Under the pieces are notes generated by a model that worked only from the letters and a program-made list of their open reading frames with translations, ran no database searches and was not told the DNA's origin. A program made the position numbers and the translations under genes. DNA of 64,000 nucleotides, taken from contig JAEURR010000003.1 in the NCBI GenBank assembly GCA_016788115.1, positions 62,001-126,000 of the forward strand, in the 5' to 3' direction. This DNA comes from Chthonomonas sp. (GTDB lineage: Bacteria; Armatimonadota; Fimbriimonadia; Fimbriimonadales; Fimbriimonadaceae). Each line of letters begins with the position of its first letter. Position 1 is the stretch's first letter. Below, in pieces: positions 1 through 64,000 of this stretch.

Positions 1-2
1 GT

Positions 3-632
3 GCCAAGACTGCGGGGATTCTCCAGTTCATTTCGCAAGCGCTCTTACAGCGAGGCGTGGGCGAGGACCTACCAGGCATCCCGTTCTCTCGCGCCCGGTT
101 CTTGCGGCACTGCGCGTTTGTCGGCAGCTTTTGCCGCACGTATGCGACGATACGCCCACTCCCTGGCGTCTCTCCCGATACCGCCTACATGTTCGGGGCC
201 GCCCACGATATCGGAACGATTGAGCTTGCCAAGCTCGCTCCGGAAGTGTTCACCTCCGTCTCCAGTTTCGCCCGCCAATGCGGTACGTCGTTCGATGTCG
301 CGTTTTCTTGTTCCTTCCCCGAGTCCATCCACTCCCTCGGGGCCATTTTCGCAACTAACTGGCGTCTGCAACGCGAGTTCTCTGGGATGCTCGCCCGGTT
401 CGATCAGGACACTCTGGAACCCGACGATGATCTGCTGGCGGTCGTGCTGATTGCCGACTGGCTATCCAGCCAAAACAACGCCACCTGGGAGCAGTGGCCC
501 GCCATGTCGGTCCTGCCTCTCGCCATCGCCGAGCGATACACCGCCGAGCGCGAATTCTACGACGACGTCGCGCAGCAGACCCTGGAGTACTTGCAATCCC
601 GGTTCGCGGGAGTCGCCCGCCCGGCAGCCTAG
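3..632 (+). CDS. HDOD domain protein, 5'-truncated by the window edge
   Basis: The frame is open from base 3 to a TAG at 630-632, so this is the C-terminal 209 residues of a longer gene; the first internal ATG (57) is not the start. The stretch running from a helix with AKTAGILQFISQALL to AAHDIGTIEL matches an HDOD domain (a relative of HD phosphohydrolases found in signalling proteins), with HDIG preserved. HDOD domains usually lack catalysis and act as signalling scaffolds. The upstream effector part, if any, is outside the window. The stop overlaps by 4 bases the stop of the convergent aminotransferase gene. Confidence 0.75.
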   Translation, partial: AKTAGILQFISQALLQRGVGEDLPGIPFSRARFLRHCAFVGSFCRTYATIRPLPGVSPDTAYMFGAAHDIGTIELAKLAPEVFTSVSSFARQCGTSFDVAFSCSFPESIHSLGAIFATNWRLQREFSGMLARFDQDTLEPDDDLLAVVLIADWLSSQNNATWEQWPAMSVLPLAIAERYTAEREFYDDVAQQTLEYLQSRFAGVARPAA

Positions 633-1885
633 ACCAACGAAGCGAGGAGATCGGCCGTCTCCGCCAGCGCTTCACCAAAAATACGCACGGCAAAGTCGAC
701 TTGCTCAGCCGTGATGATGAGTGGCGGCTCAAAGCGAATCACACGCGCATTGTTCAGCGTGTAAGCGGCGATCAGCCCGCGCTTCGTCATCTGCGCAACC
801 GTCAGTTCGCCAACTTCGTCCTGAGTGAACTCGACCCCGATCATCAAGCTCTCGCCACGAACCTCGTGAATCAGTTCCGAGTAGCGGGCTTGAACTTCTT
901 TCAGGCCGGACATCAGTTGGGCCCCGCGCTCGCGGCTGCGCTCAACCAATCCTTCCCGCTCGATCACATCCAAGGTTGCCAGGGCAGCGCGGCAAGCGAG
1001 CGGATTGCCGCCAAAGGTACTCGTGTGCATGAGCGGATTCTTTCCGTAGACCGCATCCCATACTGCCTTGGTCCCGAGCGTCGCGCCGATGGGCATGACC
1101 CCACCGCCAAGCGCTTTGGCCAGACACATCAGGTCCGGAGCGACCCTCTCCTTCTCGCAGCCGAACATGTAGCCGCATCGACCGAGTCCCGTTTGCACTT
1201 CGTCTGCGATCATCAGCGCGCCGTGACGGTCGCACGCCTCCCGGATCTTCGTCAAATACCCTTGGGGCGCAACGTGGATGCCGCCCTCGCCCTGGATGGT
1301 CTCAATGATCACCGCCGCGGTTTCGTCATCGACCGCCTGCTCCATCTCCGCGGCATCGCCATACTCCACGAACACTGGGCCCGGCATGAGCGGTCGGAAC
1401 ATATCTTGGTACTTGGATCGGCCTGTGGTTGCCAGCGCGCCTAGCGTCTTGCCGTGGTACCCGCCGTGGGTCGAGACGATCTTGCTGCGTCCGGTCGCGC
1501 CCTTCGCGAACTTCAGAGCGGCCTCAACCGCCTCCGTACCGCTATTACTAAAAAACGTGAACTGCAGATTTCCTGGCGAGATCCGTGCCAGCCGCTCGGC
1601 AAGCTCGGTCGCCACTGCGCCGAAGAACACCTTGCTGCTCAGCGGCATGGTGTCCAGTTGGTCTTTCACCGCGGCAACCACGTGCGGGTGCCGGTGGCCC
1701 ACCGAGAACACGCCGTAGCCACCGAGACAGTCCAGATACTCGCGCCCTTCGTGGTCCCAGATGGTGCACCCTTCCGCCCGCATCTCGACCCCGAATCCGG
1801 CGAAGTTCATGAGCTTGCCCAAATAGGGATTTACGTACTCGGCGAACTGGTCCGCGACGTGCGCGTGAAAGCGATCGGCATCCAT
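629..1885 (-). CDS. Class-III PLP-dependent aminotransferase (putrescine/acetylornithine aminotransferase-like)
   Basis: 418 residues, fold type I PLP enzyme. Visible family signatures are FSNSGTEAVEAALK (phosphate-binding region), HGGYHGKT, the IADEVQTGLGR metal-free Asp region and LAKALGGGVMPIGA, whose Lys should form the Schiff base with PLP. Overall order and length fit the ornithine/putrescine/acetylornithine group; the run IIETIQGEGGI is typical. Exact substrate cannot be fixed from sequence; putrescine or ornithine is the best guess. The frame is open to 1984, but the ATG at 1885 (MDADRFHAH) is preferred because a longer form would run into the neighbouring hydrolase gene. Confidence 0.85.
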   Translation of the reverse strand: MDADRFHAHVADQFAEYVNPYLGKLMNFAGFGVEMRAEGCTIWDHEGREYLDCLGGYGVFSVGHRHPHVVAAVKDQLDTMPLSSKVFFGAVATELAERLARISPGNLQFTFFSNSGTEAVEAALKFAKGATGRSKIVSTHGGYHGKTLGALATTGRSKYQDMFRPLMPGPVFVEYGDAAEMEQAVDDETAAVIIETIQGEGGIHVAPQGYLTKIREACDRHGALMIADEVQTGLGRCGYMFGCEKERVAPDLMCLAKALGGGVMPIGATLGTKAVWDAVYGKNPLMHTSTFGGNPLACRAALATLDVIEREGLVERSRERGAQLMSGLKEVQARYSELIHEVRGESLMIGVEFTQDEVGELTVAQMTKRGLIAAYTLNNARVIRFEPPLIITAEQVDFAVRIFGEALAETADLLASLV

Positions 1886-1931
1886 GCGATTGAGGATACC
1901 AACCCGGGGGCCGGAGGACCGGGACGTACGG

Positions 1932-2687
1932 TTACTTCTCGGAGAGCAGTTTGAGTAATTCCGTCCACGAGCGCCTGTCCGCATCGGCGTTGTAGCCGAC
2001 TCCAGCGACGCCCAAACTGTCCGACCCCTTCACCGAAAACGCGTGCTTAGCACCAGGGTACGACACGAACTTCAGGTTCGCCTTCAGCGAGAGCATCTCC
2101 GCGGTGAACGCCTTCACCTGATCCTCCGGCACCAACGTATCGGCCTGACCGTGGAACACAAAGACGGTGGCTTTGATCGGATCGACCCCTTTGGAAAGCG
2201 GTGCTAGCCCGCCATGGAATGACACCACGTTCTTGACCGTCATCCCCGCGCGAGCCATCTCCAGTACCGCCGTTCCGCCGAAGCAGTAGCCGATCGCGGT
2301 GATCTGTTTGCTATCCACACCCTTCACGCCTTGGATGGCCCTCAGCCCGGCGGCCAACCGGCGGTGCAACAGGTTCGGATCGCGGTAATACTTCCCTGCC
2401 TCGGTCGAGCACTCGGCGACCGTCTTGGGCCGAATTCCCGTGCCATAGACGTCGATCGCCAGCGCAACGTAGCCCTTTGCGGCAAGCAGGTCCGCGCGCA
2501 TTTTTTCATAAGCGTCGAGACCGTTCCAGTCGTGGACGATCAGCACCGCCCCCTTGCTCTTGGTGTTCATCTTGGGTGTCGCCAGGTACCCCGTCATGGA
2601 CGACGTTCCGTCCATGTAGGAAAAGTCGGCTGCGACCGCACTTACGGTAGTTGCGCCCATGGCGAGCAGAAGGAGACTGATTCTCAT
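1932..2687 (-). CDS. Exported dienelactone hydrolase family protein
   Basis: 251 residues, alpha/beta hydrolase of the dienelactone hydrolase family. MRISLLLLAMGATTVSAVAA is a typical signal peptide, so the enzyme is probably periplasmic. Nucleophile motif GYCFGG (Cys), acid in HGQADTLVP and His in GAKHAFS give the Cys-Asp-His triad. The frame continues to 3086 but that part lies over the divergent DUF488 gene; the ATG at 2687 with a signal peptide is the natural start. Only 27 bases separate it from the divergent start at 2715, so both promoters overlap the opposite gene's 5' end. Substrate unknown. Confidence 0.85.
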   Translation of the reverse strand: MRISLLLLAMGATTVSAVAADFSYMDGTSSMTGYLATPKMNTKSKGAVLIVHDWNGLDAYEKMRADLLAAKGYVALAIDVYGTGIRPKTVAECSTEAGKYYRDPNLLHRRLAAGLRAIQGVKGVDSKQITAIGYCFGGTAVLEMARAGMTVKNVVSFHGGLAPLSKGVDPIKATVFVFHGQADTLVPEDQVKAFTAEMLSLKANLKFVSYPGAKHAFSVKGSDSLGVAGVGYNADADRRSWTELLKLLSEK

Positions 2688-2714
2688 GCGTGCATTCTGG
2701 CCCAAAATGCGACT

Positions 2715-3218
2715 ATGGAGACGGTGTGGACCATAGGTTACGGAGCCGATCACTGGGCAGAATTTCTTGGTCGGCTTGAACCGTGGCGATTCACCCACCT
2801 GGTCGATGTGCGCACAAATCCTTATTCGCGCTACCAAGAGGATTTTCGCGGCGAGGACTTCGCGCACAAGGTACAAGCGGCAGGAATGAAGTACGTCTTC
2901 ATGGGGGACCGGATCGGTGGTAAGCCGACTTGGCCCGAAGTCCACACCGAAGGAGTGCTTGATCGGGACAAACTCGCAAAGGACGCTCGGTTTATTCAAG
3001 GAATCGAAGCGGTGATGAAGGCCGCCGAGTCGACCGACCGCCGCATGTGCTTGATGTGCGGCTGCGCTCAGCCGCACGAGTGCCACCGTGGACGCATTTT
3101 GGGCGAATCGCTCCGACTCCGCGGACTAGAGTTGGTCCACATCCTCCCCGACGGATCCACTGCGCCCCAATCCGAGACCCGCCTATGGGCTGGGCTCGAC
3201 CAGGGATCGCTCTTCTAA
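2715..3218 (+). CDS. DUF488 family protein
   Basis: 167 residues. METVWTIGYG, the HLVDVRTNPYSR motif and the Cys-rich MCLMCGCAQPHECHR segment are hallmarks of DUF488, a small family of unknown reaction. The conserved DVR...P.S and CxxxxxxCHR residues suggest a catalytic or metal/thiol site. The start is the first ATG in frame with the family N-terminus; a longer open frame upstream covers the divergent hydrolase and is rejected. Its stop overlaps by 4 bases the stop of the convergent ORF at 3215-3538. Confidence 0.85.
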   Translation: METVWTIGYGADHWAEFLGRLEPWRFTHLVDVRTNPYSRYQEDFRGEDFAHKVQAAGMKYVFMGDRIGGKPTWPEVHTEGVLDRDKLAKDARFIQGIEAVMKAAESTDRRMCLMCGCAQPHECHRGRILGESLRLRGLELVHILPDGSTAPQSETRLWAGLDQGSLF

Positions 3219-3538
3219 CCCTGAAACTCGATCACCGTGAGCGCATCGGTGATGCCGACCGCATTGGGCAGGCACGCATAGACGTCCACCGCGCTCCCAA
3301 ACGGCAAGAACACCTTCCCAAGTTGGGGCAAGACGTAGTCGGCATCAACGACCTGCCGAGCAGGCTGCGCCCCACCCTCCGGAACGAAGAACAACAAGAT
3401 CTCACTGTCGGCCGATTGACTGGAGACGTAGATCGCCGTTCGAGCACGGTCGGTGCCCAGCCGCACTAGCGATTCCGAACTGACGGTGACGGTCTGACGC
3501 GACGAGACGGATTGGAGAACTCTTGGAGAAGGAAACAT
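3215..3538 (-). CDS. Hypothetical protein
   Basis: 107 residues from ATG 3538 (a GTG at 3604 would give 129). No family recognised. The sequence alternates beta-type stretches (RTAIYVSSQ, ILLFFVPEGG, KVFLPFGSAVDVYACL) and reads like a small beta-rich domain, not random translation. No signal peptide or membrane helix is evident. It ends in a 4-base overlap with the stop of the DUF488 gene on the other strand. A weak GGAAG sits just upstream of the start. Confidence 0.45.
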   Translation of the reverse strand: MFPSPRVLQSVSSRQTVTVSSESLVRLGTDRARTAIYVSSQSADSEILLFFVPEGGAQPARQVVDADYVLPQLGKVFLPFGSAVDVYACLPNAVGITDALTVIEFQG

Positions 3539-3695
3539 GGAGCTTCCGGCGAACAAGCCCCCCGCCGTCAACCGCGATGCCTTGGCACACCGAAGTAGAT
3601 GCACTTTGAACCACGATCTTAGACAAGCAAGTTATCGACTGCAGTTTCTGCGCGGGCAGGTTCGATAAGCCGTTCGTGTGCTCGTCAATCGTGAT

Positions 3696-3917
3696 TCACT
3701 TTTTGATCGCGGGTTCCCCTTCGAGCACGGTGTGGATGCTGCCTCCGATCCCGTTCGACTCGGCGACCAGCCCGCTCGCCGCCGTCTGCCATTCCGCTTC
3801 AGTCCATCCGGAATGGGAACTCCATCCGTTCGCGATCTCGCGACTGTCAAGCTCGGGCAGCCTTTTCTCAACCACACGAGTAGCCAACGGCGGGGTCCGT
3901 ACAAGGGGTAGCGCCAT
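3696..3917 (-). CDS. Possible small protein, unrecognised
   Basis: 73 residues from an ATG at 3917; no clear Shine-Dalgarno. The middle (DSREIANGWSSHSGWTEAEW) looks protein-like, with a Trp-rich helical segment, but there is no known family and a competing frame (3632-3904) is also open. It lies just downstream of tRNA-Arg on the same strand. The 3539-3993 interval otherwise holds nothing I can name. Confidence 0.25.
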   Translation of the reverse strand: MALPLVRTPPLATRVVEKRLPELDSREIANGWSSHSGWTEAEWQTAASGLVAESNGIGGSIHTVLEGEPAIKK

Positions 3918-3993
3918 CTTGCGCGAAGTCAAACGGGATGCCGAACCCGGTTCGCTCGGTTCCAACTCTGACCCACTTTGCACCCAAACAGTT

Positions 3994-4069
3994 TGGCGCC
4001 CCCGATTGGATTCGAACCAACGGCCCACCGCTTAGAAGGCGGTTGCTCTATCCCCTGAGCTACGGGGGC
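3994..4069 (-). tRNA. tRNA-Arg (anticodon UCU)
   Basis: 76 nt on the minus strand. Acceptor stem GCCCCCG pairs with CGGGGGC, discriminator G, CCA encoded (plus-strand tgg at 3994-3996). D arm GCTC...GAGC, anticodon stem ACCGC/GCGGT with loop CTTCTAA giving anticodon TCT, and T arm GTTGG-TTCGAAT-CCAAT are all intact. It reads AGA codons. No integrase or attachment-site duplication is visible beside it. Confidence 0.95.
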
Positions 4070-4230
4070 GTCTCCGCGATTAAAGGTACCTAAGTGGCAG
4101 GACTAAGTTCCTTTCTATCAGATCCGGGAACTCAAAGCGCCGGTTCCTCTGGTAGCCTTACCGGAACTACACCGGCAAGGGGCCGGTGCCTTTGGCGTGG
4201 CTGGAATCACGCCGAGCTTGAGGAGGAACT

Positions 4231-7200
4231 TTGACACTTGCACTCATTGCGGCTACGTCCGCGCTGACCTTGGGCCAAGCTGGCGGGTCAGAAATTCGGC
4301 TTCTTCGTCAACCAACCGTCCACGGCGACACAGTGGTGTTCACCTACGGCGGCGACCTATGGAAATGCGGCCTCGACGGCGGTATGGCTGTCCGTCTCAC
4401 GACCTACCCAAATGCAGAATCGATGCCTCGTATATCGCCTGATGGCAAGCAGATCGCTTTCCTTGGCAGCTACGATGGTCCGCTAGCGCTCTATACGATG
4501 TCAATTGATGGCGGCCAACCCAAGCGATTGACCTACGGCCCCGCGCCAGCAGCAATCGTTGGTTGGACAGCCGATGGCAAAATCGGCTACGCCAGCACCG
4601 ACCAGATGAACTTCGCGCCGATCCTGTTCATGGTAGACAGTAAGGGCGGTCAACCGGTCAAGACCTCGCTCGAAGAGATTTCGGTCGGTTCGTTCAGCCC
4701 GGACGGCAAGTCAGTTGCGTTCAACCGCAACAACTCGTTCACGTTCAACTGGCGACGCTACCGCGGCGGCACCCAGGGCCGGATCGGGATCTTCAACTTC
4801 GAGACGAAGGACTACAGCGAGCTCCCCACCGGGCGTGAGCAGAACTACTTCCCCATGTGGGTGGGCGACAACATCTACTATGTCAGCGACAAGGTCGAAG
4901 GAACTCATAACCTCTTTCAGTACAATTTGAAGAGCAAGAAGGCTGACCAGCTGACGAAGTTTGCCGACGCGGATATTCGCATTCCCTCGACGGACGGAAA
5001 GACGATCGTTTTCGAGCGGGACGGCATCCTCTATCGATACGACATCGCCTCCAAGGCAGTCAAGGCCATCCTGCCGCGAGTCGAGACTGACAGCATCCTC
5101 ATCAGATCGAGCCTGCGCAAGCTCGGCAACAACGTCAGCAACATGGCGCTCTCGCCCAGTGGCAAGCGGCTGGTTGTCGAAGCTCGCGGTGAGCTCTTCA
5201 GCGTTCCCGCTCGCACCGGCGAAACACGGAACATGACGAATTCGCCGACCGACCGTGAGCGACTGCCGATGTGGTCGCCCGACGGACAGTCGGTCGCGTA
5301 CATCAGCGACGCCACCGGTGAGTACGAGATCTACACGATGCCTCAGCGCGGCGGCAAAGCCGAGCAGCTGACTTCTGGCGGTCGATTCAACGTCCAGTCC
5401 ATGCGCTACTCGCCGGACAGCAAGAAGATCAGCTTCAGCAGCAAGAAGAATGAGCTTTGGGTGCTGGACGTCGCCACCAAGCGGGCAACCAAGGTGTTTT
5501 CGGACCTCTATGGCAACGCCACGACCTACGATTGGGCGCCCGACGGCAGCTGGATCGCCTATGTGAACATTGGTGAGAACCTACAGGGCTCCATCTATCT
5601 TTACAACGTGCGTACTGGCAAGGCCACTCAGGTCACCGAAGGCTACTATAGCGATGGCAGCGTTTCGTTCGATATGAACGGGAAGTACCTCTACTTCACG
5701 TCGGCACGAACGTTCAACCCCACGCCTGGCGCGTTTGAGTTCGCTTTGAACTTCACCAACGCTTCACGTGTTTATGCCATGACGCTCACATCGGACCTCG
5801 GTAACCCGTTGGCTCGCGAGAGCGACGAGGAACCAGAGACCAAGCCAAAGGCCAAGTCCGAAGGTGGAGCTTCCATGTCGTTCTCGATGACGGCAGGCGA
5901 GGAGGAGGCAACATTCCAAACCGCGCCTCCGGCTACCCCGGCAACCCCGGCACCTGCCGCTCCGGCCGACGAGAAGAAGTCTGAGGAGAAACCGAAGGAA
6001 CTCAAGATTGATCTTGAGGGTCTGTCCGATCGAGTGTTCGCACTCCCGTGGCCCGCGGGCAACTACGTTGCTGTCGTAGGTTTGAACAACGGCGTCGCAA
6101 CCTTCAACAATGGCCAAATGCTGATGTTCGACTTCAACTCGCGACAGCCAGCAACGGTCCTCGAAGGATTCACCGACCTCAGCCTCAACCAGAATCGAAC
6201 CCAGATTGCCTACGCCCTGGGGCCCCAGATCTTCCTCGGCCGAGTGGCCGCGGGCAATCAGCCCGGTCAGGGTCGGGTCAATACCGACGCGGTCGAAGCC
6301 ATGATCGATCCGCGCACCGAGTGGCGACAGATCTTCAACGACTCTTGGCGGCACTACCGCGACACGTATTACGATCCCAACATGGTTGGCGTGGACTGGA
6401 ACGCCAAGCGTAAGCAGTACGAAGCCTACTTGCCGTACGTCTCCAACCGTGCGGACCTAAACTACGTGCTCGGCATGATGATTGGCGAGCTCGCCACCGG
6501 CCACAGCTACGTGGGTGGCGGCGACAGTGGCACGTTGACCCGACCTCAGATCCCATACGGGCTTCTTGGCGCAGACTTCGAAACTGTTGACGGCAAGATC
6601 AAGATCGCGAAGATCTATCGAGGCGACTCGTATGATTCCGGCATGCGCGGCCCGCTCACTGAGCCAGGTCTGAACGTGAAGGCAGGCGACTTCTTGCTTG
6701 AGATTGATGGCCAGGCGGTCAACGGAAACATGGGTCCTCATGAGCTGCTGCAAGGCAAGGCCGGTCGAACCGTAGTCCTGACCGTGAACAGCAAGCCGTC
6801 CATGGATGGCTCGCGCAAGATCACGGTGCGTACGGTGGCCAATGACGGTGAACTCCGCTACCAAGACTGGGTGGAAGCGAACCGCAAGCTGGTCGACAAG
6901 CTCAGCGGCGGACGAATCGGCTACCTGCACGTCCCGAACACGTCACAGGAGGGCATGATCGGGTTCATCAAGGGCTACTATTCCCAGTCGGACAAGGAAG
7001 CGATCCTCATCGACGAGCGGTACAACGGCGGAGGCATGATCCCCACGTACTTCTTCGAGAAGATCATGCGTTCCTACCAGGCGTTCGGTCGTCAGCGCAA
7101 TAGCGGTGACGTCGGATTCCCGGTCCAGACTCTGGATGGTCCCTACGCCATGCTCATCAACGAGTACGCGGGCTCGGGCGGCGACATGTTCCCATGGCTC

Positions 7201-7527
7201 TTCAAGCGCAACAAGATCGGTCCGCTGATCGGCACGCGCACTTGGGGTGGCTTGGTCGGTATCACCTCTCCGGCACCGCTGGTGGATGGCGGCTTCATCT
7301 ACGCGCCGGAGTTTGGTATCTACGACCAGACCACCGGTAAGTGGATCGCCGAAAACACCGGTGTCGATCCCGACATCAAGGTGGACCTGACTCCTCGCGA
7401 CCGCGCGCTGGGTCAGGATCCGCAGATCGCCAAGGGCGTGGAGTACCTGCTCAAGGAGATCGCCAAGCGCGGAAAGCCAGTGCGCAAGCGCCCTGACTTC
7501 CCCAACACGACCAAGGTCTCGAACTAA
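4231..7527 (+). CDS. Tricorn protease homologue (S41 family), exported
   Basis: 1098 residues. TTG start preceded by AGGAGG at 4221-4226; the N-terminus (TLALIAATSALTLG) looks like a signal peptide. Residues about 25-530 form WD40/PD40-type propeller repeats (SPDGKQIAF, SPDGKSVAF, SPDSKKISF). A Pro/Ala/Glu-rich linker (about 545-595) follows, then the C1, PDZ (about 770-870) and S41 C2 domains. Predicted catalytic residues are His758 (ATGHSYVGG), Ser982 (AGSGGD) and Glu1027 (APEFGIY), close to His746, Ser965 and Glu1023 of the archaeal enzyme. It should degrade oligopeptides. Monocistronic, with a strong terminator at 7547. Confidence 0.92.
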   Translation: MTLALIAATSALTLGQAGGSEIRLLRQPTVHGDTVVFTYGGDLWKCGLDGGMAVRLTTYPNAESMPRISPDGKQIAFLGSYDGPLALYTMSIDGGQPKRLTYGPAPAAIVGWTADGKIGYASTDQMNFAPILFMVDSKGGQPVKTSLEEISVGSFSPDGKSVAFNRNNSFTFNWRRYRGGTQGRIGIFNFETKDYSELPTGREQNYFPMWVGDNIYYVSDKVEGTHNLFQYNLKSKKADQLTKFADADIRIPSTDGKTIVFERDGILYRYDIASKAVKAILPRVETDSILIRSSLRKLGNNVSNMALSPSGKRLVVEARGELFSVPARTGETRNMTNSPTDRERLPMWSPDGQSVAYISDATGEYEIYTMPQRGGKAEQLTSGGRFNVQSMRYSPDSKKISFSSKKNELWVLDVATKRATKVFSDLYGNATTYDWAPDGSWIAYVNIGENLQGSIYLYNVRTGKATQVTEGYYSDGSVSFDMNGKYLYFTSARTFNPTPGAFEFALNFTNASRVYAMTLTSDLGNPLARESDEEPETKPKAKSEGGASMSFSMTAGEEEATFQTAPPATPATPAPAAPADEKKSEEKPKELKIDLEGLSDRVFALPWPAGNYVAVVGLNNGVATFNNGQMLMFDFNSRQPATVLEGFTDLSLNQNRTQIAYALGPQIFLGRVAAGNQPGQGRVNTDAVEAMIDPRTEWRQIFNDSWRHYRDTYYDPNMVGVDWNAKRKQYEAYLPYVSNRADLNYVLGMMIGELATGHSYVGGGDSGTLTRPQIPYGLLGADFETVDGKIKIAKIYRGDSYDSGMRGPLTEPGLNVKAGDFLLEIDGQAVNGNMGPHELLQGKAGRTVVLTVNSKPSMDGSRKITVRTVANDGELRYQDWVEANRKLVDKLSGGRIGYLHVPNTSQEGMIGFIKGYYSQSDKEAILIDERYNGGGMIPTYFFEKIMRSYQAFGRQRNSGDVGFPVQTLDGPYAMLINEYAGSGGDMFPWLFKRNKIGPLIGTRTWGGLVGITSPAPLVDGGFIYAPEFGIYDQTTGKWIAENTGVDPDIKVDLTPRDRALGQDPQIAKGVEYLLKEIAKRGKPVRKRPDFPNTTKVSN

Positions 7528-7546
7528 GCCGTTCGGAACCCGTCAA

Positions 7547-7577
7547 CCCCTGGTGCTTAGCCACCAGGGGCTTTTTT
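7547..7577 (+). terminator. Rho-independent terminator of the Tricorn gene
   Basis: CCCCTGGTG (7547-7555) pairs with CACCAGGGG (7562-7570) around a short loop, followed by C and six T. It sits 20 bases after the Tricorn stop codon. Confidence 0.85.
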
Positions 7578-7808
7578 ATGCGCAGTCTATGCGTGTGCCC
7601 CGGTAATTCCGCCGGTTTGTACCTGGTAATTGTTGCAGAACTGGGGTTGTGCACGCATAAATACTTAGGCGCAAACCCCGCATGTGTTGAAAGACCTCTG
7701 TGAAGCGAGCGTGTCAGGAGGACTGCCGCAGCCGAGCAATCGTCTGCATCGCTTCGCAAGGATGATCCCGGGAGACCGGGTCGCAGAATCACGGAGGAAT
7801 CAGCAACT
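7578..7808 (+). promoter_or_regulatory. Flagellin promoter and long leader
   Basis: 231 bases without a gene between the Tricorn terminator and the flagellin ATG. A TAAATA at about 7661 is a possible -10 element, but no clear -35 or sigma-28 box was found. The rest could be a structured leader: CCTCTG with CAGGAGG one base bulged (about 7694-7722), and CCCGG-GAGA-CCGGG shortly before the Shine-Dalgarno GGAGG (7793-7797). No known riboswitch class was recognised. Confidence 0.3.
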
Positions 7809-9236
7809 ATGTTTCGAATCAATACCAACGTCCAGGCCATGAACGCGCTTCGCAACCTTGCGAACACCAGCGCAAGCGCTAACAATACGATGACTCGGTT
7901 GTCTAGCGGTCTCCGAATCAACTCGGCTGCGGACGATCCTGCGGGACTCCAGATCTCTGAAGGACTCCGCGCACAGCTTGGGGGTATCGACCAGGCACTT
8001 CGCAATAACCAGGATGCCGTTAACTTCGCAAAGACTGCCGAAGGCGCCCTTGCTGAGGTGAACCAGCTCCTGAACGACGCTCGCGCTCTTGCCGTTGCAA
8101 ACTCGAACGACGCAACGCTCTCGACCAGCCAGAAGCAGGCAAACCAGAACCAGCTGAACTCGATTCTCAGCTCGATTGATCGAATTTCGACCAATACGCA
8201 GTACGGATCGAAGAAGTTGCTGAACGGTAGTGCAGGCATCACCGCCAACGTCGTCAACGCCGCTCGACTCCAGTCGGTGCAGATCGGCGGTACTTTTGGC
8301 TCGGCCCAGACTTCGGTCACCGCGAACGACACACTGAACGTGAACGTTGCAACAGCCGCAGTCAAGGCGACCGTCACAGGTGGTGCTGCAGTGGCCGCGA
8401 ACGCTGTGGGTGCAGACGGTAACTTGGCGATCAACGGCATTAACTTCAAGGTCAATGCCTCCATGACGAACCAGCAGTTGGTGGATGCGGTCAATTCCCG
8501 CTCGGAAGACACTGGAGTTCAGGTCGCCATCACCGGCGGTAACATGGTCTTCACTGCGACCAACTACGGAACGGGAAGTAACTCGATCCAGATCACGAAC
8601 GACACTGCCGGTCTCGGCTTTGCCGCCGTAGGCACTCGCACCCTCGGTTCGGGTACTGCAGGCGTCAATGCCGTCGCGACGTTCACATTGGCCACCGCCG
8701 GTACCACCACGGGTGCACTGACGGCAAGCACGGCGGACGGCAAGACGTTCAACGACGCTTCGGGCAACGTGTTCAAACTGACCGATGTTGGCGCGACCAC
8801 GACCGGTGCTCTCACGAGCATCGCCTCGATCGCCGCCGGTTCGGCTCAGTTCCAGATCGGTGCAAACCAGGGTCAGACCGCTTCGCTCTCGCTGGCAAAC
8901 ACGTCGGCGGCAACGCTCGGCGTCTCTGGCCTGGACATCACGACGGTCTCCGGTGCTTCGACGGCTCTGACCTCGATCGATAGCGCCATCACTTCGGTCG
9001 GTAGCAGCCGAGGTTCGATCGGTAACTTCGTTCGTAACGTGCTTGAGTCGAACACCCGTTCGCTCAGCATCGCGAAGGAAAACCTGTCGGCAGCTGACAG
9101 CGCTGTTCGAGACGCTGACGTGGCTGAGGAAATGACGAAGTTCACGAAGCTGCAGATCATGCAGCAGAGTGGTCTTTCGATGCTGGCACAGGCGAACTCG
9201 GCTTCCCAGTCGGTTCTCGCCTTGCTCCGCGGCTAA
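7809..9236 (+). CDS. fliC: Flagellin
   Basis: 475 residues, the filament subunit exported by the flagellar type III system. The N-terminal D0/D1 domain (FRINTNVQAMNALRNL, RLSSGLRINSAADDPAGL) and the C-terminal one (ending QANSASQSVLALLRG) are canonical. The variable centre (about 150-390) is Ala/Thr/Gly-rich; residues about 215-265 (NLAINGINFKV...NSIQI) resemble the flagellin hook IN motif. GGAGG is placed 11 bases before the ATG. No other filament or hook gene is adjacent; flgM lies 6 kb away. Transcription is probably strong and separate, as terminators lie on both sides. Confidence 0.95.
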   Translation: MFRINTNVQAMNALRNLANTSASANNTMTRLSSGLRINSAADDPAGLQISEGLRAQLGGIDQALRNNQDAVNFAKTAEGALAEVNQLLNDARALAVANSNDATLSTSQKQANQNQLNSILSSIDRISTNTQYGSKKLLNGSAGITANVVNAARLQSVQIGGTFGSAQTSVTANDTLNVNVATAAVKATVTGGAAVAANAVGADGNLAINGINFKVNASMTNQQLVDAVNSRSEDTGVQVAITGGNMVFTATNYGTGSNSIQITNDTAGLGFAAVGTRTLGSGTAGVNAVATFTLATAGTTTGALTASTADGKTFNDASGNVFKLTDVGATTTGALTSIASIAAGSAQFQIGANQGQTASLSLANTSAATLGVSGLDITTVSGASTALTSIDSAITSVGSSRGSIGNFVRNVLESNTRSLSIAKENLSAADSAVRDADVAEEMTKFTKLQIMQQSGLSMLAQANSASQSVLALLRG

Positions 9237-9246
9237 GTCTTTCGAC

Positions 9247-9903
9247 TTACTGCACACGCCGAGTAGCAGGCCCGGGTTCTTCGGAACTCGGGTCACTCTC
9301 TTTTTGGCTCTCGTGCCATGCGCGTATGCGGGCCAGTAGGCGACGCCGATCCCATCGGTTTCCAAAGAGTGTGCCGCGGTTTCGTGACTCGATCAGGAAC
9401 CGTCCGGGCTCACCACCAAACAGGCCTTCGATCGAGACCCACCCACCGAGGCCCAATACGGAGTGCGGGTTCATGCGCAGCCTCACAGCCTGGATCTGCT
9501 CCCGGGTGATCGTGAGTTGCAATTTCTCGCCGAAGAACTCCAGGGCGTCCGGGTCGAAGATCAAGAAACCGACGTCTTCGTGTGGATCGAGCGCGCTCCG
9601 ATAAGCGGGTGTCGCTGCCCCCACAAACACGATGGCATCTCGGCGGATCGCCCGGGCACGCTGCAGTCGCTGCGCCATCGCCTCGCGCATCGCTTCATTG
9701 GCGTAGAGCCCAAAGAGCCCCACCGACACCCAAGCGACGCCTGGAAATGCACACAACGTGACCCAAGTCGCGCTCGAGAAACCCTGCTTCTGGTACAGCC
9801 ACAGGGCGAGGATGAGCACTGGAACCGAGAACAGCGCGGGAATCAGGTTCCCCATCCACTTGCGACCAACTGACCAAATGGGCTCGCCGCTCATGAGTGG
9901 CAT
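9247..9903 (-). CDS. Membrane protein of unknown function, PH-like cytosolic tail
   Basis: 218 residues from ATG 9903 (a GTG at 9927 is alternative but overlaps the upstream gene). Two membrane helices lie near residues 20-40 and 45-65 (LIPALFSVPVLILALWLY; WVTLCAFPGVAWVSVGLFGL). The remainder is soluble and includes LQLTITREQIQAVRL...GWVSIEGLF, a pattern seen in PH-like domains of bacterial membrane proteins; that link is tentative. It follows the esterase gene at 10546 on the same strand and probably shares its transcript. Function unknown. Confidence 0.7.
   Translation of the reverse strand: MPLMSGEPIWSVGRKWMGNLIPALFSVPVLILALWLYQKQGFSSATWVTLCAFPGVAWVSVGLFGLYANEAMREAMAQRLQRARAIRRDAIVFVGAATPAYRSALDPHEDVGFLIFDPDALEFFGEKLQLTITREQIQAVRLRMNPHSVLGLGGWVSIEGLFGGEPGRFLIESRNRGTLFGNRWDRRRLLARIRAWHESQKESDPSSEEPGPATRRVQ
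9271..9308 (+). terminator. Probable terminator of flagellin, inside the convergent gene
   Basis: CCCGGGTTC (9271-9279), loop TTCG, GAACTCGGG (9284-9292; one G-U pair), then a T-rich run to 9308. A second, smaller hairpin TAAGTC-TTTC-GACTTA (9234-9249) covers the flagellin stop codon. Both fall within the 3' end of the opposite-strand gene at 9247. Confidence 0.55.
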
Positions 9904-9916
9904 TGTACGCCCTTCG

Positions 9917-10546
9917 TCACTCGGCACGCGCCATGAGCCAAGCGCACAAGTCGTCCAAACTCTCCCGGCTGATGCTGTGCGCCATCGGATACTCCTGGTA
10001 GTCGTGAGCCAGCCCCTTCTTAGTCAGCCACTCCCGGCACCGCCGCGCCTCGGCGACGTCGATTACGGGGTCGTACTTCCCGTGCTGAACCAGGATCGCA
10101 GGTGCAGCAACCACCTCCACCGGGAGCAACGAATCTGGCAAGCGACCGCTGAGCACCGCCGCCGACTGCACATCTAGCGCACCGCGTAACGCCGCCGCCA
10201 GAACCATCATCCCGCCTTGACTGAATCCCACCAAGTGTACGGAAGTCGCTTCGAGCCGGTCCCGGTGCTCGATGATCGACTGCTCCAGGGCCCGGATACC
10301 GCGCTCGGCTTCCCCCTGACTGAACCCAAAGTCCTCACGCTGGAACTCAATCTGAAACCACGCATATCCTCCCATGGGACAGTGAAGCGGTGCCCGCAGG
10401 CTCACAATGTTGAAGCTCAGCGGAAGCTCGCCTCGCAACCCAAAGAGGTCCTGCTCGTGACTTCCGTAGCCGTGCGCTAAGATCAATAGCGGGGCGTGAG
10501 CGCCATTTTGCGCCCATTCGACGTAGGATAAGGAATTGGACTCCAT
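9917..10546 (-). CDS. Phospholipase/carboxylesterase family hydrolase
   Basis: 209 residues, cytoplasmic alpha/beta hydrolase. LILAHGYGSHEQD is the oxyanion strand-turn, GFSQGG carries the nucleophile Ser, HGKYDPVI the Asp, and YPMAHSIS the His. Order and length match the phospholipase/carboxylesterase (YpfH/acyl-protein thioesterase-like) family. Substrate is not determinable; likely short acyl esters. Its ATG lies base-for-base against the candidate start of msrB on the other strand, so the two genes are divergent with overlapping 5' ends. Followed on the same strand by the membrane protein at 9903. Confidence 0.85.
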   Translation of the reverse strand: MESNSLSYVEWAQNGAHAPLLILAHGYGSHEQDLFGLRGELPLSFNIVSLRAPLHCPMGGYAWFQIEFQREDFGFSQGEAERGIRALEQSIIEHRDRLEATSVHLVGFSQGGMMVLAAALRGALDVQSAAVLSGRLPDSLLPVEVVAAPAILVQHGKYDPVIDVAEARRCREWLTKKGLAHDYQEYPMAHSISRESLDDLCAWLMARAE

Positions 10547-10548
10547 TG

Positions 10549-11097
10549 GTGACGCCAGTGCAAACTACTCTAATACTCCTCTCGCTTGCTGGACTGACAG
10601 GTGCGGCGCTGCTACTCACAACGCAGCACGACCCAAAGCCGGTGGCAAAGGAACAATCAAAAATGCGGACTGAAAGCCCTCAACGACCCGACAAGCTGAT
10701 CCTCTCCGACGAGGAATGGAAGACGCGCCTGACCCCCGAACAGTTTCGGATTCTTCGCGCCCAAGGGACCGAGCGCCCATTCTGTGGTGTCTTCTACGAC
10801 AACCACAAAACCGGCGTCTACCACTGCGTGGGTTGCAATCTTCCGCTGTTCAAGTCGGATGCAAAGTTCGACTCCGGCACCGGTTGGCCCAGCTTCTTCC
10901 AGCCGTACAACACAGAGAACGTCTGGTTCCACGAGGACCGCTCCTACGGGATGCTCCGAAAAGAGGTGCTCTGCGCTCGGTGCGACGGCCACTTGGGTCA
11001 CGTCTTCGACGATGGTCCACCACCCAGCGGTTTACGCTATTGCATCAACTCCGAGTGCCTCACCTTTGAGGAGGCGAAGCCCGAAGCTACTCCCTAG
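10549..11097 (+). CDS. msrB: Peptide-methionine (R)-S-oxide reductase, possibly membrane-anchored
   Basis: 182 residues. MsrB reduces methionine-R-sulfoxide in proteins. Visible signatures: KLILSDEEWKTRLTPEQF, zinc ligands in HCVGC and CARCDGH, GTGWPSFF, GHVFDDGP and RYCINSECL with the catalytic Cys. A hydrophobic stretch (TTLILLSLAGLTGAALLL) follows the GTG start at 10549, suggesting a lipid-side anchor or signal peptide. An ATG at 10663 has an upstream AAGGA and would give a 144-residue cytosolic enzyme of typical size; choice of start is open. Its last 11 bases overlap the convergent gene at 11087. Confidence 0.9.
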   Translation: MTPVQTTLILLSLAGLTGAALLLTTQHDPKPVAKEQSKMRTESPQRPDKLILSDEEWKTRLTPEQFRILRAQGTERPFCGVFYDNHKTGVYHCVGCNLPLFKSDAKFDSGTGWPSFFQPYNTENVWFHEDRSYGMLRKEVLCARCDGHLGHVFDDGPPPSGLRYCINSECLTFEEAKPEATP

Positions 11098-11485
11098 CCG
11101 TCGTCGACTTGAAGCCGATTCGGCCCTTCCTCGGTGGGGAGGGGCTGAGAAGCGCGTCGAGTTTCACGTTCTGGGGCTTAGTAAGAATCTTGCGCAAGTC
11201 CGCCGTATAAGCCTGGCGAATCAGGTTCCATTGCACGACGTTATCGCCAGCCAGAACCAGGCGCTTGCGAGCGGCAGCGACGAGCTTCCCGTTCGTGCGC
11301 TTCTGAGCAGGGGTCAACTTCAAGGCAGCTTCTAGCACGGGGATGATCGGGTCGCGCGTGTCCACCGTCAAGTACACCGACCCAATCGTCGGTGACTGAC
11401 CCGCGTGCGCACGGATCGGCACCCCCAGGAACATCATCATCGCGATCGACAGAATCAAAGTGCTCTTCTTCACTGTTAGCTCCAT
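11087..11485 (-). CDS. Small exported protein of unknown function
   Basis: 132 residues. The N-terminus (KKSTLILSIAMMMFLGVPIRAHA) is a clear signal peptide, cleaved after AHA, so the mature protein of about 105 residues is periplasmic. The mature part is helical and basic, with KLTPAQKRTNGKLVAAAR and LRKILTKPQNVKLDALL, a pattern faintly like LTxxQ proteins of the CpxP/Spy type, but not enough to assign. The 3' end overlaps msrB by 11 bases. Confidence 0.6.
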   Translation of the reverse strand: MELTVKKSTLILSIAMMMFLGVPIRAHAGQSPTIGSVYLTVDTRDPIIPVLEAALKLTPAQKRTNGKLVAAARKRLVLAGDNVVQWNLIRQAYTADLRKILTKPQNVKLDALLSPSPPRKGRIGFKSTTARE

Positions 11486-11608
11486 TGCCCCCCTCAGGGC
11501 TTGAACAGAGAACGAAGGTTGCGCCCCGATCCGTTTCCGGACAGGACCTTTGACTTGGATTTCGCTTGTACTAGAATCGCAGGTGCGTCAGTGCAATCCA
11601 GGCAAACC

Positions 11609-13504
11609 CTATTGCGTTAGAGCTTCTTCGCCCATGATCTCGCGAACGACCTTGATCTGGTTGATGCGGTACTTACGCGGCCGCGGGGCCATGGTATTGC
11701 ACTCAATCTTCTCGGACAGATCGAACTCAGGGTTGCCCGGGGTCCACTTGGCCTTCGTTGTCACGAGCCACTTATTGTCATCGCGCTCGGGGGTGTCCAT
11801 CTTGAAGTGTGCACCGCGAGACTCGTCGCGGATGATCGCCCCGCCAACGATCGCTTTGCTCATTTCGATCATGTGCTGGAGGCCGCGAGCGAACGGTACG
11901 GCCTGATTGGTCCAAGCCCCGCGATCGATCACCTTGCATTGCTTGGCGCGAGCTGCGAGATCGCTGAGCGAGTCCCGAGCCTTGAGCAAGTCATTCTGCC
12001 GTCGCCAGATGCCGCAGTTGTTCCACATGACATCGGCAAGTTCGGCGTGGAGAGCGTACGGATTCTCAGTGCCCGTCGAGCTGAGCAGCCCGTTGTATTG
12101 CGCTTCTTGCTCTTTGCGCGCGTCTTCCAAAGCCGCCGAGCTGAAGTCCTCGCCGGCTGCAGGCAGGTCCCGCAAGTAAGCCTGAACTCCCAGCGCGGTG
12201 AGTTCACCGCCAGTCAAACATGTCAGGAGCGCGTTTGCGCCAAGCCGGTTCGCGCCATGGTACTGGTATTCGCACTCGCCCGCCGCAAAGAGTCCAGGGA
12301 TGTTGGTCTGCTGGTTCCGTGCACTGTTCTCGTCGAGCGCCGTGTCGTGACCCTTCTCGTAATCGACCCACAGGCCGCCCATCGTGTAGTGCTGGCCCGG
12401 GTAGATCTTCATAGGGTTATCGATCGGATCCACGCGCATGAATTTCTCGTAGATCTCCAAGACCCCTTCGAGCTTGTCGTTAATCTGATCGCGCGTGTAG
12501 GGGCCGCCGCGGCTGTTGTGGAGGTGCGTGATGTCGAGATAGACCTGTTGCTTCCCTTCGACACCCTTGCCCATGCGGCAAACACAGTAGATGATGAAGC
12601 TGACCAGATCGCGGCTGAGCAGATTGCCGTAGACCGGGTCCAACTCTTCGCAGAAGTACCATCGATCCTTGTCTGGGATCTCCAACGGATGTCGGGAATC
12701 GTGCGGATCGCGCGGGGTCCAAAGTCGTCCGCCCTCGCCACGCACCGATTCGCTCATCAGGCGGCATTTGTCTTCGCCTGGAATCGCGGTCGGGTGGATC
12801 TGCACCATCTCCGGGTTCCCGTAGACTGCACCCTGCTGATAGCAAATGCTGACCGCACTGCCCGAGTTGATGATCGAGTTCGTCGTGCGCCCGAAGATGA
12901 CCCCGTTTCCGCCTGTTGCGATCACTACGGCGTCGGCGGCAAAGCTCTCAATGGCCATCGTCCTCAAGTTCTGAGCCACGATTCCGCGGCAATTCCCAGA
13001 ACCGTCCTTAACTAGCTGCGTGAACTCATAGCCCTCGTACTTCTGGACCCGATTCATCGACTCCCAGCGGCGGACCTGCTCATCCAATGCGTAGAGCAAT
13101 TGCTGCCCAGTGGTGGCTCCGGCGTGGGCCGTGCGATGCTTCAGCGTCCCACCAAATCGGCGAAACGCCAGAAGACCTTCGGCCGTGCGATTGAACGGGA
13201 CACCCATGCGGTCAAGCAGAAAGATGATGGCGGGTGCCCGTTCGGCCATCCGCATGACCGGTGGCTGGTGGTTCAAGAAGTCGCCACCGGTGATGGTGTC
13301 TTCGAAGTGCAGATAGGGCGAATCGCCCTCTCCCCGGAGGTTCACGGCTCCGTTGATTCCGCCCTGGGCACATACGCTGTGGCTGCGCTTGACCGGGACG
13401 ATGCTGAACAGCTTGACGTTCACCCCCGCTTCGGCCAATTTCAACGTAGCCATCAGCCCCGCAAGGCCTCCGCCAACGACAATCACACTTCGTGAACTCG
13501 CCAT
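11609..13504 (-). CDS. sdhA: Succinate dehydrogenase/fumarate reductase flavoprotein subunit
   Basis: 631 residues, covalent-FAD subunit that interconverts succinate and fumarate. The FAD motif VVGGGLAGLMATLKLAEAG is near residue 10, the flavin-linking His region is SHSVCAQGGINGA, and the substrate site includes RTAHAGATTGQQ, MVQIHPTAI and MGGLWVDYE. Length and the subtype (no mitochondrial-type insertions) fit the Bacillus-like SdhA group. Membrane anchor and iron-sulfur subunits (sdhC, sdhB) are not adjacent: the gene upstream is divergent and the downstream one is the small exported protein. The partners must be encoded elsewhere. Confidence 0.93.
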   Translation of the reverse strand: MASSRSVIVVGGGLAGLMATLKLAEAGVNVKLFSIVPVKRSHSVCAQGGINGAVNLRGEGDSPYLHFEDTITGGDFLNHQPPVMRMAERAPAIIFLLDRMGVPFNRTAEGLLAFRRFGGTLKHRTAHAGATTGQQLLYALDEQVRRWESMNRVQKYEGYEFTQLVKDGSGNCRGIVAQNLRTMAIESFAADAVVIATGGNGVIFGRTTNSIINSGSAVSICYQQGAVYGNPEMVQIHPTAIPGEDKCRLMSESVRGEGGRLWTPRDPHDSRHPLEIPDKDRWYFCEELDPVYGNLLSRDLVSFIIYCVCRMGKGVEGKQQVYLDITHLHNSRGGPYTRDQINDKLEGVLEIYEKFMRVDPIDNPMKIYPGQHYTMGGLWVDYEKGHDTALDENSARNQQTNIPGLFAAGECEYQYHGANRLGANALLTCLTGGELTALGVQAYLRDLPAAGEDFSSAALEDARKEQEAQYNGLLSSTGTENPYALHAELADVMWNNCGIWRRQNDLLKARDSLSDLAARAKQCKVIDRGAWTNQAVPFARGLQHMIEMSKAIVGGAIIRDESRGAHFKMDTPERDDNKWLVTTKAKWTPGNPEFDLSEKIECNTMAPRPRKYRINQIKVVREIMGEEALTQ

Positions 13505-13583
13505 AACTAACTCCCCCTATGCTACCCGCGCAGCAACCCTCGCCATCGTGCAATGGCCGATCCCAGTCGTGTAGATTGAGGAC

Positions 13584-15122
13584 ATGAAACGCTCCCTTGT
13601 TTGGCTCATGGCGGCCCTGTCCTGTGTGGCTTTGGGCAAGGACTTCACCGTGACTTTCCTGCACGTGAACGACACCCACGGACGCCTCGAATCGACCACC
13701 ATCAAAGGCGAAACCTACGGTGGATTTGCCCGGCAAATGACGGCCATCAACCAAGTCCGCAAGAAGGAGAAGAACGTGCTCCTCTTCCACTCCGGGGATG
13801 TCTTCCAGGGGACCCTCTACTTCCGGCAATACACCGGCCTTGCCGACCTTGCCTACCTCAATGCCGCGCGGTACGACGCGATGACCCTCGGCAATCACGA
13901 GTTTGACCTCGGCCCCGGCGCGATCACCGAGTTCGCCGAGCGCGCCACGTTCCCCATCGTCGTTTCAAACCTCGACCTCAGCGAAGAGCCGCGCCTGGCA
14001 GCCAAAGTCAAGGCGTACACCGTGCTCGAAGTCAACGGCACCAAGATCGGAGTGGTCGGAGCCATCACCCCCGACACCACAAACATCAGCAGCCCCGGCC
14101 CAACCGTGAAGATGAAGCCACTGGTCGAGAGCGTCCAAGCCGGAATCGATGCGCTCACGGCGCAGAAGATCGATAAGATTGTTCTGCTCTCGCACCTGGG
14201 GTACCAAGAAGATCTCGCCCTTGCGCCGAAGCTCCGCGGCATCGACGTCATCCTTGGAGGGCACAGCCACACTCTTCTCGGCTCGACCGAATCGCCGCTT
14301 GGGAAGCCACTGGGTCCCTACCCGACCGAGGCGAAAGACTCGGCAGGGACGCGGGTGATCGTCGCCCAAGCCAATGAGTGGGGCAAGGTCCTGGGCAACC
14401 TCAAAATTACGTTCGATGGCGCAGGGCACGTCAAGAGTTGCTCCACAGATTCGCAGATCGTGCTCGACAAGAGCGTCCCCGAAGACCTCGCGATCAAGTC
14501 GATGATTGACGCCTTTTCTGCGCCGATCCTCGTCATGCGTAAGAACGTACTCGGCGAAACCAAGACGACCATCGCGCGCGCGGGGACACCCGATGCTCCC
14601 GAGTCACTCATGGGGAATCTCATCGCCGACTCGATGGTCGAGACGACCCGGCGAGCAGGTGCACAGATCGGTCTCATGAACTCTGGTGGTATCCGCGCCA
14701 ACTTCGAAGCGGGCAAGATCACCGTCGAATCCGTCCTCATCGTCCAGCCGTTTGGCAACACTCTCTTTCTCGTCGACATCTCCGGCGCGGAGTTGAAGCA
14801 GTGCTTGGAAATCGCGCTCGAGCGGGGCGGCTACGTCCACGTCTCCAGCGACCTTAAGTACCGATTCGATCCCAAACGGGCGGTGGGCGATCGGGTCACC
14901 AAGCTCTTGTACCAGGGCAAGCCTCTCGCTCCCGACGCCATCCTCCGAGCGGTAACGAACAACTTCATGGCCCGCGGCGGCGACTTCATGGATCCGCTCA
15001 AGAACGCCAATCGCTATCGGCTCGATACCGGCATCGTCGACGCAGATGCCCTCATGGATTACGTGAAGGGTAAGAGCCCGTTCGACCTGAAACCGGAGGG
15101 CCGCATCACCGTAGGGTCGTGA
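13584..15122 (+). CDS. Exported 5'-nucleotidase / 2',3'-cyclic phosphodiesterase family protein
   Basis: 512 residues. Signal peptide MKRSLVWLMAALSCVALG, then a metallophosphatase domain with HVNDTHGR, HSGDVFQGT, GNHEFD, LLSHLGYQ and GGHSHT, and a C-terminal nucleotide-binding domain (NSGGIRANFEAG, QPFGNTLF, VTNNFMARGGD). This is the UshA/YfkN arrangement, releasing phosphate from extracellular nucleotides in the periplasm. Start ATG 13584 follows GAGGAC. Divergent from sdhA across 79 bases. A long hairpin at 15168-15211 follows the stop. Confidence 0.92.
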   Translation: MKRSLVWLMAALSCVALGKDFTVTFLHVNDTHGRLESTTIKGETYGGFARQMTAINQVRKKEKNVLLFHSGDVFQGTLYFRQYTGLADLAYLNAARYDAMTLGNHEFDLGPGAITEFAERATFPIVVSNLDLSEEPRLAAKVKAYTVLEVNGTKIGVVGAITPDTTNISSPGPTVKMKPLVESVQAGIDALTAQKIDKIVLLSHLGYQEDLALAPKLRGIDVILGGHSHTLLGSTESPLGKPLGPYPTEAKDSAGTRVIVAQANEWGKVLGNLKITFDGAGHVKSCSTDSQIVLDKSVPEDLAIKSMIDAFSAPILVMRKNVLGETKTTIARAGTPDAPESLMGNLIADSMVETTRRAGAQIGLMNSGGIRANFEAGKITVESVLIVQPFGNTLFLVDISGAELKQCLEIALERGGYVHVSSDLKYRFDPKRAVGDRVTKLLYQGKPLAPDAILRAVTNNFMARGGDFMDPLKNANRYRLDTGIVDADALMDYVKGKSPFDLKPEGRITVGS

Positions 15123-15167
15123 GCGGCACAGAATGTGCATTCGCTTTCTTTGAACCTGAATCTCGCG

Positions 15168-15211
15168 CCCAGAAAGAATTTTCGATATTTCCCCTAAAGA
15201 TTTTTTCTGGG
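15168..15211 (+). terminator. Long hairpin after the 5'-nucleotidase gene, possible terminator
   Basis: CCCAGAAAGAATTTT (15168-15182) pairs with AAGATTTTTTCTGGG (15197-15211), 13 of 15 positions Watson-Crick and two G-U, around a 14-base loop. Its 3' arm carries six T within the stem. It lies 45 bases after the stop and 45 bases before the riboswitch aptamer, and may terminate or attenuate. Confidence 0.45.
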
Positions 15212-15225
15212 CTACCGATACAAAA

Positions 15226-15371
15226 ATTGGGTCAATAGGACCCACCGACAGAAAAAGGCACTCTTGGGGGCGACCCCTTGAACGCAAAGCCTAGGATCTC
15301 AAAGCTGGAATCCAGCGAGAGACAGCCGGGATGCCTGTCTGAACAAGCGTGCGGACCAAACGGAGGACCCA
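15226..15371 (+). promoter_or_regulatory. c-di-GMP-I (GEMM-I) type riboswitch leader of flgM
   Basis: The core at 15256-15336 has: P1 AGGCA (15256-15260) with TGCCT (15332-15336); a GNRA hairpin GGGG-GCGA-CCCC (15266-15277); the conserved ACGCAAAGCC (15282-15291); a stem TCTC/GAGA (15297-15300, 15317-15320) topped by GCTGG/CCAGC; and ACAGCCGGGATGCC at the 3' end. These are GEMM-I landmarks. The usual AAACC at the 5' side of the GNRA stem is absent, so ligand (c-di-GMP, cGAMP or other) is uncertain. ATTGGGTC (15226-15233) is perfectly complementary to GACCCAAT (15366-15373) over the flgM start, and alternatively pairs locally with GACCC (15239-15243): a candidate expression platform. Confidence 0.7.
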
Positions 15372-15638
15372 ATGCAAATTTCAGACACCGAACTTAAGAA
15401 AGTACTCGCCATGGGTGGATTCGCTCTCATTGAGAGCGAGGAAGGCTTCGAGCCCTCCCCCCGTGCCGGCGACGAGCCGCTGATCAAGCAGCTCACACAA
15501 GAGATCATGGTCATGCCCGACCGCGAGGACCGGGTGGTGGAGCTCAAGGCCCGCATCGACGCGGGTGCGTACCAAGTCTCAGGCGAAGAGATTGCCGACG
15601 CAATCGTCCGCCGAGCCATCGCCGATCGAGTCAAATAA
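15372..15638 (+). CDS. flgM: Anti-sigma-28 factor FlgM
   Basis: 88 residues. The C-terminal half (DREDRVVELKARIDAG, then YQVSGEEIADAIVRRAIAD) matches the FlgM family, which holds sigma-28 (FliA) inactive until it is exported through the finished hook-basal body. The N-terminal half is acidic and low-complexity, as expected for a partly unfolded export substrate. GGAGG (15362-15366) precedes the ATG, and the start is overlapped by the leader's possible anti-start pairing. No fliA is in view. The gene stands alone, ended by a terminator at 15665. Confidence 0.82.
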   Translation: MQISDTELKKVLAMGGFALIESEEGFEPSPRAGDEPLIKQLTQEIMVMPDREDRVVELKARIDAGAYQVSGEEIADAIVRRAIADRVK

Positions 15639-15664
15639 GACGCGAACCGAAAGGTCCGCCCACG

Positions 15665-15700
15665 ACGCCCTTTGCCCACCGGTAAAGGGCGTTTGTGTTT
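15665..15700 (+). terminator. Terminator between flgM and rnhC
   Basis: ACGCCCTTT (15665-15673) pairs perfectly with AAAGGGCGT (15684-15692), followed by TTGTGTTT. It ends plus-strand transcription from flgM and abuts the 3' end of the convergent rnhC gene. Confidence 0.8.
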
Positions 15701-16367
15701 AGCGCAGCACTTGGGCCGACGTCTTGAAGTGCATCTTTGCGACTTCGTGCAACCGCGATGCCCCGTGCATTTGCACAAATCGCTTGCCAGCCGCGATCAC
15801 CGGAGGTGAGGCCCCCTTCGGGATCTCTATTCCGAACTCGCCGCTGAGCCGTTCGAGTGTCCGGAGAAATCCCGCACGGGCGAGGATCGAGGCCGCCGCC
15901 ACCGCGATATCGGCCTCCGCACGGACTTCGCTCCGCAACTCGACATCGAGCCCTTTGAGCGTCAACTTGCGCCGTAGTCCGCGGGGATCGGCAAACTGGT
16001 CGCTGATCGCGAGTTTGCAGGGCCGTTGCTTCAGCACTTCCTCGATGACCTTGGCGTGCCCCCATTCCAGGAGACGGTTCAGATTCTTGATCTCGGCGTA
16101 CAACTCGTTGTACCGCTTGGGGCCGACGACCAGGACTGTATGAGGGCAGGTCGATTCGATGATCCGCGCCAGCGCCAACGCCTTTTTGTCCGTCAGCTTC
16201 TTGGAGTCCATGACGCCGTCCAACTCGGCCAAGTGCTCCGGACCGACGTAGCACGCGGCCACCACCAGAGGTCCGAAGAAGTCGCCCTTGCCGCTCTCGT
16301 CTACACCGATATGCCCTTCATCCACGCCGCCGGGACTGTACCCGAAGCGCGTCGGTCCCTGAATCAT
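15699..16367 (-). CDS. rnhC: Ribonuclease HIII, short form
   Basis: 222 residues. GVDESGKGDFFGPLVVAA is the RNase HIII active-site signature (D, E, G-K-G-D-F-G-P), followed by MDSKKLTDKKA, a second Asp in LAISDQFAD and AAASILARA. It cleaves RNA strands in RNA-DNA hybrids. Usual RNase HIII is about 310 residues with an N-terminal TBP-like substrate-binding domain; here the catalytic domain begins about 20 residues in, so that domain is missing. Divergent from sufC with 86 bases between starts; ends at the flgM terminator. Confidence 0.88.
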   Translation of the reverse strand: MIQGPTRFGYSPGGVDEGHIGVDESGKGDFFGPLVVAACYVGPEHLAELDGVMDSKKLTDKKALALARIIESTCPHTVLVVGPKRYNELYAEIKNLNRLLEWGHAKVIEEVLKQRPCKLAISDQFADPRGLRRKLTLKGLDVELRSEVRAEADIAVAAASILARAGFLRTLERLSGEFGIEIPKGASPPVIAAGKRFVQMHGASRLHEVAKMHFKTSAQVLR

Positions 16368-16370
16368 GCT

Positions 16371-16453
16371 AAAATAGTAAAGATTCTGTCCCCACCGCTC
16401 ACCGGCCGACTTACGGCTGCGTAGAACGGTGAGAACACCAGGGAATTCTCCAA
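16371..16453 (+). promoter_or_regulatory. sufC upstream region with an imperfect cruciform
   Basis: A TAAAAT (about 16371) could be a -10 box. CTCACCG (16398-16404) pairs with CGGTGAG (16427-16433), enclosing a second small stem GCCG/CGGC. The structure could be an operator or a leader hairpin for the suf genes; no known SufR or IscR box is recognised. Confidence 0.3.
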
Positions 16454-17215
16454 ATGCTTGAGATCAAGAACCTTCACGCGCGTATCGACGACAAAGAAAT
16501 TTTGCGGGGCGTAAGCCTCACCATCAACCCGGGCGAAGTCCACGCGATCATGGGCCCGAACGGCTCCGGCAAGTCCACTCTGGCGTCGATCATCGCCGGC
16601 CGCGCCGACTACGAGATCACGGTAGGGGACATCCTTTTCGATGGGGAGAGCATTCTCGAGATGTCGCCAGACGAGCGCGCGCACAAGGGGATCTTCCTCG
16701 CATTTCAGTACCCCGTGGAGATTCCCGGTGTCACCAACCTATACTTCCTGCGCGCCGCCTACAACTCGGTGCAGAAGGCCCAAGACAAGCCGGAGATGGA
16801 CTCGCTCAAGTTCATGAACTACGCCAAGGAGAAGGCGAAGCTGATGGACCTCGATCCGTCGTTCTTCAGCCGCGGCGTGAACGAAGGGTTCTCAGGTGGC
16901 GAAAAGAAGCGAAACGAAATTTTCCAAATGGCCGTGCTCGAACCCAAGCTCGCGGTCCTCGACGAGACCGATTCGGGGCTCGACATCGACGCGCTGAAGG
17001 CCGTGTCTGACGGCGTAAACGCCCTCCGCAGCCCGGACCGCGCGTTCCTCGTGGTCACCCACTATCAGCGCCTGCTCAACCACATCGTGCCCGACTACGT
17101 CCACGTCCTCATGGATGGCCGAGTCGTCAAGAGCGGTGACAAGAACCTCGCCCTCGAAATGGAAGAGAAGGGTTACGGCTGGCTCGAGTCGGAAGTGGCG
17201 GCAGGATCTCGATGA
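16454..17215 (+). CDS. sufC: Fe-S cluster assembly ATPase SufC
   Basis: 253 residues, cytosolic ABC-type ATPase. Walker A GPNGSGKSTL, signature FSGGEKKRNEIFQM, Walker B LAVLDETDSGLDIDAL and switch His in VVTHYQRLL are all present; the SufC-specific ETDSGLD is clear. It energises the SufBCD scaffold that builds Fe-S clusters. It overlaps sufD by 4 bases (ATGA), so the two are co-translated. sufB, normally first in this cluster, is not adjacent. Confidence 0.95.
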   Translation: MLEIKNLHARIDDKEILRGVSLTINPGEVHAIMGPNGSGKSTLASIIAGRADYEITVGDILFDGESILEMSPDERAHKGIFLAFQYPVEIPGVTNLYFLRAAYNSVQKAQDKPEMDSLKFMNYAKEKAKLMDLDPSFFSRGVNEGFSGGEKKRNEIFQMAVLEPKLAVLDETDSGLDIDALKAVSDGVNALRSPDRAFLVVTHYQRLLNHIVPDYVHVLMDGRVVKSGDKNLALEMEEKGYGWLESEVAAGSR

Positions 17216-18513
17216 GCTTGACTCTGGAACGGACCATCTCGCCCTTGAACGGTATCCAGTTTGACGCCGACCTGTTCCCCGCCCTCGCTGCTCTGCGCGC
17301 CGAAGGATGGGAGCAACACACCGCGCTGGGCATCCCCACCACCAAGGATGAGGCGTGGAAGTACACGTCGCTGCGAGACCTGTCCGAGGCGTACTTCTTG
17401 CAAGGCGGCCGACCGACGCTCACCGTGGGCCAGGTCAACGCCCTAGTCTACGAAGCGTCCGACGAGATCCGGCTCGTGTTCGTGAATGGTCAGATCGACG
17501 CCTCGCTGAGCAGCCGGAACCTCCCCGCAGGACTACGCGTCCGCACCATCGAGCAGGCGATCCAAGAGGATGGCGCGATGACGCTACAGGACTTCGGCGC
17601 ACTGGCGCGAATCCACGAATCGACCTTTGCCGCGCTGAACACCGCGACCTTCGTCGAAGCAACGGTGATTGACATCGCCAAGAACGCGCAGATCGAAGCC
17701 CCGATCCATGTGATCCGCATCGCCGTCACCGACCCGAATGATGCGACCAGCTACTCCGCGCCCCGTCTCCTCGTGCGCTCCGGCGCATTCAGCAAGGCGA
17801 CCGTCTTCGAGAGCTATGCCGTCCACGGCCAGGGAGCGACGTTCACCAATGCGGTGACGGAGATCTTTGTGGCCGAGAATGGTCACCTGGAGCATGTGAA
17901 GGTTCAGAACGAACCCCTCGCTTCGACCCACATCGCCGCCATCGAGGTTCGACAAGAGGCTGACAGCACCTACCTGAATTTCAACGTCACCTTCGGCGCA
18001 AAGCTGACTCGGAACGACATCAACGTCTTTCTGAATGGATCGAACTTGCACAGCCGCATGGACGGCGTCGTAGCCATCGGCGGCGAGCAGTTGGTGGACA
18101 ACCACACCCGCCTCGACCACGCCTACCCGCACTGCGACAGCTTCGAAGTCTACAAGCACGTCCTCGCCGACCGCTCGACCGCAGTCTTTAACGGCCAGAT
18201 CTATGTGCACCAGGACGCACAGAAGACCGACGCTAAGCAGACAAACCAGACGCTGCTCCTAAGCGACAAGGCGACGATCAACACGAAGCCCCAGCTTGAG
18301 ATCTTCGCGGATGACGTCAAGTGCACCCACGGTGCGACCGTCGGTTACCTCGATCAGGCTCCGCTGTTCTATCTGCAATCGCGCGGAATCGAGCGCAGCC
18401 ACGCAGAGGCCCTGATGGTCTATGCTTTCGCGGCCGAAGTCATCGAGAAGATTGAGAACGAGCGAATGCGCAGCGAGCTCGAAGCGCTGCTCTTCAAGAC
18501 GCTCGCACTCTAG
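17212..18513 (+). CDS. sufD: Fe-S cluster assembly protein SufD
   Basis: 433 residues. The early GIPTTKDEAWKYTSLRDL motif, the beta-helix core (VTFGAKLTRNDINVFLNG, VDNHTRLDHAYPHCDS, QTNQTLLLSDKATINTKPQLEI) and DDVKCTHGATVGYLDQ identify the SufB/SufD family. Length and the N-terminal helical domain favour SufD over SufB. It forms the SufBC2D scaffold; partner SufB must come from another locus, or this protein serves both roles. Followed after 46 bases by a CapA-like gene on the same strand. Confidence 0.93.
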   Translation: MSLTLERTISPLNGIQFDADLFPALAALRAEGWEQHTALGIPTTKDEAWKYTSLRDLSEAYFLQGGRPTLTVGQVNALVYEASDEIRLVFVNGQIDASLSSRNLPAGLRVRTIEQAIQEDGAMTLQDFGALARIHESTFAALNTATFVEATVIDIAKNAQIEAPIHVIRIAVTDPNDATSYSAPRLLVRSGAFSKATVFESYAVHGQGATFTNAVTEIFVAENGHLEHVKVQNEPLASTHIAAIEVRQEADSTYLNFNVTFGAKLTRNDINVFLNGSNLHSRMDGVVAIGGEQLVDNHTRLDHAYPHCDSFEVYKHVLADRSTAVFNGQIYVHQDAQKTDAKQTNQTLLLSDKATINTKPQLEIFADDVKCTHGATVGYLDQAPLFYLQSRGIERSHAEALMVYAFAAEVIEKIENERMRSELEALLFKTLAL

Positions 18514-18559
18514 GTTACGCGCACGGTACAGACGCGGCGCATGCATCGTCTGTACCGGT

Positions 18560-19630
18560 GTGAACGTCCTCCCGCTTCTGGCTGCGACCGCCCCAACCTG
18601 GACCCTCATCGCCGGGGGCGACCTGATGCTCAACGGGATCTCTCCTAAGGCCAGCCCATTCGACGACCAAGTAGCTCGCGTGATTCGCAACGCGGACCTG
18701 GCCTACGCCAACCTCGAAATCCCGCTCACCGATCAGCGCGCGGCCACGCCCTTCAAATCCGCTGCCGAGGTGAAAGCCCGTTCGCAGTTCATCCTCAAAG
18801 CCGACCCGGCACACCTGAAACACCTCACGGCCGCGGGCTTCGATGTCTTCAGCCTCGCCAACAACCACGCGATGGACTACCGCGCCGCCGGACTCACCCA
18901 GATGACCACTGCGCTCACCAAGGCTGGGCTCGGGTACGCGGGCGCGGGACCCGACCGGGCCGCGGCGCGACGCGCCGCAATCATCACCTTGCGCAACGGG
19001 ATTCGCGTCGCCCTGATCTCCTACCTGGCGTTCGTCACCGACGGAGCAATGGCCAAATGCGGTCCCGCGGGCGAGAAGAGCGCAGGCATCGCAACCTTGA
19101 ACCTCGGTGGGACCGTCAGCAAATCCGCGCGCCAACGACTCACGAATGAAGTCGCGGCAGCCCGTCGCGCCGCCAGCGTCGTGCTCGTCGCCCTCCACTG
19201 GGGCATCGAGCGGACACCCAACCCGATCCCGTACCAAATCTCGCTCGCCAAAGCGTGGATCGACGCGGGAGCAGACGTGGTGCTTGGGGCGCATCCGCAC
19301 GTCCTCCAGGGCAAACAGTTCTACAAGGAAAAGCCCATCCTGTACTCGCTGGGCAATCTTGTGTCGCCACTCCCGGCGCGCACCGCACTTTATGAGATTC
19401 GGTTCGAGGGGAGCCGCGTCACCCAGGTGACCGGCATGCCGTGCGACATCCGGGGCGGCAAGCTCACGTTTGTCGCCGGTAAGACCGCCAAGGCCCGCGC
19501 TGAAGAGCTCGCAGCACTCGACAAGCTCGTCGGCAAACCGCCCATCGCGCCGCCCAAGAAGAAGAAGCCCCTTAAGCGCGCCGCGACCGTGACCGCGGGT
19601 CCGCCCAAGCCCGCAACGCGTCCCCGATGA
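18560..19630 (+). CDS. CapA/PgsA family metallophosphatase-like protein
   Basis: 356 residues from GTG 18560, the first start after sufD. NVLPLLAATAPTWTLIAGGDLML contains a short hydrophobic lead and the GGDLML motif of the family; NLEIPLTD, FSLANNHAMDY, VLVALHWGIE and GAHPHVLQG follow in order. Members include poly-gamma-glutamate capsule proteins, but most have no assigned reaction. The C-terminus is a Lys/Pro/Ala-rich tail (PPKKKKPLKRA). The last 59 bases overlap the convergent permease gene at 19572, so both proteins share that DNA on opposite strands. Confidence 0.85.
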   Translation: MNVLPLLAATAPTWTLIAGGDLMLNGISPKASPFDDQVARVIRNADLAYANLEIPLTDQRAATPFKSAAEVKARSQFILKADPAHLKHLTAAGFDVFSLANNHAMDYRAAGLTQMTTALTKAGLGYAGAGPDRAAARRAAIITLRNGIRVALISYLAFVTDGAMAKCGPAGEKSAGIATLNLGGTVSKSARQRLTNEVAAARRAASVVLVALHWGIERTPNPIPYQISLAKAWIDAGADVVLGAHPHVLQGKQFYKEKPILYSLGNLVSPLPARTALYEIRFEGSRVTQVTGMPCDIRGGKLTFVAGKTAKARAEELAALDKLVGKPPIAPPKKKKPLKRAATVTAGPPKPATRPR

Positions 19631-20393
19631 AGTTGAGCGCGAAAACGGTGATGCTCAAGGCTAGGCACGGCCACAGCAGCGAAATCTGGTGTGCGGGGTT
19701 CAGCATCTCCTGACGCGCGATGTTGATCATGCTGCCCCAGCTCGGCGTCGGAGGCTGGACGCCGATCCCAAGAAAGCTGAGCGAACTCTCGGCCAGGATG
19801 ATGCCCGCGAGATCGACCATGCTCACTGCGAGCAAGATCCCCCACAATTGCGGCAAGACGTGGTGCCACACCACCCGCGGCAATGAGTTCCCGAGAGCGC
19901 GCGAGGCGACGATGAACTCCCGATCCTTCAAGGTCGCAACTTGCGCACGCACGAGCCGCAACACCGTCGGCCACGCCGTGATCGCCAGCGCGACAATGAC
20001 CGGCAGCATCCCGAAGCTCCAAATCCCCAAGATGAGGATCGCGAGCAAGATGTCGGGGAAGGCCAGCATGCCATCGGTCAGCCGGAGGATCACCGACCGC
20101 GCCCACGGCGGACCATAGACCGCGAGAATCCCCAGCGTCACGCCAAGCAGCAACGCCAACATCTGCACCGTGAGTCCGATCTGCAGAGAGACCCGCGCGC
20201 CCATCGCAAGCCGCGCCGCGATGTCGCGTCCCTGCTCGTCCGTCCCTAGCCAGAACTGGGCAGACGGCGGCAAGTACGGCGGAGCCACCCGCTCATCGAA
20301 GGGTGGTCGGATCATCGGACCGAACGCCGCGAACAGACACACGACCCCAAAGAAGAACGAACCGATCCAGAACAGACTGCCCAGGCGCTTCAT
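19572..20393 (-). CDS. Oligopeptide/dipeptide-type ABC transporter permease (DppC-like)
   Basis: 273 residues with about six membrane helices. WLGTDEQGRDIAARLAMGARVSL is the DppC/OppC signature near residue 48, and the EAA loop appears at REFIVASRALGNSLPRVVWHHVLP. LAESSLSFLGIGVQPPTPSWG is also typical. It forms a heterodimeric channel with the product of the gene at 20390, which it overlaps by 4 bases. No ATPase or substrate-binding protein is adjacent, so cargo cannot be fixed; peptides, nickel or sugars are all seen in this family. Confidence 0.9.
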   Translation of the reverse strand: MKRLGSLFWIGSFFFGVVCLFAAFGPMIRPPFDERVAPPYLPPSAQFWLGTDEQGRDIAARLAMGARVSLQIGLTVQMLALLLGVTLGILAVYGPPWARSVILRLTDGMLAFPDILLAILILGIWSFGMLPVIVALAITAWPTVLRLVRAQVATLKDREFIVASRALGNSLPRVVWHHVLPQLWGILLAVSMVDLAGIILAESSLSFLGIGVQPPTPSWGSMINIARQEMLNPAHQISLLWPCLALSITVFALNFIGDALRAWADPRSRSRRA

Positions 20394-21340
20394 ACCTGCG
20401 ACTCCCGGATTCGCGGATCCAGCAGCGGCAATACCAAGTCAACAAGCAGGTTGACGAATACGAACAGGAAGCCCGCCACCAAAGTCGTCGCTTGGATCAT
20501 GGGGATGTCCCGCTTCTGGATCGATTCAATTGCCAATCGTCCGATACCTGGCAGGGTGAACGCGGTCTCCACGATGAACGAGCCAGTTAGCAGGAAGCCA
20601 AAGCTCGTTCCCAGTGCCGTCACCGAGGGGAAGATCGCGTTGCGCAGCGCATGGCGCGTGTAAAGCCTGAACTTGGGTACCCCCTTGGCGATGGCCAGCC
20701 GAATGAAATCCTGATTCAGGACGTCGATCATGCTCGCGCGCGTGAGGCGCGTCAGCGTCGCCATCGGTCGCAGACTCAACACCAGCACGGGCAACACCAA
20801 ATAGTAGAAATCGCTCGCGACCCGCTCCTCCGTCCAGTTGATCGGAAGCATGTCCAGTTTGAGCGCAAAGATGAGGATCAAAATCGGTGCGAGCACGAAG
20901 TTCGGTATCGTGACGCCGAACGTGCTCAAGGTGAGGACGAGCTTGTCCAGCCACCTTCCTTCCCAGATCGCCGCAAGCGCACCGAGTCCTATCCCGACGA
21001 TTGCCGCTACGAGGATCGCCCAGCCTGCAATCCGCATCGTCATCGGTAGCGCGCGCTTGAGGGTATCGATCACCGGCTCGCGCGTACCGTAGAAGCTGTT
21101 CCCAAAATCCAGTTGCACAGCTCCCACGACGAATCGGGCAAACCGTTCGGGGGCGGGACGATCCATGCCGAGTTCCGTCCGGACTCGCGCAATGGCATCG
21201 GGCGTCGCCTTCTCACCTGCGATCATTCGGGCCGCATCACCCGGTGCCATCTCGGCAGCCGCAAAGGTGATGAGAGATATGAACAGCAGGCTTAGCGCGC
21301 CATAGAGTAATCGGAGCAGGACTGCACGGACCAGCTTCAA
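20390..21340 (-). CDS. Oligopeptide/dipeptide-type ABC transporter permease (DppB-like)
   Basis: 316 residues. The N-terminal helix, GDAARMIAGEKATPDAIARVRTELG, FGNSFYGTREPV and the EAA loop (NQDFIRLAIAKGVPKFRLY, HALRNAIFP) are all DppB features. GSFIVETAFTLPGIG closes the family pattern. It is the first gene of the pair and precedes the DppC-like gene by a 4-base overlap, so the two are translationally coupled. Confidence 0.9.
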   Translation of the reverse strand: MKLVRAVLLRLLYGALSLLFISLITFAAAEMAPGDAARMIAGEKATPDAIARVRTELGMDRPAPERFARFVVGAVQLDFGNSFYGTREPVIDTLKRALPMTMRIAGWAILVAAIVGIGLGALAAIWEGRWLDKLVLTLSTFGVTIPNFVLAPILILIFALKLDMLPINWTEERVASDFYYLVLPVLVLSLRPMATLTRLTRASMIDVLNQDFIRLAIAKGVPKFRLYTRHALRNAIFPSVTALGTSFGFLLTGSFIVETAFTLPGIGRLAIESIQKRDIPMIQATTLVAGFLFVFVNLLVDLVLPLLDPRIRESQV

Positions 21341-21371
21341 AGCGGGTCGATTCTACCTGCTCCCTTGCCGG

Positions 21372-21596
21372 TCAGCGGCGAGGCGGCAACTGAGGAATCG
21401 GGGCGGCGCGCATCTTGCGATTGCGTCGCAATTGAAAGAGGGCCAGCAATACCATCGCAACGATGACGACGGCGTCGTCCGCGAGCCCTAGCAGGGGCAG
21501 CACATCAGGGATCAAGTCGAGCGGGGACACGCCATAAACCAGCGCACTGATCAGAGGCAGCCACGCCCGCCAAGGAGAAGAGTTCATCGATTGCAT
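21372..21596 (-). CDS. Small DUF1232 (YkvA-like) membrane protein
   Basis: 74 residues from ATG 21596, with AGGA seven bases upstream. ALVYGVSPLDLIPDVLPLLG and the following LADDAVVIVAMVLLALF are the DUF1232 signature (Y.xSP.DLIPD). One or two membrane helices are expected and the tail is Arg-rich. Role unknown in the family. It lies between the permease pair and the dehydrogenase gene on the same strand. A longer open frame to 21788 overlaps the dehydrogenase gene and is rejected. Confidence 0.75.
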   Translation of the reverse strand: MQSMNSSPWRAWLPLISALVYGVSPLDLIPDVLPLLGLADDAVVIVAMVLLALFQLRRNRKMRAAPIPQLPPRR

Positions 21597-21690
21597 CGTC
21601 CTGTTTAGTTCGACGACAACCGAGACTGCCGGGATCCAAGGGCCTAGGACCTTGACCCGGGCCCAAGATGAGCCCGGATAACTCGCCTGG

Positions 21691-23652
21691 TTACTCCATG
21701 GTGATACGAACGGCGGCGACGACCCGCTCAACGTCGGGCAGTGCGGCGTACTCGTAGATCGGGTTGTAGCCGATGTGGACGTCGTCACGGCTCACGAGCT
21801 GCGGAGAAGCGAACAGCAAACCGAATCGCTCCGGATTGCCGACGACTTCCGCGATGACCGCCTGGCCGAAGCCGCAAGTGCGCGTATCTTCTTGAACCAC
21901 AACCAGTCGCCCGGTCTTCTTGAGCGACTCGGTGATAGTGTCGTAGTCGCAGGGCACGATACTGCGCAGGTCGATAATCTCGATGCTGCACTCGCCCGCA
22001 AGCTCGTTGGCGGTAGCTTCCGCGACTTCCAAGGTGTTGCCCCACGAGACGATCGTAACGTCCGTTCCCGCCCGCGCGATGCGCGCCTTGCCGAACGGCA
22101 CCGGCTCGACCGAGCCGACTTCCACGCGCTTGCGGAAGATGTGCTTGGGGATCAAGATGAAGCTCGGGTCGTCTCCGTTCATCGCCGTCCACAGCAAGCC
22201 AGCCGCATCCTCGGGTGTCGATGGGATCGCCACGCGCAGTCCCGGCGTGTGCGCCAGGAACGCCTCGTTCGATTGGCTATGCCACAGCGAGCCGCCCGGA
22301 AGATACGCCCCGTACGGAGCATAAATCGTCATCGGGCACTTCCAGTCGCCGAAGCTGCGCCATCGCAACGTGCTGATGTTGCTGATGATCTGGTTCCATC
22401 CGGGTGGGAAGAAGTCGATGAACTGAAGTTCGAAGACCGGCTTCAGGCCGTACGCCGCCATACCCACCGCGACGCCCATGATCGTGGCCTCCGCGAGCGG
22501 CGAGTTGAAGACGTTCTTGGGAAACGTTTCGCTCAACCCCTTGGTGATGCCAAAAACGCCGCCCTTCGGATCCTCGACGTCTTCGCCAAAGAAGATGTAG
22601 CTCGGATCGTTCTCCAGGCCTTTCTTGAAGGTGCGGTTGATGGAGTCCACCATCGTCATCGCGCCTGGCTCAATCGGCGGCCGCACGGCCGGGACATCGT
22701 TGCCCCAGTTGTGGTCCATCGTTTTGCTCGCCTCGGGATCCGGAGCTTTCTCTGCCCGGAGATAGTCCGCATCGACGATCTCGGTGACCTCGGCGACCAT
22801 CTTTTCGTAGTCGGCCTCGGTGAGCTCACCCGCCTCGATGAGCTCGTTCTTCAGCAAGAGGATCGGGTCCCGGTCCTTCATCGCCTCGATGTCATCCAGC
22901 TCTCGGTACACCCTGTGGTCGTCGCTGCTGGTGTGGGAGCTAAGTCGGTCCAGATCCACCCACATGAGGGTCGGGCCCTCGCCGCGACGAGCCTTTGCCA
23001 CACACTCGGCAAATTTGCTGTGGACTTCGTCCACGCGTCGGCCATCGACCTTCACGACCAGTTCTTCGCTCAGCACGCCACCGAAGTTCAGCGCCATGAA
23101 CTTCTCAGTCGGAGTCGAAATGCCGTACTTGTTGTCCTCAATCATGAGGATCAGGGGCAACTTCTCTTGGACTGCAAACGCCCAGGCTTCGTAGAACTCG
23201 CCCTGGCGGCTGGCCGCGTCGCCGACGCTCGCCAAACAGACGCCGTCCTTCCCTTCGAGCTGCATCGACCAAGCAGTGCCGCACGCGGGGAGCAAAGATC
23301 CACCCGTCGGGGTGCAAACGCTGAAAACGTTGTGCTCGCGCGAGCTGTAGTGGCCGGGCATCTGGCGTCCACCCGAACTCGATTCGGCCTTGGCAAAGTA
23401 AGCAAGCGCCAGGTCGTAGTTCGAAAGCCCACGGGCCAGCATCAAAGCGCGGCTACGGTAGTACGGGAAGATCCAGTCGTCCGGCCGAAGCGACTCTTGC
23501 AGAACGCCGAGCGCCTCGTGGCCCATCCCACTGACTTGGAACCAACCTTTCGATTGTCGAAGAAGGATCCCCTCGCGGCGGTCACCCTCGCGGCTAAGGA
23601 CCATCAAGCGCAGTAGCGCGAGTTTGTTGAGAGACTTGAGGCTAGCAGACAT
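21691..23652 (-). CDS. Branched-chain 2-oxoacid dehydrogenase E1, fused alpha and beta subunits
   Basis: 653 residues. Residues 1-320 form the alpha (TPP-binding) half: GMGHEALGV, YYRSRALMLARG, GHYSSREHNV and VGDAASRQGEFYEAWAF with EDNKYGIST. Residues 330-653 form the beta half: FGEDVEDPKGGVFG, FNSPLAEATIMGVAVGMAAYG, DFFPPGWNQI, PYGAYLPGGSLWHSQ and the C-terminal EIIDLRSIVPCDYDTI. The enzyme decarboxylates branched-chain 2-oxoacids and passes the acyl group to E2. The fused layout is known from some other bacteria. E2 and E3 genes are not here. Confidence 0.9.
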   Translation of the reverse strand: MSASLKSLNKLALLRLMVLSREGDRREGILLRQSKGWFQVSGMGHEALGVLQESLRPDDWIFPYYRSRALMLARGLSNYDLALAYFAKAESSSGGRQMPGHYSSREHNVFSVCTPTGGSLLPACGTAWSMQLEGKDGVCLASVGDAASRQGEFYEAWAFAVQEKLPLILMIEDNKYGISTPTEKFMALNFGGVLSEELVVKVDGRRVDEVHSKFAECVAKARRGEGPTLMWVDLDRLSSHTSSDDHRVYRELDDIEAMKDRDPILLLKNELIEAGELTEADYEKMVAEVTEIVDADYLRAEKAPDPEASKTMDHNWGNDVPAVRPPIEPGAMTMVDSINRTFKKGLENDPSYIFFGEDVEDPKGGVFGITKGLSETFPKNVFNSPLAEATIMGVAVGMAAYGLKPVFELQFIDFFPPGWNQIISNISTLRWRSFGDWKCPMTIYAPYGAYLPGGSLWHSQSNEAFLAHTPGLRVAIPSTPEDAAGLLWTAMNGDDPSFILIPKHIFRKRVEVGSVEPVPFGKARIARAGTDVTIVSWGNTLEVAEATANELAGECSIEIIDLRSIVPCDYDTITESLKKTGRLVVVQEDTRTCGFGQAVIAEVVGNPERFGLLFASPQLVSRDDVHIGYNPIYEYAALPDVERVVAAVRITME

Positions 23653-23752
23653 AAATGGAAAAAACTCCTACGTTTCGCCGTTGAAACACGGTCATGTCAC
23701 TAAGCCATAGGATACCCGCTGACCCCGCGCGGTACCATCGCTTTCAGGTTCG

Positions 23753-25642
23753 ATGGAGTTCGAAGTCGTTGTTGTCGGTGCTGGCCATGCAGGCATCGAA
23801 GCCGCTCTCGCCGCCGCCCGTATGGGTCGGAGGACGCTTTGCGTTACCCTGCGCAAGGATCGCATCGGCCATTTGCCGTGCAATTGCAGCGTCGGCGGAC
23901 CTGCCAAGGGCCACATCGCCCGCGAAGTCGATGCGCTAGCGGGCCAAATGGGAGTGACCACCGATCACACGCTCACGCACATCCGCCGCGTCGGAACCGG
24001 GAAAGGCCCCGCCGTCCAGACACTCCGCGCCCACGTCTGCAAGGACCGCTATCCCAAGTTTATGCAGCAAGTCTTCGCGAGCACGGAGAACCTGACCGTC
24101 CTCGAGGCCCGGGCAGAATCGATCCTCACTCACAACGGCGCGGTGGTCGGCGTCGAGGTCGCCGATCCAACGAGCGGTGCGCTCACGCGCATCGTCACCC
24201 GAGCGGTCATCCTCACGACGGGCACCTTCATGAACGGGCTGTGCCACGAGGGTCGCGTCCAGACCGTCGCGGCGCGCCATGGCGACCAGGCAGTGACCGG
24301 TATCCCTTCGTTCCTGCGCGATCTGGGCGTGCACATGCGCCGCTTCAAAACCGGCACCACCCCGCGCATCGCCAAGTCGACCATCGATTTCGCCCAGGTC
24401 CTCACCATGGAGAGCGAGGCCGAGGCCGGTCCGTTCAGCTTTCTCCACGACACAAACTTCCCCGAACGCGATTTGCTCCCGTGCTGGCAGACACGGACCA
24501 CCGAAGCAACTCACGAGTTGTTGCGAAACAACCTAGGCGAGAGTGCGATGTTTAGCGGTCAGATCAAAGGTGTCGGACCGCGCTACTGCCCGAGCGTAGA
24601 GGACAAGGTCGTGCGGTTCGCCGACAAGGACTCCCACCCGGTTTTCCTTGAGCAAGAAGAGTGGGACTCGGAATCGATGTACGTCCAAGGGTTCAGCACG
24701 AGCATGCCCGCCGAGGTCCAGCTCGCAGCCCTGCGCACCATCCCCGGGCTTCAAAACTGCCACATGATGCGCCCGGGATACGCGGTCGAGTACGACATGG
24801 TCGACCCCACACAGCTGACGCCGGCACTCCTGTCCAAGCTATGCCGTGGTCTCTTCCTCGCAGGGCAAGTCAACGGAACGAGCGGTTACGAGGAAGCCGC
24901 GGGTCAAGGGATCGTGGCTGGGATCAACGCCGCCCGGCTCGTGCGAGAAGAGGAGCCGGTAACCTTCCACCGCGATCAGAGTTTCATCGGCGTGATGGTA
25001 GACGATCTTGTGACGAAGGGGGTCGAGGACCCGTACCGCATGCTCACCGCCCGTGCCGAGCACCGCTTGCTGCTGCGCAACGACAACGCCGACAGAAGGC
25101 TTACGCCGCTCGCCCGCGAGGTTGGGCTGTGCAACGAAGAGCGCTGGGCGCGATTCTGCCGCAAGACCGAGGCGATCGAGGAGCACCACGAGCAGCTCGC
25201 CCAGATCACCTACGGACCAAACGATACCGAGTCGCTCGCCGCGGTCGGCTTGCTCCCGGTGAAGACCCGCACTTCCCTCTTCGAACTCCTCAAACGACCC
25301 GAGGTCGGATTTGAACAACTCGAAGCGCTGAGTGGAGTCCAAGTTCGGTCGCGCGAGGGCTCACCCCGCCTCGATCACGAAGTCCGCGAGCAAGTGAAAC
25401 TCGCCGCAGTTTTCGAGGGGTACATCCAAATTCAGGAGCGCCTTGCGCTGCAGTCGCGCAAGCTGGACGACGTGCTGATCCCCACCGGATTTGATTACGC
25501 GGCGCTGAGGGGGCTTAGCTACGAGTGCATCGAGAAGCTCACCCGGCACCAGCCCACCACCGCGGGCCAAGCCGCGCGCGTCCCGGGGGTCCGACCCGCC
25601 GACATCGCGCTGCTCGTCGGCACCCTTGCCCGACGCAACTGA
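23753..25642 (+). CDS. mnmG: tRNA uridine-34 carboxymethylaminomethyl-modifying enzyme MnmG
   Basis: 629 residues. N-terminal FAD motif VVGAGHAGIEAALAAARMG, then NCSVGGPAKGHIAREVDALAG and VQTLRAHVCKDRYPKF, RFKTGTTPRI and GQVNGTSGYEEAAGQG are diagnostic. It works with MnmE to modify uridine-34 of tRNA anticodons. Start ATG 23753; divergent from the E1 gene across 100 bases. A strong hairpin follows 8 bases after the stop. Confidence 0.95.
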   Translation: MEFEVVVVGAGHAGIEAALAAARMGRRTLCVTLRKDRIGHLPCNCSVGGPAKGHIAREVDALAGQMGVTTDHTLTHIRRVGTGKGPAVQTLRAHVCKDRYPKFMQQVFASTENLTVLEARAESILTHNGAVVGVEVADPTSGALTRIVTRAVILTTGTFMNGLCHEGRVQTVAARHGDQAVTGIPSFLRDLGVHMRRFKTGTTPRIAKSTIDFAQVLTMESEAEAGPFSFLHDTNFPERDLLPCWQTRTTEATHELLRNNLGESAMFSGQIKGVGPRYCPSVEDKVVRFADKDSHPVFLEQEEWDSESMYVQGFSTSMPAEVQLAALRTIPGLQNCHMMRPGYAVEYDMVDPTQLTPALLSKLCRGLFLAGQVNGTSGYEEAAGQGIVAGINAARLVREEEPVTFHRDQSFIGVMVDDLVTKGVEDPYRMLTARAEHRLLLRNDNADRRLTPLAREVGLCNEERWARFCRKTEAIEEHHEQLAQITYGPNDTESLAAVGLLPVKTRTSLFELLKRPEVGFEQLEALSGVQVRSREGSPRLDHEVREQVKLAAVFEGYIQIQERLALQSRKLDDVLIPTGFDYAALRGLSYECIEKLTRHQPTTAGQAARVPGVRPADIALLVGTLARRN

Positions 25643-25650
25643 ACAAAAGA

Positions 25651-25678
25651 CTGGCCCCGCTCTTTCGAGCGGGGCCAG
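25651..25678. terminator. Bidirectional terminator between mnmG and the PEP-CTERM gene
   Basis: CTGGCCCCGCTC (25651-25662), loop TTTC, GAGCGGGGCCAG (25667-25678): a perfect 12-bp stem. On the minus strand it is followed by TCTTTTGTT, on the plus strand by CTTGTTTGG, so it can serve both convergent genes. Confidence 0.8.
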
Positions 25679-25708
25679 CTTGTTTGGAAGTCAATCCGAG
25701 AGGTGGAT

Positions 25709-26563
25709 TTACTTCTTGCGGCGGCGGGCAGCCACACCGAGCAAAGCAGCGCCGAGGGCAACGAAGGTGGCCGGCTCCGGCACCACGTTGTAGCCGCGGA
25801 CGATCGTGCCCGAGATCGACTGGTTTGCACCAACGTTCATGGCGTAGTGGAACGTGCCCTGGAGGTCGCCCGAGTTCTGTGCAACCGAGTTGCTCAGCAT
25901 GCCGGTGACCGAGTTGTCGGTCAAGCGATCCTTGACCGAGCCCGAACCGAGCGCTGCGCCCATTTCGTAGCTGGTCACGCCGTAGCCGTACGAGCTAGCG
26001 TACATGCTGCCAGTGTTGCCCTTGAACGTGAAGATGTTGTTGCCGTAAGAACCCGCATCCGACTGTGCGTTCTCAGGACCATCGAGGTCGTTGAACGAGT
26101 ACAGGTCGAACGATCGCGAAGTCGTAGCGGTGTTCTTCAGCGTCCACATGATCTGAACGTACGACTCAGTCGCACTCAGAGCGACGAGCTTGTAGTCCAG
26201 CTTCAGGGTGCCGATCGTGGTCTGCTGGTTAACGCCCCAGATACCGTAGGTCTTGCTGGCCATGTTGCCCGAGCCGCTTGCAGCGATCTCGTTGAAAGCC
26301 TGGTACTCGCGGCCTTCGCCCTGGACCTTCACGTTCCACATGAACGCGTTGAGACCGTCCTTGACGATGTCAAGGCTTGCGCCGGGGTTGTAGTGACCGG
26401 TCGGGGTCTGGGTCGTCGAACCCGGGGTGTTCATCGTCGGATAGAACTCGGTGTAGACCCAGTTCGGACCGGCGGTCGAAAGGCTAACGGTGCTGGGATT
26501 GGCAGCGAATGCCATCGACGCAGCAACAGAAACGAGCATAGAGCTCAAAAGAACTTTTTTCAC
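25709..26563 (-). CDS. PEP-CTERM sorted surface protein
   Basis: 284 residues from GTG 26563, with GGAGG about 8 bases upstream. Signal peptide KKVLLSSMLVSVAASMAFAA. The C-terminus VPEPATFVALGAALLGVAARRRKK is the PEP-CTERM sorting signal, cut and re-anchored by an exosortase. The mature part is Ser/Gly/Asn/Thr-rich, beta-type, and unrecognised. No exosortase is nearby. It is a lone gene in front of the terminator at 25651, with a 160-base AT-richer stretch upstream. Confidence 0.88.
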   Translation of the reverse strand: MKKVLLSSMLVSVAASMAFAANPSTVSLSTAGPNWVYTEFYPTMNTPGSTTQTPTGHYNPGASLDIVKDGLNAFMWNVKVQGEGREYQAFNEIAASGSGNMASKTYGIWGVNQQTTIGTLKLDYKLVALSATESYVQIMWTLKNTATTSRSFDLYSFNDLDGPENAQSDAGSYGNNIFTFKGNTGSMYASSYGYGVTSYEMGAALGSGSVKDRLTDNSVTGMLSNSVAQNSGDLQGTFHYAMNVGANQSISGTIVRGYNVVPEPATFVALGAALLGVAARRRKK

Positions 26564-26722
26564 CTGAATACCTCCACTGTACAAGCCGGTGTCCTCCGGC
26601 ATGATGTCCCAGGACAACTCCTGAAACTGAGATAAGTTTAGCATTCATGCGCATATTACGTCACGAGTATTTTTACGGGTTTCCGCCCTAGAACTTTAAG
26701 TTTCGTGTTGCAACATCCACAA

Positions 26723-26756
26723 AAACGCCCCAGAGTTTCGTCCCTCCGAGGCGTTT
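26723..26756 (-). terminator. Terminator of the htrA operon
   Basis: Read on the minus strand, AAACGCC pairs with GGCGTTT and the stem extends through T-G, C-G, G-T, G-C, A-T and G-C to 13 bp, followed by TTTG. It lies 24 bases after the htrA stop. Confidence 0.7.
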
Positions 26757-26780
26757 CTTGCTGATTTTCTGTGAGGTCTA

Positions 26781-28394
26781 TTACAGTCGAACCGTCGTCT
26801 CCGTCATCGCCGAAGCACCCTTGGCGTAGCGCTCTGATCGGACCGAGACGGCATCACCAGACTTCTTGGCACGGATAGCCGCAACGAGTTCGTCAGCCGA
26901 TCCTATGGCTTTGCCGTCGATGCGTGTGATGACATCTCCCGGCTGCAATCGGAGCTGAGCGGCCACGGAACCGGGCTCCACCGACTGGACGACGGCACCC
27001 TTGACCGTCTCGGGGATGCTGTACTGCGTGCGGACGTCCGCCGTCACATCACCAACGCTGACTCCCAGCCTCGGCTTCCCATCACGGGCTGCCGGCGGAG
27101 CATCTGCAGGAGGAGCGACCTTGGGCGACAGCCGATCTCCAAAATCCTGGCGGAACTGGTCGAAGAAATCGCTGTTCGGATCGTTCTGGCGAGGGGTGGT
27201 CTGCGGCGTGTTTTGTCGCGGCTGATTCATCGCGACGGCCTCAGGCACCTTGGAAACGGTGATCTGCGCGCTCTTCTCGCTACCGTCTCGCAGGTAGTTC
27301 AGTGTCACCCTGGCACCAGGATCGATGGCATACATCTTCATGCGCAGGTCCACTTCGGTGAGGACTTGCTCACCGTTCACCGCCGTCACCACGTCGGCGT
27401 CTTTCAAGCCTGCCTTCGCCGCCGGCCCGTCCGCCGGTGCCTGCTCAATGTAGGCACCACCTGAAACGTTCCACTGCTTCTTCTCAAACGGCTTCAAATC
27501 GCGGAGAGCGACTCCCATGTAGGCTCGAGAGAGCTTGCCCTTCTCGATGAGGATGTCCGCGATCTGCTGGGCGCTGTTGCTCGGGATCGCAAAGCCAATG
27601 CCGACGTTGCCCGACTGCCCCATGCCCCCCGATCCATTCGCAATCGCCGTGTTGATGCCGATGACTTCGCCGTGAATGTTCACGAGCGGACCACCCGAGT
27701 TGCCCGGGTTGATCGGCGCGTCTGTCTGAATCAGACCGGTATAGCTCCGGACGGTCTGAATGCTCGGATCACCGATGAAATTGGTTCGTCCCAGGCCGCT
27801 GATGTGCCCGACCGTCACCGTATTCTCGATTCCGAATGGTGCACCAAAGGCGAGCGAGAATTGGCCCGGGCGCACGGTCTTGCTGTCAGCAAACTTGGCG
27901 GCGACCAAATCGGTCGCGCTGACCTTGACGACGGCAATGTCAATCGACGGATCGTTGCCGCGGATCACTTTGCCCTCAAGCTCGCGTCCATCGTTGAGAA
28001 TGACCGTCACCACCCCGTTGGCATCCGAGACCACGTGGTCGTTCGTCACGATGTAGCCGTCCGCTCGGTAAATCACGCCCGAACCTTGCTCGACCGCGCG
28101 ACCAAACGAGCGCTGAGGAGAGTTGTCTGCAGGCGATCCCGACTTGATGTGCACGAGCGCAGGAGATACGAAGTCGGCGAGATCGGCAAACGCGCCGTCA
28201 AGATCTTCCAGGCTCTTATAGGCGGCACTGTTGTTGACGAAGCTGATCGGCTTCGAAGCCACAGCGAACGGAGCAGAAGTCCGAGTCACAGGGTTCTTAC
28301 TCGAAAAGTACGCGCCGGCCGCGACCGCGCCAAGGACAACGCCAGCAGCTGCCAGCGCGAGAGGTCGTGTCATCCATCGTTCGTTGTTATTCAT
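26781..28394 (-). CDS. HtrA/DegP-type serine protease with two PDZ domains
   Basis: 537 residues. An N-terminal hydrophobic segment (residues 9-30) anchors or exports it to the periplasm. The trypsin-like domain has His120 (TNDHVV), Asp152 (SIDIAVV) and Ser233 (GNSGGPL). PDZ1 spans about 280-385, PDZ2 about 445-537, with a Gln/Pro-rich linker between. Such proteases degrade or refold misfolded envelope proteins. It is the last gene of the sigma / anti-sigma / RseB-like run, 83 bases from the RseB-like gene. AAGGTG lies 6 bases before the ATG. Confidence 0.93.
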   Translation of the reverse strand: MNNNERWMTRPLALAAAGVVLGAVAAGAYFSSKNPVTRTSAPFAVASKPISFVNNSAAYKSLEDLDGAFADLADFVSPALVHIKSGSPADNSPQRSFGRAVEQGSGVIYRADGYIVTNDHVVSDANGVVTVILNDGRELEGKVIRGNDPSIDIAVVKVSATDLVAAKFADSKTVRPGQFSLAFGAPFGIENTVTVGHISGLGRTNFIGDPSIQTVRSYTGLIQTDAPINPGNSGGPLVNIHGEVIGINTAIANGSGGMGQSGNVGIGFAIPSNSAQQIADILIEKGKLSRAYMGVALRDLKPFEKKQWNVSGGAYIEQAPADGPAAKAGLKDADVVTAVNGEQVLTEVDLRMKMYAIDPGARVTLNYLRDGSEKSAQITVSKVPEAVAMNQPRQNTPQTTPRQNDPNSDFFDQFRQDFGDRLSPKVAPPADAPPAARDGKPRLGVSVGDVTADVRTQYSIPETVKGAVVQSVEPGSVAAQLRLQPGDVITRIDGKAIGSADELVAAIRAKKSGDAVSVRSERYAKGASAMTETTVRL

Positions 28395-28477
28395 CGATTC
28401 ACCTTACAGGGGTACCGCCTAGGTTCGGCGTGTAAACGATCCAACGCGCATCGAATTCTCGGAAGTTCCCGAAGGTC

Positions 28478-29476
28478 CTACCGGGACCCACTGTTTGCAT
28501 CAATAAACGACCGAAGCAGAACCTGCCGGGGCGCAGCGGGCAGGTCGTTTACCAAGAAAAAAACCATCGATCGGGCCGTGAAAGACGGAGTCCCATCCGG
28601 AACGCGGCCGGACATCACGGACATATCCGCGCGTCGGACCGTGTGCAGAATCACGAGCGAGATGCCGTCGGTCAGCACCGATGTCAGGATCGGCTTGTCC
28701 TCGACCCTCTGACACAGGAAGATGTACGGCACGAACCCAAGCGGCAGCTTCTTGGGCATCCGCACGTCCATCCCCTGAAGTTTGTTCGCTTCCCCAATCG
28801 ACTTGACGTCAACCGGCACAGGTACTTTGGTCTCTCGCCACGAGCTGTTGGTGGTGGGCACTCGGATCGTGCGCACGTCTGTCGTCGAATACTGGATGGA
28901 GAACGTATCTAGCGTGGTAAAAAGGCTCCCATCCGGAGCCTCTTGATTCGCGCGCAAGACGATCATCGTCTTTCGATCGAGCCAGAAGTTACGGGCGGGA
29001 AGCTCGGCGTTCTTGGGCGAGGCTGCTAAGAAGTAGGTTTGCCGCCCAGCAACCAGTGACCCTTTCAGCAGCTCAAAGGTGTAGTTCTGCTTCATGAGCG
29101 CGGCGCGCTTGGAAGCCTGCATTTCGTACCTTCGCTGGCTGGCGTACTCGAAGACCTGTTTCGTGTCCGGCAGGTAGTCGTGCACAAGCTTCGTGTCGTC
29201 GATGGATATCGTCCCCTGCTGGGTCAGCGGTTCTAAGACAATGGACCGCGACGTACCCGAACGATCCATTTCGAGCCGAATCTTCCGAGAGAACGACCGG
29301 GACCCCAGGCTTTGGAACTGCTGGACGGAGGTGTAGGAGATGCCCCGGGGGCGCTCTACCAGCTTGCGTAGAACGGTGTCAACGGACGGAGTGCTTTGCG
29401 CTTGAATGCAGACTGCACTCCCGACCCCGAGTACGAAAACCGCAGTACGCGCTAGTGTGCAAAAACTATTGGCCAT
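28478..29476 (-). CDS. RseB/MucB-like periplasmic regulator of the anti-sigma factor
   Basis: 332 residues from ATG 29476, giving a signal peptide (CTLARTAVFVLGVGSAVCIQAQ). The body has VDTVLRKLVERPRGISYTSVQQF, LPDTKQVFEYASQRRYEMQ and YTFELLKGSLVAGRQTYFLAA, the N-terminal pattern of MucB/RseB; the C-terminal domain includes MPKKLPLGFVPY. RseB binds the periplasmic part of RseA and protects it from proteolysis. Start overlaps the anti-sigma stop by 11 bases. A longer frame to 29575 overlaps the anti-sigma gene and is rejected. Position between anti-sigma and htrA supports the role. Confidence 0.8.
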   Translation of the reverse strand: MANSFCTLARTAVFVLGVGSAVCIQAQSTPSVDTVLRKLVERPRGISYTSVQQFQSLGSRSFSRKIRLEMDRSGTSRSIVLEPLTQQGTISIDDTKLVHDYLPDTKQVFEYASQRRYEMQASKRAALMKQNYTFELLKGSLVAGRQTYFLAASPKNAELPARNFWLDRKTMIVLRANQEAPDGSLFTTLDTFSIQYSTTDVRTIRVPTTNSSWRETKVPVPVDVKSIGEANKLQGMDVRMPKKLPLGFVPYIFLCQRVEDKPILTSVLTDGISLVILHTVRRADMSVMSGRVPDGTPSFTARSMVFFLVNDLPAAPRQVLLRSFIDANSGSR

Positions 29477-29909
29477 TCGCCACAAGGAACAGTGGCGGCT
29501 GCGGGCCCGTGACGTCCGTGGGCACGGCGGCACTGGATCCTTCTTGTGCAATCTTCGGGGTGGGAAGAGAGACATCTGCGTTCGAATGCGTCATAGCTTG
29601 AACGACAATGACTGCCGCGGCTGCAGTTGCGAGCGTACCTGCCATCGCGACTTTCCAACGGGTCGGCACGGATTGCAGAGGTCCTCGTTGCTTGGACATC
29701 ACGACGTTCACGAGCCGATCTTCAAAGCCCTCAGGCACTTCCACAGATCCCATCGAACTGAGCGCCTGCTTCACCTCGCGAGTGGCCGACAACTCCGCCG
29801 CACATGCCGGACAACGCTCAATGTGCGCTCGGACGGCGAGCATTTCCTTACCACCCAACTCACCATCGACATAGGCCGACATCAACGCCTGAAACTTTGC
29901 GCAGTTCAT
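29466..29909 (-). CDS. Anti-sigma factor with zinc-finger (HC2) domain, RseA-like
   Basis: 147 residues. Cytosolic N-terminus has H29-x3-C33-x2-C36 (HIERCPACAAEL), the zinc-binding anti-sigma (ZAS) motif. One membrane helix (about residues 86-104) separates it from a short Pro/Ser-rich periplasmic tail (PTDVTGPQPPLFLVANGQ). It should bind the ECF sigma made by the preceding gene, whose 3' end it overlaps by 4 bases, and release it when the envelope is stressed. Confidence 0.85.
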   Translation of the reverse strand: MNCAKFQALMSAYVDGELGGKEMLAVRAHIERCPACAAELSATREVKQALSSMGSVEVPEGFEDRLVNVVMSKQRGPLQSVPTRWKVAMAGTLATAAAAVIVVQAMTHSNADVSLPTPKIAQEGSSAAVPTDVTGPQPPLFLVANGQ

Positions 29910-30502
29910 TCCTTCACCTGGGAGACGAGATCGGGGCAGGAATGTTCAAGATGTTTCCGAAGCTGCTTGCGCCCTCGGTGGATGCGGCTGCGCACCGTGC
30001 CGATAGAGATCTCCATAATCTCAGCGATCTCTTCGTAGGCCATCCCATCGACGTCCGCCATGATAACGGCGGTGCGAAATTCCGGAGTCATCGATCGGAG
30101 CGCCAACTGTACCGGCTCCTCCATCGACGAGTCCATCATCTCTCGGTCGGGGGTCAACGTATCGTCCGGGACTTCCCACTGAGCTGTCTGATCCTGACCG
30201 GCATGGTCAAGACTCGTGGTCTTCAACCGAGACTTCTTGCGCACGTTGTCGATGTGCACGTTCGTCATGATGCGATACACCCAGCTGGCGAATGGCATCG
30301 ACTCGTCGTAGCGGTGGAAGAATCGGAACGCCCGAATGAACGTTTCTTGAACTAGATCTTCTGCGTCGTGCGAATTTGAAGTCAAACGAAAAGCTAGCGC
30401 GTACGCTTGGCGACTTGCCTCGCGCATCTTGGACTCGAAGTGCCCTGCACTCCGGACCTCGGTACTAGCTTTTGACTTAAACAAACTCGTGAGCACGATC
30501 AC
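29906..30502 (-). CDS. ECF-family RNA polymerase sigma factor (RpoE-like)
   Basis: 198 residues from GTG 30502. Region 2: YALAFRLTSNSHDAEDLVQE and AFRFFHRYD...WVYRIMTNVHIDN. Region 4: LRSMTPEFRTAVIMADVDG and MEISIGTVRSRIHRGRKQLR, the helix-turn-helix for the -35 element. It directs envelope stress transcription, very probably including its own operon. First gene of the sigma / anti-sigma / RseB / HtrA run. 16 bases separate it from the holB stop, so it may also be read through from holB. Confidence 0.92.
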   Translation of the reverse strand: MIVLTSLFKSKASTEVRSAGHFESKMREASRQAYALAFRLTSNSHDAEDLVQETFIRAFRFFHRYDESMPFASWVYRIMTNVHIDNVRKKSRLKTTSLDHAGQDQTAQWEVPDDTLTPDREMMDSSMEEPVQLALRSMTPEFRTAVIMADVDGMAYEEIAEIMEISIGTVRSRIHRGRKQLRKHLEHSCPDLVSQVKE

Positions 30503-30517
30503 GCCTCTTTTGAAAGA

Positions 30518-30546
30518 ACTACTCTATCATACGCGAAGCAAGTTCC
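30518..30546 (-). promoter_or_regulatory. Possible ECF sigma promoter for its own operon
   Basis: On the minus strand GGAACTT (30546-30540) equals the RpoE -35 consensus; a weak -10 (GAGTAG) follows after 15 bases. It lies inside the 3' end of holB, 38 bases before the sigma GTG. The -10 match is poor. Confidence 0.3.
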
Positions 30547-31448
30547 TTTGAATGGTCCTTTTGGCCAACCCAGTAAAAGAGCGGGTCCGTCTGCAGAGCC
30601 ATCGACCCATTGCCCAGCACGCGACGGTGAGCTTCGTGGACACGTCGCCGAAGCCCCAAATCCTCGGGCCGCCGGGCTTTCAGCCATAAACCGTAGCATC
30701 GTAACAGCTCCACATTCACACCCCGCACCCCCGAGAACTGCTTCTCGTCGAAGTCCTGGGAAAGCGCGCGGAAGCGGTCCGCCAGCCCCAGCATCGCGAT
30801 GTGCGGTGCACTCTGAAGTGACTCGAAGAACCCGAAGAGCGTGGCGTAAGCATTCGCCTGACCTCTGAATTGCACGAGGAGTGTGGGCGCACCCTCAGTG
30901 AAGATCCGCTCCGCTTCGGTAAGCGTCTGGCTTGCGGGCTCGAGCGCCCGCGCCACGCACAAGCAGCGGGACAAAATCGTCGTCAAGACCGCCCCCACGG
31001 CTTCGCTCGTGAGCACCAGTTTGACCCTGGGCTCAGGCTCTTCCAAGGTTTTCAACAGCGAGTTTGCCGCCGCAGAGTTCATCCGGTCCGCCGATTCGAT
31101 GAACACGACTTTGTTGCGGGCGACCATCGGTGCCCGCATGATGAATTCAGCAAGCGGAGTTACATCCGAATCACGAGCACGCGGTCCGGAGATTTGCTCA
31201 AGCTTGATCAATCGACTCGGACCAAAAGGAGCCACATGCAACAGGTCCATCGAGCCGCCTGACAGCACTTGCCGACAAGACAAGCACTCGCCGCACGCCT
31301 TCCCTTCGACCGAGCTGGTGCAGGCCCATGCCATCGCTAGAGCCTCGGCGCACGCACCCGTGTCTCCACCTTCGGCGGAGTAGAACAGCACCGCATGCGC
31401 GGGGCTCCGACCAAGCCGCGCGATGAGCTCGCGATCAGAATCGTTCAA
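30519..31448 (-). CDS. holB: DNA polymerase III subunit delta prime
   Basis: 309 residues from TTG 31448, which overlaps the 3' end of pstA by 14 bases. Zinc-binding CGECLSCRQ, KVVFIESADRMNSAAANSLL and KTLEEPEP are characteristic of the clamp-loader delta prime. The lack of a P-loop (AEGGDTGACAEAL) fits, since delta prime does not hydrolyse ATP. Gene order pstA-holB is the same as in the Firmicutes yaaQ-yaaR-holB cluster. Confidence 0.85.
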   Translation of the reverse strand: MNDSDRELIARLGRSPAHAVLFYSAEGGDTGACAEALAMAWACTSSVEGKACGECLSCRQVLSGGSMDLLHVAPFGPSRLIKLEQISGPRARDSDVTPLAEFIMRAPMVARNKVVFIESADRMNSAAANSLLKTLEEPEPRVKLVLTSEAVGAVLTTILSRCLCVARALEPASQTLTEAERIFTEGAPTLLVQFRGQANAYATLFGFFESLQSAPHIAMLGLADRFRALSQDFDEKQFSGVRGVNVELLRCYGLWLKARRPEDLGLRRRVHEAHRRVLGNGSMALQTDPLFYWVGQKDHSKELASRMIE

Positions 31449-31764
31449 ATCGCTCCACCGGCAGTATGAACACGACCGCGCCGCCCACTGGAACCTTGAC
31501 AGGAGTGCTCAGAAAGGCCCCTGCTGGGCTCGCGTCGAATGGAGCCGCGTTCACCACTTGCTCCCGGGTCGAGCAGTTGCTGTTGATCACATCCAAGAGA
31601 GTCGCCTCGTCGGCCGCCTCGAAGCCGATCAGGAACGTAGTGTTCCCTTCCCGCAAGAATCCGCCCGTCGAGCCAATAATGGTGAATTTGAACCCTGCTC
31701 GGATCAGCTCGTCCGTCACTTTGGCCTTGTCCCGGTTGTGCACCACGCACACACACAGCTTCAT
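31435..31764 (-). CDS. PstA/DarA-type c-di-AMP receptor protein
   Basis: 109 residues. KLCVCVVHNRDKAKVTDELI, then GFKFTIIGSTGGFLREGNTT and TFLIGFEA are the PII-like fold signature of DUF970/PstA, where the Thr-Gly-Gly-Phe-Leu loop binds c-di-AMP. It is cytosolic, trimeric in known homologues, and its target is not established. It lies 10 bases after namZ and overlaps holB by 14 bases, so all three are probably co-transcribed. Confidence 0.88.
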   Translation of the reverse strand: MKLCVCVVHNRDKAKVTDELIRAGFKFTIIGSTGGFLREGNTTFLIGFEAADEATLLDVINSNCSTREQVVNAAPFDASPAGAFLSTPVKVPVGGAVVFILPVERFERF

Positions 31765-31773
31765 GCCCTCATT

Positions 31774-32958
31774 CTACGCTGGATAGAGGAGCGTTTCCGC
31801 CCAGTCGGAATGAAAGGTGCCGGTCTCCGCACGCATCCGCTCGCGAATGTCCGAGATCGGTGTGAGGTCCTCAATCGCCTGCTTCACCCACAGTTGCCCC
31901 GCGAGGATGTCAATCGGCTCGCGATCCCACACGTACTCGTACGGGGCCGGACGCCACTGGAAGCTTCCGCCTGCCTGCCGGATGACTTCTTGGATGCAGG
32001 CAATGCCGCTAAGCACCGGCTCAAACGCGCTTCGATCGGTCACGTGAATAAAGACCCCTTCGCAGACCTCGTTGGCAAACTTGTGGAAAGTCGGCTGGAA
32101 AGTTACCGGTCGGTAGTGGACCCCGGGAAGCCCCAGCCCATTCAATGCGTCGGCGAGTTCCCGCCCACGCAGATAGCTCGCGCCGAAGATCTCGAACGGC
32201 CGCGTCGTGCCTCGTCCCTCGCTCAGCTGGGTACCTTCGATCAGGCACATGCCAGGGTACACCACTGCGGTATCGACAGTCGGCATGTTCGGAGATGGCA
32301 TGACCCACGGCAACCCAGTCCGGTCGTAGTACTGACCGCGACTCCAGCCGAGACATGTGACTACGTCCAGTTCGACTCCGGCAAATTCCGTCCTCGCGAG
32401 ATAGCGCGCCGCTTCACCCAGCGTCATGCCGTGACGCGTGGGGATCGGGTACAGGCCCACAAACGAATCCAGTTCGCGCGCCAGCATCGTCCCCTCCACT
32501 TGGGTGCCACCGATGGGATTGGGGCGATCGAGGATCACCACCGGTATGTCGTGCGCCCGACACGCCTTCAGACACAGCGCGGTGGTCCAAATGAACGTGT
32601 AGTAACGTGAACCGATGTCCGGCACATCGATGATCATTAGGTCGATTCCTTCGAGCATCGCCTCCGTAGGCTCGCGGTGTTCACCGTAGAGAGACACGAA
32701 ATTCAGTCCGGTGACCGGGTCGATGTACCCCTCCCACTCGATCATGTTGTCCTGGGTGTGGCCCCAGATGCCGTGCTGCGGGCCGAACACGCGAGCAATC
32801 TCGAAGGTTCCGTTCTGGTGATGAGGAAGCAAATGGTCGAGAATGTGTCGATAGTCCGAGGCGATCGTCGCCTGGTTGCACACGACCCCCACTCGGTGCC
32901 CTGCCAAGGGCTCCATCCCATGTTCCAAGAGCCTGTCCAGGCCGGTCTGCACTTGCAT
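31774..32958 (-). CDS. namZ: NamZ-like exo-beta-N-acetylmuramidase (DUF1343)
   Basis: 394 residues. VGVVCNQATIA, FGPQHGIWG, DVPDIGSRYYTFIWT, VILDRPNPIGG and LYPIPTRHGMTLGE are the DUF1343 signature; family members release MurNAc from peptidoglycan fragments. No signal peptide is obvious at this start (MQVQTGLDRLL), unlike the exported Bacillus enzyme, so it may act in the cytosol on recycled muropeptides or use another export route. Followed by pstA after 10 bases. Confidence 0.88.
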   Translation of the reverse strand: MQVQTGLDRLLEHGMEPLAGHRVGVVCNQATIASDYRHILDHLLPHHQNGTFEIARVFGPQHGIWGHTQDNMIEWEGYIDPVTGLNFVSLYGEHREPTEAMLEGIDLMIIDVPDIGSRYYTFIWTTALCLKACRAHDIPVVILDRPNPIGGTQVEGTMLARELDSFVGLYPIPTRHGMTLGEAARYLARTEFAGVELDVVTCLGWSRGQYYDRTGLPWVMPSPNMPTVDTAVVYPGMCLIEGTQLSEGRGTTRPFEIFGASYLRGRELADALNGLGLPGVHYRPVTFQPTFHKFANEVCEGVFIHVTDRSAFEPVLSGIACIQEVIRQAGGSFQWRPAPYEYVWDREPIDILAGQLWVKQAIEDLTPISDIRERMRAETGTFHSDWAETLLYPA

Positions 32959-32977
32959 TGCGAGAGCTTACACGCAA

Positions 32978-33010
32978 GCAGGTCCGGCGTGCGAAGCACG
33001 CCGGACCTGC
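32978..33010 (-). terminator. Perfect 15-bp hairpin after the PEP-CTERM gene
   Basis: GCAGGTCCGGCGTGC (32978-32992), loop GAA, GCACGCCGGACCTGC (32996-33010). It lies 22 bases after the PEP-CTERM stop and 20 bases before the namZ start. No T run follows on the minus strand, so termination relies on stem strength or it is a processed hairpin. Confidence 0.6.
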
Positions 33011-33032
33011 ACAGATCTCTGAAGCAGCAGAA

Positions 33033-33764
33033 TTACTTCTTGCGGCGTCGGAGAACGACTGCGGCACCAAGAGCGAGAGCGCCCAGGGTTGCAGGCTCGG
33101 GAACGGTCTTTACGTGCTCAGCATCGTACCAACCTTCCGCCTTGTAGTTCCACTTCGTCAAGAAGCCAGAGCTGTTGTAGCCCGAAGAGAGCTCGACGAC
33201 CGGGTGGAACCAGATGCCGATTTCGTTGCCGAAGTTTGCGCCGGTCCAGGGCGTGCTGCCCGGGTTGGCCGGAACGAAGTTGTTCACCTTCGCGCTCTTG
33301 ATCTTGAAACCGATGGTCTTCGAACCGTTGGACTCGGTCTGATTCGTCAGGTCGAGGATGTCCGGAAGGTCCGAAGCGCGCTTGGACGACAGGATCTTGT
33401 CGCCGGGCACTGCCCACGAGCTGTTGCCGTTCTGACCGTTGTAGGCATAGGCCGTCAGGGTCGGAGTGGCGCCCGAAGCGTCCATGTAGAAAATTGCGAG
33501 TTCGCCAGCGTGACCCTTCGGGTTTGCGCCCGGGCTAACCACGACCCAATAGCCGTTGGTCATCTTGCCGCTCGGGTTATTGCTAAAGTTGGCGTACCAC
33601 GAGAATTCGGTGCCCGTCGTCGTGGCGGTGACCGAGTTGATCTTTCCGCCAGCGTTGTTCTGCGGCGGGTTGTTTACGGTGACTGTTCGGAACGTAGCAT
33701 TCGCACCGACCACCATGCCGGCAGCAGCGAAGACCACGAGTGCTTTGGTTTGCAACAAGTTCAT
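33033..33764 (-). CDS. PEP-CTERM sorted surface protein
   Basis: 243 residues from ATG 33764, preceded by AGGGGA. Signal peptide NLLQTKALVVFAAAGMVVGANA. The C-terminus VPEPATLGALALGAAVVLRRRKK is the PEP-CTERM signal with the characteristic Arg-rich end. The mature part (FSWYANFSNNPSGK, YWVVVSPGANPKGHAGELAI) is beta-rich and unrecognised. It is unrelated by eye to the other PEP-CTERM protein except in the sorting signal. A large space and low-GC region lie upstream (33765-33922). Confidence 0.9.
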   Translation of the reverse strand: MNLLQTKALVVFAAAGMVVGANATFRTVTVNNPPQNNAGGKINSVTATTTGTEFSWYANFSNNPSGKMTNGYWVVVSPGANPKGHAGELAIFYMDASGATPTLTAYAYNGQNGNSSWAVPGDKILSSKRASDLPDILDLTNQTESNGSKTIGFKIKSAKVNNFVPANPGSTPWTGANFGNEIGIWFHPVVELSSGYNSSGFLTKWNYKAEGWYDAEHVKTVPEPATLGALALGAAVVLRRRKK

Positions 33765-33922
33765 TTGTATCCCCTTGAATTCCCACTTAACGGCACAGCG
33801 ATGTGCCAAACATAGAATGGATTCAAAGCTAATGATATCCCAGGGGTACTTCTAAAAGGAAATCTGTACAGATCAAACCAGCATTTATGCCTGCGCATCC
33901 TCTTACCAGTACGTGGAATCTG

Positions 33923-34846
33923 TCATGGAATCGCATTCGCAAGCAGGTCCCCTGAATTCAATCGCCACCCGTTTGCCACGTCACCGAAGGGCATTGGCCG
34001 CTTCCCGGCGGGCTGAACATCGAGCAAGACCAGGCTGCCTGTCGCGAACCCAAGTCTCCACTCGCCGCCCTCCCGGACCACTGTGCCAATCGGCACAGAT
34101 TCATCGGTTGCTCGCACGCGGATGAGTTTCAACGGTCCGTGCACGGTCATGAGCGTCGCCCCCGGTGCGGGTGAGAACGCTCGGAACTTCGCATACTCCT
34201 TCCGCACCGGATGGGCCACGCTCAGGACGCCCTCGGACTTCTCGATCTTAGGGGCCAGTGTCGCCATATCCGAGTTCTGCGGCTTCCGTGGGTAATCACC
34301 CGCTACGATGCGCGGCATCCATGCTGTCGCCATGTCCGCCGCCATCACCGCCAGCCGATCCTGCAGTTCGCCATAGGTTTCGTCCGAACCGATGGGGGTT
34401 CGGCAGATGTCGATGACGTCGCCGGTGTCCATGCCCCGATCCATCTGCATGAGCGAGACCCCGGTTTCGGACTCCTGATTGAACACAGCGCGCTGGATGG
34501 GTGCGGCGCCGCGGTACATGGGCAAGATCGACCCGTGCAAGTTGATCCCACCGCGCATAGCGCTCTCCAAAACATCGACAGACAGAATCTGCCCATAGGC
34601 GGCAACAAGCAAAGCGTCCGCCTCCAGACTCCGCAACTGCTCCACAACCTCCGGCGCACGGCAACGCTCGGGGCTTATCGCAGGTAGCTCTAGCTCCTGA
34701 GCGAGTTGCATGACCGGCGTGGGTTGCAGGCGCATGCCGCGACCGCTCGGACGGTCGGGCTGAGTGACCACCAGCGCAACGTGCTCCGCCATGGCACGAA
34801 GGGTCGGCAACGCGAAATGCGCGGTCCCGAAGTAAATAAGCTTCAT
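33923..34846 (-). CDS. fmt: Methionyl-tRNA formyltransferase
   Basis: 307 residues. MKLIYFGTAHFALPTLRAM, PDRPSGRGM, PTPVMQLAQ, GINLHGSILPMYRGAAPIQ and MDRGMDTGDV are the signature, with Asn-His of the formyl transfer site in INLHGS. C-terminal OB-like domain from about 205 (RAFSPAPGATLM). It makes formyl-Met-tRNA. ATG 34846 overlaps the def stop by 4 bases (ATGA), so it is coupled to peptide deformylase, its pathway partner. Confidence 0.93.
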   Translation of the reverse strand: MKLIYFGTAHFALPTLRAMAEHVALVVTQPDRPSGRGMRLQPTPVMQLAQELELPAISPERCRAPEVVEQLRSLEADALLVAAYGQILSVDVLESAMRGGINLHGSILPMYRGAAPIQRAVFNQESETGVSLMQMDRGMDTGDVIDICRTPIGSDETYGELQDRLAVMAADMATAWMPRIVAGDYPRKPQNSDMATLAPKIEKSEGVLSVAHPVRKEYAKFRAFSPAPGATLMTVHGPLKLIRVRATDESVPIGTVVREGGEWRLGFATGSLVLLDVQPAGKRPMPFGDVANGWRLNSGDLLANAIP

Positions 34847-35382
34847 TCGATGTCGAGGTCGTCGTCGCCACCCGGATGCGACCAGTGAAGCGTGGCGACG
34901 TCCACCTTGTCGATGAACAGCACCCCATCCAAGTGATCGACCTCGTGCTGGACGACACGGGCGGGTAGCCCTTCCATCTCGTACTCGACCGGTCGGCCCT
35001 TCCGATCGTACGCCTCGACGACCAGCTTCAGGCGTCGTTGTACATCGCCGTACAAGCCTGGAATGCTGAGGCACCCCTCCTGACCCACGATCTCGCCCTC
35101 CGATGAAGTGATGACCGGATTGACGAGCACGGTCGGCTTGACGCCTTCTGGAGCAATGACGATAATCCGCTTGCCAACGCCGATCTGCGGCGCAGCGAGC
35201 CCGATCCCGTTTGACATTTTCATGACCCGCAGCATCTCATCAATGGTCTTGCTGATCTTGTTCGTGACTTCCTGCACATCCTCCGCCTTCTGGCGCAGAA
35301 CCGGGTGCGGAATCTTGACCACCGGCCGCTCCGCCGAGGTCACGTAGAGGTATTTGAACTCGTCCGGGACGACGATCTCCAT
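34843..35382 (-). CDS. def: Peptide deformylase
   Basis: 179 residues. The three motifs are GIGLAAPQ, EGCLSIPG (Cys metal ligand) and QHEVDHLDG (two His ligands and the catalytic Glu). It removes the formyl group from new proteins, after fmt has added it. Start ATG 35382, 10 bases from the prmC stop. Confidence 0.95.
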   Translation of the reverse strand: MEIVVPDEFKYLYVTSAERPVVKIPHPVLRQKAEDVQEVTNKISKTIDEMLRVMKMSNGIGLAAPQIGVGKRIIVIAPEGVKPTVLVNPVITSSEGEIVGQEGCLSIPGLYGDVQRRLKLVVEAYDRKGRPVEYEMEGLPARVVQHEVDHLDGVLFIDKVDVATLHWSHPGGDDDLDIE

Positions 35383-35391
35383 AGTTAGCGA

Positions 35392-36189
35392 TTATGGCAG
35401 GTAGAACGCCAGCGCCCGAATCACCTTGGATAGATCGCGCCGCGACTGTTCCAACCGCCAGCCCTGCTGAGCAAAGATTGCGGCGACTGCATCGTGCTGG
35501 CCGCGACCGATCTCCACGGCCACCCGTTTGCAGCCCGTCGCCGCCTCCGCGATCCGCTTGTAGAATCCAAGCGCGTCGTCACCCGCGAACAGCGCCTCGG
35601 CCGGTTCGTACTCGCTGACTTCGCGGGACAACTTTTCATGGACGCTGATGTAAGGGGGATTGGAGACGACCAGATCGAACGATCGCGCGGGAATTCCATC
35701 GTGCTCGATCCAGTGGACCGTCCCGAGAGTGTCATTCAAGCGCGCAATTTCCAGCGCCGCACGCGAAATGTCCACCCCAGTCACCGAGACGGGACGCTCC
35801 GCCGCCAGAGTTATCGCTATGCAACCCGAGCCTGTACCGAGATCGAGAACGCGCCCAACCCCGTGCAAATCGATCAGGTCTAACGCGAGCTCGACAAGAA
35901 TCTCGGTCTCGTGCCGAGGGATCAGCACCCCAGGACCCACCCGGAAGCTCCGGCCGAAGAACTCGCGCGTGCCCAGGATGTACGCCAGCGGCTCGTGCCG
36001 CGCGCGTCGCTCCAGGAGTGGGTCTGCGGCGGGAGTTGGCGGCTCAAGATCGTGCGCGATCAGCCATGCCCGGTCCCCGCTGCGACCTTCGGCGAAGCAC
36101 AGCAGCAATTCCGCCTCCAATCGAGCGGCTTCGAACCCCTGCCGTGCCAGACGATCCGCAGCTTGGGCAAGCCACTCCCGACGCGTCAC
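35392..36189 (-). CDS. prmC: Peptide chain release factor N5-glutamine methyltransferase PrmC
   Basis: 265 residues. PLAYILGTREFFGRSFRVGPGVLIPRHETE, split by conserved residues, the SAM site LDLGTGSGCIAI and the NPPYIS motif assign it. It methylates the GGQ Gln of release factors. GTG start 36189 overlaps the stop of the PD40 gene by 4 bases (GTGA). Confidence 0.92.
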   Translation of the reverse strand: MTRREWLAQAADRLARQGFEAARLEAELLLCFAEGRSGDRAWLIAHDLEPPTPAADPLLERRARHEPLAYILGTREFFGRSFRVGPGVLIPRHETEILVELALDLIDLHGVGRVLDLGTGSGCIAITLAAERPVSVTGVDISRAALEIARLNDTLGTVHWIEHDGIPARSFDLVVSNPPYISVHEKLSREVSEYEPAEALFAGDDALGFYKRIAEAATGCKRVAVEIGRGQHDAVAAIFAQQGWRLEQSRRDLSKVIRALAFYLP

Positions 36190-37442
36190 TTGGGTTTTGC
36201 CGGGCTGAACTTGGGATCGTCGAAGTCGCCTTTGAGAGAGCCCAGGGGCTCAAGCGCCGCTCCGTCGGGCTTGATCGTATAGAGACCCCGCTGGCCGTCC
36301 TTTGACATGACGAAGACAATTCGGTTCCCATCGGGGCTCCAACTGAAGTCGGAGACCAAGCCGCGCGTGAGTTGCTGCGCCGACTTCAGACCTTCTCCAT
36401 CGACCACCACCGAGAGCATCCCCGCAACCTCGAACTGGGACAGTTTGTTCACGCGGCCCGATTGAAAGAGGAGCGTCCCACCGGTCGGGTTGAACACGAC
36501 TTGCCCGGCAGCGATCTCGTCGTCGGGGCTTACAAAGACGGGCATGGGCGTCACCGACTGCGCGTTCACGTCGAGCGTGAAGAGCGCGTTCCGGTAGGGA
36601 GGGACGAGTTCCCCATTCCGCTTCTGCGCCTCGGGTGCGTTGGCCGGGTCGAAGAATCGGAATCCACGTACGGTGTAGGCTAACAGCCCGTCCGAGTTGA
36701 CGTCAAACTCAATCGAGTCGGCCGCGACGATTCCCTGTGGCCGCGGCAGGCTCACGTTCCCCTTAGCATCTTCGATCAGCTCAAGGGGCTGGTAGATCAG
36801 CGCCTCTCCCAAGTCGCGCCTGATCACCGCAAAGACGCCTTTGCGATCCTTACCGTACTTCGCCTCGCGGAACGACTGGCCCAAGTTCCGGTAGTAAGCA
36901 TCGAACTGTCCTTGCGAACCGCCCTCTTCTCCGGTCGCGACCACCCCGGTGGTCGGAGGCAATACTTGGCGGGTCGTGCCCCCGCGCGGGTCGAACTCCA
37001 GCACAAAGCCGCCGGCGACGATAAGCCCTGTCGTGGGTGTCGAAACGTAACCCGGAGGCGAAAAGTTCAGCCGCGCCTTGCTGCGCGAGCCGACCGAGCG
37101 AACTTCCACGTTCCCTTTCGAGGGGTTCCAGCGCGCGATCTGGAAGACTCCCTTCTCCCGGTCGCTTGAGAAGAACAAACGATTTCCGTCCGGACTCCAC
37201 GCGACGTCCTTATCGTTCACTCCATCGCGATAGCCGGGGTTATCGACCTTAGTCCCGTCGGGCTTGATCAGCACCGCCTTGGAACCGCTCGGAGTCATCT
37301 CGATGGCCGCGATCCAGCCAGCACTATCGACGGTGCCCAAATCTGGGTCCACGACGAACCCCTGATACCAGCGATAGAAGGCCATGAGGCCAGCGAGGGT
37401 GAAGAGTCCGGCAACTGTACGGGTAGCGACTTTCTTGGTCAC
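36186..37442 (-). CDS. Membrane-anchored PD40/WD40-type propeller protein
   Basis: 418 residues from GTG 37442. A single N-terminal helix (TVAGLFTLAGLMAFYRWY) anchors it. The remainder is a beta propeller with SPDGNRLFFSS, NPTGGTLLFQS and SPDGNRIVFVMS repeats of the TolB/PD40 type. No enzymatic motif. It lies 27 bases after the class III cyclase gene and overlaps prmC, so it may act with the cyclase, but that is inference. Confidence 0.8.
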   Translation of the reverse strand: MTKKVATRTVAGLFTLAGLMAFYRWYQGFVVDPDLGTVDSAGWIAAIEMTPSGSKAVLIKPDGTKVDNPGYRDGVNDKDVAWSPDGNRLFFSSDREKGVFQIARWNPSKGNVEVRSVGSRSKARLNFSPPGYVSTPTTGLIVAGGFVLEFDPRGGTTRQVLPPTTGVVATGEEGGSQGQFDAYYRNLGQSFREAKYGKDRKGVFAVIRRDLGEALIYQPLELIEDAKGNVSLPRPQGIVAADSIEFDVNSDGLLAYTVRGFRFFDPANAPEAQKRNGELVPPYRNALFTLDVNAQSVTPMPVFVSPDDEIAAGQVVFNPTGGTLLFQSGRVNKLSQFEVAGMLSVVVDGEGLKSAQQLTRGLVSDFSWSPDGNRIVFVMSKDGQRGLYTIKPDGAALEPLGSLKGDFDDPKFSPAKPK

Positions 37443-37468
37443 GGGTTCAGTGATACCCGACGACTGGC

Positions 37469-38734
37469 TTACGCTTGGAACGGTGGAGGTTCAGCCCCCG
37501 GAGCTGTGGGGATCGCCGTGACTCGCGGAGTCCAAATGCGGGCATCGACGTTCTGTACATTCACCTTCTCCGGGCCTACGGACTCGGCACCGCCAGGCAA
37601 CAAGTTCGCCGCCGCCAAGGACACGGCAATCCCGCCCTCGGGCGCGGCCTTTTGGAGGTGAGACGCGATGTCGATCACGTGCGCGAAGTTGATATTGTGC
37701 AGACCCTCGCCCTGCGGCACGACGGACCCATGGTGGATCCCCGCCCGCAACCGCATCGGCATGCCGATCTTGTTGCGGTACATGTTGAGCTCCGGCATTC
37801 CGCCCAGGATATTCCGCGCAGCGTGGAACGCCTGCCATGGTGAGTCAAAGGCAACGATCACGCCATCGCCCGCAGTCGAGTGAATTGAGCCGCCATGCTT
37901 CCGTGCAACCACCTCCACGAACCGGTGGTACTCGCCAAACGTAAACTCGACCGCCAGCGGGTCCGCTAACTCTTTCATCCGAGTGCTGCCCACCACGTCC
38001 AAGCTGAGGAACGAGATCGTCTGCTCATTGCTTCGCAGCTTGTCTTGGAGTTCCACCAGCTGAGCCAGTAGCTTGCGACGTTCGTCCGCTGGCTCTGCCA
38101 AACCATGGCGCGCACCGCGCCGGTTCCAAGCGTGAAAGGCGGCTTGGCCCACGACAAAGCCGATCGCGCCAAATGCAACGAGCAGTGTCGGGCTCTTACC
38201 GGAAATGTCCGGTTCCTTGCTGAGGAAATTGTGTAGTGCGTAGGCAAGCCCCATCCCCATGAACTGCACCGCCCCGAAGATGCCGCCCGCCAGTCGGGCG
38301 GTCTTGACGTCCTTTGCGATTGCCGCGTTATACGCCGCACCGAGCAAGCACAGCATCGCCAAGATCCCCAGGAAGCCCGATTGATCGGAGAGCGCCTTGC
38401 CTGCACCGACCAAGACTCCGCAACCGACCCCCAAGTACGCTGAGGTCACCAGCGACCGGACGGTGGGATCTAGGGACAGCGTGAACTTTTTGAACCGATC
38501 GATGAATGTGCGCTTACGCTTCTCGGTGGGTTGCGCCGAGATCATCGCAACGCGGACCACCTCTAGCGGTGCGCCGGTGGCTTCGGCTACCGCGGCGAGA
38601 GCCGCATCGTCCAGCTCGCCGCCCGCATCCTCACGCAGCTTGGTCGCAATGGCAATAAGCTCCCGGATGTCGTCCTGCATGGCAGGAGTCACCTGGGCAT
38701 CGCTCTCGGATCCTAAAGTTCGGAGGTCGTTCAT
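37469..38734 (-). CDS. Membrane-associated class III nucleotidyl cyclase
   Basis: 421 residues. The N-terminal part (1-75) is helical and cytosolic; hydrophobic segments occur near 93-210 (SAYLGVGCGVLVGAG, FLGILAMLCLLGAAYNA, LLVAFGAIGFVVGQAAF). The C-terminal cyclase homology domain (about 240-405) has FLSLDVVGSTRMKE with the first metal Asp, STAGDGVIVAF with the second Asp and GIHHGSV. The family makes cAMP or cGMP; substrate-specifying Lys/Asp positions cannot be set by eye. First gene of the run to fmt. Confidence 0.82.
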   Translation of the reverse strand: MNDLRTLGSESDAQVTPAMQDDIRELIAIATKLREDAGGELDDAALAAVAEATGAPLEVVRVAMISAQPTEKRKRTFIDRFKKFTLSLDPTVRSLVTSAYLGVGCGVLVGAGKALSDQSGFLGILAMLCLLGAAYNAAIAKDVKTARLAGGIFGAVQFMGMGLAYALHNFLSKEPDISGKSPTLLVAFGAIGFVVGQAAFHAWNRRGARHGLAEPADERRKLLAQLVELQDKLRSNEQTISFLSLDVVGSTRMKELADPLAVEFTFGEYHRFVEVVARKHGGSIHSTAGDGVIVAFDSPWQAFHAARNILGGMPELNMYRNKIGMPMRLRAGIHHGSVVPQGEGLHNINFAHVIDIASHLQKAAPEGGIAVSLAAANLLPGGAESVGPEKVNVQNVDARIWTPRVTAIPTAPGAEPPPFQA

Positions 38735-38792
38735 CGCGGGCCAGACCGTATTCTACTGAATGACGGCGAAGGCCCACATCGAAAGTCCCGAC

Positions 38793-39299
38793 CTACGGAC
38801 AAGTCGGAGGCAAAGGAGGAACGCTGGTGGTCGGAATCAGCTGCAGTGTGGGCAAGGTAATGTCCGACCCCGGGGCAAGAACTCCAAGACCCGCGCGGCA
38901 TGTGGGCACGCTCATGCTGTAGGAACTCCCCGAGTAAAGGTAAGTCCCGAAGTAGGCCGTGGTGTTCACCGAAGATCGCACGATGTGCACGCTAGCGGCG
39001 GTGACATTGGTCTGGAATCCCACATAACCCTGGCTGTTCGACGTGTTCGAGCCGAGAACCGAGCCCGTGGCGCTGTAAAGGTCCACCCGCACACCTCCGA
39101 TCGGCGTGCCGAAATCACTGTCCACCACACGGCCGCGCAGGATAACCGAATTCACTCCGCTCCCTCCAGCGGCGATGATGTTGAAGTCGGTGCCACCCCC
39201 GCCTCCTCCGCCACCACCCGAAGTGCCTCCGCCGCCACCACAACCGGTGACCGCGATGGCCGCGAGGCCGAACAAAACAGCGAGCGAGCGTCGATTCAT
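38793..39299 (-). CDS. Gly-rich lipoprotein with carboxypeptidase-regulatory-like domain
   Basis: 168 residues from ATG 39299. Lipobox AVTGC follows a signal peptide, so the Cys near residue 20 is lipidated. A Gly-rich spacer of fifteen or so Gly comes next, then a domain with ILRGRVVDSDFGTPIGGVRV and NSQGYVGFQTNV, typical of carboxypeptidase-regulatory (CarboxypepD_reg) beta sandwiches. Ends in a Pro-rich tail. Likely outer-membrane-facing. Role unknown. Confidence 0.75.
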   Translation of the reverse strand: MNRRSLAVLFGLAAIAVTGCGGGGGTSGGGGGGGGGTDFNIIAAGGSGVNSVILRGRVVDSDFGTPIGGVRVDLYSATGSVLGSNTSNSQGYVGFQTNVTAASVHIVRSSVNTTAYFGTYLYSGSSYSMSVPTCRAGLGVLAPGSDITLPTLQLIPTTSVPPLPPTCP

Positions 39300-39314
39300 G
39301 AGCAAGACCATAGC

Positions 39315-39728
39315 TTACTCAGCAGACGCATCAGTCGCGCGACCGACACGGTCCGATCGAAATGCGTTGGGCATGAGATCCGCGAACGAGTACCGCTCGA
39401 AATGACCGGTCGATCCCGCACACCAGATCACTGCCGCAGGCGAGATGAATTCCGCGATCACCTGCAAGCAGAGCCCGCAAGGGGTGCCTCCGTCTTCAGT
39501 CACGACGACCAATTCCATGATCTCCGTACAGCCTTGGGAAACCATCGTCATGATCGCAGAGCGTTCCGCGCAAATGGCCGCCCCATACGAGACGTTCTCC
39601 ACGTTACAGCCCGTGTAGATCGTGCCGTTGGAACCGCGTAGCGCGCACCCTACCCGGTAACCCGAGTACGGCACGTACGCGTTATCGCGAACCACCACGG
39701 CAGCGTCAAAGAGGTCAGTTGGGATCAT
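39315..39728 (-). CDS. cdd: Cytidine deaminase
   Basis: 137 residues. YVPYSGYRVGCAL, GCNVENVSYGAAICAERSA (catalytic CAE) and PCGLCLQVI (Cys-x2-Cys) supply the zinc site and proton-shuttling Glu. It deaminates cytidine/deoxycytidine in pyrimidine salvage. Its ATG overlaps the mutS2 stop by 4 bases, so cdd follows mutS2 in one transcript. Confidence 0.93.
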   Translation of the reverse strand: MIPTDLFDAAVVVRDNAYVPYSGYRVGCALRGSNGTIYTGCNVENVSYGAAICAERSAIMTMVSQGCTEIMELVVVTEDGGTPCGLCLQVIAEFISPAAVIWCAGSTGHFERYSFADLMPNAFRSDRVGRATDASAE

Positions 39729-42076
39729 GTCAACACCGCGATCGTCACGCCCGCGCCCCCTTCGTTCGGCTCGGCTTCGCGAAAGCTCCGGACCCCACGA
39801 TGGCGACGCAACGTTTCGTGCGTTATCTTGCGCAAGATACCCTCACCCTTGCCGTGCACGAGCCGAACGTTGGGCAGGCCTGCGAGAATGGAATCGTCAA
39901 GAAATCGGTCGAGCACCTCTTGGGCCTCCTCCGCGCGCATCTTGATCATCACCAATTCGATACTGGCCGATTGGACCTTCTTCAGTCCCAAGTTCTCGCG
40001 ATAAACAGCTTTGGGAACTGCCACCTCGGCATCCGCGCGTTCGACTTGCGAGGCGGGGAAGCTCATCTTGATCATCCCCATCTGCACCTGCACCTTACCA
40101 TCGCGAGGTTCGGCCAGCACGGTGCCGACTTGCGTGTGCCCGGTGATCTTCACGCGGTCGCCCTTGTGCACTTCGGCGGCTGCTTTCTCAAGCATCGGTT
40201 CCGGCTTGAGCCCCTTCGCGCTCGATCCACCCCGTTCCTGGAGCCGCTTCAACTTCGAGCGAGCCTGATCAAAAGCCTCGGGCCGACGGTCTTTCTTGAG
40301 CGTCTCGAAGATCTCGTTCGCCTCCAGTCGCAGCTCTCGCAATGTGTCTTCGATCGTCTCGGCCGCATGGGCTCTCGCCTTTGCTTTGGCTTCCTTTGCC
40401 TCGGCCAGCTTTCGCTCCGCCTCGGCTTCGACTTGCTTCAGCCGATGCGCAATCTTGTCGTACTGCCCTTGAGCACGCTGGGCCTGCTTCTGCGCCTCCT
40501 CGAGCCTCTCAAGCATTGCCGACACTTCTTGATGCTGAGTCCCCGCAGTATCCCGCGCTCTATCCAGCACTGCCTTGGGGAGGCCGTACCGCTCGGCGAT
40601 GCGCAAGGCGTGGCTCGCCCCGGGTGCCCCCATGATGAGCCGATAGCTCGGGCGCAGTGATTTGAGGTCGAATTCCATCGCCGCGTTCACAAAGCCCGGC
40701 GTGTTGTACGCAAAGATCTTGAGCTCGCCATAGTGTGTGCTCGCCATGACCTTACCGCCGGATTCCTGGATGCTTAGCAGGATCGCTTTGGCCAGCGCTG
40801 AGCCCTCCGCGGGGTCCGTTCCTGCGCCCACTTCGTCGAGCAGCACCAGCCCGCCCGGCACCAACTGCTGCAACGCGTTCGCGATATTGCGGATGTGGCC
40901 GCTGAAGGTCGAGAGCGATTGCTGCAAGCTCTGCTCGTCCCCAATGTCCGCCCACACCTGGGTAAACGGTCCCAAGTCCACCTCGCGGGCGGGGAGCATC
41001 ATGCCGCATTGCGCCATGAGCACGAAGAGTCCCACCGTCTTGATGCTCACCGTCTTGCCTCCGGTGTTCGGCCCGGTGATCAGCAAGCCGTCGTGCCCGT
41101 CGCAAAGGTGGATGAACAGCGGCACAGCGATGGACGGATCAAGCAGCGGGTGCCGCCCCTCGACGATCCGCAAGTGGTGACCGCCCGTGATCTTGGGAAT
41201 ACACCCATTCACTGCGTGCCCGTACCGGGCCTTTGCGAAGATGAAATCGATCTCGCCGCACTTGTGCACGCCGTGGGCAATGGCATCGCCGTCTGCCCCG
41301 ACTCGACTTGAAAGCTCGTCCAGAATTCGCGCGATCTCCGCCTTTTCTGCACCTTCGGCCTGACGCAACGCGTTGCCGAGTTGAACCACATCGTCAGGCT
41401 CGATATAGACGGTGTGGCCGCTCGCGCTTGAATCGTGCACGATGCCGCGGACCTTAGCCCGGTGCTCACTCTTGACCGGTACAACGTAGCGCCCCTCACG
41501 TGTGGTGTAAACCGCGTCACTGAGCCACTCTCGGGTCTTGCCGCTTACGTAACTCTGAATCCGATCAAGCATCCGACTCGCGGCTTGCTTCTTCGCTTGC
41601 CGGGCTTTCGCCAAAGCCGGGGACGCCTCATCGCGCACTTCTCCGTCGCCATCCAAGGACTCGATGAGGCGAGCCTCGGTCTTGGGGGCCTCGGGGAGTT
41701 CCTCAACCATAGCGCACAACCTCGGCAACCCGTCCGACTTCCCCCGTAACACGGTCCGCAGGCTGCGCATGACCCCCAAGGACACGCCGATCCGATACAA
41801 ACTCACGCCATCCAGCGTTCCGCCCTTGGCGGCACGGCGGGCCGCTTCCCGCACATCTCGCAACCCACCGAGGGACGGGACCGAGTCCGTGTCCATAAGC
41901 TGCGACGCCTCGTCCGTCTCGGCGATCAACTCTTCGATCCCCTTAGGATTGAAGAGCGGCGTGACCCGCTCTGCCAGTTCGTGCCCCATCTCGGTCTCGC
42001 AGTGTTCCGCCACGCGCGAACGCACGAGGTCGAATTCGAGAACCCGATAGGCGTGCGGGAGGGGGTCGGTGGACAT
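39725..42076 (-). CDS. mutS2: MutS2 family endonuclease/ATPase
   Basis: 783 residues. VLEFDLVRSRVAEHCETEMG starts the N-terminal core, ITGPNTGGKTVSIKTVGL is the Walker A, LLDEVGAGTDPAEGSALAKAI the Walker B, and STHYGELKIFAY follows. Coiled coil (about 510-640) and a C-terminal Smr domain (VRLVHGKGEGILRK) complete the family. MutS2 binds branched or collided-ribosome substrates and restrains recombination. It is followed by cdd. Confidence 0.95.
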   Translation of the reverse strand: MSTDPLPHAYRVLEFDLVRSRVAEHCETEMGHELAERVTPLFNPKGIEELIAETDEASQLMDTDSVPSLGGLRDVREAARRAAKGGTLDGVSLYRIGVSLGVMRSLRTVLRGKSDGLPRLCAMVEELPEAPKTEARLIESLDGDGEVRDEASPALAKARQAKKQAASRMLDRIQSYVSGKTREWLSDAVYTTREGRYVVPVKSEHRAKVRGIVHDSSASGHTVYIEPDDVVQLGNALRQAEGAEKAEIARILDELSSRVGADGDAIAHGVHKCGEIDFIFAKARYGHAVNGCIPKITGGHHLRIVEGRHPLLDPSIAVPLFIHLCDGHDGLLITGPNTGGKTVSIKTVGLFVLMAQCGMMLPAREVDLGPFTQVWADIGDEQSLQQSLSTFSGHIRNIANALQQLVPGGLVLLDEVGAGTDPAEGSALAKAILLSIQESGGKVMASTHYGELKIFAYNTPGFVNAAMEFDLKSLRPSYRLIMGAPGASHALRIAERYGLPKAVLDRARDTAGTQHQEVSAMLERLEEAQKQAQRAQGQYDKIAHRLKQVEAEAERKLAEAKEAKAKARAHAAETIEDTLRELRLEANEIFETLKKDRRPEAFDQARSKLKRLQERGGSSAKGLKPEPMLEKAAAEVHKGDRVKITGHTQVGTVLAEPRDGKVQVQMGMIKMSFPASQVERADAEVAVPKAVYRENLGLKKVQSASIELVMIKMRAEEAQEVLDRFLDDSILAGLPNVRLVHGKGEGILRKITHETLRRHRGVRSFREAEPNEGGAGVTIAVLT

Positions 42077-42081
42077 GGCGA

Positions 42082-42537
42082 TTAGATCTGGTCGAGCAGG
42101 CTCATCATCTCAACCAGAGCGCCAGCGGCTTCCCGACCTTTGTGACCGAGCTTCATGCCGGTTCGCTCTAGCGCCTGCTCTTGATTCTCGGGGGTTAAGA
42201 TCCCCCAGGTAATGGGCCGGCCGCTGCTCGTCTGCAGGTTCATGAGCGCGCCACTCACATCGCCCGCTAGGAGTGCCGCGTGCGTCGTGGCCCCCTGCAA
42301 AATGCAACCCAGGGCGACGACGCCGTGGCATTCGCGCCTCTCAATGAGCGCCTTTGCGACGGGCGGAATCTCCCATGTGCCAGGGACTTGTACCAAAACC
42401 ACTTCCGGATCGCCGTGCGCGCGCAACGTCTCCAAAGCCCCCTCAAGGAGTTCCTTGGTGACCAACTCGTTCCAGCGGCTGACCACAACGCCCACGCGCT
42501 TGCCTGCCGCGCTCATTTGCGCTTCAATGCGTACCAT
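42082..42537 (-). CDS. ribH: 6,7-dimethyl-8-ribityllumazine synthase
   Basis: 151 residues. VVVSRWNELVTKELLEGAL, VPGTWEIPPVAKALI, VVALGCILQGATTH and the helix EALERTG-like QALERTGMKLGHKG are the lumazine synthase order. It makes the riboflavin precursor. It lies 5 bases from the mutS2 start and is separated from other rib genes, which are not in the window. A start at ATG 42516 (MSAAGKR) is also possible. Confidence 0.93.
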   Translation of the reverse strand: MVRIEAQMSAAGKRVGVVVSRWNELVTKELLEGALETLRAHGDPEVVLVQVPGTWEIPPVAKALIERRECHGVVALGCILQGATTHAALLAGDVSGALMNLQTSSGRPITWGILTPENQEQALERTGMKLGHKGREAAGALVEMMSLLDQI

Positions 42538-42585
42538 CCTCTCTTAGTATGGCGTGCTGAAGGGCCAAACTCGAACGAGAGTGCG

Positions 42586-44325
42586 CTACCGACCGCCAAG
42601 ACCGCTGAGCGTCACCCCTTCGATCAAGTACTTTTGGGCGAAGAAGAACAACAGGATAACCGGCAGCACGGACATCGTCGTAGCGGCCATCAGGAGCGCA
42701 GGCTCCCCACCCCGGCTGCTGCTGTACAACTGCAGCCCGTAAGCAATCGGCATCCTGTCGGGCGAGCTGATGTAGATCAGCGGTCCCATGAAGTTGTTCC
42801 AAGTGCCCAGCGTGGTCATGACCGAAATGGCTGCAAGCGCAGGTTTGATCTGCGGGACCATGATCTGCCACAGCGTCGTAAGGTAAGTACAGCCGTCCAC
42901 TTTGGCCGCATCCTCAAGCTCCATGGGGATTTGCGCAATGAACTGACGCAACAGGAAAACGTTGAACGCCCCCGCAAAGAACGCGGGCACCCAGAGCGGA
43001 TAGAGCGTGTCGATCCACCCGATGCTTCTGTAGATGAGGAACTGGGGCAGCATGGTGACCGCTCCCGGCAGCATCATCGTACTAAGCATTACACCAAAGA
43101 GGAAGTTCTTTCCGTAGAACCGCAGACGAGCAAAGGCGTACGCCACCATCGTGCTGCTCACGAGAACACCAAGAACGGTCAGCACGACTAGGATCAGCGT
43201 GTTCTTCAGGTACAGCAGGCCCTTCGCGGTGTCGGGAGGAAGAAAGTCGAGCGCATCGGGGTAGTTCTGCCACCGCAGCCCTGGCTCGCGGACGTCCTTG
43301 ATCTCCGAAGCAACGCCCACCAGTTCCTGCCCTTTCATCGAGGCAGGGGATGTGATCTGCATGCGCCGGCGACCGTCTTCGAACTCCTCGGTCACGAATC
43401 CGGTCACGGGAGTGCCCTGCACGGTGCTGGTCACCATCGGCACTTGCTTCGGAATCTCTTTGAGCGAGGACCGATCGACGATGCTTGTTTGCCCCCTCAT
43501 GGCCATGGGCTTGTTGATATCGATCTTCACCCGCCCGGGCGCGACGGTCTCCATGATCGCGGCTTGCACGGTCTGACCGTCGATCTTGGTTTCGAAGAGC
43601 GGACTCTTCGGATCCATGTAGTCCATCTGCCGAGTCACCAAAGGCTGCCACCGGAGCGCATCGGCCTGTGCGATGTCCTTGTCTTCTTTGAAACTGCTCA
43701 GGAGTAGCCAGGCAAATGGGATTCCGAAGATAATGGACCCGACCACCAGGGCCGCCACGGTGAGCACATTCTTGGTGATGCCGCGAGTCGCCGTGCGCTT
43801 GCTCGTCCAAGCCATGGCGGCTGCGGCGGCTATGGCCAAGCCGATCGAACAGGCAACGAATGATGCGGACATCGGGATCGCGCCGCGGAAGTAGGTCGCT
43901 TGCTCGCCGCTCTTGGAGAATTGCCACACTCCTATCACACCCGCGACCAACCAAAGCCCTGCTGCCGTCAGCTTCTTTGAGCGCTCCGCGGCGGTGATCG
44001 CTGTCGTGGATTGCACAAGCCGAGCAATGATAAAGAAGACCGAAACCAGCGCAAGCCAGCCTGACCAAGGCATGAGCACCCAGGCAATCGGCAGGTGGAT
44101 TCCAGACGGAGCCTCTCGACCCAAAGGCAGTTGAACCACCTGGGAGACAAGCAAGAGCGCTCCGCCCACCACGCCGTTCATGATCACCCCGCGTTGGGCC
44201 GTCTCCGGCGAATAACCGATTGGGCGGAAGACCATCCGCATCAAGTGGGCAATGGCAAGGAAGACTAGGACAAACCCAAACCAAGTCGCCAGCGTCCCCA
44301 GAACATAAAACAGACCCGGATTCAT
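42586..44325 (-). CDS. Sugar ABC transporter permease (MalG-like) with extra N-terminal and inserted domains
   Basis: 579 residues, about twice the family size. Residues 1-185 add four or five extra membrane helices with no known match. The permease starts near 187 (VLTVAALVVGSIIFGIPFAWLLL), is split by about 170 mostly soluble residues (215-385, containing VAPGRVKIDINKP and TGFVTEEFEDGRR), and resumes at KNTLILVVLTVLGV. The EAA loop is EDAAKVDGCTYLTTLWQIMVP. Start overlaps the stop of the fusion gene by 4 bases. No ATPase gene is nearby; such importers often share one elsewhere. Confidence 0.88.
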   Translation of the reverse strand: MNPGLFYVLGTLATWFGFVLVFLAIAHLMRMVFRPIGYSPETAQRGVIMNGVVGGALLLVSQVVQLPLGREAPSGIHLPIAWVLMPWSGWLALVSVFFIIARLVQSTTAITAAERSKKLTAAGLWLVAGVIGVWQFSKSGEQATYFRGAIPMSASFVACSIGLAIAAAAAMAWTSKRTATRGITKNVLTVAALVVGSIIFGIPFAWLLLSSFKEDKDIAQADALRWQPLVTRQMDYMDPKSPLFETKIDGQTVQAAIMETVAPGRVKIDINKPMAMRGQTSIVDRSSLKEIPKQVPMVTSTVQGTPVTGFVTEEFEDGRRRMQITSPASMKGQELVGVASEIKDVREPGLRWQNYPDALDFLPPDTAKGLLYLKNTLILVVLTVLGVLVSSTMVAYAFARLRFYGKNFLFGVMLSTMMLPGAVTMLPQFLIYRSIGWIDTLYPLWVPAFFAGAFNVFLLRQFIAQIPMELEDAAKVDGCTYLTTLWQIMVPQIKPALAAISVMTTLGTWNNFMGPLIYISSPDRMPIAYGLQLYSSSRGGEPALLMAATTMSVLPVILLFFFAQKYLIEGVTLSGLGGR

Positions 44326-46763
44326 TTCAACCCCTCGTAGTGGACCCAGCGTCTGCTAAGCCAGAACTGCAGTGCAGTGATGAGCATGATGATCGCGAAG
44401 ATCGCCCAAGCGAGCGCACTGGCGTAACCCATCTTGAACGCCCTGAACCCCGAATTGAACAAGAGATACACCGGTGTAAGGAGTGAGTCGGACGGTCCTG
44501 CGCTCGTTCCTCCAGTGATGATGTACGCCGTGTCGAACTGTTGAAGCGCACCAATGAATCCCATCACCGTGTTGAAGAAGATAAGCGGCGAAAGCTGAGG
44601 AATCGTAATGTTCCAAAACTGCTGCTTCGGCGTGGCGCCGTCGATCGACGCGGCCTCATACAGGGTCGTGGGGATCCCCTTCAGGCCCGCAAGCCAAAGG
44701 ATCATGCCACCGCCTGCTCCCCAAAGTCCCATCAAGATGAGCGATGGCTTGGTCCACTCTGCCACGCTCAAGAACCCAGGAGGCGCGACCCCGAACCAGG
44801 TCGTGATCGAGTTCGTCCACGCTCCGGCGATCAGACCACGTTTCGGGTCTGCGTTGAGGATGAAGATCCAGAGCACCACCGTGGCAACGGCGGGAACGAT
44901 GCTGGGCATATAAAACAGCGTGCGGTAGTACTTCATCCCGCGAACCGCAGAGTTCAGCAACAACGCGATGGCCAGCCCCGTGATGATCCCCAGCGGGACG
45001 CCGACGCCGCCCAGGTAGATGACGTTCATGAACGCCTTGGTTAGGAGTTCCTGCTTGTCCTCCCGCATCACTTGGTAGTTCTGCAGCCCAACCCAGTGGG
45101 CATCGCTCAGGACGTTGTACTGCGTAAAGCTGAAGAACAGCGAGGCCAACATGGGACCGAGCGTCAGCCCCAGGAAGCCTACGAGCCACGGAGCGATCAA
45201 GATGAATCCCCACCTTGATTCGTGGCGCGCAAGCGGACCGTAGCCCTGGGCCTTGTACCGAGCGACGAAGATCGCCAGTCCCACGACCGCACCGAACACA
45301 CCGATCCACGCTGGGATCGCCATGCTCACCTTGGGGTAATTGTCCTTGGCGTAGACCTCATCGAGATCGCGCTGAACGACGCTCTGGGCAATTTCGAGTG
45401 CTTCCTCGGGAGTCCTCTGCTTCAGAGCGGCAAATTCCATGGCTCGGACCTGCTCATCCCACAGCGTTTGGCCGACGGGAGTAGCCGGTCTGATCCTGGC
45501 GTAAGGCATCATCTCCACGTGGGTGCGCATCGCTTGCAAGAAGTTCGGCCCTTTGGGAGCGAACTCGGTGAGGTTCGCCACGTTCTGTTCGATCCGTGCC
45601 CGAATCCGGGGAACCCAGACCCGCCCGCGGCGCCTCTCCCAGTCGCCCTGCGCGCGTAAGTCGATGCGGTACGCCTCCAAGCTCGACATGAACTTGATGT
45701 ACTGCCACGCACCTTCGGCATTGCGAGCACCGCGCGGAATCGCCATCGAGAAACCGCCCACCCAGGTGATGAACTTGTCTTTCTCGCCCGCGTAGCGACC
45801 CACGCCCTTGTAGCGGTCGTCGGGAATGGGGGCGGGGGCGGTTGCAAAGTCGAGGTCCGGCCCGTACTTTGCCAAACCGCTGATGATCCAGTCTCCATCG
45901 ACCTTCATGGCGATACGTCCAGTGATGAACGGGTCGTCGGGCCCTCCACGCAGCGTCGATTGGAACTTCTGCGCCTCGGCATAGCCCCCGAGTTGGTCGT
46001 AGCCATCCACCATAAACTGGAGCGCCTCGCGCGTCTCTGGCGAGTTCATGGTACAGGTGCGACCGTCCGGGCTTATCCACGAAGCGTTCGTCTGGAAACT
46101 GAAGAGGTAGAGCCAAGTGTTGCCGTAGTTCGGCACCCAACCCGCTCGTTCAAGTTCTCCATTGGGGCCAAACTTGGTCAAGACCTTGCCGTAGGCCAGA
46201 ACTTCGCTCCAGGTGCGAGGAGGTCGGGTCGGATCGAGACCTGCCTTGCGCAGTGCATCTGCGTTCTCGGCAAAGACCCGCTTGTTGTAGTACAGGACTC
46301 GGTCGTCCGCCTCGGTTGGGATCCCGTAGACCTTCCCCTCGTAGGTCGCCTCGTTCCAAGGCGCGGGATAGTACTTGTCGGGGGTGGGCGTGCGCGGATC
46401 GATCTTCGCATCGCGAGCGATAAAGTCATCGAGCGGCATGAACGCGTTGCGGCTCGCCCAATCCGAAATGGTAAACCGATCTTGCCGAATCGCGTCGGGC
46501 GGCACATTGCCCACGATGGCAGTCATGAGCTTTTGGGGGTTCATTTCGCCCGCACCCATGCTCAAAACCTTAACTCGGTACTGAGGGTATTCGGCCTCGA
46601 AGGCCTTCAACCGTGCCTCAAAGCCTTTCGAATCGGGACCGAGTGACTCGCCCCAGACAATAATGTCCTGTTTCTGCACCTCGGCATGCGCCCGTAGAGG
46701 CACCAAGCACGCCAGCGCGCTCAAGAGCAGACCGAATAGAACACGACACCGGCGTCCGTTCAT
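44322..46763 (-). CDS. Extracellular sugar-binding protein fused to a MalF-like ABC permease
   Basis: 813 residues in one frame. Residues 1-27 are a signal peptide (FGLLLSALACLVPLRAHA). Residues 28-475 form a complete solute-binding protein (DIIVWGESLGPDSKGFEARL; GKVYGIPTEADDRVLYYNKR; GFSMAIPRGARNAEGAWQYI). A membrane helix at 481-502 is followed by a MalF-type permease (515-813), with EAA loop at 701-723 (LYEAASIDGATPKQQFWNIT). The binding protein is thus tethered to its permease. Followed by the second permease with a 4-base overlap. Sugar substrate unknown. Confidence 0.9.
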   Translation of the reverse strand: MNGRRCRVLFGLLLSALACLVPLRAHAEVQKQDIIVWGESLGPDSKGFEARLKAFEAEYPQYRVKVLSMGAGEMNPQKLMTAIVGNVPPDAIRQDRFTISDWASRNAFMPLDDFIARDAKIDPRTPTPDKYYPAPWNEATYEGKVYGIPTEADDRVLYYNKRVFAENADALRKAGLDPTRPPRTWSEVLAYGKVLTKFGPNGELERAGWVPNYGNTWLYLFSFQTNASWISPDGRTCTMNSPETREALQFMVDGYDQLGGYAEAQKFQSTLRGGPDDPFITGRIAMKVDGDWIISGLAKYGPDLDFATAPAPIPDDRYKGVGRYAGEKDKFITWVGGFSMAIPRGARNAEGAWQYIKFMSSLEAYRIDLRAQGDWERRRGRVWVPRIRARIEQNVANLTEFAPKGPNFLQAMRTHVEMMPYARIRPATPVGQTLWDEQVRAMEFAALKQRTPEEALEIAQSVVQRDLDEVYAKDNYPKVSMAIPAWIGVFGAVVGLAIFVARYKAQGYGPLARHESRWGFILIAPWLVGFLGLTLGPMLASLFFSFTQYNVLSDAHWVGLQNYQVMREDKQELLTKAFMNVIYLGGVGVPLGIITGLAIALLLNSAVRGMKYYRTLFYMPSIVPAVATVVLWIFILNADPKRGLIAGAWTNSITTWFGVAPPGFLSVAEWTKPSLILMGLWGAGGGMILWLAGLKGIPTTLYEAASIDGATPKQQFWNITIPQLSPLIFFNTVMGFIGALQQFDTAYIITGGTSAGPSDSLLTPVYLLFNSGFRAFKMGYASALAWAIFAIIMLITALQFWLSRRWVHYEGLK

Positions 46764-46843
46764 TTGGTTGCATTCTACATCTTTCGCAGCGATTTGTCGA
46801 ACCTAGAATTCGTATTCACCGGATTTTGATCCACAAAGACAAA

Positions 46844-46874
46844 CGCCCCCCTCGGCCACAGGCCGAGGGGGGCG
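46844..46874 (-). terminator. Terminator of the TPR gene
   Basis: A 14-bp perfect stem (46844-46857 with 46861-46874) and 3-base loop; on the minus strand TTTGTCTTTG follows. It sits 13 bases after the TPR stop. Confidence 0.8.
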
Positions 46875-46887
46875 CGAGAGCCACCAA

Positions 46888-48675
46888 CTACTGGAGCGGC
46901 TTCAACTGGATCAGCGGCAAACGACCGAAACGGGCGAAGTACCCGAAGGCGCGCGCAAGGTCTGGAATCCCAAGCCCGCGAAGGTTCTTGGCGTCGTTGC
47001 GCTGGTAGCCCGCTACCGCGGCATCTCGCTCCCGTCGGTTGCTGTCGATCATCGAGCGAACCGTGGCCAGCTGCTTGGTGAGTTTGTCCACTTCTTCATT
47101 CAACCGGTTGTTGCGGGCCAGTGCGATCTGGTTCTGCACCGACTGCTCCGTGCGAGTCAGGTTCTGGTCGACCGTGGCAAACGCAAGGCTTGCAACGTAG
47201 TAACCCGGGGCATACTCGCTGCCCGCTGAGATCGCGAGCTTGGCATTCTTGATCGCGGCGTCGGTCTTCCCTTGCATGAGGTCCACGAGCGCCAAACCGG
47301 TAAACGCCTGGAAGCTCTCAGGCTTGGCCGCAAGTGCGGCCTCGTAGTAAGCCCTCGTCACATCTTGGTAGTAGCCCACGTTCTGCTTTTCTGTCTGCGG
47401 CTGCAGTGCGATCTCCAACGCCTGGTTCCCTTGCTGAATGTACAGGTCCGGGATCGATGGATCGGCCAGCGCCGCACGTTCGAAGCTCGTCTTGCTGCCG
47501 CTGTAGTCGCCCGCCCGGTAGCGCGCGATCTGCGAGTAGTACGAGACGAAGGCGTTCTCACCCACCGTCGAGTCGAGCTGCTGCGACAATCGGCGCAGAC
47601 CCTCCACGTTGTTGCGGATCGTCGCCAGGTAAGCCTGGGTGAGTCGTACGCCTAGTGCGCTCGCATCGTTCAGGACCATCTGCCGCTCGTACTCCGCGGC
47701 GTTGCCTGCATCGCCCGCGCGGTCGAAGAGGATCGCCAGGAGGCCATACCCTTCGCCATTCGGAGTCCCACGGCGGATGTACTGGGTCGCGGTGCCGATC
47801 GCATCCTGGAACTTCCCGGCGCGGATCTGGGCATACATCAGTCGGTTCACCAGCGCCGGATTGTCCGATTCGCGCAGATAGACCTCTTTGAGTGCGTCGA
47901 TCGCGACCGAGTAACGTCCAGCGCGCAGTGCGATGCTCGCAACTTGAAGCCGGTTGGCATCGGTCGTCGGTCCGAGGTTGTTCAGCTGAGTCTCAAAAAC
48001 TTGTATACGGCTCTGCGCTGCACTGACCAGCGCGCTCTTGAGCGCCTGCAAGGCTGCGTTTCGGTCGCGCGTGCCGCTTCCCGCCACGAACGCTTTCTGC
48101 AGACTGATCGCGCTGGAGAGGTCGCGAGCCATCAGGTTCGCGGGGTCGTCAATCAAGACATCTTCCGCGTACTTCTGCGCCAGGTCCAGCGTGCCTCGCC
48201 CGAAGTAGGACCGAGCAAGCACCAAGCGCGCCGGATTGTACTTCGGCTTGGCCTTCAGCGCGACGCGGGCATAGCGAATAGCGTCATCCCACTTGCTGTT
48301 GACCGCGGCGTTCTCAGCCTCTGTGACCCAGTGTTCGGCACCCTTCCCCAGGCCGTTGTCGATCACCAGGTTCAGCATGATGTCCTTTTGATCGCCGTTG
48401 GTCGCCCCAATATGGAACTTGACTTTGATCGGCCCCTCGGCCTCGCGAATCGTATCAAGTTTGAACTCGTAGGGAGTGCTGTCGTCGCTACCTCGGATCT
48501 CGCCGTTGACGTAGTATTCGACCCCCGAAATCAAGGCATCGGACGTGGCCTCGATCGAGAAGGCAACTTCGCCGCCCACGGTAGCTCCGTCCGCGATGTT
48601 GCACGTCGCGGTGATCCCCGACGAAGCCAACGCTGCCACGGGGGCTAGTGCTAGAAAAAGGATAAGTTTGCGCAT
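46888..48675 (-). CDS. Exported TPR-repeat protein with N-terminal Ig-like domain
   Basis: 595 residues. Signal peptide MRKLILFLALAPVAALAS, a beta-sandwich region (20-100; VEYYVNGEIRGSD) like bacterial Ig-type folds, then TPR helices from about 115 to 520 (DDAIRYARVALKAKPKYNPARL broken over two repeats; YYEAALAAKPESF). The C-terminus is a coiled coil and Phe/Arg-rich end (FGYFARFGRLPLI). Probably periplasmic scaffold. No partner can be named. Confidence 0.8.
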   Translation of the reverse strand: MRKLILFLALAPVAALASSGITATCNIADGATVGGEVAFSIEATSDALISGVEYYVNGEIRGSDDSTPYEFKLDTIREAEGPIKVKFHIGATNGDQKDIMLNLVIDNGLGKGAEHWVTEAENAAVNSKWDDAIRYARVALKAKPKYNPARLVLARSYFGRGTLDLAQKYAEDVLIDDPANLMARDLSSAISLQKAFVAGSGTRDRNAALQALKSALVSAAQSRIQVFETQLNNLGPTTDANRLQVASIALRAGRYSVAIDALKEVYLRESDNPALVNRLMYAQIRAGKFQDAIGTATQYIRRGTPNGEGYGLLAILFDRAGDAGNAAEYERQMVLNDASALGVRLTQAYLATIRNNVEGLRRLSQQLDSTVGENAFVSYYSQIARYRAGDYSGSKTSFERAALADPSIPDLYIQQGNQALEIALQPQTEKQNVGYYQDVTRAYYEAALAAKPESFQAFTGLALVDLMQGKTDAAIKNAKLAISAGSEYAPGYYVASLAFATVDQNLTRTEQSVQNQIALARNNRLNEEVDKLTKQLATVRSMIDSNRRERDAAVAGYQRNDAKNLRGLGIPDLARAFGYFARFGRLPLIQLKPLQ

Positions 48676-48749
48676 AATGGCGTTTGGGGGACACCCCCGT
48701 TACTAACGCCTATTTTAGCCCGCAGTTCCGCTCAAACGCGCACAGGAAA

Positions 48750-49085
48750 TCACACCGCTTCGGGGCCGCTCTCCCCGGTACGAATGCGGATCGCATCTTC
48801 GATCGGCTCTAAGAAGATCTTTCCGTCCCCCGGAGCCCCCGTACCGGCATTCTCAAGGATCGCTTGAACCACCAGTTCGGCCTTGTCCGCATCCTCCACC
48901 ACCACCGTGAGCTTGGACCGCACCGGGAGCGCCATCACATTGCCGCCGAGTAGCGATGCCTGCTCGGCAGAGTTCCCGCGCCCCCGCACGTCGTTCACCG
49001 TCATGCCGCCCACCCCAATGTCGGCGATCGCCGTCTTGACCTCTTCCAGCTTATGCGGACGCAAGAAGCACGTGACCCGGATCAC
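48750..49085 (-). CDS. PII-family signal protein, divergent T-loop
   Basis: 111 residues from GTG 49085, with GGAGG upstream. VIRVTCFLRPHKLEEVKTAI and GVGGMTVNDVRGRG match the PII N-terminus; LENAGTGAPGDGKIFLEPIEDA is the B loop and C-loop signature with IRTGESG at the end. The T-loop (NSAEQASLLGGNVMALPVRS) is not the standard KGxxxxYRGAEY type and lacks the uridylylated Tyr. It overlaps the BI-1-like membrane gene at 49082 by 4 bases, so the two are translationally coupled; it probably regulates that protein or senses adenylates. Not next to glutamine synthetase or amtB. Confidence 0.88.
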   Translation of the reverse strand: MIRVTCFLRPHKLEEVKTAIADIGVGGMTVNDVRGRGNSAEQASLLGGNVMALPVRSKLTVVVEDADKAELVVQAILENAGTGAPGDGKIFLEPIEDAIRIRTGESGPEAV

Positions 49086-49753
49086 AGCTTGAAGTTCCTC
49101 CAGTGGTGGATCACGCGGAACCCGTAGGTGATGAAGTTGAGCGTGTCTCGGTAGATGTCCACCATCGCGAGCCCCTCTTCGCCTGCTCGACGTCGCTGGA
49201 GCAAGCTCGCAAGGTCGTACACCAGAAAGAACAGCACGGCGGTCGCGATCAAAATGCTCGGCAGTCCATACCAGGCGGTTCCTGACCATTCACCGACGAT
49301 GAACAGGATGACAATCGTTGCTGGCCACCCAAGCATGAACATCCCCAGGAAGCTTAGATCTCGCTTGCACAGCAGGACGTACAGCGACGCGACCGTCACC
49401 GCAACGAGCAAGATCGTCGGTAGGTGTCCGAAGGCAGTCCATGAGTCCAGCGCATGGCCAAGCGCAACGAGCGTAATAGGAAACACGATCCACGCGCTCA
49501 GCCGGTCAGCCATTCCCCCGCTCTTCCAACGCCGCGCGGCAGTCAGCAGCAGCAATCCCCCCAGCACCAGAAGCCAACTGGTCTCGCTGGGCACCGCCTG
49601 CAGTGGAAAGGCGGATACCGCGCAGAGTCCCGCCACCGAGCACCACGTGTAAAACATCACGCGCCGGATGAACGCCAGACGCACGTCGTAATTCTCCGCC
49701 GCAATGTTGCCAGCGACCGCTTCAGGCTCGGGGAAGTACGGGGTGACGTACAT
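49082..49753 (-). CDS. Seven-helix membrane protein resembling the BI-1/YetJ family
   Basis: 223 residues. About seven hydrophobic helices span 30-205. The end (VYDLASLLQRRRAGEEGL... MVDIYRDTLNFITYGFRV) is like the conserved end of Bax inhibitor-1 family channels (YD...LYLDFINLFL), including both Asp residues of the YetJ pH-sensing pair. Family members leak Ca2+ or protons. The assignment rests on this pattern alone and could be wrong. First gene of the pair with the PII protein. Confidence 0.6.
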   Translation of the reverse strand: MYVTPYFPEPEAVAGNIAAENYDVRLAFIRRVMFYTWCSVAGLCAVSAFPLQAVPSETSWLLVLGGLLLLTAARRWKSGGMADRLSAWIVFPITLVALGHALDSWTAFGHLPTILLVAVTVASLYVLLCKRDLSFLGMFMLGWPATIVILFIVGEWSGTAWYGLPSILIATAVLFFLVYDLASLLQRRRAGEEGLAMVDIYRDTLNFITYGFRVIHHWRNFKL

Positions 49754-49778
49754 GGGAGGACTCCCCCATTATGCCCGT

Positions 49779-50522
49779 TCAGCTCCCACGGACGATCATG
49801 CTGCCGAAGTGACCTGCGACCCCGGTCAGCACAGCCACCGTCACCAGCAGCGCCCAGTAAAGTCCGGTGTCTAGGATCTGCTTGCGACGCCATAGGACCA
49901 GCCCGACCATACAGAGTGCGGAACTCGCTCCTAAGATCAAATGTGTGAGGGCGATACCCTCAAACCCCCGCCCTTCGCGGAAAAGCGCCACCAGACCCGT
50001 TGCGACTGCCACGACCGAGGATATTGCGCCAAATCCGAGATTCCACAGCGCCGCACGACGCAGTTCCTCGGAGCCGCGGTGCTTGCCCAGGAACTCCAGG
50101 AACGCGCCAAAAAGGAACAGCGCGATCGGAAAGTGGATGATGAGCGGGTGGAACGAGTGAGCTGGAATCAGCGGTTGTTTGCCACCACCGTTGGGAGTCT
50201 TCGAAGCGGGATCGCCCGGCAGGCTGCCTTGGTTGATCTCATCCATGTCCTTGACCCCGTCGCCGTCTGAGTCTTTGAGCGCAAGCGCTCGAATCAACTC
50301 CTCGGTGACGCGCTCACCGGGCTGCCGCCTTAACTCATCGTAGACTGCGCGACCGAAAGCATTGCGCCGCGGCGGGCGCACGTGACAAAGAATGCACTCC
50401 ACTCGCTCGATCTCCGAGCCAGCATTGACCTTGGCCACCCGGAGAAAATCGCCCCGGATCTTGGGAGTTGCGTTGGCGAACGCACTCAGGGCTGCCAGAG
50501 CCACGATCATCACGAGACGCAT
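49779..50522 (-). CDS. DUF2231 membrane protein with a CxxCH motif and an EF-hand-like repeat
   Basis: 247 residues from ATG 50522 (signal RLVMIVALAALSAFANA). ECILCHVRPP is a CxxCH heme-binding type motif near residue 45; LKDSDGDGVKDMDEINQGS resembles a type-3/dockerin-like calcium repeat; then HPLIIHFPIALFLFGAFLEF begins the DUF2231 domain of about four helices. The order suggests a periplasmic redox-like domain on a membrane base. Function unknown; an upstream frame to 50588 is not needed. Confidence 0.75.
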   Translation of the reverse strand: MRLVMIVALAALSAFANATPKIRGDFLRVAKVNAGSEIERVECILCHVRPPRRNAFGRAVYDELRRQPGERVTEELIRALALKDSDGDGVKDMDEINQGSLPGDPASKTPNGGGKQPLIPAHSFHPLIIHFPIALFLFGAFLEFLGKHRGSEELRRAALWNLGFGAISSVVAVATGLVALFREGRGFEGIALTHLILGASSALCMVGLVLWRRKQILDTGLYWALLVTVAVLTGVAGHFGSMIVRGS

Positions 50523-50637
50523 GAGGCGCAGAATACAACGTTGAAGCCGCGAGTTTCGCAACAAATGCTGAATTGTCGAATTTGACAACAGGTCAGGTTA
50601 GGATGCCTGACAACCAAACTTGCGTTTTTGAACCTAT

Positions 50638-50714
50638 TGGTCGGGATGGCGGGATTCGAACCCACGACCTCTGCGTCCCGAACGCAGCGCTCTACCAAAC
50701 TGAGCTACATCCCG
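50638..50714 (-). tRNA. tRNA-Pro (anticodon CGG)
   Basis: 77 nt on the minus strand. Acceptor CGGGATG/CATCCCG, discriminator A, CCA encoded. D arm GCTC/GAGC, anticodon stem CTGCG/CGCAG with loop TTCGGGA and T arm GTGGG-TTCGAAT-CCCGC. Reads CCG codons. Confidence 0.95.
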
Positions 50715-50763
50715 GTGAAGTGCGCTGATGATACCCGGTCGCCATTGCGCTAGAATGGTCCCC

Positions 50764-52065
50764 ATGAACGCGCCACGCGGCAAGCATGCGAGGGTTCTGT
50801 GGGCTCTCCTTCTCGGAGCCTTCGTCGGAGCCGTGTGCCAGATGACGCTTGGGTCCGACCACCCAGGTCTCCAGAGCTTCATCAAGAACTTCAGCAGCCC
50901 CGTCGGCAAGATTTTCCTGAACATGATCTTCATGGTCGTGGTGCCTCTCCTCTTCTCGGCACTGGTGCTGGGCGTGGCCGAGATTGGCGAGGCCAGCCGC
51001 GTGGGCCGCATTGGCTTGCGCTCCCTCGCGTTGACCCTGCTGCTGAGCGGTACCGCAGTCGTTTTAGGTCTCGCTGCCGTCAACTTCGTGCGTCCGGGCG
51101 ATGGGCTGCCCGAGGCCGAGCGGCAGAAGCTGATCTCACACTATGCGCCCTCTGCCGATGTGACTAAGAACGTCGATCAGGCCAAGCAAGCCAAGTCCGC
51201 CGCGGACACCATCGTGGATCTCATCCCCAGAAACCCGCTCGATTCGGCGGTCAAGGCGCTGGAGGGCGGCATCCTGCCCTTCATGGTGTTCGCCCTCATC
51301 TTCGGGATCGCCCTCGCCGGTATCGAACAAGAGAAGGCCATGCCCGTGCGAGCCTTCCTGGAAGGGCTCTTCGCCATCAGCCTCAAGATCGTAGAGATGG
51401 CAATGTCGTTTGCGCCCATCGGCGTGTTCGCGCTCATCTTTGGTACGGCAGCGACCCTTGGGGTCTCCGCATTCCTCGCGCTCGGCAAATACGCCTTGCT
51501 CGTGCTCGCGGTTCTCGCCATCCACCAGTTCGGCGTGTACAGCCTCGCCCTCAAATTCATCGCGCGCCGTTCGCCCATCGCCTTCTTCCGGTCGATCCGC
51601 GAGGTCATGCTCACCGCTTTCGCCACAAGCTCCAGTAACGCCACCCTCCCGACTGCACTCACCACCGCACGCGACCAAGTCGGCCTACCCACCAGCATCA
51701 GCTCCTTCGTCCTCACCATCGGTGCAACCGCCAACCAGAACGGCACCGCGCTCTTCGAAGGCATCACCATCCTCTTCCTCGCTCAGTTCTTCGGGGTGTC
51801 GCTCGACCTGGGTCAGCAGGCGATGGTGATGGGCCTGGCCATCCTCGCTGGAGTCGGCACCGCGGGCGTCCCGGGCGGTGCTTGGCCGATGATCGCGATC
51901 ATCCTCGTGAAGATCGGTGTACCAGCCGAAGCGATTGGACTCTGTCTGGGGATCGACCGGATCCTCGATATGAGCCGCACGGTCTTGAACGTCACTGGAG
52001 ACATGGTCATCGCCACGTGCGTGAGCACTTGGGAAGCGAAATCGGAACCAGCGCTTCTGGATTAG
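50764..52065 (+). CDS. Dicarboxylate/amino-acid:cation symporter
   Basis: 433 residues with about eight helices and two re-entrant loops. FIKNFSSPVGKIFLNMIFM, VPLLFSALVLGVAEIGE, ATSSSNATLPTALTTA (serine-rich hairpin 1), TIGATANQNGTALFEGITI and GVGTAGVPGGAWPMI are typical DAACS (GltP/DctA) motifs. Imports C4-dicarboxylates, glutamate or aspartate with H+ or Na+. ATG at 50755 is also possible; MNAPRG is preferred. The last 4 bases overlap the stop of the opposite-strand membrane gene. Confidence 0.92.
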   Translation: MNAPRGKHARVLWALLLGAFVGAVCQMTLGSDHPGLQSFIKNFSSPVGKIFLNMIFMVVVPLLFSALVLGVAEIGEASRVGRIGLRSLALTLLLSGTAVVLGLAAVNFVRPGDGLPEAERQKLISHYAPSADVTKNVDQAKQAKSAADTIVDLIPRNPLDSAVKALEGGILPFMVFALIFGIALAGIEQEKAMPVRAFLEGLFAISLKIVEMAMSFAPIGVFALIFGTAATLGVSAFLALGKYALLVLAVLAIHQFGVYSLALKFIARRSPIAFFRSIREVMLTAFATSSSNATLPTALTTARDQVGLPTSISSFVLTIGATANQNGTALFEGITILFLAQFFGVSLDLGQQAMVMGLAILAGVGTAGVPGGAWPMIAIILVKIGVPAEAIGLCLGIDRILDMSRTVLNVTGDMVIATCVSTWEAKSEPALLD

Positions 52066-52388
52066 CTGGGTTCGCTAGAAGTCGGAGTCGGAGCTGGGTC
52101 TGGTGCGGCCTCGCGCCGCGCCGAATACAGCTTGATCCCCCGACTCGTGATCACGCTGCTGATGAAGCACATCAGGAGCAGCATCACCACCCGCATGGTC
52201 AGCCACATCCCCAGCCGCGCAGTCGCACCGACGTCGATGGGTTCGCCCTTCTTAATGCCGACGGCCACCTCGGGAGGCGTGCTAAACAGTTCTATAGCGA
52301 TCTTGAAAGTCACGGCAAGCAGGACAATGCCCAGTACGAAGGTACCGATTCCCACCAAACTCCCGACCCAGTCGCGCCCACTTCGCAT
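52062..52388 (-). CDS. Small two-helix membrane protein
   Basis: 108 residues from ATG 52388. Two membrane helices: VGSLVGIGTFVLGIVLLAVTF and MRVVMLLLMCFISSVITS. A Pro/Ala/Glu tail follows (APDPAPTPTSSEPS). No family recognised. It follows the PilB/GspE ATPase gene by 35 bases and shares its strand, so a link to that pilus/secretion ATPase is possible but unproved. Confidence 0.65.
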   Translation of the reverse strand: MRSGRDWVGSLVGIGTFVLGIVLLAVTFKIAIELFSTPPEVAVGIKKGEPIDVGATARLGMWLTMRVVMLLLMCFISSVITSRGIKLYSARREAAPDPAPTPTSSEPS

Positions 52389-52423
52389 AGATGCAGTTCC
52401 GCGCCCCCATGATACTCCCTCGC

Positions 52424-54160
52424 CTAGGCTGCTGCGCGCAAGCTGGACGGAGCCGAAGGCAACGAATCGAAGAAGACCACTCGGCGTGCCTCGTCCAGGC
52501 TGGTTTCGCCCCGGAGCACGCGCCGGAGCGAATCCTGCTGGAGTGTGGAGTAGCCGCACTCATCCGCGACCGCGCGGACCCGATCCATGCGCGCCTTCTC
52601 GGCGATCAGCCCCGCAAGCGTGGCATTCACGGGCAGCAGTTCGATGACGGCTTGACGACCTCGGAAGCCGGTCGAGTAGCACGACTCACAACCGCTGGAC
52701 GTGTACGTCTTCGGTACCGAGACTGCGCCCAGCTCGCGCCGGAACAGTTCCACATCGTTTGCGCCCAAGCTCGCCTCCTCTTTGCAGTCGGGGCACAAGC
52801 TTCGCACCAGACGCTGAGCCATCACCCCGACGAGCGAGGTGCTCAGCAAGTAGGGCTCGACCCCCATGTCCAGTAGCCTGGGCACCGCGGCAAGCGCGTC
52901 GTTACAGTGCAACGTTGCAAAGACCATGTGGCCAGTCAGCGAGGCGCGGATCGCGGTCTCGGCGGTCTCCTGGTCCCGGATCTCGCCGACCAAGATCACG
53001 TCTGGGTCCTGGCGCAGGATCGCCCGCAGTTGCTCCGCGAACGTCAGACCGACCTTCTCGTTCACTTGACTCTGCGCGATCCCCGTCACTTCGTATTCGA
53101 CCGGGTCCTCGCAAGTCATGATGTTGTTCGTCCCGTTGCGTAGTTCCTGCAGCGCGGCGTAGAGCGTCGTCGTCTTGCCGCTGCCCGTCGGACCGGTCAC
53201 CAGGAACAGCCCGTACGGCTTGTGGATGAGGCTGCGCGCGAGCGCCAGCGACTCCTTGTCGAAGCCGAGGTCGTCGAGCTTCTTGATGCTCGCCTGACGG
53301 TCCAGCACTCGCATGACCATCCTTTCGCCGTGGATGCTGGGGAAACTGCTCACGCGCAAATCGACCGACCGACCGTCGAGTGTCACCGATATGCGCCCAT
53401 CCTGAGGCAGCCGGGTCTCGACGATATCCATTCCCGCCATGATCTTGATGCGCGTGCTGAGCATCTGGCGTAGATCGGACGGGATGTCCCGGATCGTGAT
53501 CAACTGCCCATCCATCCGGAAGCGCAAGTTGACGGTCCCCGGCAAGGGGTCAAGGTGGATATCGCTCGCGCGCATTCGGATTGCGTTGGTGAGGATCTCG
53601 TTCACCAACCCCACCACGGGACGCGTGTCCTCTTCGGCGAGGTCGGCCCGTGTCGCTTCGTCACCACCCTCGCGGCCACCGAACTCGGTCATCGCGCGAG
53701 CCACGTGACTCTCCATTTGGAATGTGTCGCGACCATCTTCCTGCAGCGTCTCCAGGAACTGATCAAGCCGATCCGAAGCCGCCAACACCGGTTCGATGCG
53801 CAGCCCCGTTATGTTCTTGGCGAGTTCGATCGCGTCGGCATCCGTCGGGGCATGCATCGCAAGGATCAGCAAGTCGCCGCGCAGTTGGACTGGCAAAAAT
53901 CGATGCTGTCGACATACCGACGCGGGCAACCGACTGAGCGCGTCGCGCGATGGACGATCCTTGTTCAGGTCCCACGTCCCCACGTGCATCTCGGCAGCCA
54001 TCGCCTTGAGCACCAAATCCTGGGTCACGACACCTTGCGAGACTAAGATCGTCCCCAAACTCTGGGGCATCCGACGCTGCAGTTCCCTCGCATGCGCCAG
54101 TTGTTCGGGCGTGATCAGTCGCCGAGATACGAGTAGGTCTCCAAGGTTCTTTGCTGCCAT
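52424..54160 (-). CDS. Type IV pilus/type II secretion assembly ATPase (PilB/GspE family)
   Basis: 578 residues. Two MshEN-like repeats at the N-terminus: NLGDLLVSRRLITPEQL and SLGTILVSQGVVTQDLV; related domains bind c-di-GMP, but here Arg is replaced by Asn/Ser at the repeat starts. The ATPase core has VTGPTGSGKTTTLYAAL, IMTCEDPVEYE, LRQDPDVILVGEIRDQETAE, and the four-Cys CPDC...CESC zinc finger. It powers pilus extension or secretion. Other pilus genes are not in view. Confidence 0.93.
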   Translation of the reverse strand: MAAKNLGDLLVSRRLITPEQLAHARELQRRMPQSLGTILVSQGVVTQDLVLKAMAAEMHVGTWDLNKDRPSRDALSRLPASVCRQHRFLPVQLRGDLLILAMHAPTDADAIELAKNITGLRIEPVLAASDRLDQFLETLQEDGRDTFQMESHVARAMTEFGGREGGDEATRADLAEEDTRPVVGLVNEILTNAIRMRASDIHLDPLPGTVNLRFRMDGQLITIRDIPSDLRQMLSTRIKIMAGMDIVETRLPQDGRISVTLDGRSVDLRVSSFPSIHGERMVMRVLDRQASIKKLDDLGFDKESLALARSLIHKPYGLFLVTGPTGSGKTTTLYAALQELRNGTNNIMTCEDPVEYEVTGIAQSQVNEKVGLTFAEQLRAILRQDPDVILVGEIRDQETAETAIRASLTGHMVFATLHCNDALAAVPRLLDMGVEPYLLSTSLVGVMAQRLVRSLCPDCKEEASLGANDVELFRRELGAVSVPKTYTSSGCESCYSTGFRGRQAVIELLPVNATLAGLIAEKARMDRVRAVADECGYSTLQQDSLRRVLRGETSLDEARRVVFFDSLPSAPSSLRAAA

Positions 54161-54227
54161 CCGTAGCTTCTCCAGGTTTCATCTCGGCCCCCTCGCATTC
54201 TTAGGAGACCGGTGGAGTTGCCAGGTT

Positions 54228-54701
54228 TCAGTCTTCGGCGGCGTATTCGGCCCAACTCGTGGCCGTTTCCCAGACGCGGACGCGCTCAAGATTCACACGG
54301 CCTGGATCGATGGTATAGGTTATCCCCGAGTTCGTTGTGCCCGAGAATCCAGTCACGAGCACGGCCTGGACGTGCTCAAAAATCATGCGCGCCATCACTT
54401 CCGTGGTGGGGTCTTCGTCACACACGATCACGCTGTCGGGATGGATCGACTGGAGCGAGCTGAGCAGCGGATCGTCCCGGTGGATCATCGTACGGTGGTC
54501 GAAGCGATCAATGTAGTCGCAAACCGCGAGTTTGAGCGCCTTGAAATCGACAACCATGTCCTGGGAATTGAGTGTTTTGGAGCTCAGCACGACCTCAATG
54601 GTGCGGCTATGACCGTGCGGGTAGCGGCAACCCTCCGGGTGCTTGCTCAGCATGTGCCCGGATTCGACGGTGAATCGCTTGCACAGTCGGTAGGTTCCCA
54701 T
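54228..54701 (-). CDS. queD: 6-pyruvoyl-tetrahydropterin synthase / QueD-family protein
   Basis: 157 residues. FTVESGHMLSKHPEGCRYPHGHSRTIEV gives zinc His (GH, HGH) and the catalytic Cys in order (C near residue 25), VVDFKALKLAVCD and FDHRTMI follow, then the Glu of DPTTEVMA. Converts dihydroneopterin triphosphate to 6-carboxy-tetrahydropterin for queuosine, or a pterin. No other queuosine gene is adjacent. Weaker conservation at the end leaves subfamily open. Confidence 0.85.
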   Translation of the reverse strand: MGTYRLCKRFTVESGHMLSKHPEGCRYPHGHSRTIEVVLSSKTLNSQDMVVDFKALKLAVCDYIDRFDHRTMIHRDDPLLSSLQSIHPDSVIVCDEDPTTEVMARMIFEHVQAVLVTGFSGTTNSGITYTIDPGRVNLERVRVWETATSWAEYAAED

Positions 54702-54713
54702 GAACCAAGGAGT

Positions 54714-55676
54714 TTACTTGAGACTGGCGTTGGCGGTCCCATCCAACAACTCGCGGATAGGCTCGAGAAGTGCCGCTGCGGACAACAAGCCGGGATCCCG
54801 ATACGCCTCGACCGCCGCGCCGTGAGGACCGAAAGGCCGGTAGCGGGACGGCGAGTTGCGGTCGCTCATGAAGACTGAAAGCGCATGAAGCCCGTACCCT
54901 GCCGCTAGGTGACCAGTCCCCGTATCCCCGCTATAGTGCGCCATACACCCCCGGACAATCCCGACCGACTCGACGAGCGACGTTCTGCCGACCAGATCAA
55001 GCGTCGCAGCGGGGAGAGGCGCGTCGGCGGGTCCGCCAATCGCAACGGTTGCCACCCCCCGGGCCTGAAGAGCCTCGGCAAGCTGGGTCCACACGGTGAG
55101 CGGCACGAGCTTGTCTTGCGCGCTTGCGCCGGTGTTGATCACCACGTACCGGGCGGGCAAGCCTACGTCCGGACGGTCGAGTTCCGGCAGCATCGGCAAC
55201 TTGGGCATCGGACACGACTCTGCCTCGCGAACGAGCGCCATCATCCGCTCAACCATATGGTTAGGTTGCGTTTTTGGGATCTGAGTTGGGTTCAAACGAC
55301 GGGCCAGCGCGTCCGTTCCTGGCATCGCGAAGCGGTGGACCGGGCTCGCAAGCCGAAGTGCGAGAGCCGTCTTGCTGTGACCCTGAAAGTCAAACCCGAT
55401 GTCGAACTTGTAGCGCCGCAGACCCAGGTAGGTCCGCACCTGATTGATCCAAGTGCCGGGCGACCACCGACTCTTCTTCCAAGCAGCGCGGTCGAAGACG
55501 ACCAACTCGTCAGCCAGGGCGGGAACGTGAATCACCGGAGCGCACAAGGGCTCGGTCGCCCAAACGATCGTGGCTTGCGGCCACCGGCTACGCAGCGCGG
55601 TGACAGGCCATGCGGTCATGACGCAATCGCCGATCGCTCTAAAGCGCACGACCAGCACGCGCGGCGCGGCGCTCAT
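54714..55676 (-). CDS. Glycosyltransferase family 9 (LPS heptosyltransferase-like)
   Basis: 320 residues from ATG 55676. PRVLVVRFRAIGDCVMTAWP is the N-terminal signature with the conserved Arg-x-x-x-GD; DIGFDFQGHSKTALALRL, VVINTGASAQDKLVPL and CMAHYSGDTGTGHLAAGYG follow. GT9 enzymes add heptoses to the LPS core. ATG overlaps the lpxL stop by 4 bases, so it belongs to the lipid A/LPS operon lpxK-lpxL-GT9. Confidence 0.88.
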   Translation of the reverse strand: MSAAPRVLVVRFRAIGDCVMTAWPVTALRSRWPQATIVWATEPLCAPVIHVPALADELVVFDRAAWKKSRWSPGTWINQVRTYLGLRRYKFDIGFDFQGHSKTALALRLASPVHRFAMPGTDALARRLNPTQIPKTQPNHMVERMMALVREAESCPMPKLPMLPELDRPDVGLPARYVVINTGASAQDKLVPLTVWTQLAEALQARGVATVAIGGPADAPLPAATLDLVGRTSLVESVGIVRGCMAHYSGDTGTGHLAAGYGLHALSVFMSDRNSPSRYRPFGPHGAAVEAYRDPGLLSAAALLEPIRELLDGTANASLK

Positions 55677-56605
55677 GGGGTCAGGCCCCGCTGGCGGGCG
55701 CTTTTCCATCGGTCGTGGAACCACAGCCACTGCTCGGGATACTTTCGGATCGTCGCCTCCAGCTCTTGGTGGATTGCGAGCATTGTCGATTCGCCTTTCG
55801 TGTCCGTCGGCGGGGGCGGCACCACGATGGGTCGCACGATGATCTTGTAGCGCCCAGGTCCAGTGCGCACGCAAAACATCGGTACAACTGGTGCGCCCGT
55901 TCGCTCGGCGATGACACCCGGACCCAACACCGTCCCGGCCGGGTGCCCGAAGAACGGCAGGAAAATCTCGTCGCTGTTCTGATCGGGCAATATGCCAACA
56001 AGTTCGTTTCGACGCAGCGCTTCGATCATCGGTCGCGCCGCGTTGCCGCGCGGAATCACTCTCGTCCCGGTATGCGAGCGAAGGTTGTTAACCATTTGGT
56101 TCATACGCACATCGCTGGCATCTCTGGCTACCACGCTTAGCACGAACCCCCGTCGAGTGACGTACTCCGACATGCGCTCCCAATTGCCGAAGTGGCCCGT
56201 GATCAGCACGATCCCCTTGCCCATCGCGTACGCCTCTTCGAAGTGCTCCCAGCCCTCCACATCGGTCGTCGCGTAGAACTGCTCCTCCGTGCGCTTGGAT
56301 GCGGCGAGGAAGTCGGCAGTGACGATCCCGAAGTGCTCCAAAACTCGCTCGGCCAGCGCCAGCCGTTCCGCGGCGGGCATTTCCGGGTAGGCCAAGGTCA
56401 GGTTCGCGACCGCACGAGTTCGGTGCTTGGAGGAGAGTTTCCAGATGATCCGCCCGATCCGGCGTCCTTGGACTTCGAGTTTCTCATACGGCGTGGATTC
56501 CATGCGCCGTTGCAACCACAGCAGGGCCGCACCCCCGACTCGCGACGCCACCCGCCTTCGCAGGGACTTACCCAACGGGTTGCACCCCCCGAGCAGCGAG
56601 CTCAC
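55673..56605 (-). CDS. Lipid A biosynthesis acyltransferase (LpxL/HtrB family)
   Basis: 310 residues from GTG 56605. NLTLAYPEMPAAERLALAER, LITGHFGNWERM (HxxxxE catalytic), RRNELVGILPDQN and GAPVVPMFCVR, WLWFHDRWK are the family order. It adds a secondary acyl chain to lipid A. Overlaps lpxK by 38 bases and GT9 by 4. No Kdo transferase gene is in the window, so acceptor specificity is unclear. Confidence 0.9.
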   Translation of the reverse strand: MSSLLGGCNPLGKSLRRRVASRVGGAALLWLQRRMESTPYEKLEVQGRRIGRIIWKLSSKHRTRAVANLTLAYPEMPAAERLALAERVLEHFGIVTADFLAASKRTEEQFYATTDVEGWEHFEEAYAMGKGIVLITGHFGNWERMSEYVTRRGFVLSVVARDASDVRMNQMVNNLRSHTGTRVIPRGNAARPMIEALRRNELVGILPDQNSDEIFLPFFGHPAGTVLGPGVIAERTGAPVVPMFCVRTGPGRYKIIVRPIVVPPPPTDTKGESTMLAIHQELEATIRKYPEQWLWFHDRWKSARQRGLTP

Positions 56606-57563
56606 TGTCGAGCCGTGTCACAAGATTTTCCACGAGATTCTCGGGGAACTCGTACTCGTAGTCAAAAATCATCACTTCGATCCCTGCCAGGTCCGTGCGC
56701 CGTCGCAGCTTCACCCAGTCCTTCGCCGTCACCACAAGCGGGCGATCCCGCGGAACATCCTTCAGAAGGGTTGGCGCGGTGAGCGGATCGTGATCGTCCA
56801 AGAACTGGCCATACGTCATGCGTGCGCCGAGCTCTTCGATCGCGTACTGAACCCAGAAAGGCTGGGCCACGGCGACGAGAAGCGAAATGGATCGCCCAGC
56901 TAACCAATCGGTTGAAACCCGTGAACCATCGCGACGACTGAGCGTCTGCACCCGAGCCGGGTCCATTTGCCGATGGACATCCACGTCCGCACGGATAATG
57001 TCCCGTGCGGGCTGCCGGTAAGGGCCGGAGGGCAGACAATAGCGCACCGGAGTACCGACGTCCATGATCAAGGCAAAATCCTTCTGCAATGGCAAGTGTT
57101 GGTAACCATCATCGAGCAGCAGCACCGAGCCCGGAAACCGCTCGGCCGCAATCTGTGCTGCCAAAACGCGCCGACGCCCCACCACCATTGGAACGCTTGG
57201 CAGGTAGCTGCGCATCAGCGCCGGTTCGTCACCCCACTCCGCAGGATCAAGTTCCCCTTCGGGAGCGAGGGTAGCCGCTACGCTTCGCGGCGAACCGTAC
57301 CCGCTCAGACTCAAGACAACGGAGTAACCGCGCGCAGTCAGTTGTTCGGCCAGCCAGCGGGTGAACGGAGTCTTGCCCGAGCCGCCGACCACAAGATTGC
57401 CCACGCAAATCACGGCGGGATGGGCCCGCTGTGGGTGCTTGAGACCCAAACGGTAGATCGCCTCGTAGCTTCGCCAACCGAGCCAGTACAGCGCCGTACA
57501 AGGGAGCAGTACCCACGCCGTGAAGCCCGGCCGGAAGAGCGATTCGGTGAAACGATTGGACAC
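56568..57563 (-). CDS. lpxK: Tetraacyldisaccharide 4'-kinase
   Basis: 331 residues from GTG 57563; a TTG at 57605 would lengthen it by 14. LGWRSYEAIYRLG precedes the Walker A VGGSGKTPFTRWLAEQL; GRRRVLAAQIAAERF, LLLDDGYQHLPLQKD and VVTAKDWVKL are diagnostic. It phosphorylates the 4' position of lipid IVA precursors in the inner membrane. First gene of lpxK-lpxL-GT9. Its presence shows this bacterium builds lipid A. Confidence 0.92.
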   Translation of the reverse strand: MSNRFTESLFRPGFTAWVLLPCTALYWLGWRSYEAIYRLGLKHPQRAHPAVICVGNLVVGGSGKTPFTRWLAEQLTARGYSVVLSLSGYGSPRSVAATLAPEGELDPAEWGDEPALMRSYLPSVPMVVGRRRVLAAQIAAERFPGSVLLLDDGYQHLPLQKDFALIMDVGTPVRYCLPSGPYRQPARDIIRADVDVHRQMDPARVQTLSRRDGSRVSTDWLAGRSISLLVAVAQPFWVQYAIEELGARMTYGQFLDDHDPLTAPTLLKDVPRDRPLVVTAKDWVKLRRRTDLAGIEVMIFDYEYEFPENLVENLVTRLDSELAARGVQPVG

Positions 57564-57583
57564 TGGGATGAATGGTACCGATT

Positions 57584-58426
57584 TCAGGCTTCGACCCACG
57601 ACCAAAGCTTGCCAACGTTCACGGCATGCATCGTCTCCGCGTCGGGGGTCTCAACCAGAATCGGCACGCCGTCGAACCTTGGATCGCTCACCAGGAGACG
57701 AAACGCAGTCTCGCCGATCTCGCCTTCACCCAAGTGGTCGTGCCGATCGACTCGCGATCCCAGCGGTTTCTTGCTGTCGTTGCAGTGGATGACCTTCAGT
57801 CGGCCAATGCCAACCAAATGGTTAAATTGTTCAAAGGTCGCCTCATAACTCTCTTGAGTGCGGATGTCGTAGCCCGCGGCGAAGATGTGGCAAGTGTCGA
57901 GGCACACCCCCAAATTCGACGGCGCACCGGTCGCCGAGAACAACTCGGACAGGTGTTCAAACTTCCAGTTCAATGAACTACCCTGACCTGCGGTGGTCTC
58001 CATCAGCAGGGTGACCCCGGGTGGCGCGTCCGCCAGAATCGCTTTCGTTTCCGCGGCCACCTGCCGTAGCCCCTCTTCTTCGCCCTGCCCCATGTGGGCC
58101 CCCATGTGCGAAACGACGTACGGAATGCCCAACTGGCCGCACCGGTGGAGTTCGCGAGCGAGCGCCTCGATGCTCTTTGCCTTGGTCTCCGGCGCGGGCG
58201 CACAGAGGTTGATGAGGTAGCTGTCGTGGCTCACCACCGGGCCCATCTGGGATTCGGCGAGTGCGGCCGCGAGCTCGGCGATGGCCTCTTCAGTGATCGG
58301 CTTCGACGACCACATCTTCGGGCTGCTGGTGAAGACTTGGACGGCAGTGCATCCGATGGACTTGCCGACTCGCACGGCCGCACCGAGTCCCTTACCGGTG
58401 GGCATGTGTGCCCCGAAGAGCTTCAC
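57584..58426 (-). CDS. nfo: Endonuclease IV (AP endonuclease)
   Basis: 280 residues. GAHMPTGKGLG, VFTSSPKMW, VSHDSYLINLCAP, LLMETTAGQGSS, GVCLDTCHIFAAGYD, VIHCNDSKKPLGSRVDRHDHLGEG and ILVETPD place the zinc ligands. It nicks abasic sites. GTG start 58426 overlaps the oxidoreductase stop by 4 bases (GTGA). Confidence 0.94.
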   Translation of the reverse strand: MKLFGAHMPTGKGLGAAVRVGKSIGCTAVQVFTSSPKMWSSKPITEEAIAELAAALAESQMGPVVSHDSYLINLCAPAPETKAKSIEALARELHRCGQLGIPYVVSHMGAHMGQGEEEGLRQVAAETKAILADAPPGVTLLMETTAGQGSSLNWKFEHLSELFSATGAPSNLGVCLDTCHIFAAGYDIRTQESYEATFEQFNHLVGIGRLKVIHCNDSKKPLGSRVDRHDHLGEGEIGETAFRLLVSDPRFDGVPILVETPDAETMHAVNVGKLWSWVEA

Positions 58427-59406
58427 GCGACGAGGCTCTCAGGTTGTCCCGACTGGACGCTTCGGTACCCTGCTTCGACGACCCTTACAGCCTCTAGCCC
58501 ATCCTCACCGGTGACGCTCGGGGGGCGACCCTCACGGATCGCAGAGACGAACTCCTGAACCATGAGCATGTCCAAATTCGAGCCGAACCCATGAGTCTTG
58601 TGCGGGACCAAGCCCGCACCGTAGTGGTGAACCTCTTGGTGGAACAGGTCGAGTTCAATGACCGCCGCCTCGAAGACTAGGTTCAGAGTGACGTCACCCC
58701 AGGTACGGTAGGTCGGCAATCGCGACCAGCTCGAATCCAGCGAAGCAAAAACGCCCGACCCGTAGTCCAGGGTCAGCATCGCCGTGTCCTCACAAACCAT
58801 CTGGTGGATCTGGTTGCCCGTCTGAGCGTGCACCCGCGTCGCATTCTTCCCAAGCAGACGGCGCATGAGGTCTGCCACGTGAACCACATGATCCATCAGC
58901 GCGCCGCCGCCGCTCAGAGCGGGGTCTACAAACCAGCCTCCCGGACAAGTGCCACGGTTGGTCGCCGAGATCGCCATAAGCGGACCGTGAACGCCTCGTT
59001 GGACCACGTCCAATGCCTTGGCAAATGCTGGTGAGAATGGGCACGGGAACGCGGTCATCAGCGTCACCCCACCCGCTTTCGCCGCCTCAACCATTTGGTG
59101 GGCGTCCCGCACCGTCGTTGCCAGCGGCTTTTCGCAAAGAATGTGCTTGCCTCGCTCGGCGGCGCACGTCGCCAATTCGACGTGGTGGACGTTCTCGGCG
59201 GTGATGACGACCGCGTCGCAGGCGTCCAGGAGGTGATTCATGTCGCCGAAAAACGGGATCGCGTGCGCTGCCGCGAAAGAGGAGCCGCGCTCGGGATTGT
59301 CGTCCCAGACCCCGAGGCACTCTGCACCCTCGATCGCCTTGCAGCAATCTACATAGCTCGCGGTGTGTACGTGGGCAGCTGACAGAATGCCGAGGCGAAG
59401 GTTCAT
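58423..59406 (-). CDS. Gfo/Idh/MocA family oxidoreductase
   Basis: 327 residues from ATG 59406. The Rossmann start LGILSAAHVHTASYVDCCKAI lacks the usual GxGxxG, having GILSAAHVHTAS; AERGKHILCEKPLATTVRDA gives the canonical EKP (Lys of catalysis), followed by DPALSGGGALMDHVVHVADLM with the H-x3-D pattern. It oxidises or reduces a sugar or inositol-like substrate with NAD(P). Overlaps nfo by 4 bases. Confidence 0.88.
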   Translation of the reverse strand: MNLRLGILSAAHVHTASYVDCCKAIEGAECLGVWDDNPERGSSFAAAHAIPFFGDMNHLLDACDAVVITAENVHHVELATCAAERGKHILCEKPLATTVRDAHQMVEAAKAGGVTLMTAFPCPFSPAFAKALDVVQRGVHGPLMAISATNRGTCPGGWFVDPALSGGGALMDHVVHVADLMRRLLGKNATRVHAQTGNQIHQMVCEDTAMLTLDYGSGVFASLDSSWSRLPTYRTWGDVTLNLVFEAAVIELDLFHQEVHHYGAGLVPHKTHGFGSNLDMLMVQEFVSAIREGRPPSVTGEDGLEAVRVVEAGYRSVQSGQPESLVA

Positions 59407-59414
59407 AGAACCAT

Positions 59415-59831
59415 TTAACCCGAGACTTTCGGGGCGCGGACGGACACTCTGCGGCCCTCTTCCAGGAACTCGATGTCGATGCGCCAAGCCTCGGTATCCG
59501 CAACGAGCCCCACCATGCGGTCGGGCCACTCGATCAGGCTAAGATGGTCCTCGATCAGGTCCTCAATCCCGATCCCCTGCCAACTGATCACACGGTACAA
59601 GTCAGCGTGTAGGATCGGTGGATCCGTCTCAAAGGTCTGCACCAGGTTGTACGTTGGCGAGCGGAGGACGGTCGGACCGCCGCATTCCGCAACGACACCA
59701 CGCACCAAGGTCGACTTTCCCGCCCCCAACTCGCCATGCAAGAAAACGACGTCCCCGACCGCCCACCGGCGCGCGAGTACACGTCCGAGCGCGACCATCG
59801 CCTCCTCGCCAAAGACGTCAAACGACTCCAT
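59415..59831 (-). CDS. tsaE: tRNA threonylcarbamoyladenosine biosynthesis ATPase TsaE
   Basis: 138 residues from ATG 59831. GDVVFLHGELGAGKSTLVRG is the P-loop, SPTYNLVQTFE the switch and HADLYRV with LIEWPDRM the second conserved set. It drives t6A formation with TsaB/D/C. Overlaps the DUF5107-type gene at 59818 by 14 bases; 8 bases from the oxidoreductase start. Confidence 0.92.
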   Translation of the reverse strand: MESFDVFGEEAMVALGRVLARRWAVGDVVFLHGELGAGKSTLVRGVVAECGGPTVLRSPTYNLVQTFETDPPILHADLYRVISWQGIGIEDLIEDHLSLIEWPDRMVGLVADTEAWRIDIEFLEEGRRVSVRAPKVSG

Positions 59832-61536
59832 GATCCTCAAGCAAGCTCGACCAAGCCGCGATTGCCGGATCATCGGGCAAGAACTGGCGAAGCTCGCAAA
59901 TCGCGCGGATCTCCATTGCCCTCCAAGGATACGGCGGCTGGATCCCCGTTGACGATGCGCGTCGCAGTTGCTCGCCGGCTTCACTCTCCATCCGCGAGTG
60001 AGTTCGGTAGGCCCAGGCCAGCAGCACGCGCAGCATCGGGACCTCAGCATGGCGCAAGCATTCGTCGATCCAGCGATGCGCTTGGTCGAACCACCCGAGC
60101 TCCAGCAGGAGGCAAGCGACGTCCAGGACCGCCTCGGGGTCGCGCGCGACGGGGGCCACCAGGGCGCTCGGCTCAGCACCCATCGCTTGCGGCTGCGTCA
60201 GGAACGCCTCTGCCCGCAGAACCGGCTCCAATGGACTCAGGAAGTGGGCATTCAGTAGCGGGCCGTTGTCCGCCTCGTCGTCTGCCATACGCTGGACAGT
60301 CGCAAAGAGCCACCACGGAATCACCGAGTCGCTCCCCACTTCCAGCGCGGTCGATAAGCAGTCGCGCGCTGCCGACCAGTTCCGCGCCTCGATCTGGCGC
60401 CGGGCCCGCGCCAATGCGACGCCATAACCTGCGGCCGGATGCTTCGCCAGCGCCGCGAGCGGAGCGGTCTCCGGGTCACGCAGCAACGCTCCAATCTCAA
60501 AGAGTTCTTGGTTCCCGAGTCGCGGAGCCGACGCCGCCGAGCGAACGGGCCAGCAAAGCGTTTCGGACCCCGACGCGTCATGGATCCGCACGCCCTGGGG
60601 GTTGGCGAGCCCACCCACCAGGTTCACGCGAAACTTAGATGCCGGATCGAGCGTTAGCGGAGATGAGAACGCTTCGCCCGTTGCCGTCTGAAGGTATGCC
60701 GTCCCCCGCTCAATGGGCACCGAGGACTGAACCTCAAGCGACTCGCCGAGCGATAAGAAAACCCCTGCCCCCAACGCATCAAGCGACGGCAAATCGGAGA
60801 TTGGATCAAGCCGACACTCCGCCGCGCTGCATCCCATCGGACCGAGTGCGTGCATCGCAGGATCCAGGATGGCCACTCTTGTTCCCTCCGCGGGCAAGAA
60901 CGTCCCTGGCTCTGCGCTCAGTGAGATCCCTCTGCGCTCGTCAGCATCGTAAAGTGCGTAGCCGCTCCCGCCCTCAAGGGCCTCCCCGAATGCGGGCAGA
61001 ATCCAGCCCAGTCCCGCCGGGTACGCATCCCAAGTACGGCTCTGCAGCCGCATGGCCACGCGCAAACCTGCGTCGTCCGCGCCGAGCGTCAGCGAGACGT
61101 GCACCCCGATCGGCTCACCGACCACCAACTCGTGGAGGATCACGGTCGAATCTCCCTGTTCGCCCTCATGGAGTTGGAAATCGACCGGCCCCATTGCGTT
61201 GGCTCGGTCGGAGTTTCCCGCGTACCACTGGATCCCTATCGGGCTGGAGGCCCCACGCCGTCCGGCCTGATCGACCGGCAAGACCGAAGGAAGCTCCACG
61301 ATGGCGGTGCCGGTCCGCTTGTCGAACCACTCGACGATGCGTCCGCCTAGGTCTGGGCAAATCTTTACTCGGGTCAACCGATTCTCAAGTTCGACCGTCC
61401 GCACGATGAGTCGCTGACGCTCGCCAGTCGGTCGCAAAGGCAGGTGCGGATACGAACTAAGCCGCTCTCCCGTCGATGCCGGAATCGCTTGGAGTGCGGG
61501 CGCGTCGAATTCATGTGTCGATTCTGAAAGTGGCAT
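59818..61536 (-). CDS. DUF5107-like protein with C-terminal helical repeats
   Basis: 572 residues from ATG 61536 (TTG 61545 alternative). An early RLTRVKICPDLGGRIVEWFDKRTG and PIGIQWYAGNSD resemble the galactose-mutarotase-like fold of DUF5107; a Trp/Gly beta region follows to about 320. Residues 345-560 look like TPR-type helices (ALARARRQIEARNWSAARDCL). Related proteins have unknown roles in sugar metabolism. It overlaps tsaE by 14 bases and is divergent from the gene at 61574. Confidence 0.72.
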   Translation of the reverse strand: MPLSESTHEFDAPALQAIPASTGERLSSYPHLPLRPTGERQRLIVRTVELENRLTRVKICPDLGGRIVEWFDKRTGTAIVELPSVLPVDQAGRRGASSPIGIQWYAGNSDRANAMGPVDFQLHEGEQGDSTVILHELVVGEPIGVHVSLTLGADDAGLRVAMRLQSRTWDAYPAGLGWILPAFGEALEGGSGYALYDADERRGISLSAEPGTFLPAEGTRVAILDPAMHALGPMGCSAAECRLDPISDLPSLDALGAGVFLSLGESLEVQSSVPIERGTAYLQTATGEAFSSPLTLDPASKFRVNLVGGLANPQGVRIHDASGSETLCWPVRSAASAPRLGNQELFEIGALLRDPETAPLAALAKHPAAGYGVALARARRQIEARNWSAARDCLSTALEVGSDSVIPWWLFATVQRMADDEADNGPLLNAHFLSPLEPVLRAEAFLTQPQAMGAEPSALVAPVARDPEAVLDVACLLLELGWFDQAHRWIDECLRHAEVPMLRVLLAWAYRTHSRMESEAGEQLRRASSTGIQPPYPWRAMEIRAICELRQFLPDDPAIAAWSSLLEDHGVV

Positions 61537-61573
61537 CGGGAACAATCTCGGCTAGAATAGCTTTGGTGAGATT

Positions 61574-62089
61574 ATGAGCACAGGCGCTCGCATCGCGTGG
61601 GGCATCACGAAGTGGGTGGTTATTCCAGCCGCCTTGGGATTTGTCGGATACACCGTTTTCGGCCCGATCTGGGTGAACACGGCTCCGCCATCGGTTAAGG
61701 ATCGGCTGACGGGTACAGTCGCCCAGGCCACGCAGCGTGCGTCGCAGGGCCCAGCAGTGGCGACCGACGAAGAAGTCGTCCCGTCTTCGAAGTTCAAGCC
61801 GCCAACCGACATCGAAATCAAGCTGGTAAAGGCACCGCCCCTGCCCAGAACTGCGCCTCGACCGAGGACAGTCGACTCCCAGGACCCGGGCTCCGTTCTC
61901 GATGAGTCGCCAATCATCGATATCGAGCCTTCGGAACCAAAGAAGCGGAGCAAGCCGAAGCCGACGGAAGAACCGCCAGAAGAGCCCGTGGCCGACCCGA
62001 TCCCTCAGGACGGAGGAAGCGGGGGTGCATCGAGCGCGGGCGACCCCGGCACCGGAGATCCCGTAGAAACGCCACCGACGGGTCAGTAG
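61574..62089 (+). CDS. Single-helix protein with Pro/Glu-rich tail
   Basis: 171 residues. One N-terminal membrane helix (WVVIPAALGFVGYTVFGPIWV), the rest low-complexity Pro/Glu/Lys/Gly (KPKPTEEPPEEPVADP). It looks disordered and faces away from the cytosol or into the envelope. No family. It overlaps the 3' end of the DUF2779 gene by 7 bases. Confidence 0.65.
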   Translation: MSTGARIAWGITKWVVIPAALGFVGYTVFGPIWVNTAPPSVKDRLTGTVAQATQRASQGPAVATDEEVVPSSKFKPPTDIEIKLVKAPPLPRTAPRPRTVDSQDPGSVLDESPIIDIEPSEPKKRSKPKPTEEPPEEPVADPIPQDGGSGGASSAGDPGTGDPVETPPTGQ

Positions 62090-63564
62090 TTCGCGATTCG
62101 TTGCAGCTCGCGGATCAGCGCGATCAGCGCTTCTGTGTCCCGTTTGCAGTACTCAAGCAGGTTCGCCGCGATGTCGTCTGCGACTTCGGGCGGCGTTTCG
62201 GGCAACATCAGCTCTGCGTACATCGCCTGGGCCGTCCCGCCATCGCGGATCTCCAGATCGCCGTACCCAAGCTCTGGTATGAGAGTGCCGATCACCGTCT
62301 TGAGCCGGACGTTGCCGCGAAACCCGGGACGATAAATGCATTCGCGAACAATCGCAAGCAAGTCCACCACCCCTGACTCGAAGTAGGGGAGTAGCGCACT
62401 TGCACCGGCGACGTGGTCCCGGGCCAGATCCTGGATCTGAGAACGCTCGAACGTCAAGTTGTACACCACGCGGGTCTTTGAGCCTTCCACGGCCGCGAGC
62501 AGCGCGGACGCGAATGGCTCTCGCGGGTCGCCCGGCTCTCGCCAAAGAAACTCGCTATGAACGGGAATCGCGTCTTCTGAATCTAACCGATGGGCCGAAA
62601 ACTGTACGCTCACTTGCTGGTTCGGGCGGGTGTTCTGAAGCCGTGGAATAGCCCATTTCGCCGCCTCGAAGTCGACGCAAACGGCGGGGTACTCGATCTC
62701 TGCGAGTCGACGCGTTAGGTTAGGCGAGTTGAACCCCTCACCCGTCTGGAAAACTCCCCACGCAAGCTTCTGGGTCGGCGTGACTTCTACTTCGCTCAGC
62801 TGTGTGATCGAAGACTTGCCGCAGTCCTGAAACCTCTTGAACTTGCTCGCGGTAAGGCCCGGGAGGAAGAGAATGCTGTCGATCGGGATCTCGCCCACAC
62901 AGTGCTCACGAAAGTCGCACTCCTTGCAGGCGGGTTTAAGCTCCGCCGCGGGCATTTCCGCGTCGGCGAGGATGTCGAGGACCTCGTCCGACCGATCCCA
63001 TAGTTCCGGTCCTCGCTCTTCGGCGAGACCGGTCACGTCAACCCGCACGAAGAGATCTTCCAATCGATGCTCGCCGCCGGGGTAGACGTATGCCTTGTCA
63101 AACATGAGAAGATCGCAACCAACGACTGGCACCCCGGCTCGTCGCAGAACTTCGTATTGGAACGTGATGTCCACGGTCGCGGTGCCCTTCACCTCGGCCT
63201 TCTCCACGTCGTATCCGGCGGACTTGACCTCGACGATACGCCATCCGCCCTCGACAGGCTCCAAGATGTCTACCCGCGCCATCCGACGGTCGTGCACGAA
63301 GGTCGCCTCGAACAGCGGCACCCTTTGCTCCATCAATTCGAAGCACCGCGCCATGCCCGCTTCCATGTCGCGGTCAACCCGCATTGCCTCGATCCCGCCG
63401 GGGAAAAGCCGGCGCGCAACCATGCCCACTTCCCGCCCTTCGGCGAATCGTTGTTGCAGACTCGCATCGGGTGGACGCTGAAGCTCGCGGTGGTAGGTCG
63501 CGTAGTGGACCTTCCTCGCGCAGTCCTGAGCGATCATGTACAGCCGTTTGTTCAGGACGAACAT
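62083..63564 (-). CDS. DUF2779 protein: Cas4-like nuclease domain plus DEDD-like exonuclease domain
   Basis: 493 residues. The N-terminal half looks like a PD-(D/E)xK nuclease: RMARVDILEPVEGGWRIVEVKSAG and four Cys positioned as in Cas4/AddB-type Fe-S nucleases (C14 and CKECDFREHC near 213-222). The C-terminal half has VCVDFEAAKWAI, VYNLTFERSQI and CKRDTEALI, a DEDD-type exonuclease pattern. DUF2779 is a widespread family of unknown role. It is not next to any CRISPR or defence gene. 4 bases separate it from fah. Confidence 0.82.
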   Translation of the reverse strand: MFVLNKRLYMIAQDCARKVHYATYHRELQRPPDASLQQRFAEGREVGMVARRLFPGGIEAMRVDRDMEAGMARCFELMEQRVPLFEATFVHDRRMARVDILEPVEGGWRIVEVKSAGYDVEKAEVKGTATVDITFQYEVLRRAGVPVVGCDLLMFDKAYVYPGGEHRLEDLFVRVDVTGLAEERGPELWDRSDEVLDILADAEMPAAELKPACKECDFREHCVGEIPIDSILFLPGLTASKFKRFQDCGKSSITQLSEVEVTPTQKLAWGVFQTGEGFNSPNLTRRLAEIEYPAVCVDFEAAKWAIPRLQNTRPNQQVSVQFSAHRLDSEDAIPVHSEFLWREPGDPREPFASALLAAVEGSKTRVVYNLTFERSQIQDLARDHVAGASALLPYFESGVVDLLAIVRECIYRPGFRGNVRLKTVIGTLIPELGYGDLEIRDGGTAQAMYAELMLPETPPEVADDIAANLLEYCKRDTEALIALIRELQRIANY

Positions 63565-63567
63565 GCG

Positions 63568-64000
63568 TTACAGCGCTGGCTCGATGGTGCTTCGCACTTC
63601 GCCGAAACCGATGCGGACTCCGTCCTTCTCACCCCAAGCGCGCATGACGACCGTATCCCCGTCCTCGATGAACGACCGCTGTTCGCCCGTTTCTTTCATG
63701 ACGAGCGGCTTGGTCCCGCGCCAACTCAACTCCAGCATCGAACCAAACTGATCTTCCTCGGGTCCGCTTATGGTCCCGCTAGCATACAGATCGCCCGGCT
63801 CAATCGGGGTGCCGTTGCTCAGCTGGTGCGCCAATTGCTGGGTCATGGACCAATACAGGTAACTCATGTTGCTGCGGCAAATCACCTGTTCCTCGCTCAT
63901 CTTTTCGGTCTGCAACGAGACCTCAAGCTGGATGTCGTAGTGGCACGGGCCCTTGGTCCGCAGGTACTCCAGTGGCGCAGGGTCCTGGGTCATGCCCTGC
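63568..64000 (-). CDS. fahA: Fumarylacetoacetase, C-terminal part (5' end outside window)
   Basis: The frame is open to the window edge at 64000, so only about 143 residues of a roughly 400-residue protein are visible. MSEEQVICRSNMSYLYWSM, QQLAHQLSNGTPIEPGDLYASGTISGPEEDQFGSMLELSW in pieces, and the end RIGFGEVRSTIEPAL match the C-terminal catalytic domain that splits fumarylacetoacetate in tyrosine breakdown. Internal ATG 63993 is not the start. It precedes the DUF2779 gene by 3 bases. Confidence 0.9.
   Translation of the reverse strand, partial: QGMTQDPAPLEYLRTKGPCHYDIQLEVSLQTEKMSEEQVICRSNMSYLYWSMTQQLAHQLSNGTPIEPGDLYASGTISGPEEDQFGSMLELSWRGTKPLVMKETGEQRSFIEDGDTVVMRAWGEKDGVRIGFGEVRSTIEPAL

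Follow-up and report, generated by a model that had tools for sequence, protein, structure and literature searches.

A c-di-GMP-I aptamer on the flgM leader of Armatimonadota, a candidate translational ON switch for an anti-sigma-28 factor

Known routes by which cyclic di-GMP curbs motility include master regulators, motor brakes and riboswitches on early operons. Of the riboswitches described so far, those close to the RNA reported here include Vc2 and Vc1 of Vibrio cholerae; in Vc2 the stability of P1 is tied to ligand binding and Vc1 is an ON switch (PMC4744006, PMC9262584), with the mechanism of both stated as unknown (PMC4744006). A further GEMM-I aptamer, Cd1 of Clostridioides difficile, is found upstream of the flgB operon (PMC5386303). 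At the level of the sigma factor, c-di-GMP strengthens the actinobacterial anti-sigma RsiG against WhiG, a factor of the sigma-28 family, within the RsiG-(c-di-GMP)-WhiG complex (PMC8325347), and in Escherichia coli the small RNAs OmrA and OmrB pair with the early coding sequence of flgM, which blocks ribosome loading and sets sigma-28 activity (PMC7549644). Finally, the merRNA of Bdellovibrio is a c-di-GMP riboswitch RNA within a lifestyle programme run by FliA, it has no conserved downstream gene and has been proposed to act as a store of c-di-GMP (PMC3627812).

The RNA considered here precedes flgM in a 64,000-nucleotide stretch of DNA from Chthonomonas sp. (assembly GCA_016788115.1, contig JAEURR010000003.1), the whole of which is referred to below as the window. 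It shares with Vc1 and Vc2 the fold, the contacts G20, A47 and C92 and the interhelical pair, and it differs from them in its flgM target, in a loop that in this order is mostly GCGA or GUGA without the usual receptor, in a rebuilt P1b and in a putative platform placed on codons 3-6. As with Cd1, c-di-GMP would lower flagellar gene expression via a GEMM-I RNA, and the C. difficile flgM is itself dependent on sigma-D (PMC5386303); however, Cd1 is a transcriptional OFF switch on an early flagellar operon with a sigma-A promoter, whereas the element here lies on an anti-sigma gene and is probably translational and ON. In the case of RsiG it is the protein that binds the messenger, here it would be the mRNA of an unrelated anti-sigma, and the part played in trans by OmrA and OmrB with Hfq would fall to a strand of a cis aptamer. 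Unlike merRNA the element is linked to one conserved gene.

The aptamer itself is thus of a kind already known, and it is the flgM target, the circuit and the coding-region platform that appear to be new, in that they were not found in open-licence papers. None of the open-licence literature puts a c-di-GMP riboswitch on flgM, lists of GEMM-associated genes may mention one earlier, and none of it joins a c-di-GMP riboswitch to the Armatimonadota. Where papers in that literature deal with both a riboswitch and flgM, their subject is another organism or the flgB operon of C. difficile.

The flgM-linked aptamer and its distribution

An earlier note, made from the sequence alone, had proposed a GEMM-I riboswitch on the flgM leader, and a covariance model, phylum-wide conservation and covariation all uphold that proposal. 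The RF01051 match in the Rfam scan of the window is full length and scores 35.0 bits, exactly the gathering score of 35, and with an E of 3.4e-5 it is the sole match in a genome of 2.4 Mb; scores in relatives reach 86 bits. The landmarks that had been listed, a GNRA loop, ACGCAAAGCC, ACAGCCGGG and a closing P1 helix, are present (Table 1). A chance match at the cut-off was considered and ruled out by conservation on flgM in relatives: a FlgM ORF begins 13-87 nt after the aptamer in 73 of the 92 RF01051 copies examined, and a family covariance model, built from 42 family members, adds the element on flgM in six genomes which the Rfam scan had missed (G001, G008, G022, G055 and G056 in the family, G064 in the order).

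Table 1. Features of the flgM locus, in positions of the window
Feature	Position	Strand	Basis or remark
Sigma-28-type promoter	15195-15221	+	TAAAG 15195-15199, spacer 14, ACCGATAC 15214-15221; consensus match
5' leader hairpin UGGGUC/GACCCA	15228-15244	+	predicted minimum-energy fold
c-di-GMP-I (GEMM-I, RF01051) aptamer	15247-15338	+	Rfam scan, full length 1-87
P1 closing helix, 4 bp	15247-15250 with 15336-15339	+	GACA with UGUC
Ligand contacts G20, A47, C92; C93	15257, 15286, 15334; 15335	+	alignment
Stem adjoining ligand site	15258-15285	+	alignment, pair counts, compensatory dinucleotides
Pairs of this stem	G15258-C15285, C15259-G15284, U15262-A15281, C15263-G15280	+	
Stem pairing GGGG with CCCC	15266-15269 with 15274-15277	+	
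GNRA loop GCGA	15270-15273	+	
GEMM-I landmark ACGCAAAGCC	15282-15291	+	
Interhelical pair C44-G83	15283-15325	+	columns invariant in 42 sequences
GEMM-I landmark ACAGCCGGG	15322-15330	+	
Switching strand UGUCUGAA	15336-15343	+	directly after C92-C93; P1 3' strand or partner of flgM codons 3-6
Shine-Dalgarno GGAGG	15362-15366	+	read from sequence; 6-10 nt before ATG
flgM, anti-sigma-28 factor, 88 aa	15372-15638	+	PF04316, E 5.6e-11, 42.9 bits vs cut-off 25
UUCAGACA, flgM codons 3-6	15380-15387	+	partner of 15336-15343 in the inferred OFF form; 8-bp helix, covarying
Intrinsic-terminator-like hairpin 3' of flgM	15664-15693	+	13 pairs, weak T tail

The fold was assessed in an alignment of the 42 family members that was built by sequence, without fitting to structure. 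Within the three-stem fold 11 of 19 pairs vary on both sides, which none of 500 shuffles matched, and cells with both-sided changes number 64 compared with 17 in shuffles; RNAalifold run on a plain alignment recovered the aptamer in part only. P1 varies little: among 23 distinct sequences 96.7% of its cells are paired, and in each of the three groups of relatives its own strands pair better with each other than with swapped partners. The columns of C44-G83 are invariant and therefore that pair gives no covariation signal.

The gene that follows, 34 nt after the aptamer ends, was named flgM in the earlier note and the Pfam match agrees with this; the product is 56% identical to a FlgM from a Fimbriimonadaceae genome (phylum Armatimonadota), and the family of the window's genome is accordingly taken to be the Fimbriimonadaceae. 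Upstream of flgM a 5'-nucleotidase gene ends at 15122 and downstream, on the opposite strand, is a ribonuclease HII gene. The hairpin 3' of flgM may end the transcript and so flgM looks to be monocistronic. A transcriptional platform was rejected, as no terminator-like site was found on the + strand in the stretch that separates aptamer and flgM. Small hairpins like that predicted at the 5' end of the leader were seen by eye in the leaders of several relatives.

Across the relatives, RF01051 is found in 77 of 101 genomes, usually as one copy each. FlgM is encoded by 57 of the 61 family genomes and the element lies on flgM in 52 of these 57, the five that keep FlgM without the aptamer (G005, G034, G051, G030 and G048) belonging to two genera. 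In genus g4 (G005:C42, G034:C1 and G051:C180; loci L116-L118) flgM has been kept with both the sigma-28-like promoter and the riboswitch lost, no leader is left and a TATAAT stands directly before the start codon, which suggests a nearly leaderless mRNA made from a housekeeping promoter. G030 and G048, the other family exceptions, are small genomes. The complete genome G045 has no FlgM, element, GGDEF or flagellin, in gene content a coherent joint loss of all four.

Outside the window's order, where the link was compared by position, RF01051 lies at most 400 nt upstream of flgM in 18 of the 35 FlgM-bearing genomes sampled, spread over 9 families. On this distribution the link between aptamer and flgM looks ancestral to the Armatimonadota, which are mostly soil and water bacteria. 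Other c-di-GMP-I copies are often present outside the order, within it the flgM copy is nearly the sole one. Tandem c-di-GMP-I aptamers upstream of genes other than flgM were observed in other families of the phylum, in G099 (C116:12661-12861 and C93:57369-57570; loci L083 and L084) and also in G107, G120 and G136.

Candidate promoter and expression platforms

The aptamer is closely preceded by a sigma-28-type promoter, from which we would place the start of transcription near 15226-15229. Tested against a consensus of TAAAG, a 14-16 nt spacer and GCCGATAA, the window promoter fits 11 of 13 positions, and the same fit or better is seen at 40 of 73 FlgM-linked loci where about 0.45 would be expected from shuffles, with the end of the -10 element mostly 17-36 nt before the aptamer. 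The exact pattern TAAAGN(13-16)CCGATA has a single match in the window (0.01 expected) and a single match in the genome, in which a reversed control pattern also has 1. The position of the promoter makes it probable that sigma-28 transcribes flgM and so drives its own brake. FliA is encoded elsewhere in the genome (G000:C5, 230.5 bits against a cut-off of 189.6), which is of ~2.4 Mb in 9 contigs and has five GGDEF genes. A flagellin gene (7809-9236, PF00669) is only 6 kb from flgM, yet the 280-nt region upstream of it contains no sigma-28 consensus, so that the flgM leaders by themselves carry the sigma-28 assignment.

Outside the window the same genome encodes a protein in which sigma-70 regions 2-4 are fused to a C-terminal GGDEF-like domain (G000:C3:197046-198173; L093:1402-2715). 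The sigma part is FliA/WhiG-like at 133 bits, below the family cut-off, the GGDEF-like motif looks degenerate (CRFGPLGFAVI), and the gene is found just downstream of one resembling type IV pilus assembly genes, named from its sequence only. In related genomes there are GGDEF matches in ORFs of similar length, and a sigma factor that carries its own c-di-GMP-type domain would merit a closer look.

The strand that follows C92-C93 has two possible partners, the 5' strand of P1 and flgM codons 3-6, and the second of these pairings closes a loop within which the Shine-Dalgarno lies. The predicted minimum-energy fold of the window leader is this closed form with the alternative helix (z -3.1). Across 23 distinct sequences of this type, 95.7% of the alternative helix is paired, compared with 90.9% when shuffled (0/500) and 20-47% when slid, and it has 10 cells with both-sided changes compared with 2.4 in shuffles (0/500). 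When the P1 3' strand is set against its own or swapped codons the z is -6.2, with control regions at 0.3 and -1.3, kinship being ignored here as in all of the swap and shuffle statistics; one control in another group gave -2.8 and therefore values near -3 mean little.

Within the alternative helix the third base of the Ser codon is particularly informative. It is paired in 23 of 23 sequences (UA 16, CG 6, GU 1) where 16.9 would be expected (0/5000 permutations), again in 5 of 5 held-out genomes that were found later by the family model, and in 33 of 33 genomes. On the FlgM protein tree the type of this pair has changed about 5 times (bootstrap 4-5), at least two of the changes being forced by well-supported branches and some falling within genera g1 and g19. 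The window codons ATT and TCA are rare ones, with ATT accounting for 15.7% of Ile and TCA for 3.8% of Ser in ten window genes. As the choices at codons 3-6 are synonymous, they are most simply explained by selection on the RNA.

The other lineages would close the start site differently. For the sister families the partner of the P1 3' strand is the Shine-Dalgarno (for example CUGUCUCC with GGAGGCAG; z -4.9 relative to swapped partners, kinship ignored), a pairing that was also tried for the window's group and rejected there as no better than swapped. A third group mostly starts with GTG, and in it the 5' leader together with the P1 5' strand is paired to the Shine-Dalgarno and start (z -4.3); in 14 of 15 cases this leader helix shares 2-9 nt with P1. 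P1 and the start-closing helix are mutually exclusive in all three designs, and therefore a P1 stabilised by ligand should open the start. Partition-function estimates of start-site opening, comparing a constrained P1 strand with a free one, came out positive for the sister families (of 71, 20 exceed +0.2 and 3 lie under -0.2) and neutral for the window, since the measure covered the Shine-Dalgarno only.

The sequences show the aptamer, its target, their conservation and a covarying alternative helix, and from these patterns we infer the use of sigma-28, the identity of the ligand, the direction of the switch and its effect on motility, and we consider a translational ON riboswitch for c-di-GMP on the flgM mRNA to be a likely reading. 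Sigma-28 (FliA) would transcribe flgM from the promoter just upstream of the aptamer. Without ligand, UGUCUGAA would pair with flgM codons 3-6 and close a hairpin holding both the Shine-Dalgarno and the AUG, so that little FlgM is made; c-di-GMP, bound between G20 and C92, would stabilise P1, which takes the first four nucleotides of the switching strand, and the start site would then open and FlgM be made. FlgM would bind sigma-28 and the late flagellar genes fall, with c-di-GMP setting the strength of sigma-28's own negative feedback. That pairing at such a position can block the ribosome is indicated by the action of OmrA/B on the early flgM coding sequence of E. coli (PMC7549644). The 4 bp of P1 compared with the 8 bp of the alternative helix in the window make it less certain that c-di-GMP could tip the balance.

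The opposite direction would follow if ligand-bound P1 stacked on, or favoured, a pairing between the 5' leader and the start, closing the start site. In the window AUUGGGUC (15226-15233) is a perfect 8-bp complement of GACCCAAU (15366-15373), which covers the AU of the start codon, and such a helix would enclose the aptamer without disturbing P1; a pairing of leader and start region is indeed seen in the third group. This complementarity, striking as it is near the inferred transcript start, was rejected, as in the window's group it is not conserved and pairs no better than swapped (z +1.3). Furthermore, the 5' strand is occupied by the local leader hairpin in the predicted fold, the overlap in the third group means that P1 opposes the leader helix there, and with an OFF switch sigma-28 would be more active when c-di-GMP is high, the reverse of how this messenger usually works. 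We therefore think an OFF switch unlikely.

Ligand class

RNAs of the GEMM-Ib type (Hypr/cGAMP) are marked by an A in place of G20, a position at which the window has G. The contacts G20, A47 and C92 are those listed for c-di-GMP-I (PMC4744006), and in the alignment of flgM aptamers A47 is invariant and G20 and C92 are each kept in all sequences but one, G20 being G in 72 of 73. The exceptions are G057 (locus L015), with A instead of G20, and G031 (locus L065), with U instead of C92; altered selectivity or an assembly error may lie behind either.

The earlier note had remarked that the AAACC of the class was missing, and saw in this a raised chance of a divergent ligand. As to letters the remark was right, the sequence being GGCACUC and not GGCAAACC, so that the segment after GGCA is without AACC; as to structure it was not, since these positions form a cross-stem dinucleotide pair, UC/GA in the window and GA/UC, GG/CC or CC/GG in relatives, which is compensatory in 40 of 47. 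The second change is that in the window's order the GAAA loop and its CUAA/UAUG receptor have mostly been swapped for GCGA or GUGA loops without that receptor, a simple motif search finding the full receptor in 0 of 47 family flgM aptamers and in 2 of 4 outgroup flgM aptamers with GAAA loops. The usual GNRA receptor is common, not universal, so that its absence leaves class membership standing. These two lineage-wide changes, the rebuilt P1b and the lost receptor, account for the low RF01051 score, and as both lie away from the ligand contacts they give no sequence reason for another ligand. With G20, A47, C92 and C44-G83 kept, and the supposedly missing segment a compensated stem change across the family, the suggestion of a divergent ligand finds no support. 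By the tests run the window RNA belongs to the c-di-GMP-I class, and binding of c-di-GMP is predicted.

Recognition of another cyclic dinucleotide, either 3',3'-cGAMP as in GEMM-Ib or c-di-AMP, has precedent in that cGAMP is bound by some Geobacter GEMM-I RNAs (PMC6456294) and that G20 is a selectivity factor and no hard filter (PMC9262584), and the low Rfam score does show divergence; with that divergence confined to P1b and the receptor, and G20 so widely kept, we regard it as very unlikely. Still less can be said for a remnant or constitutive leader that has kept the aptamer fold and lost switching, which the score at the cut-off, the short P1 and the two genera without the element might suggest, as aptamer and alternative helix covary, the contacts are invariant and one copy per genome has been kept on one gene across the family.

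A possible anti-sigma checkpoint under c-di-GMP

All findings agree with the other part of the earlier proposal, namely an action of c-di-GMP on the anti-sigma-28 factor, and the platform would add a direction to it, FlgM ON. On balance we lean towards an ancient, phylum-wide circuit in which c-di-GMP switches on the translation of FlgM from an mRNA made by sigma-28, and in which the aptamer and the ON logic stayed constant while the pairing of the OFF state was rebuilt at least three times (with codons 3-6; Shine-Dalgarno with 3' P1; Shine-Dalgarno with 5' P1). As the platform has been exchanged between related families, these genomes provide a natural series for the evolution of riboswitch output on a constant aptamer, and within them synonymous flgM codons appear to be held by RNA pairing.

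If the ON reading is true, c-di-GMP acts via RNA on the anti-sigma checkpoint itself, and the messenger would set the gain of a compact feedback loop. Taken with RsiG-WhiG there would then be two unrelated routes by which c-di-GMP arms an anti-sigma against a factor of the sigma-28 family.
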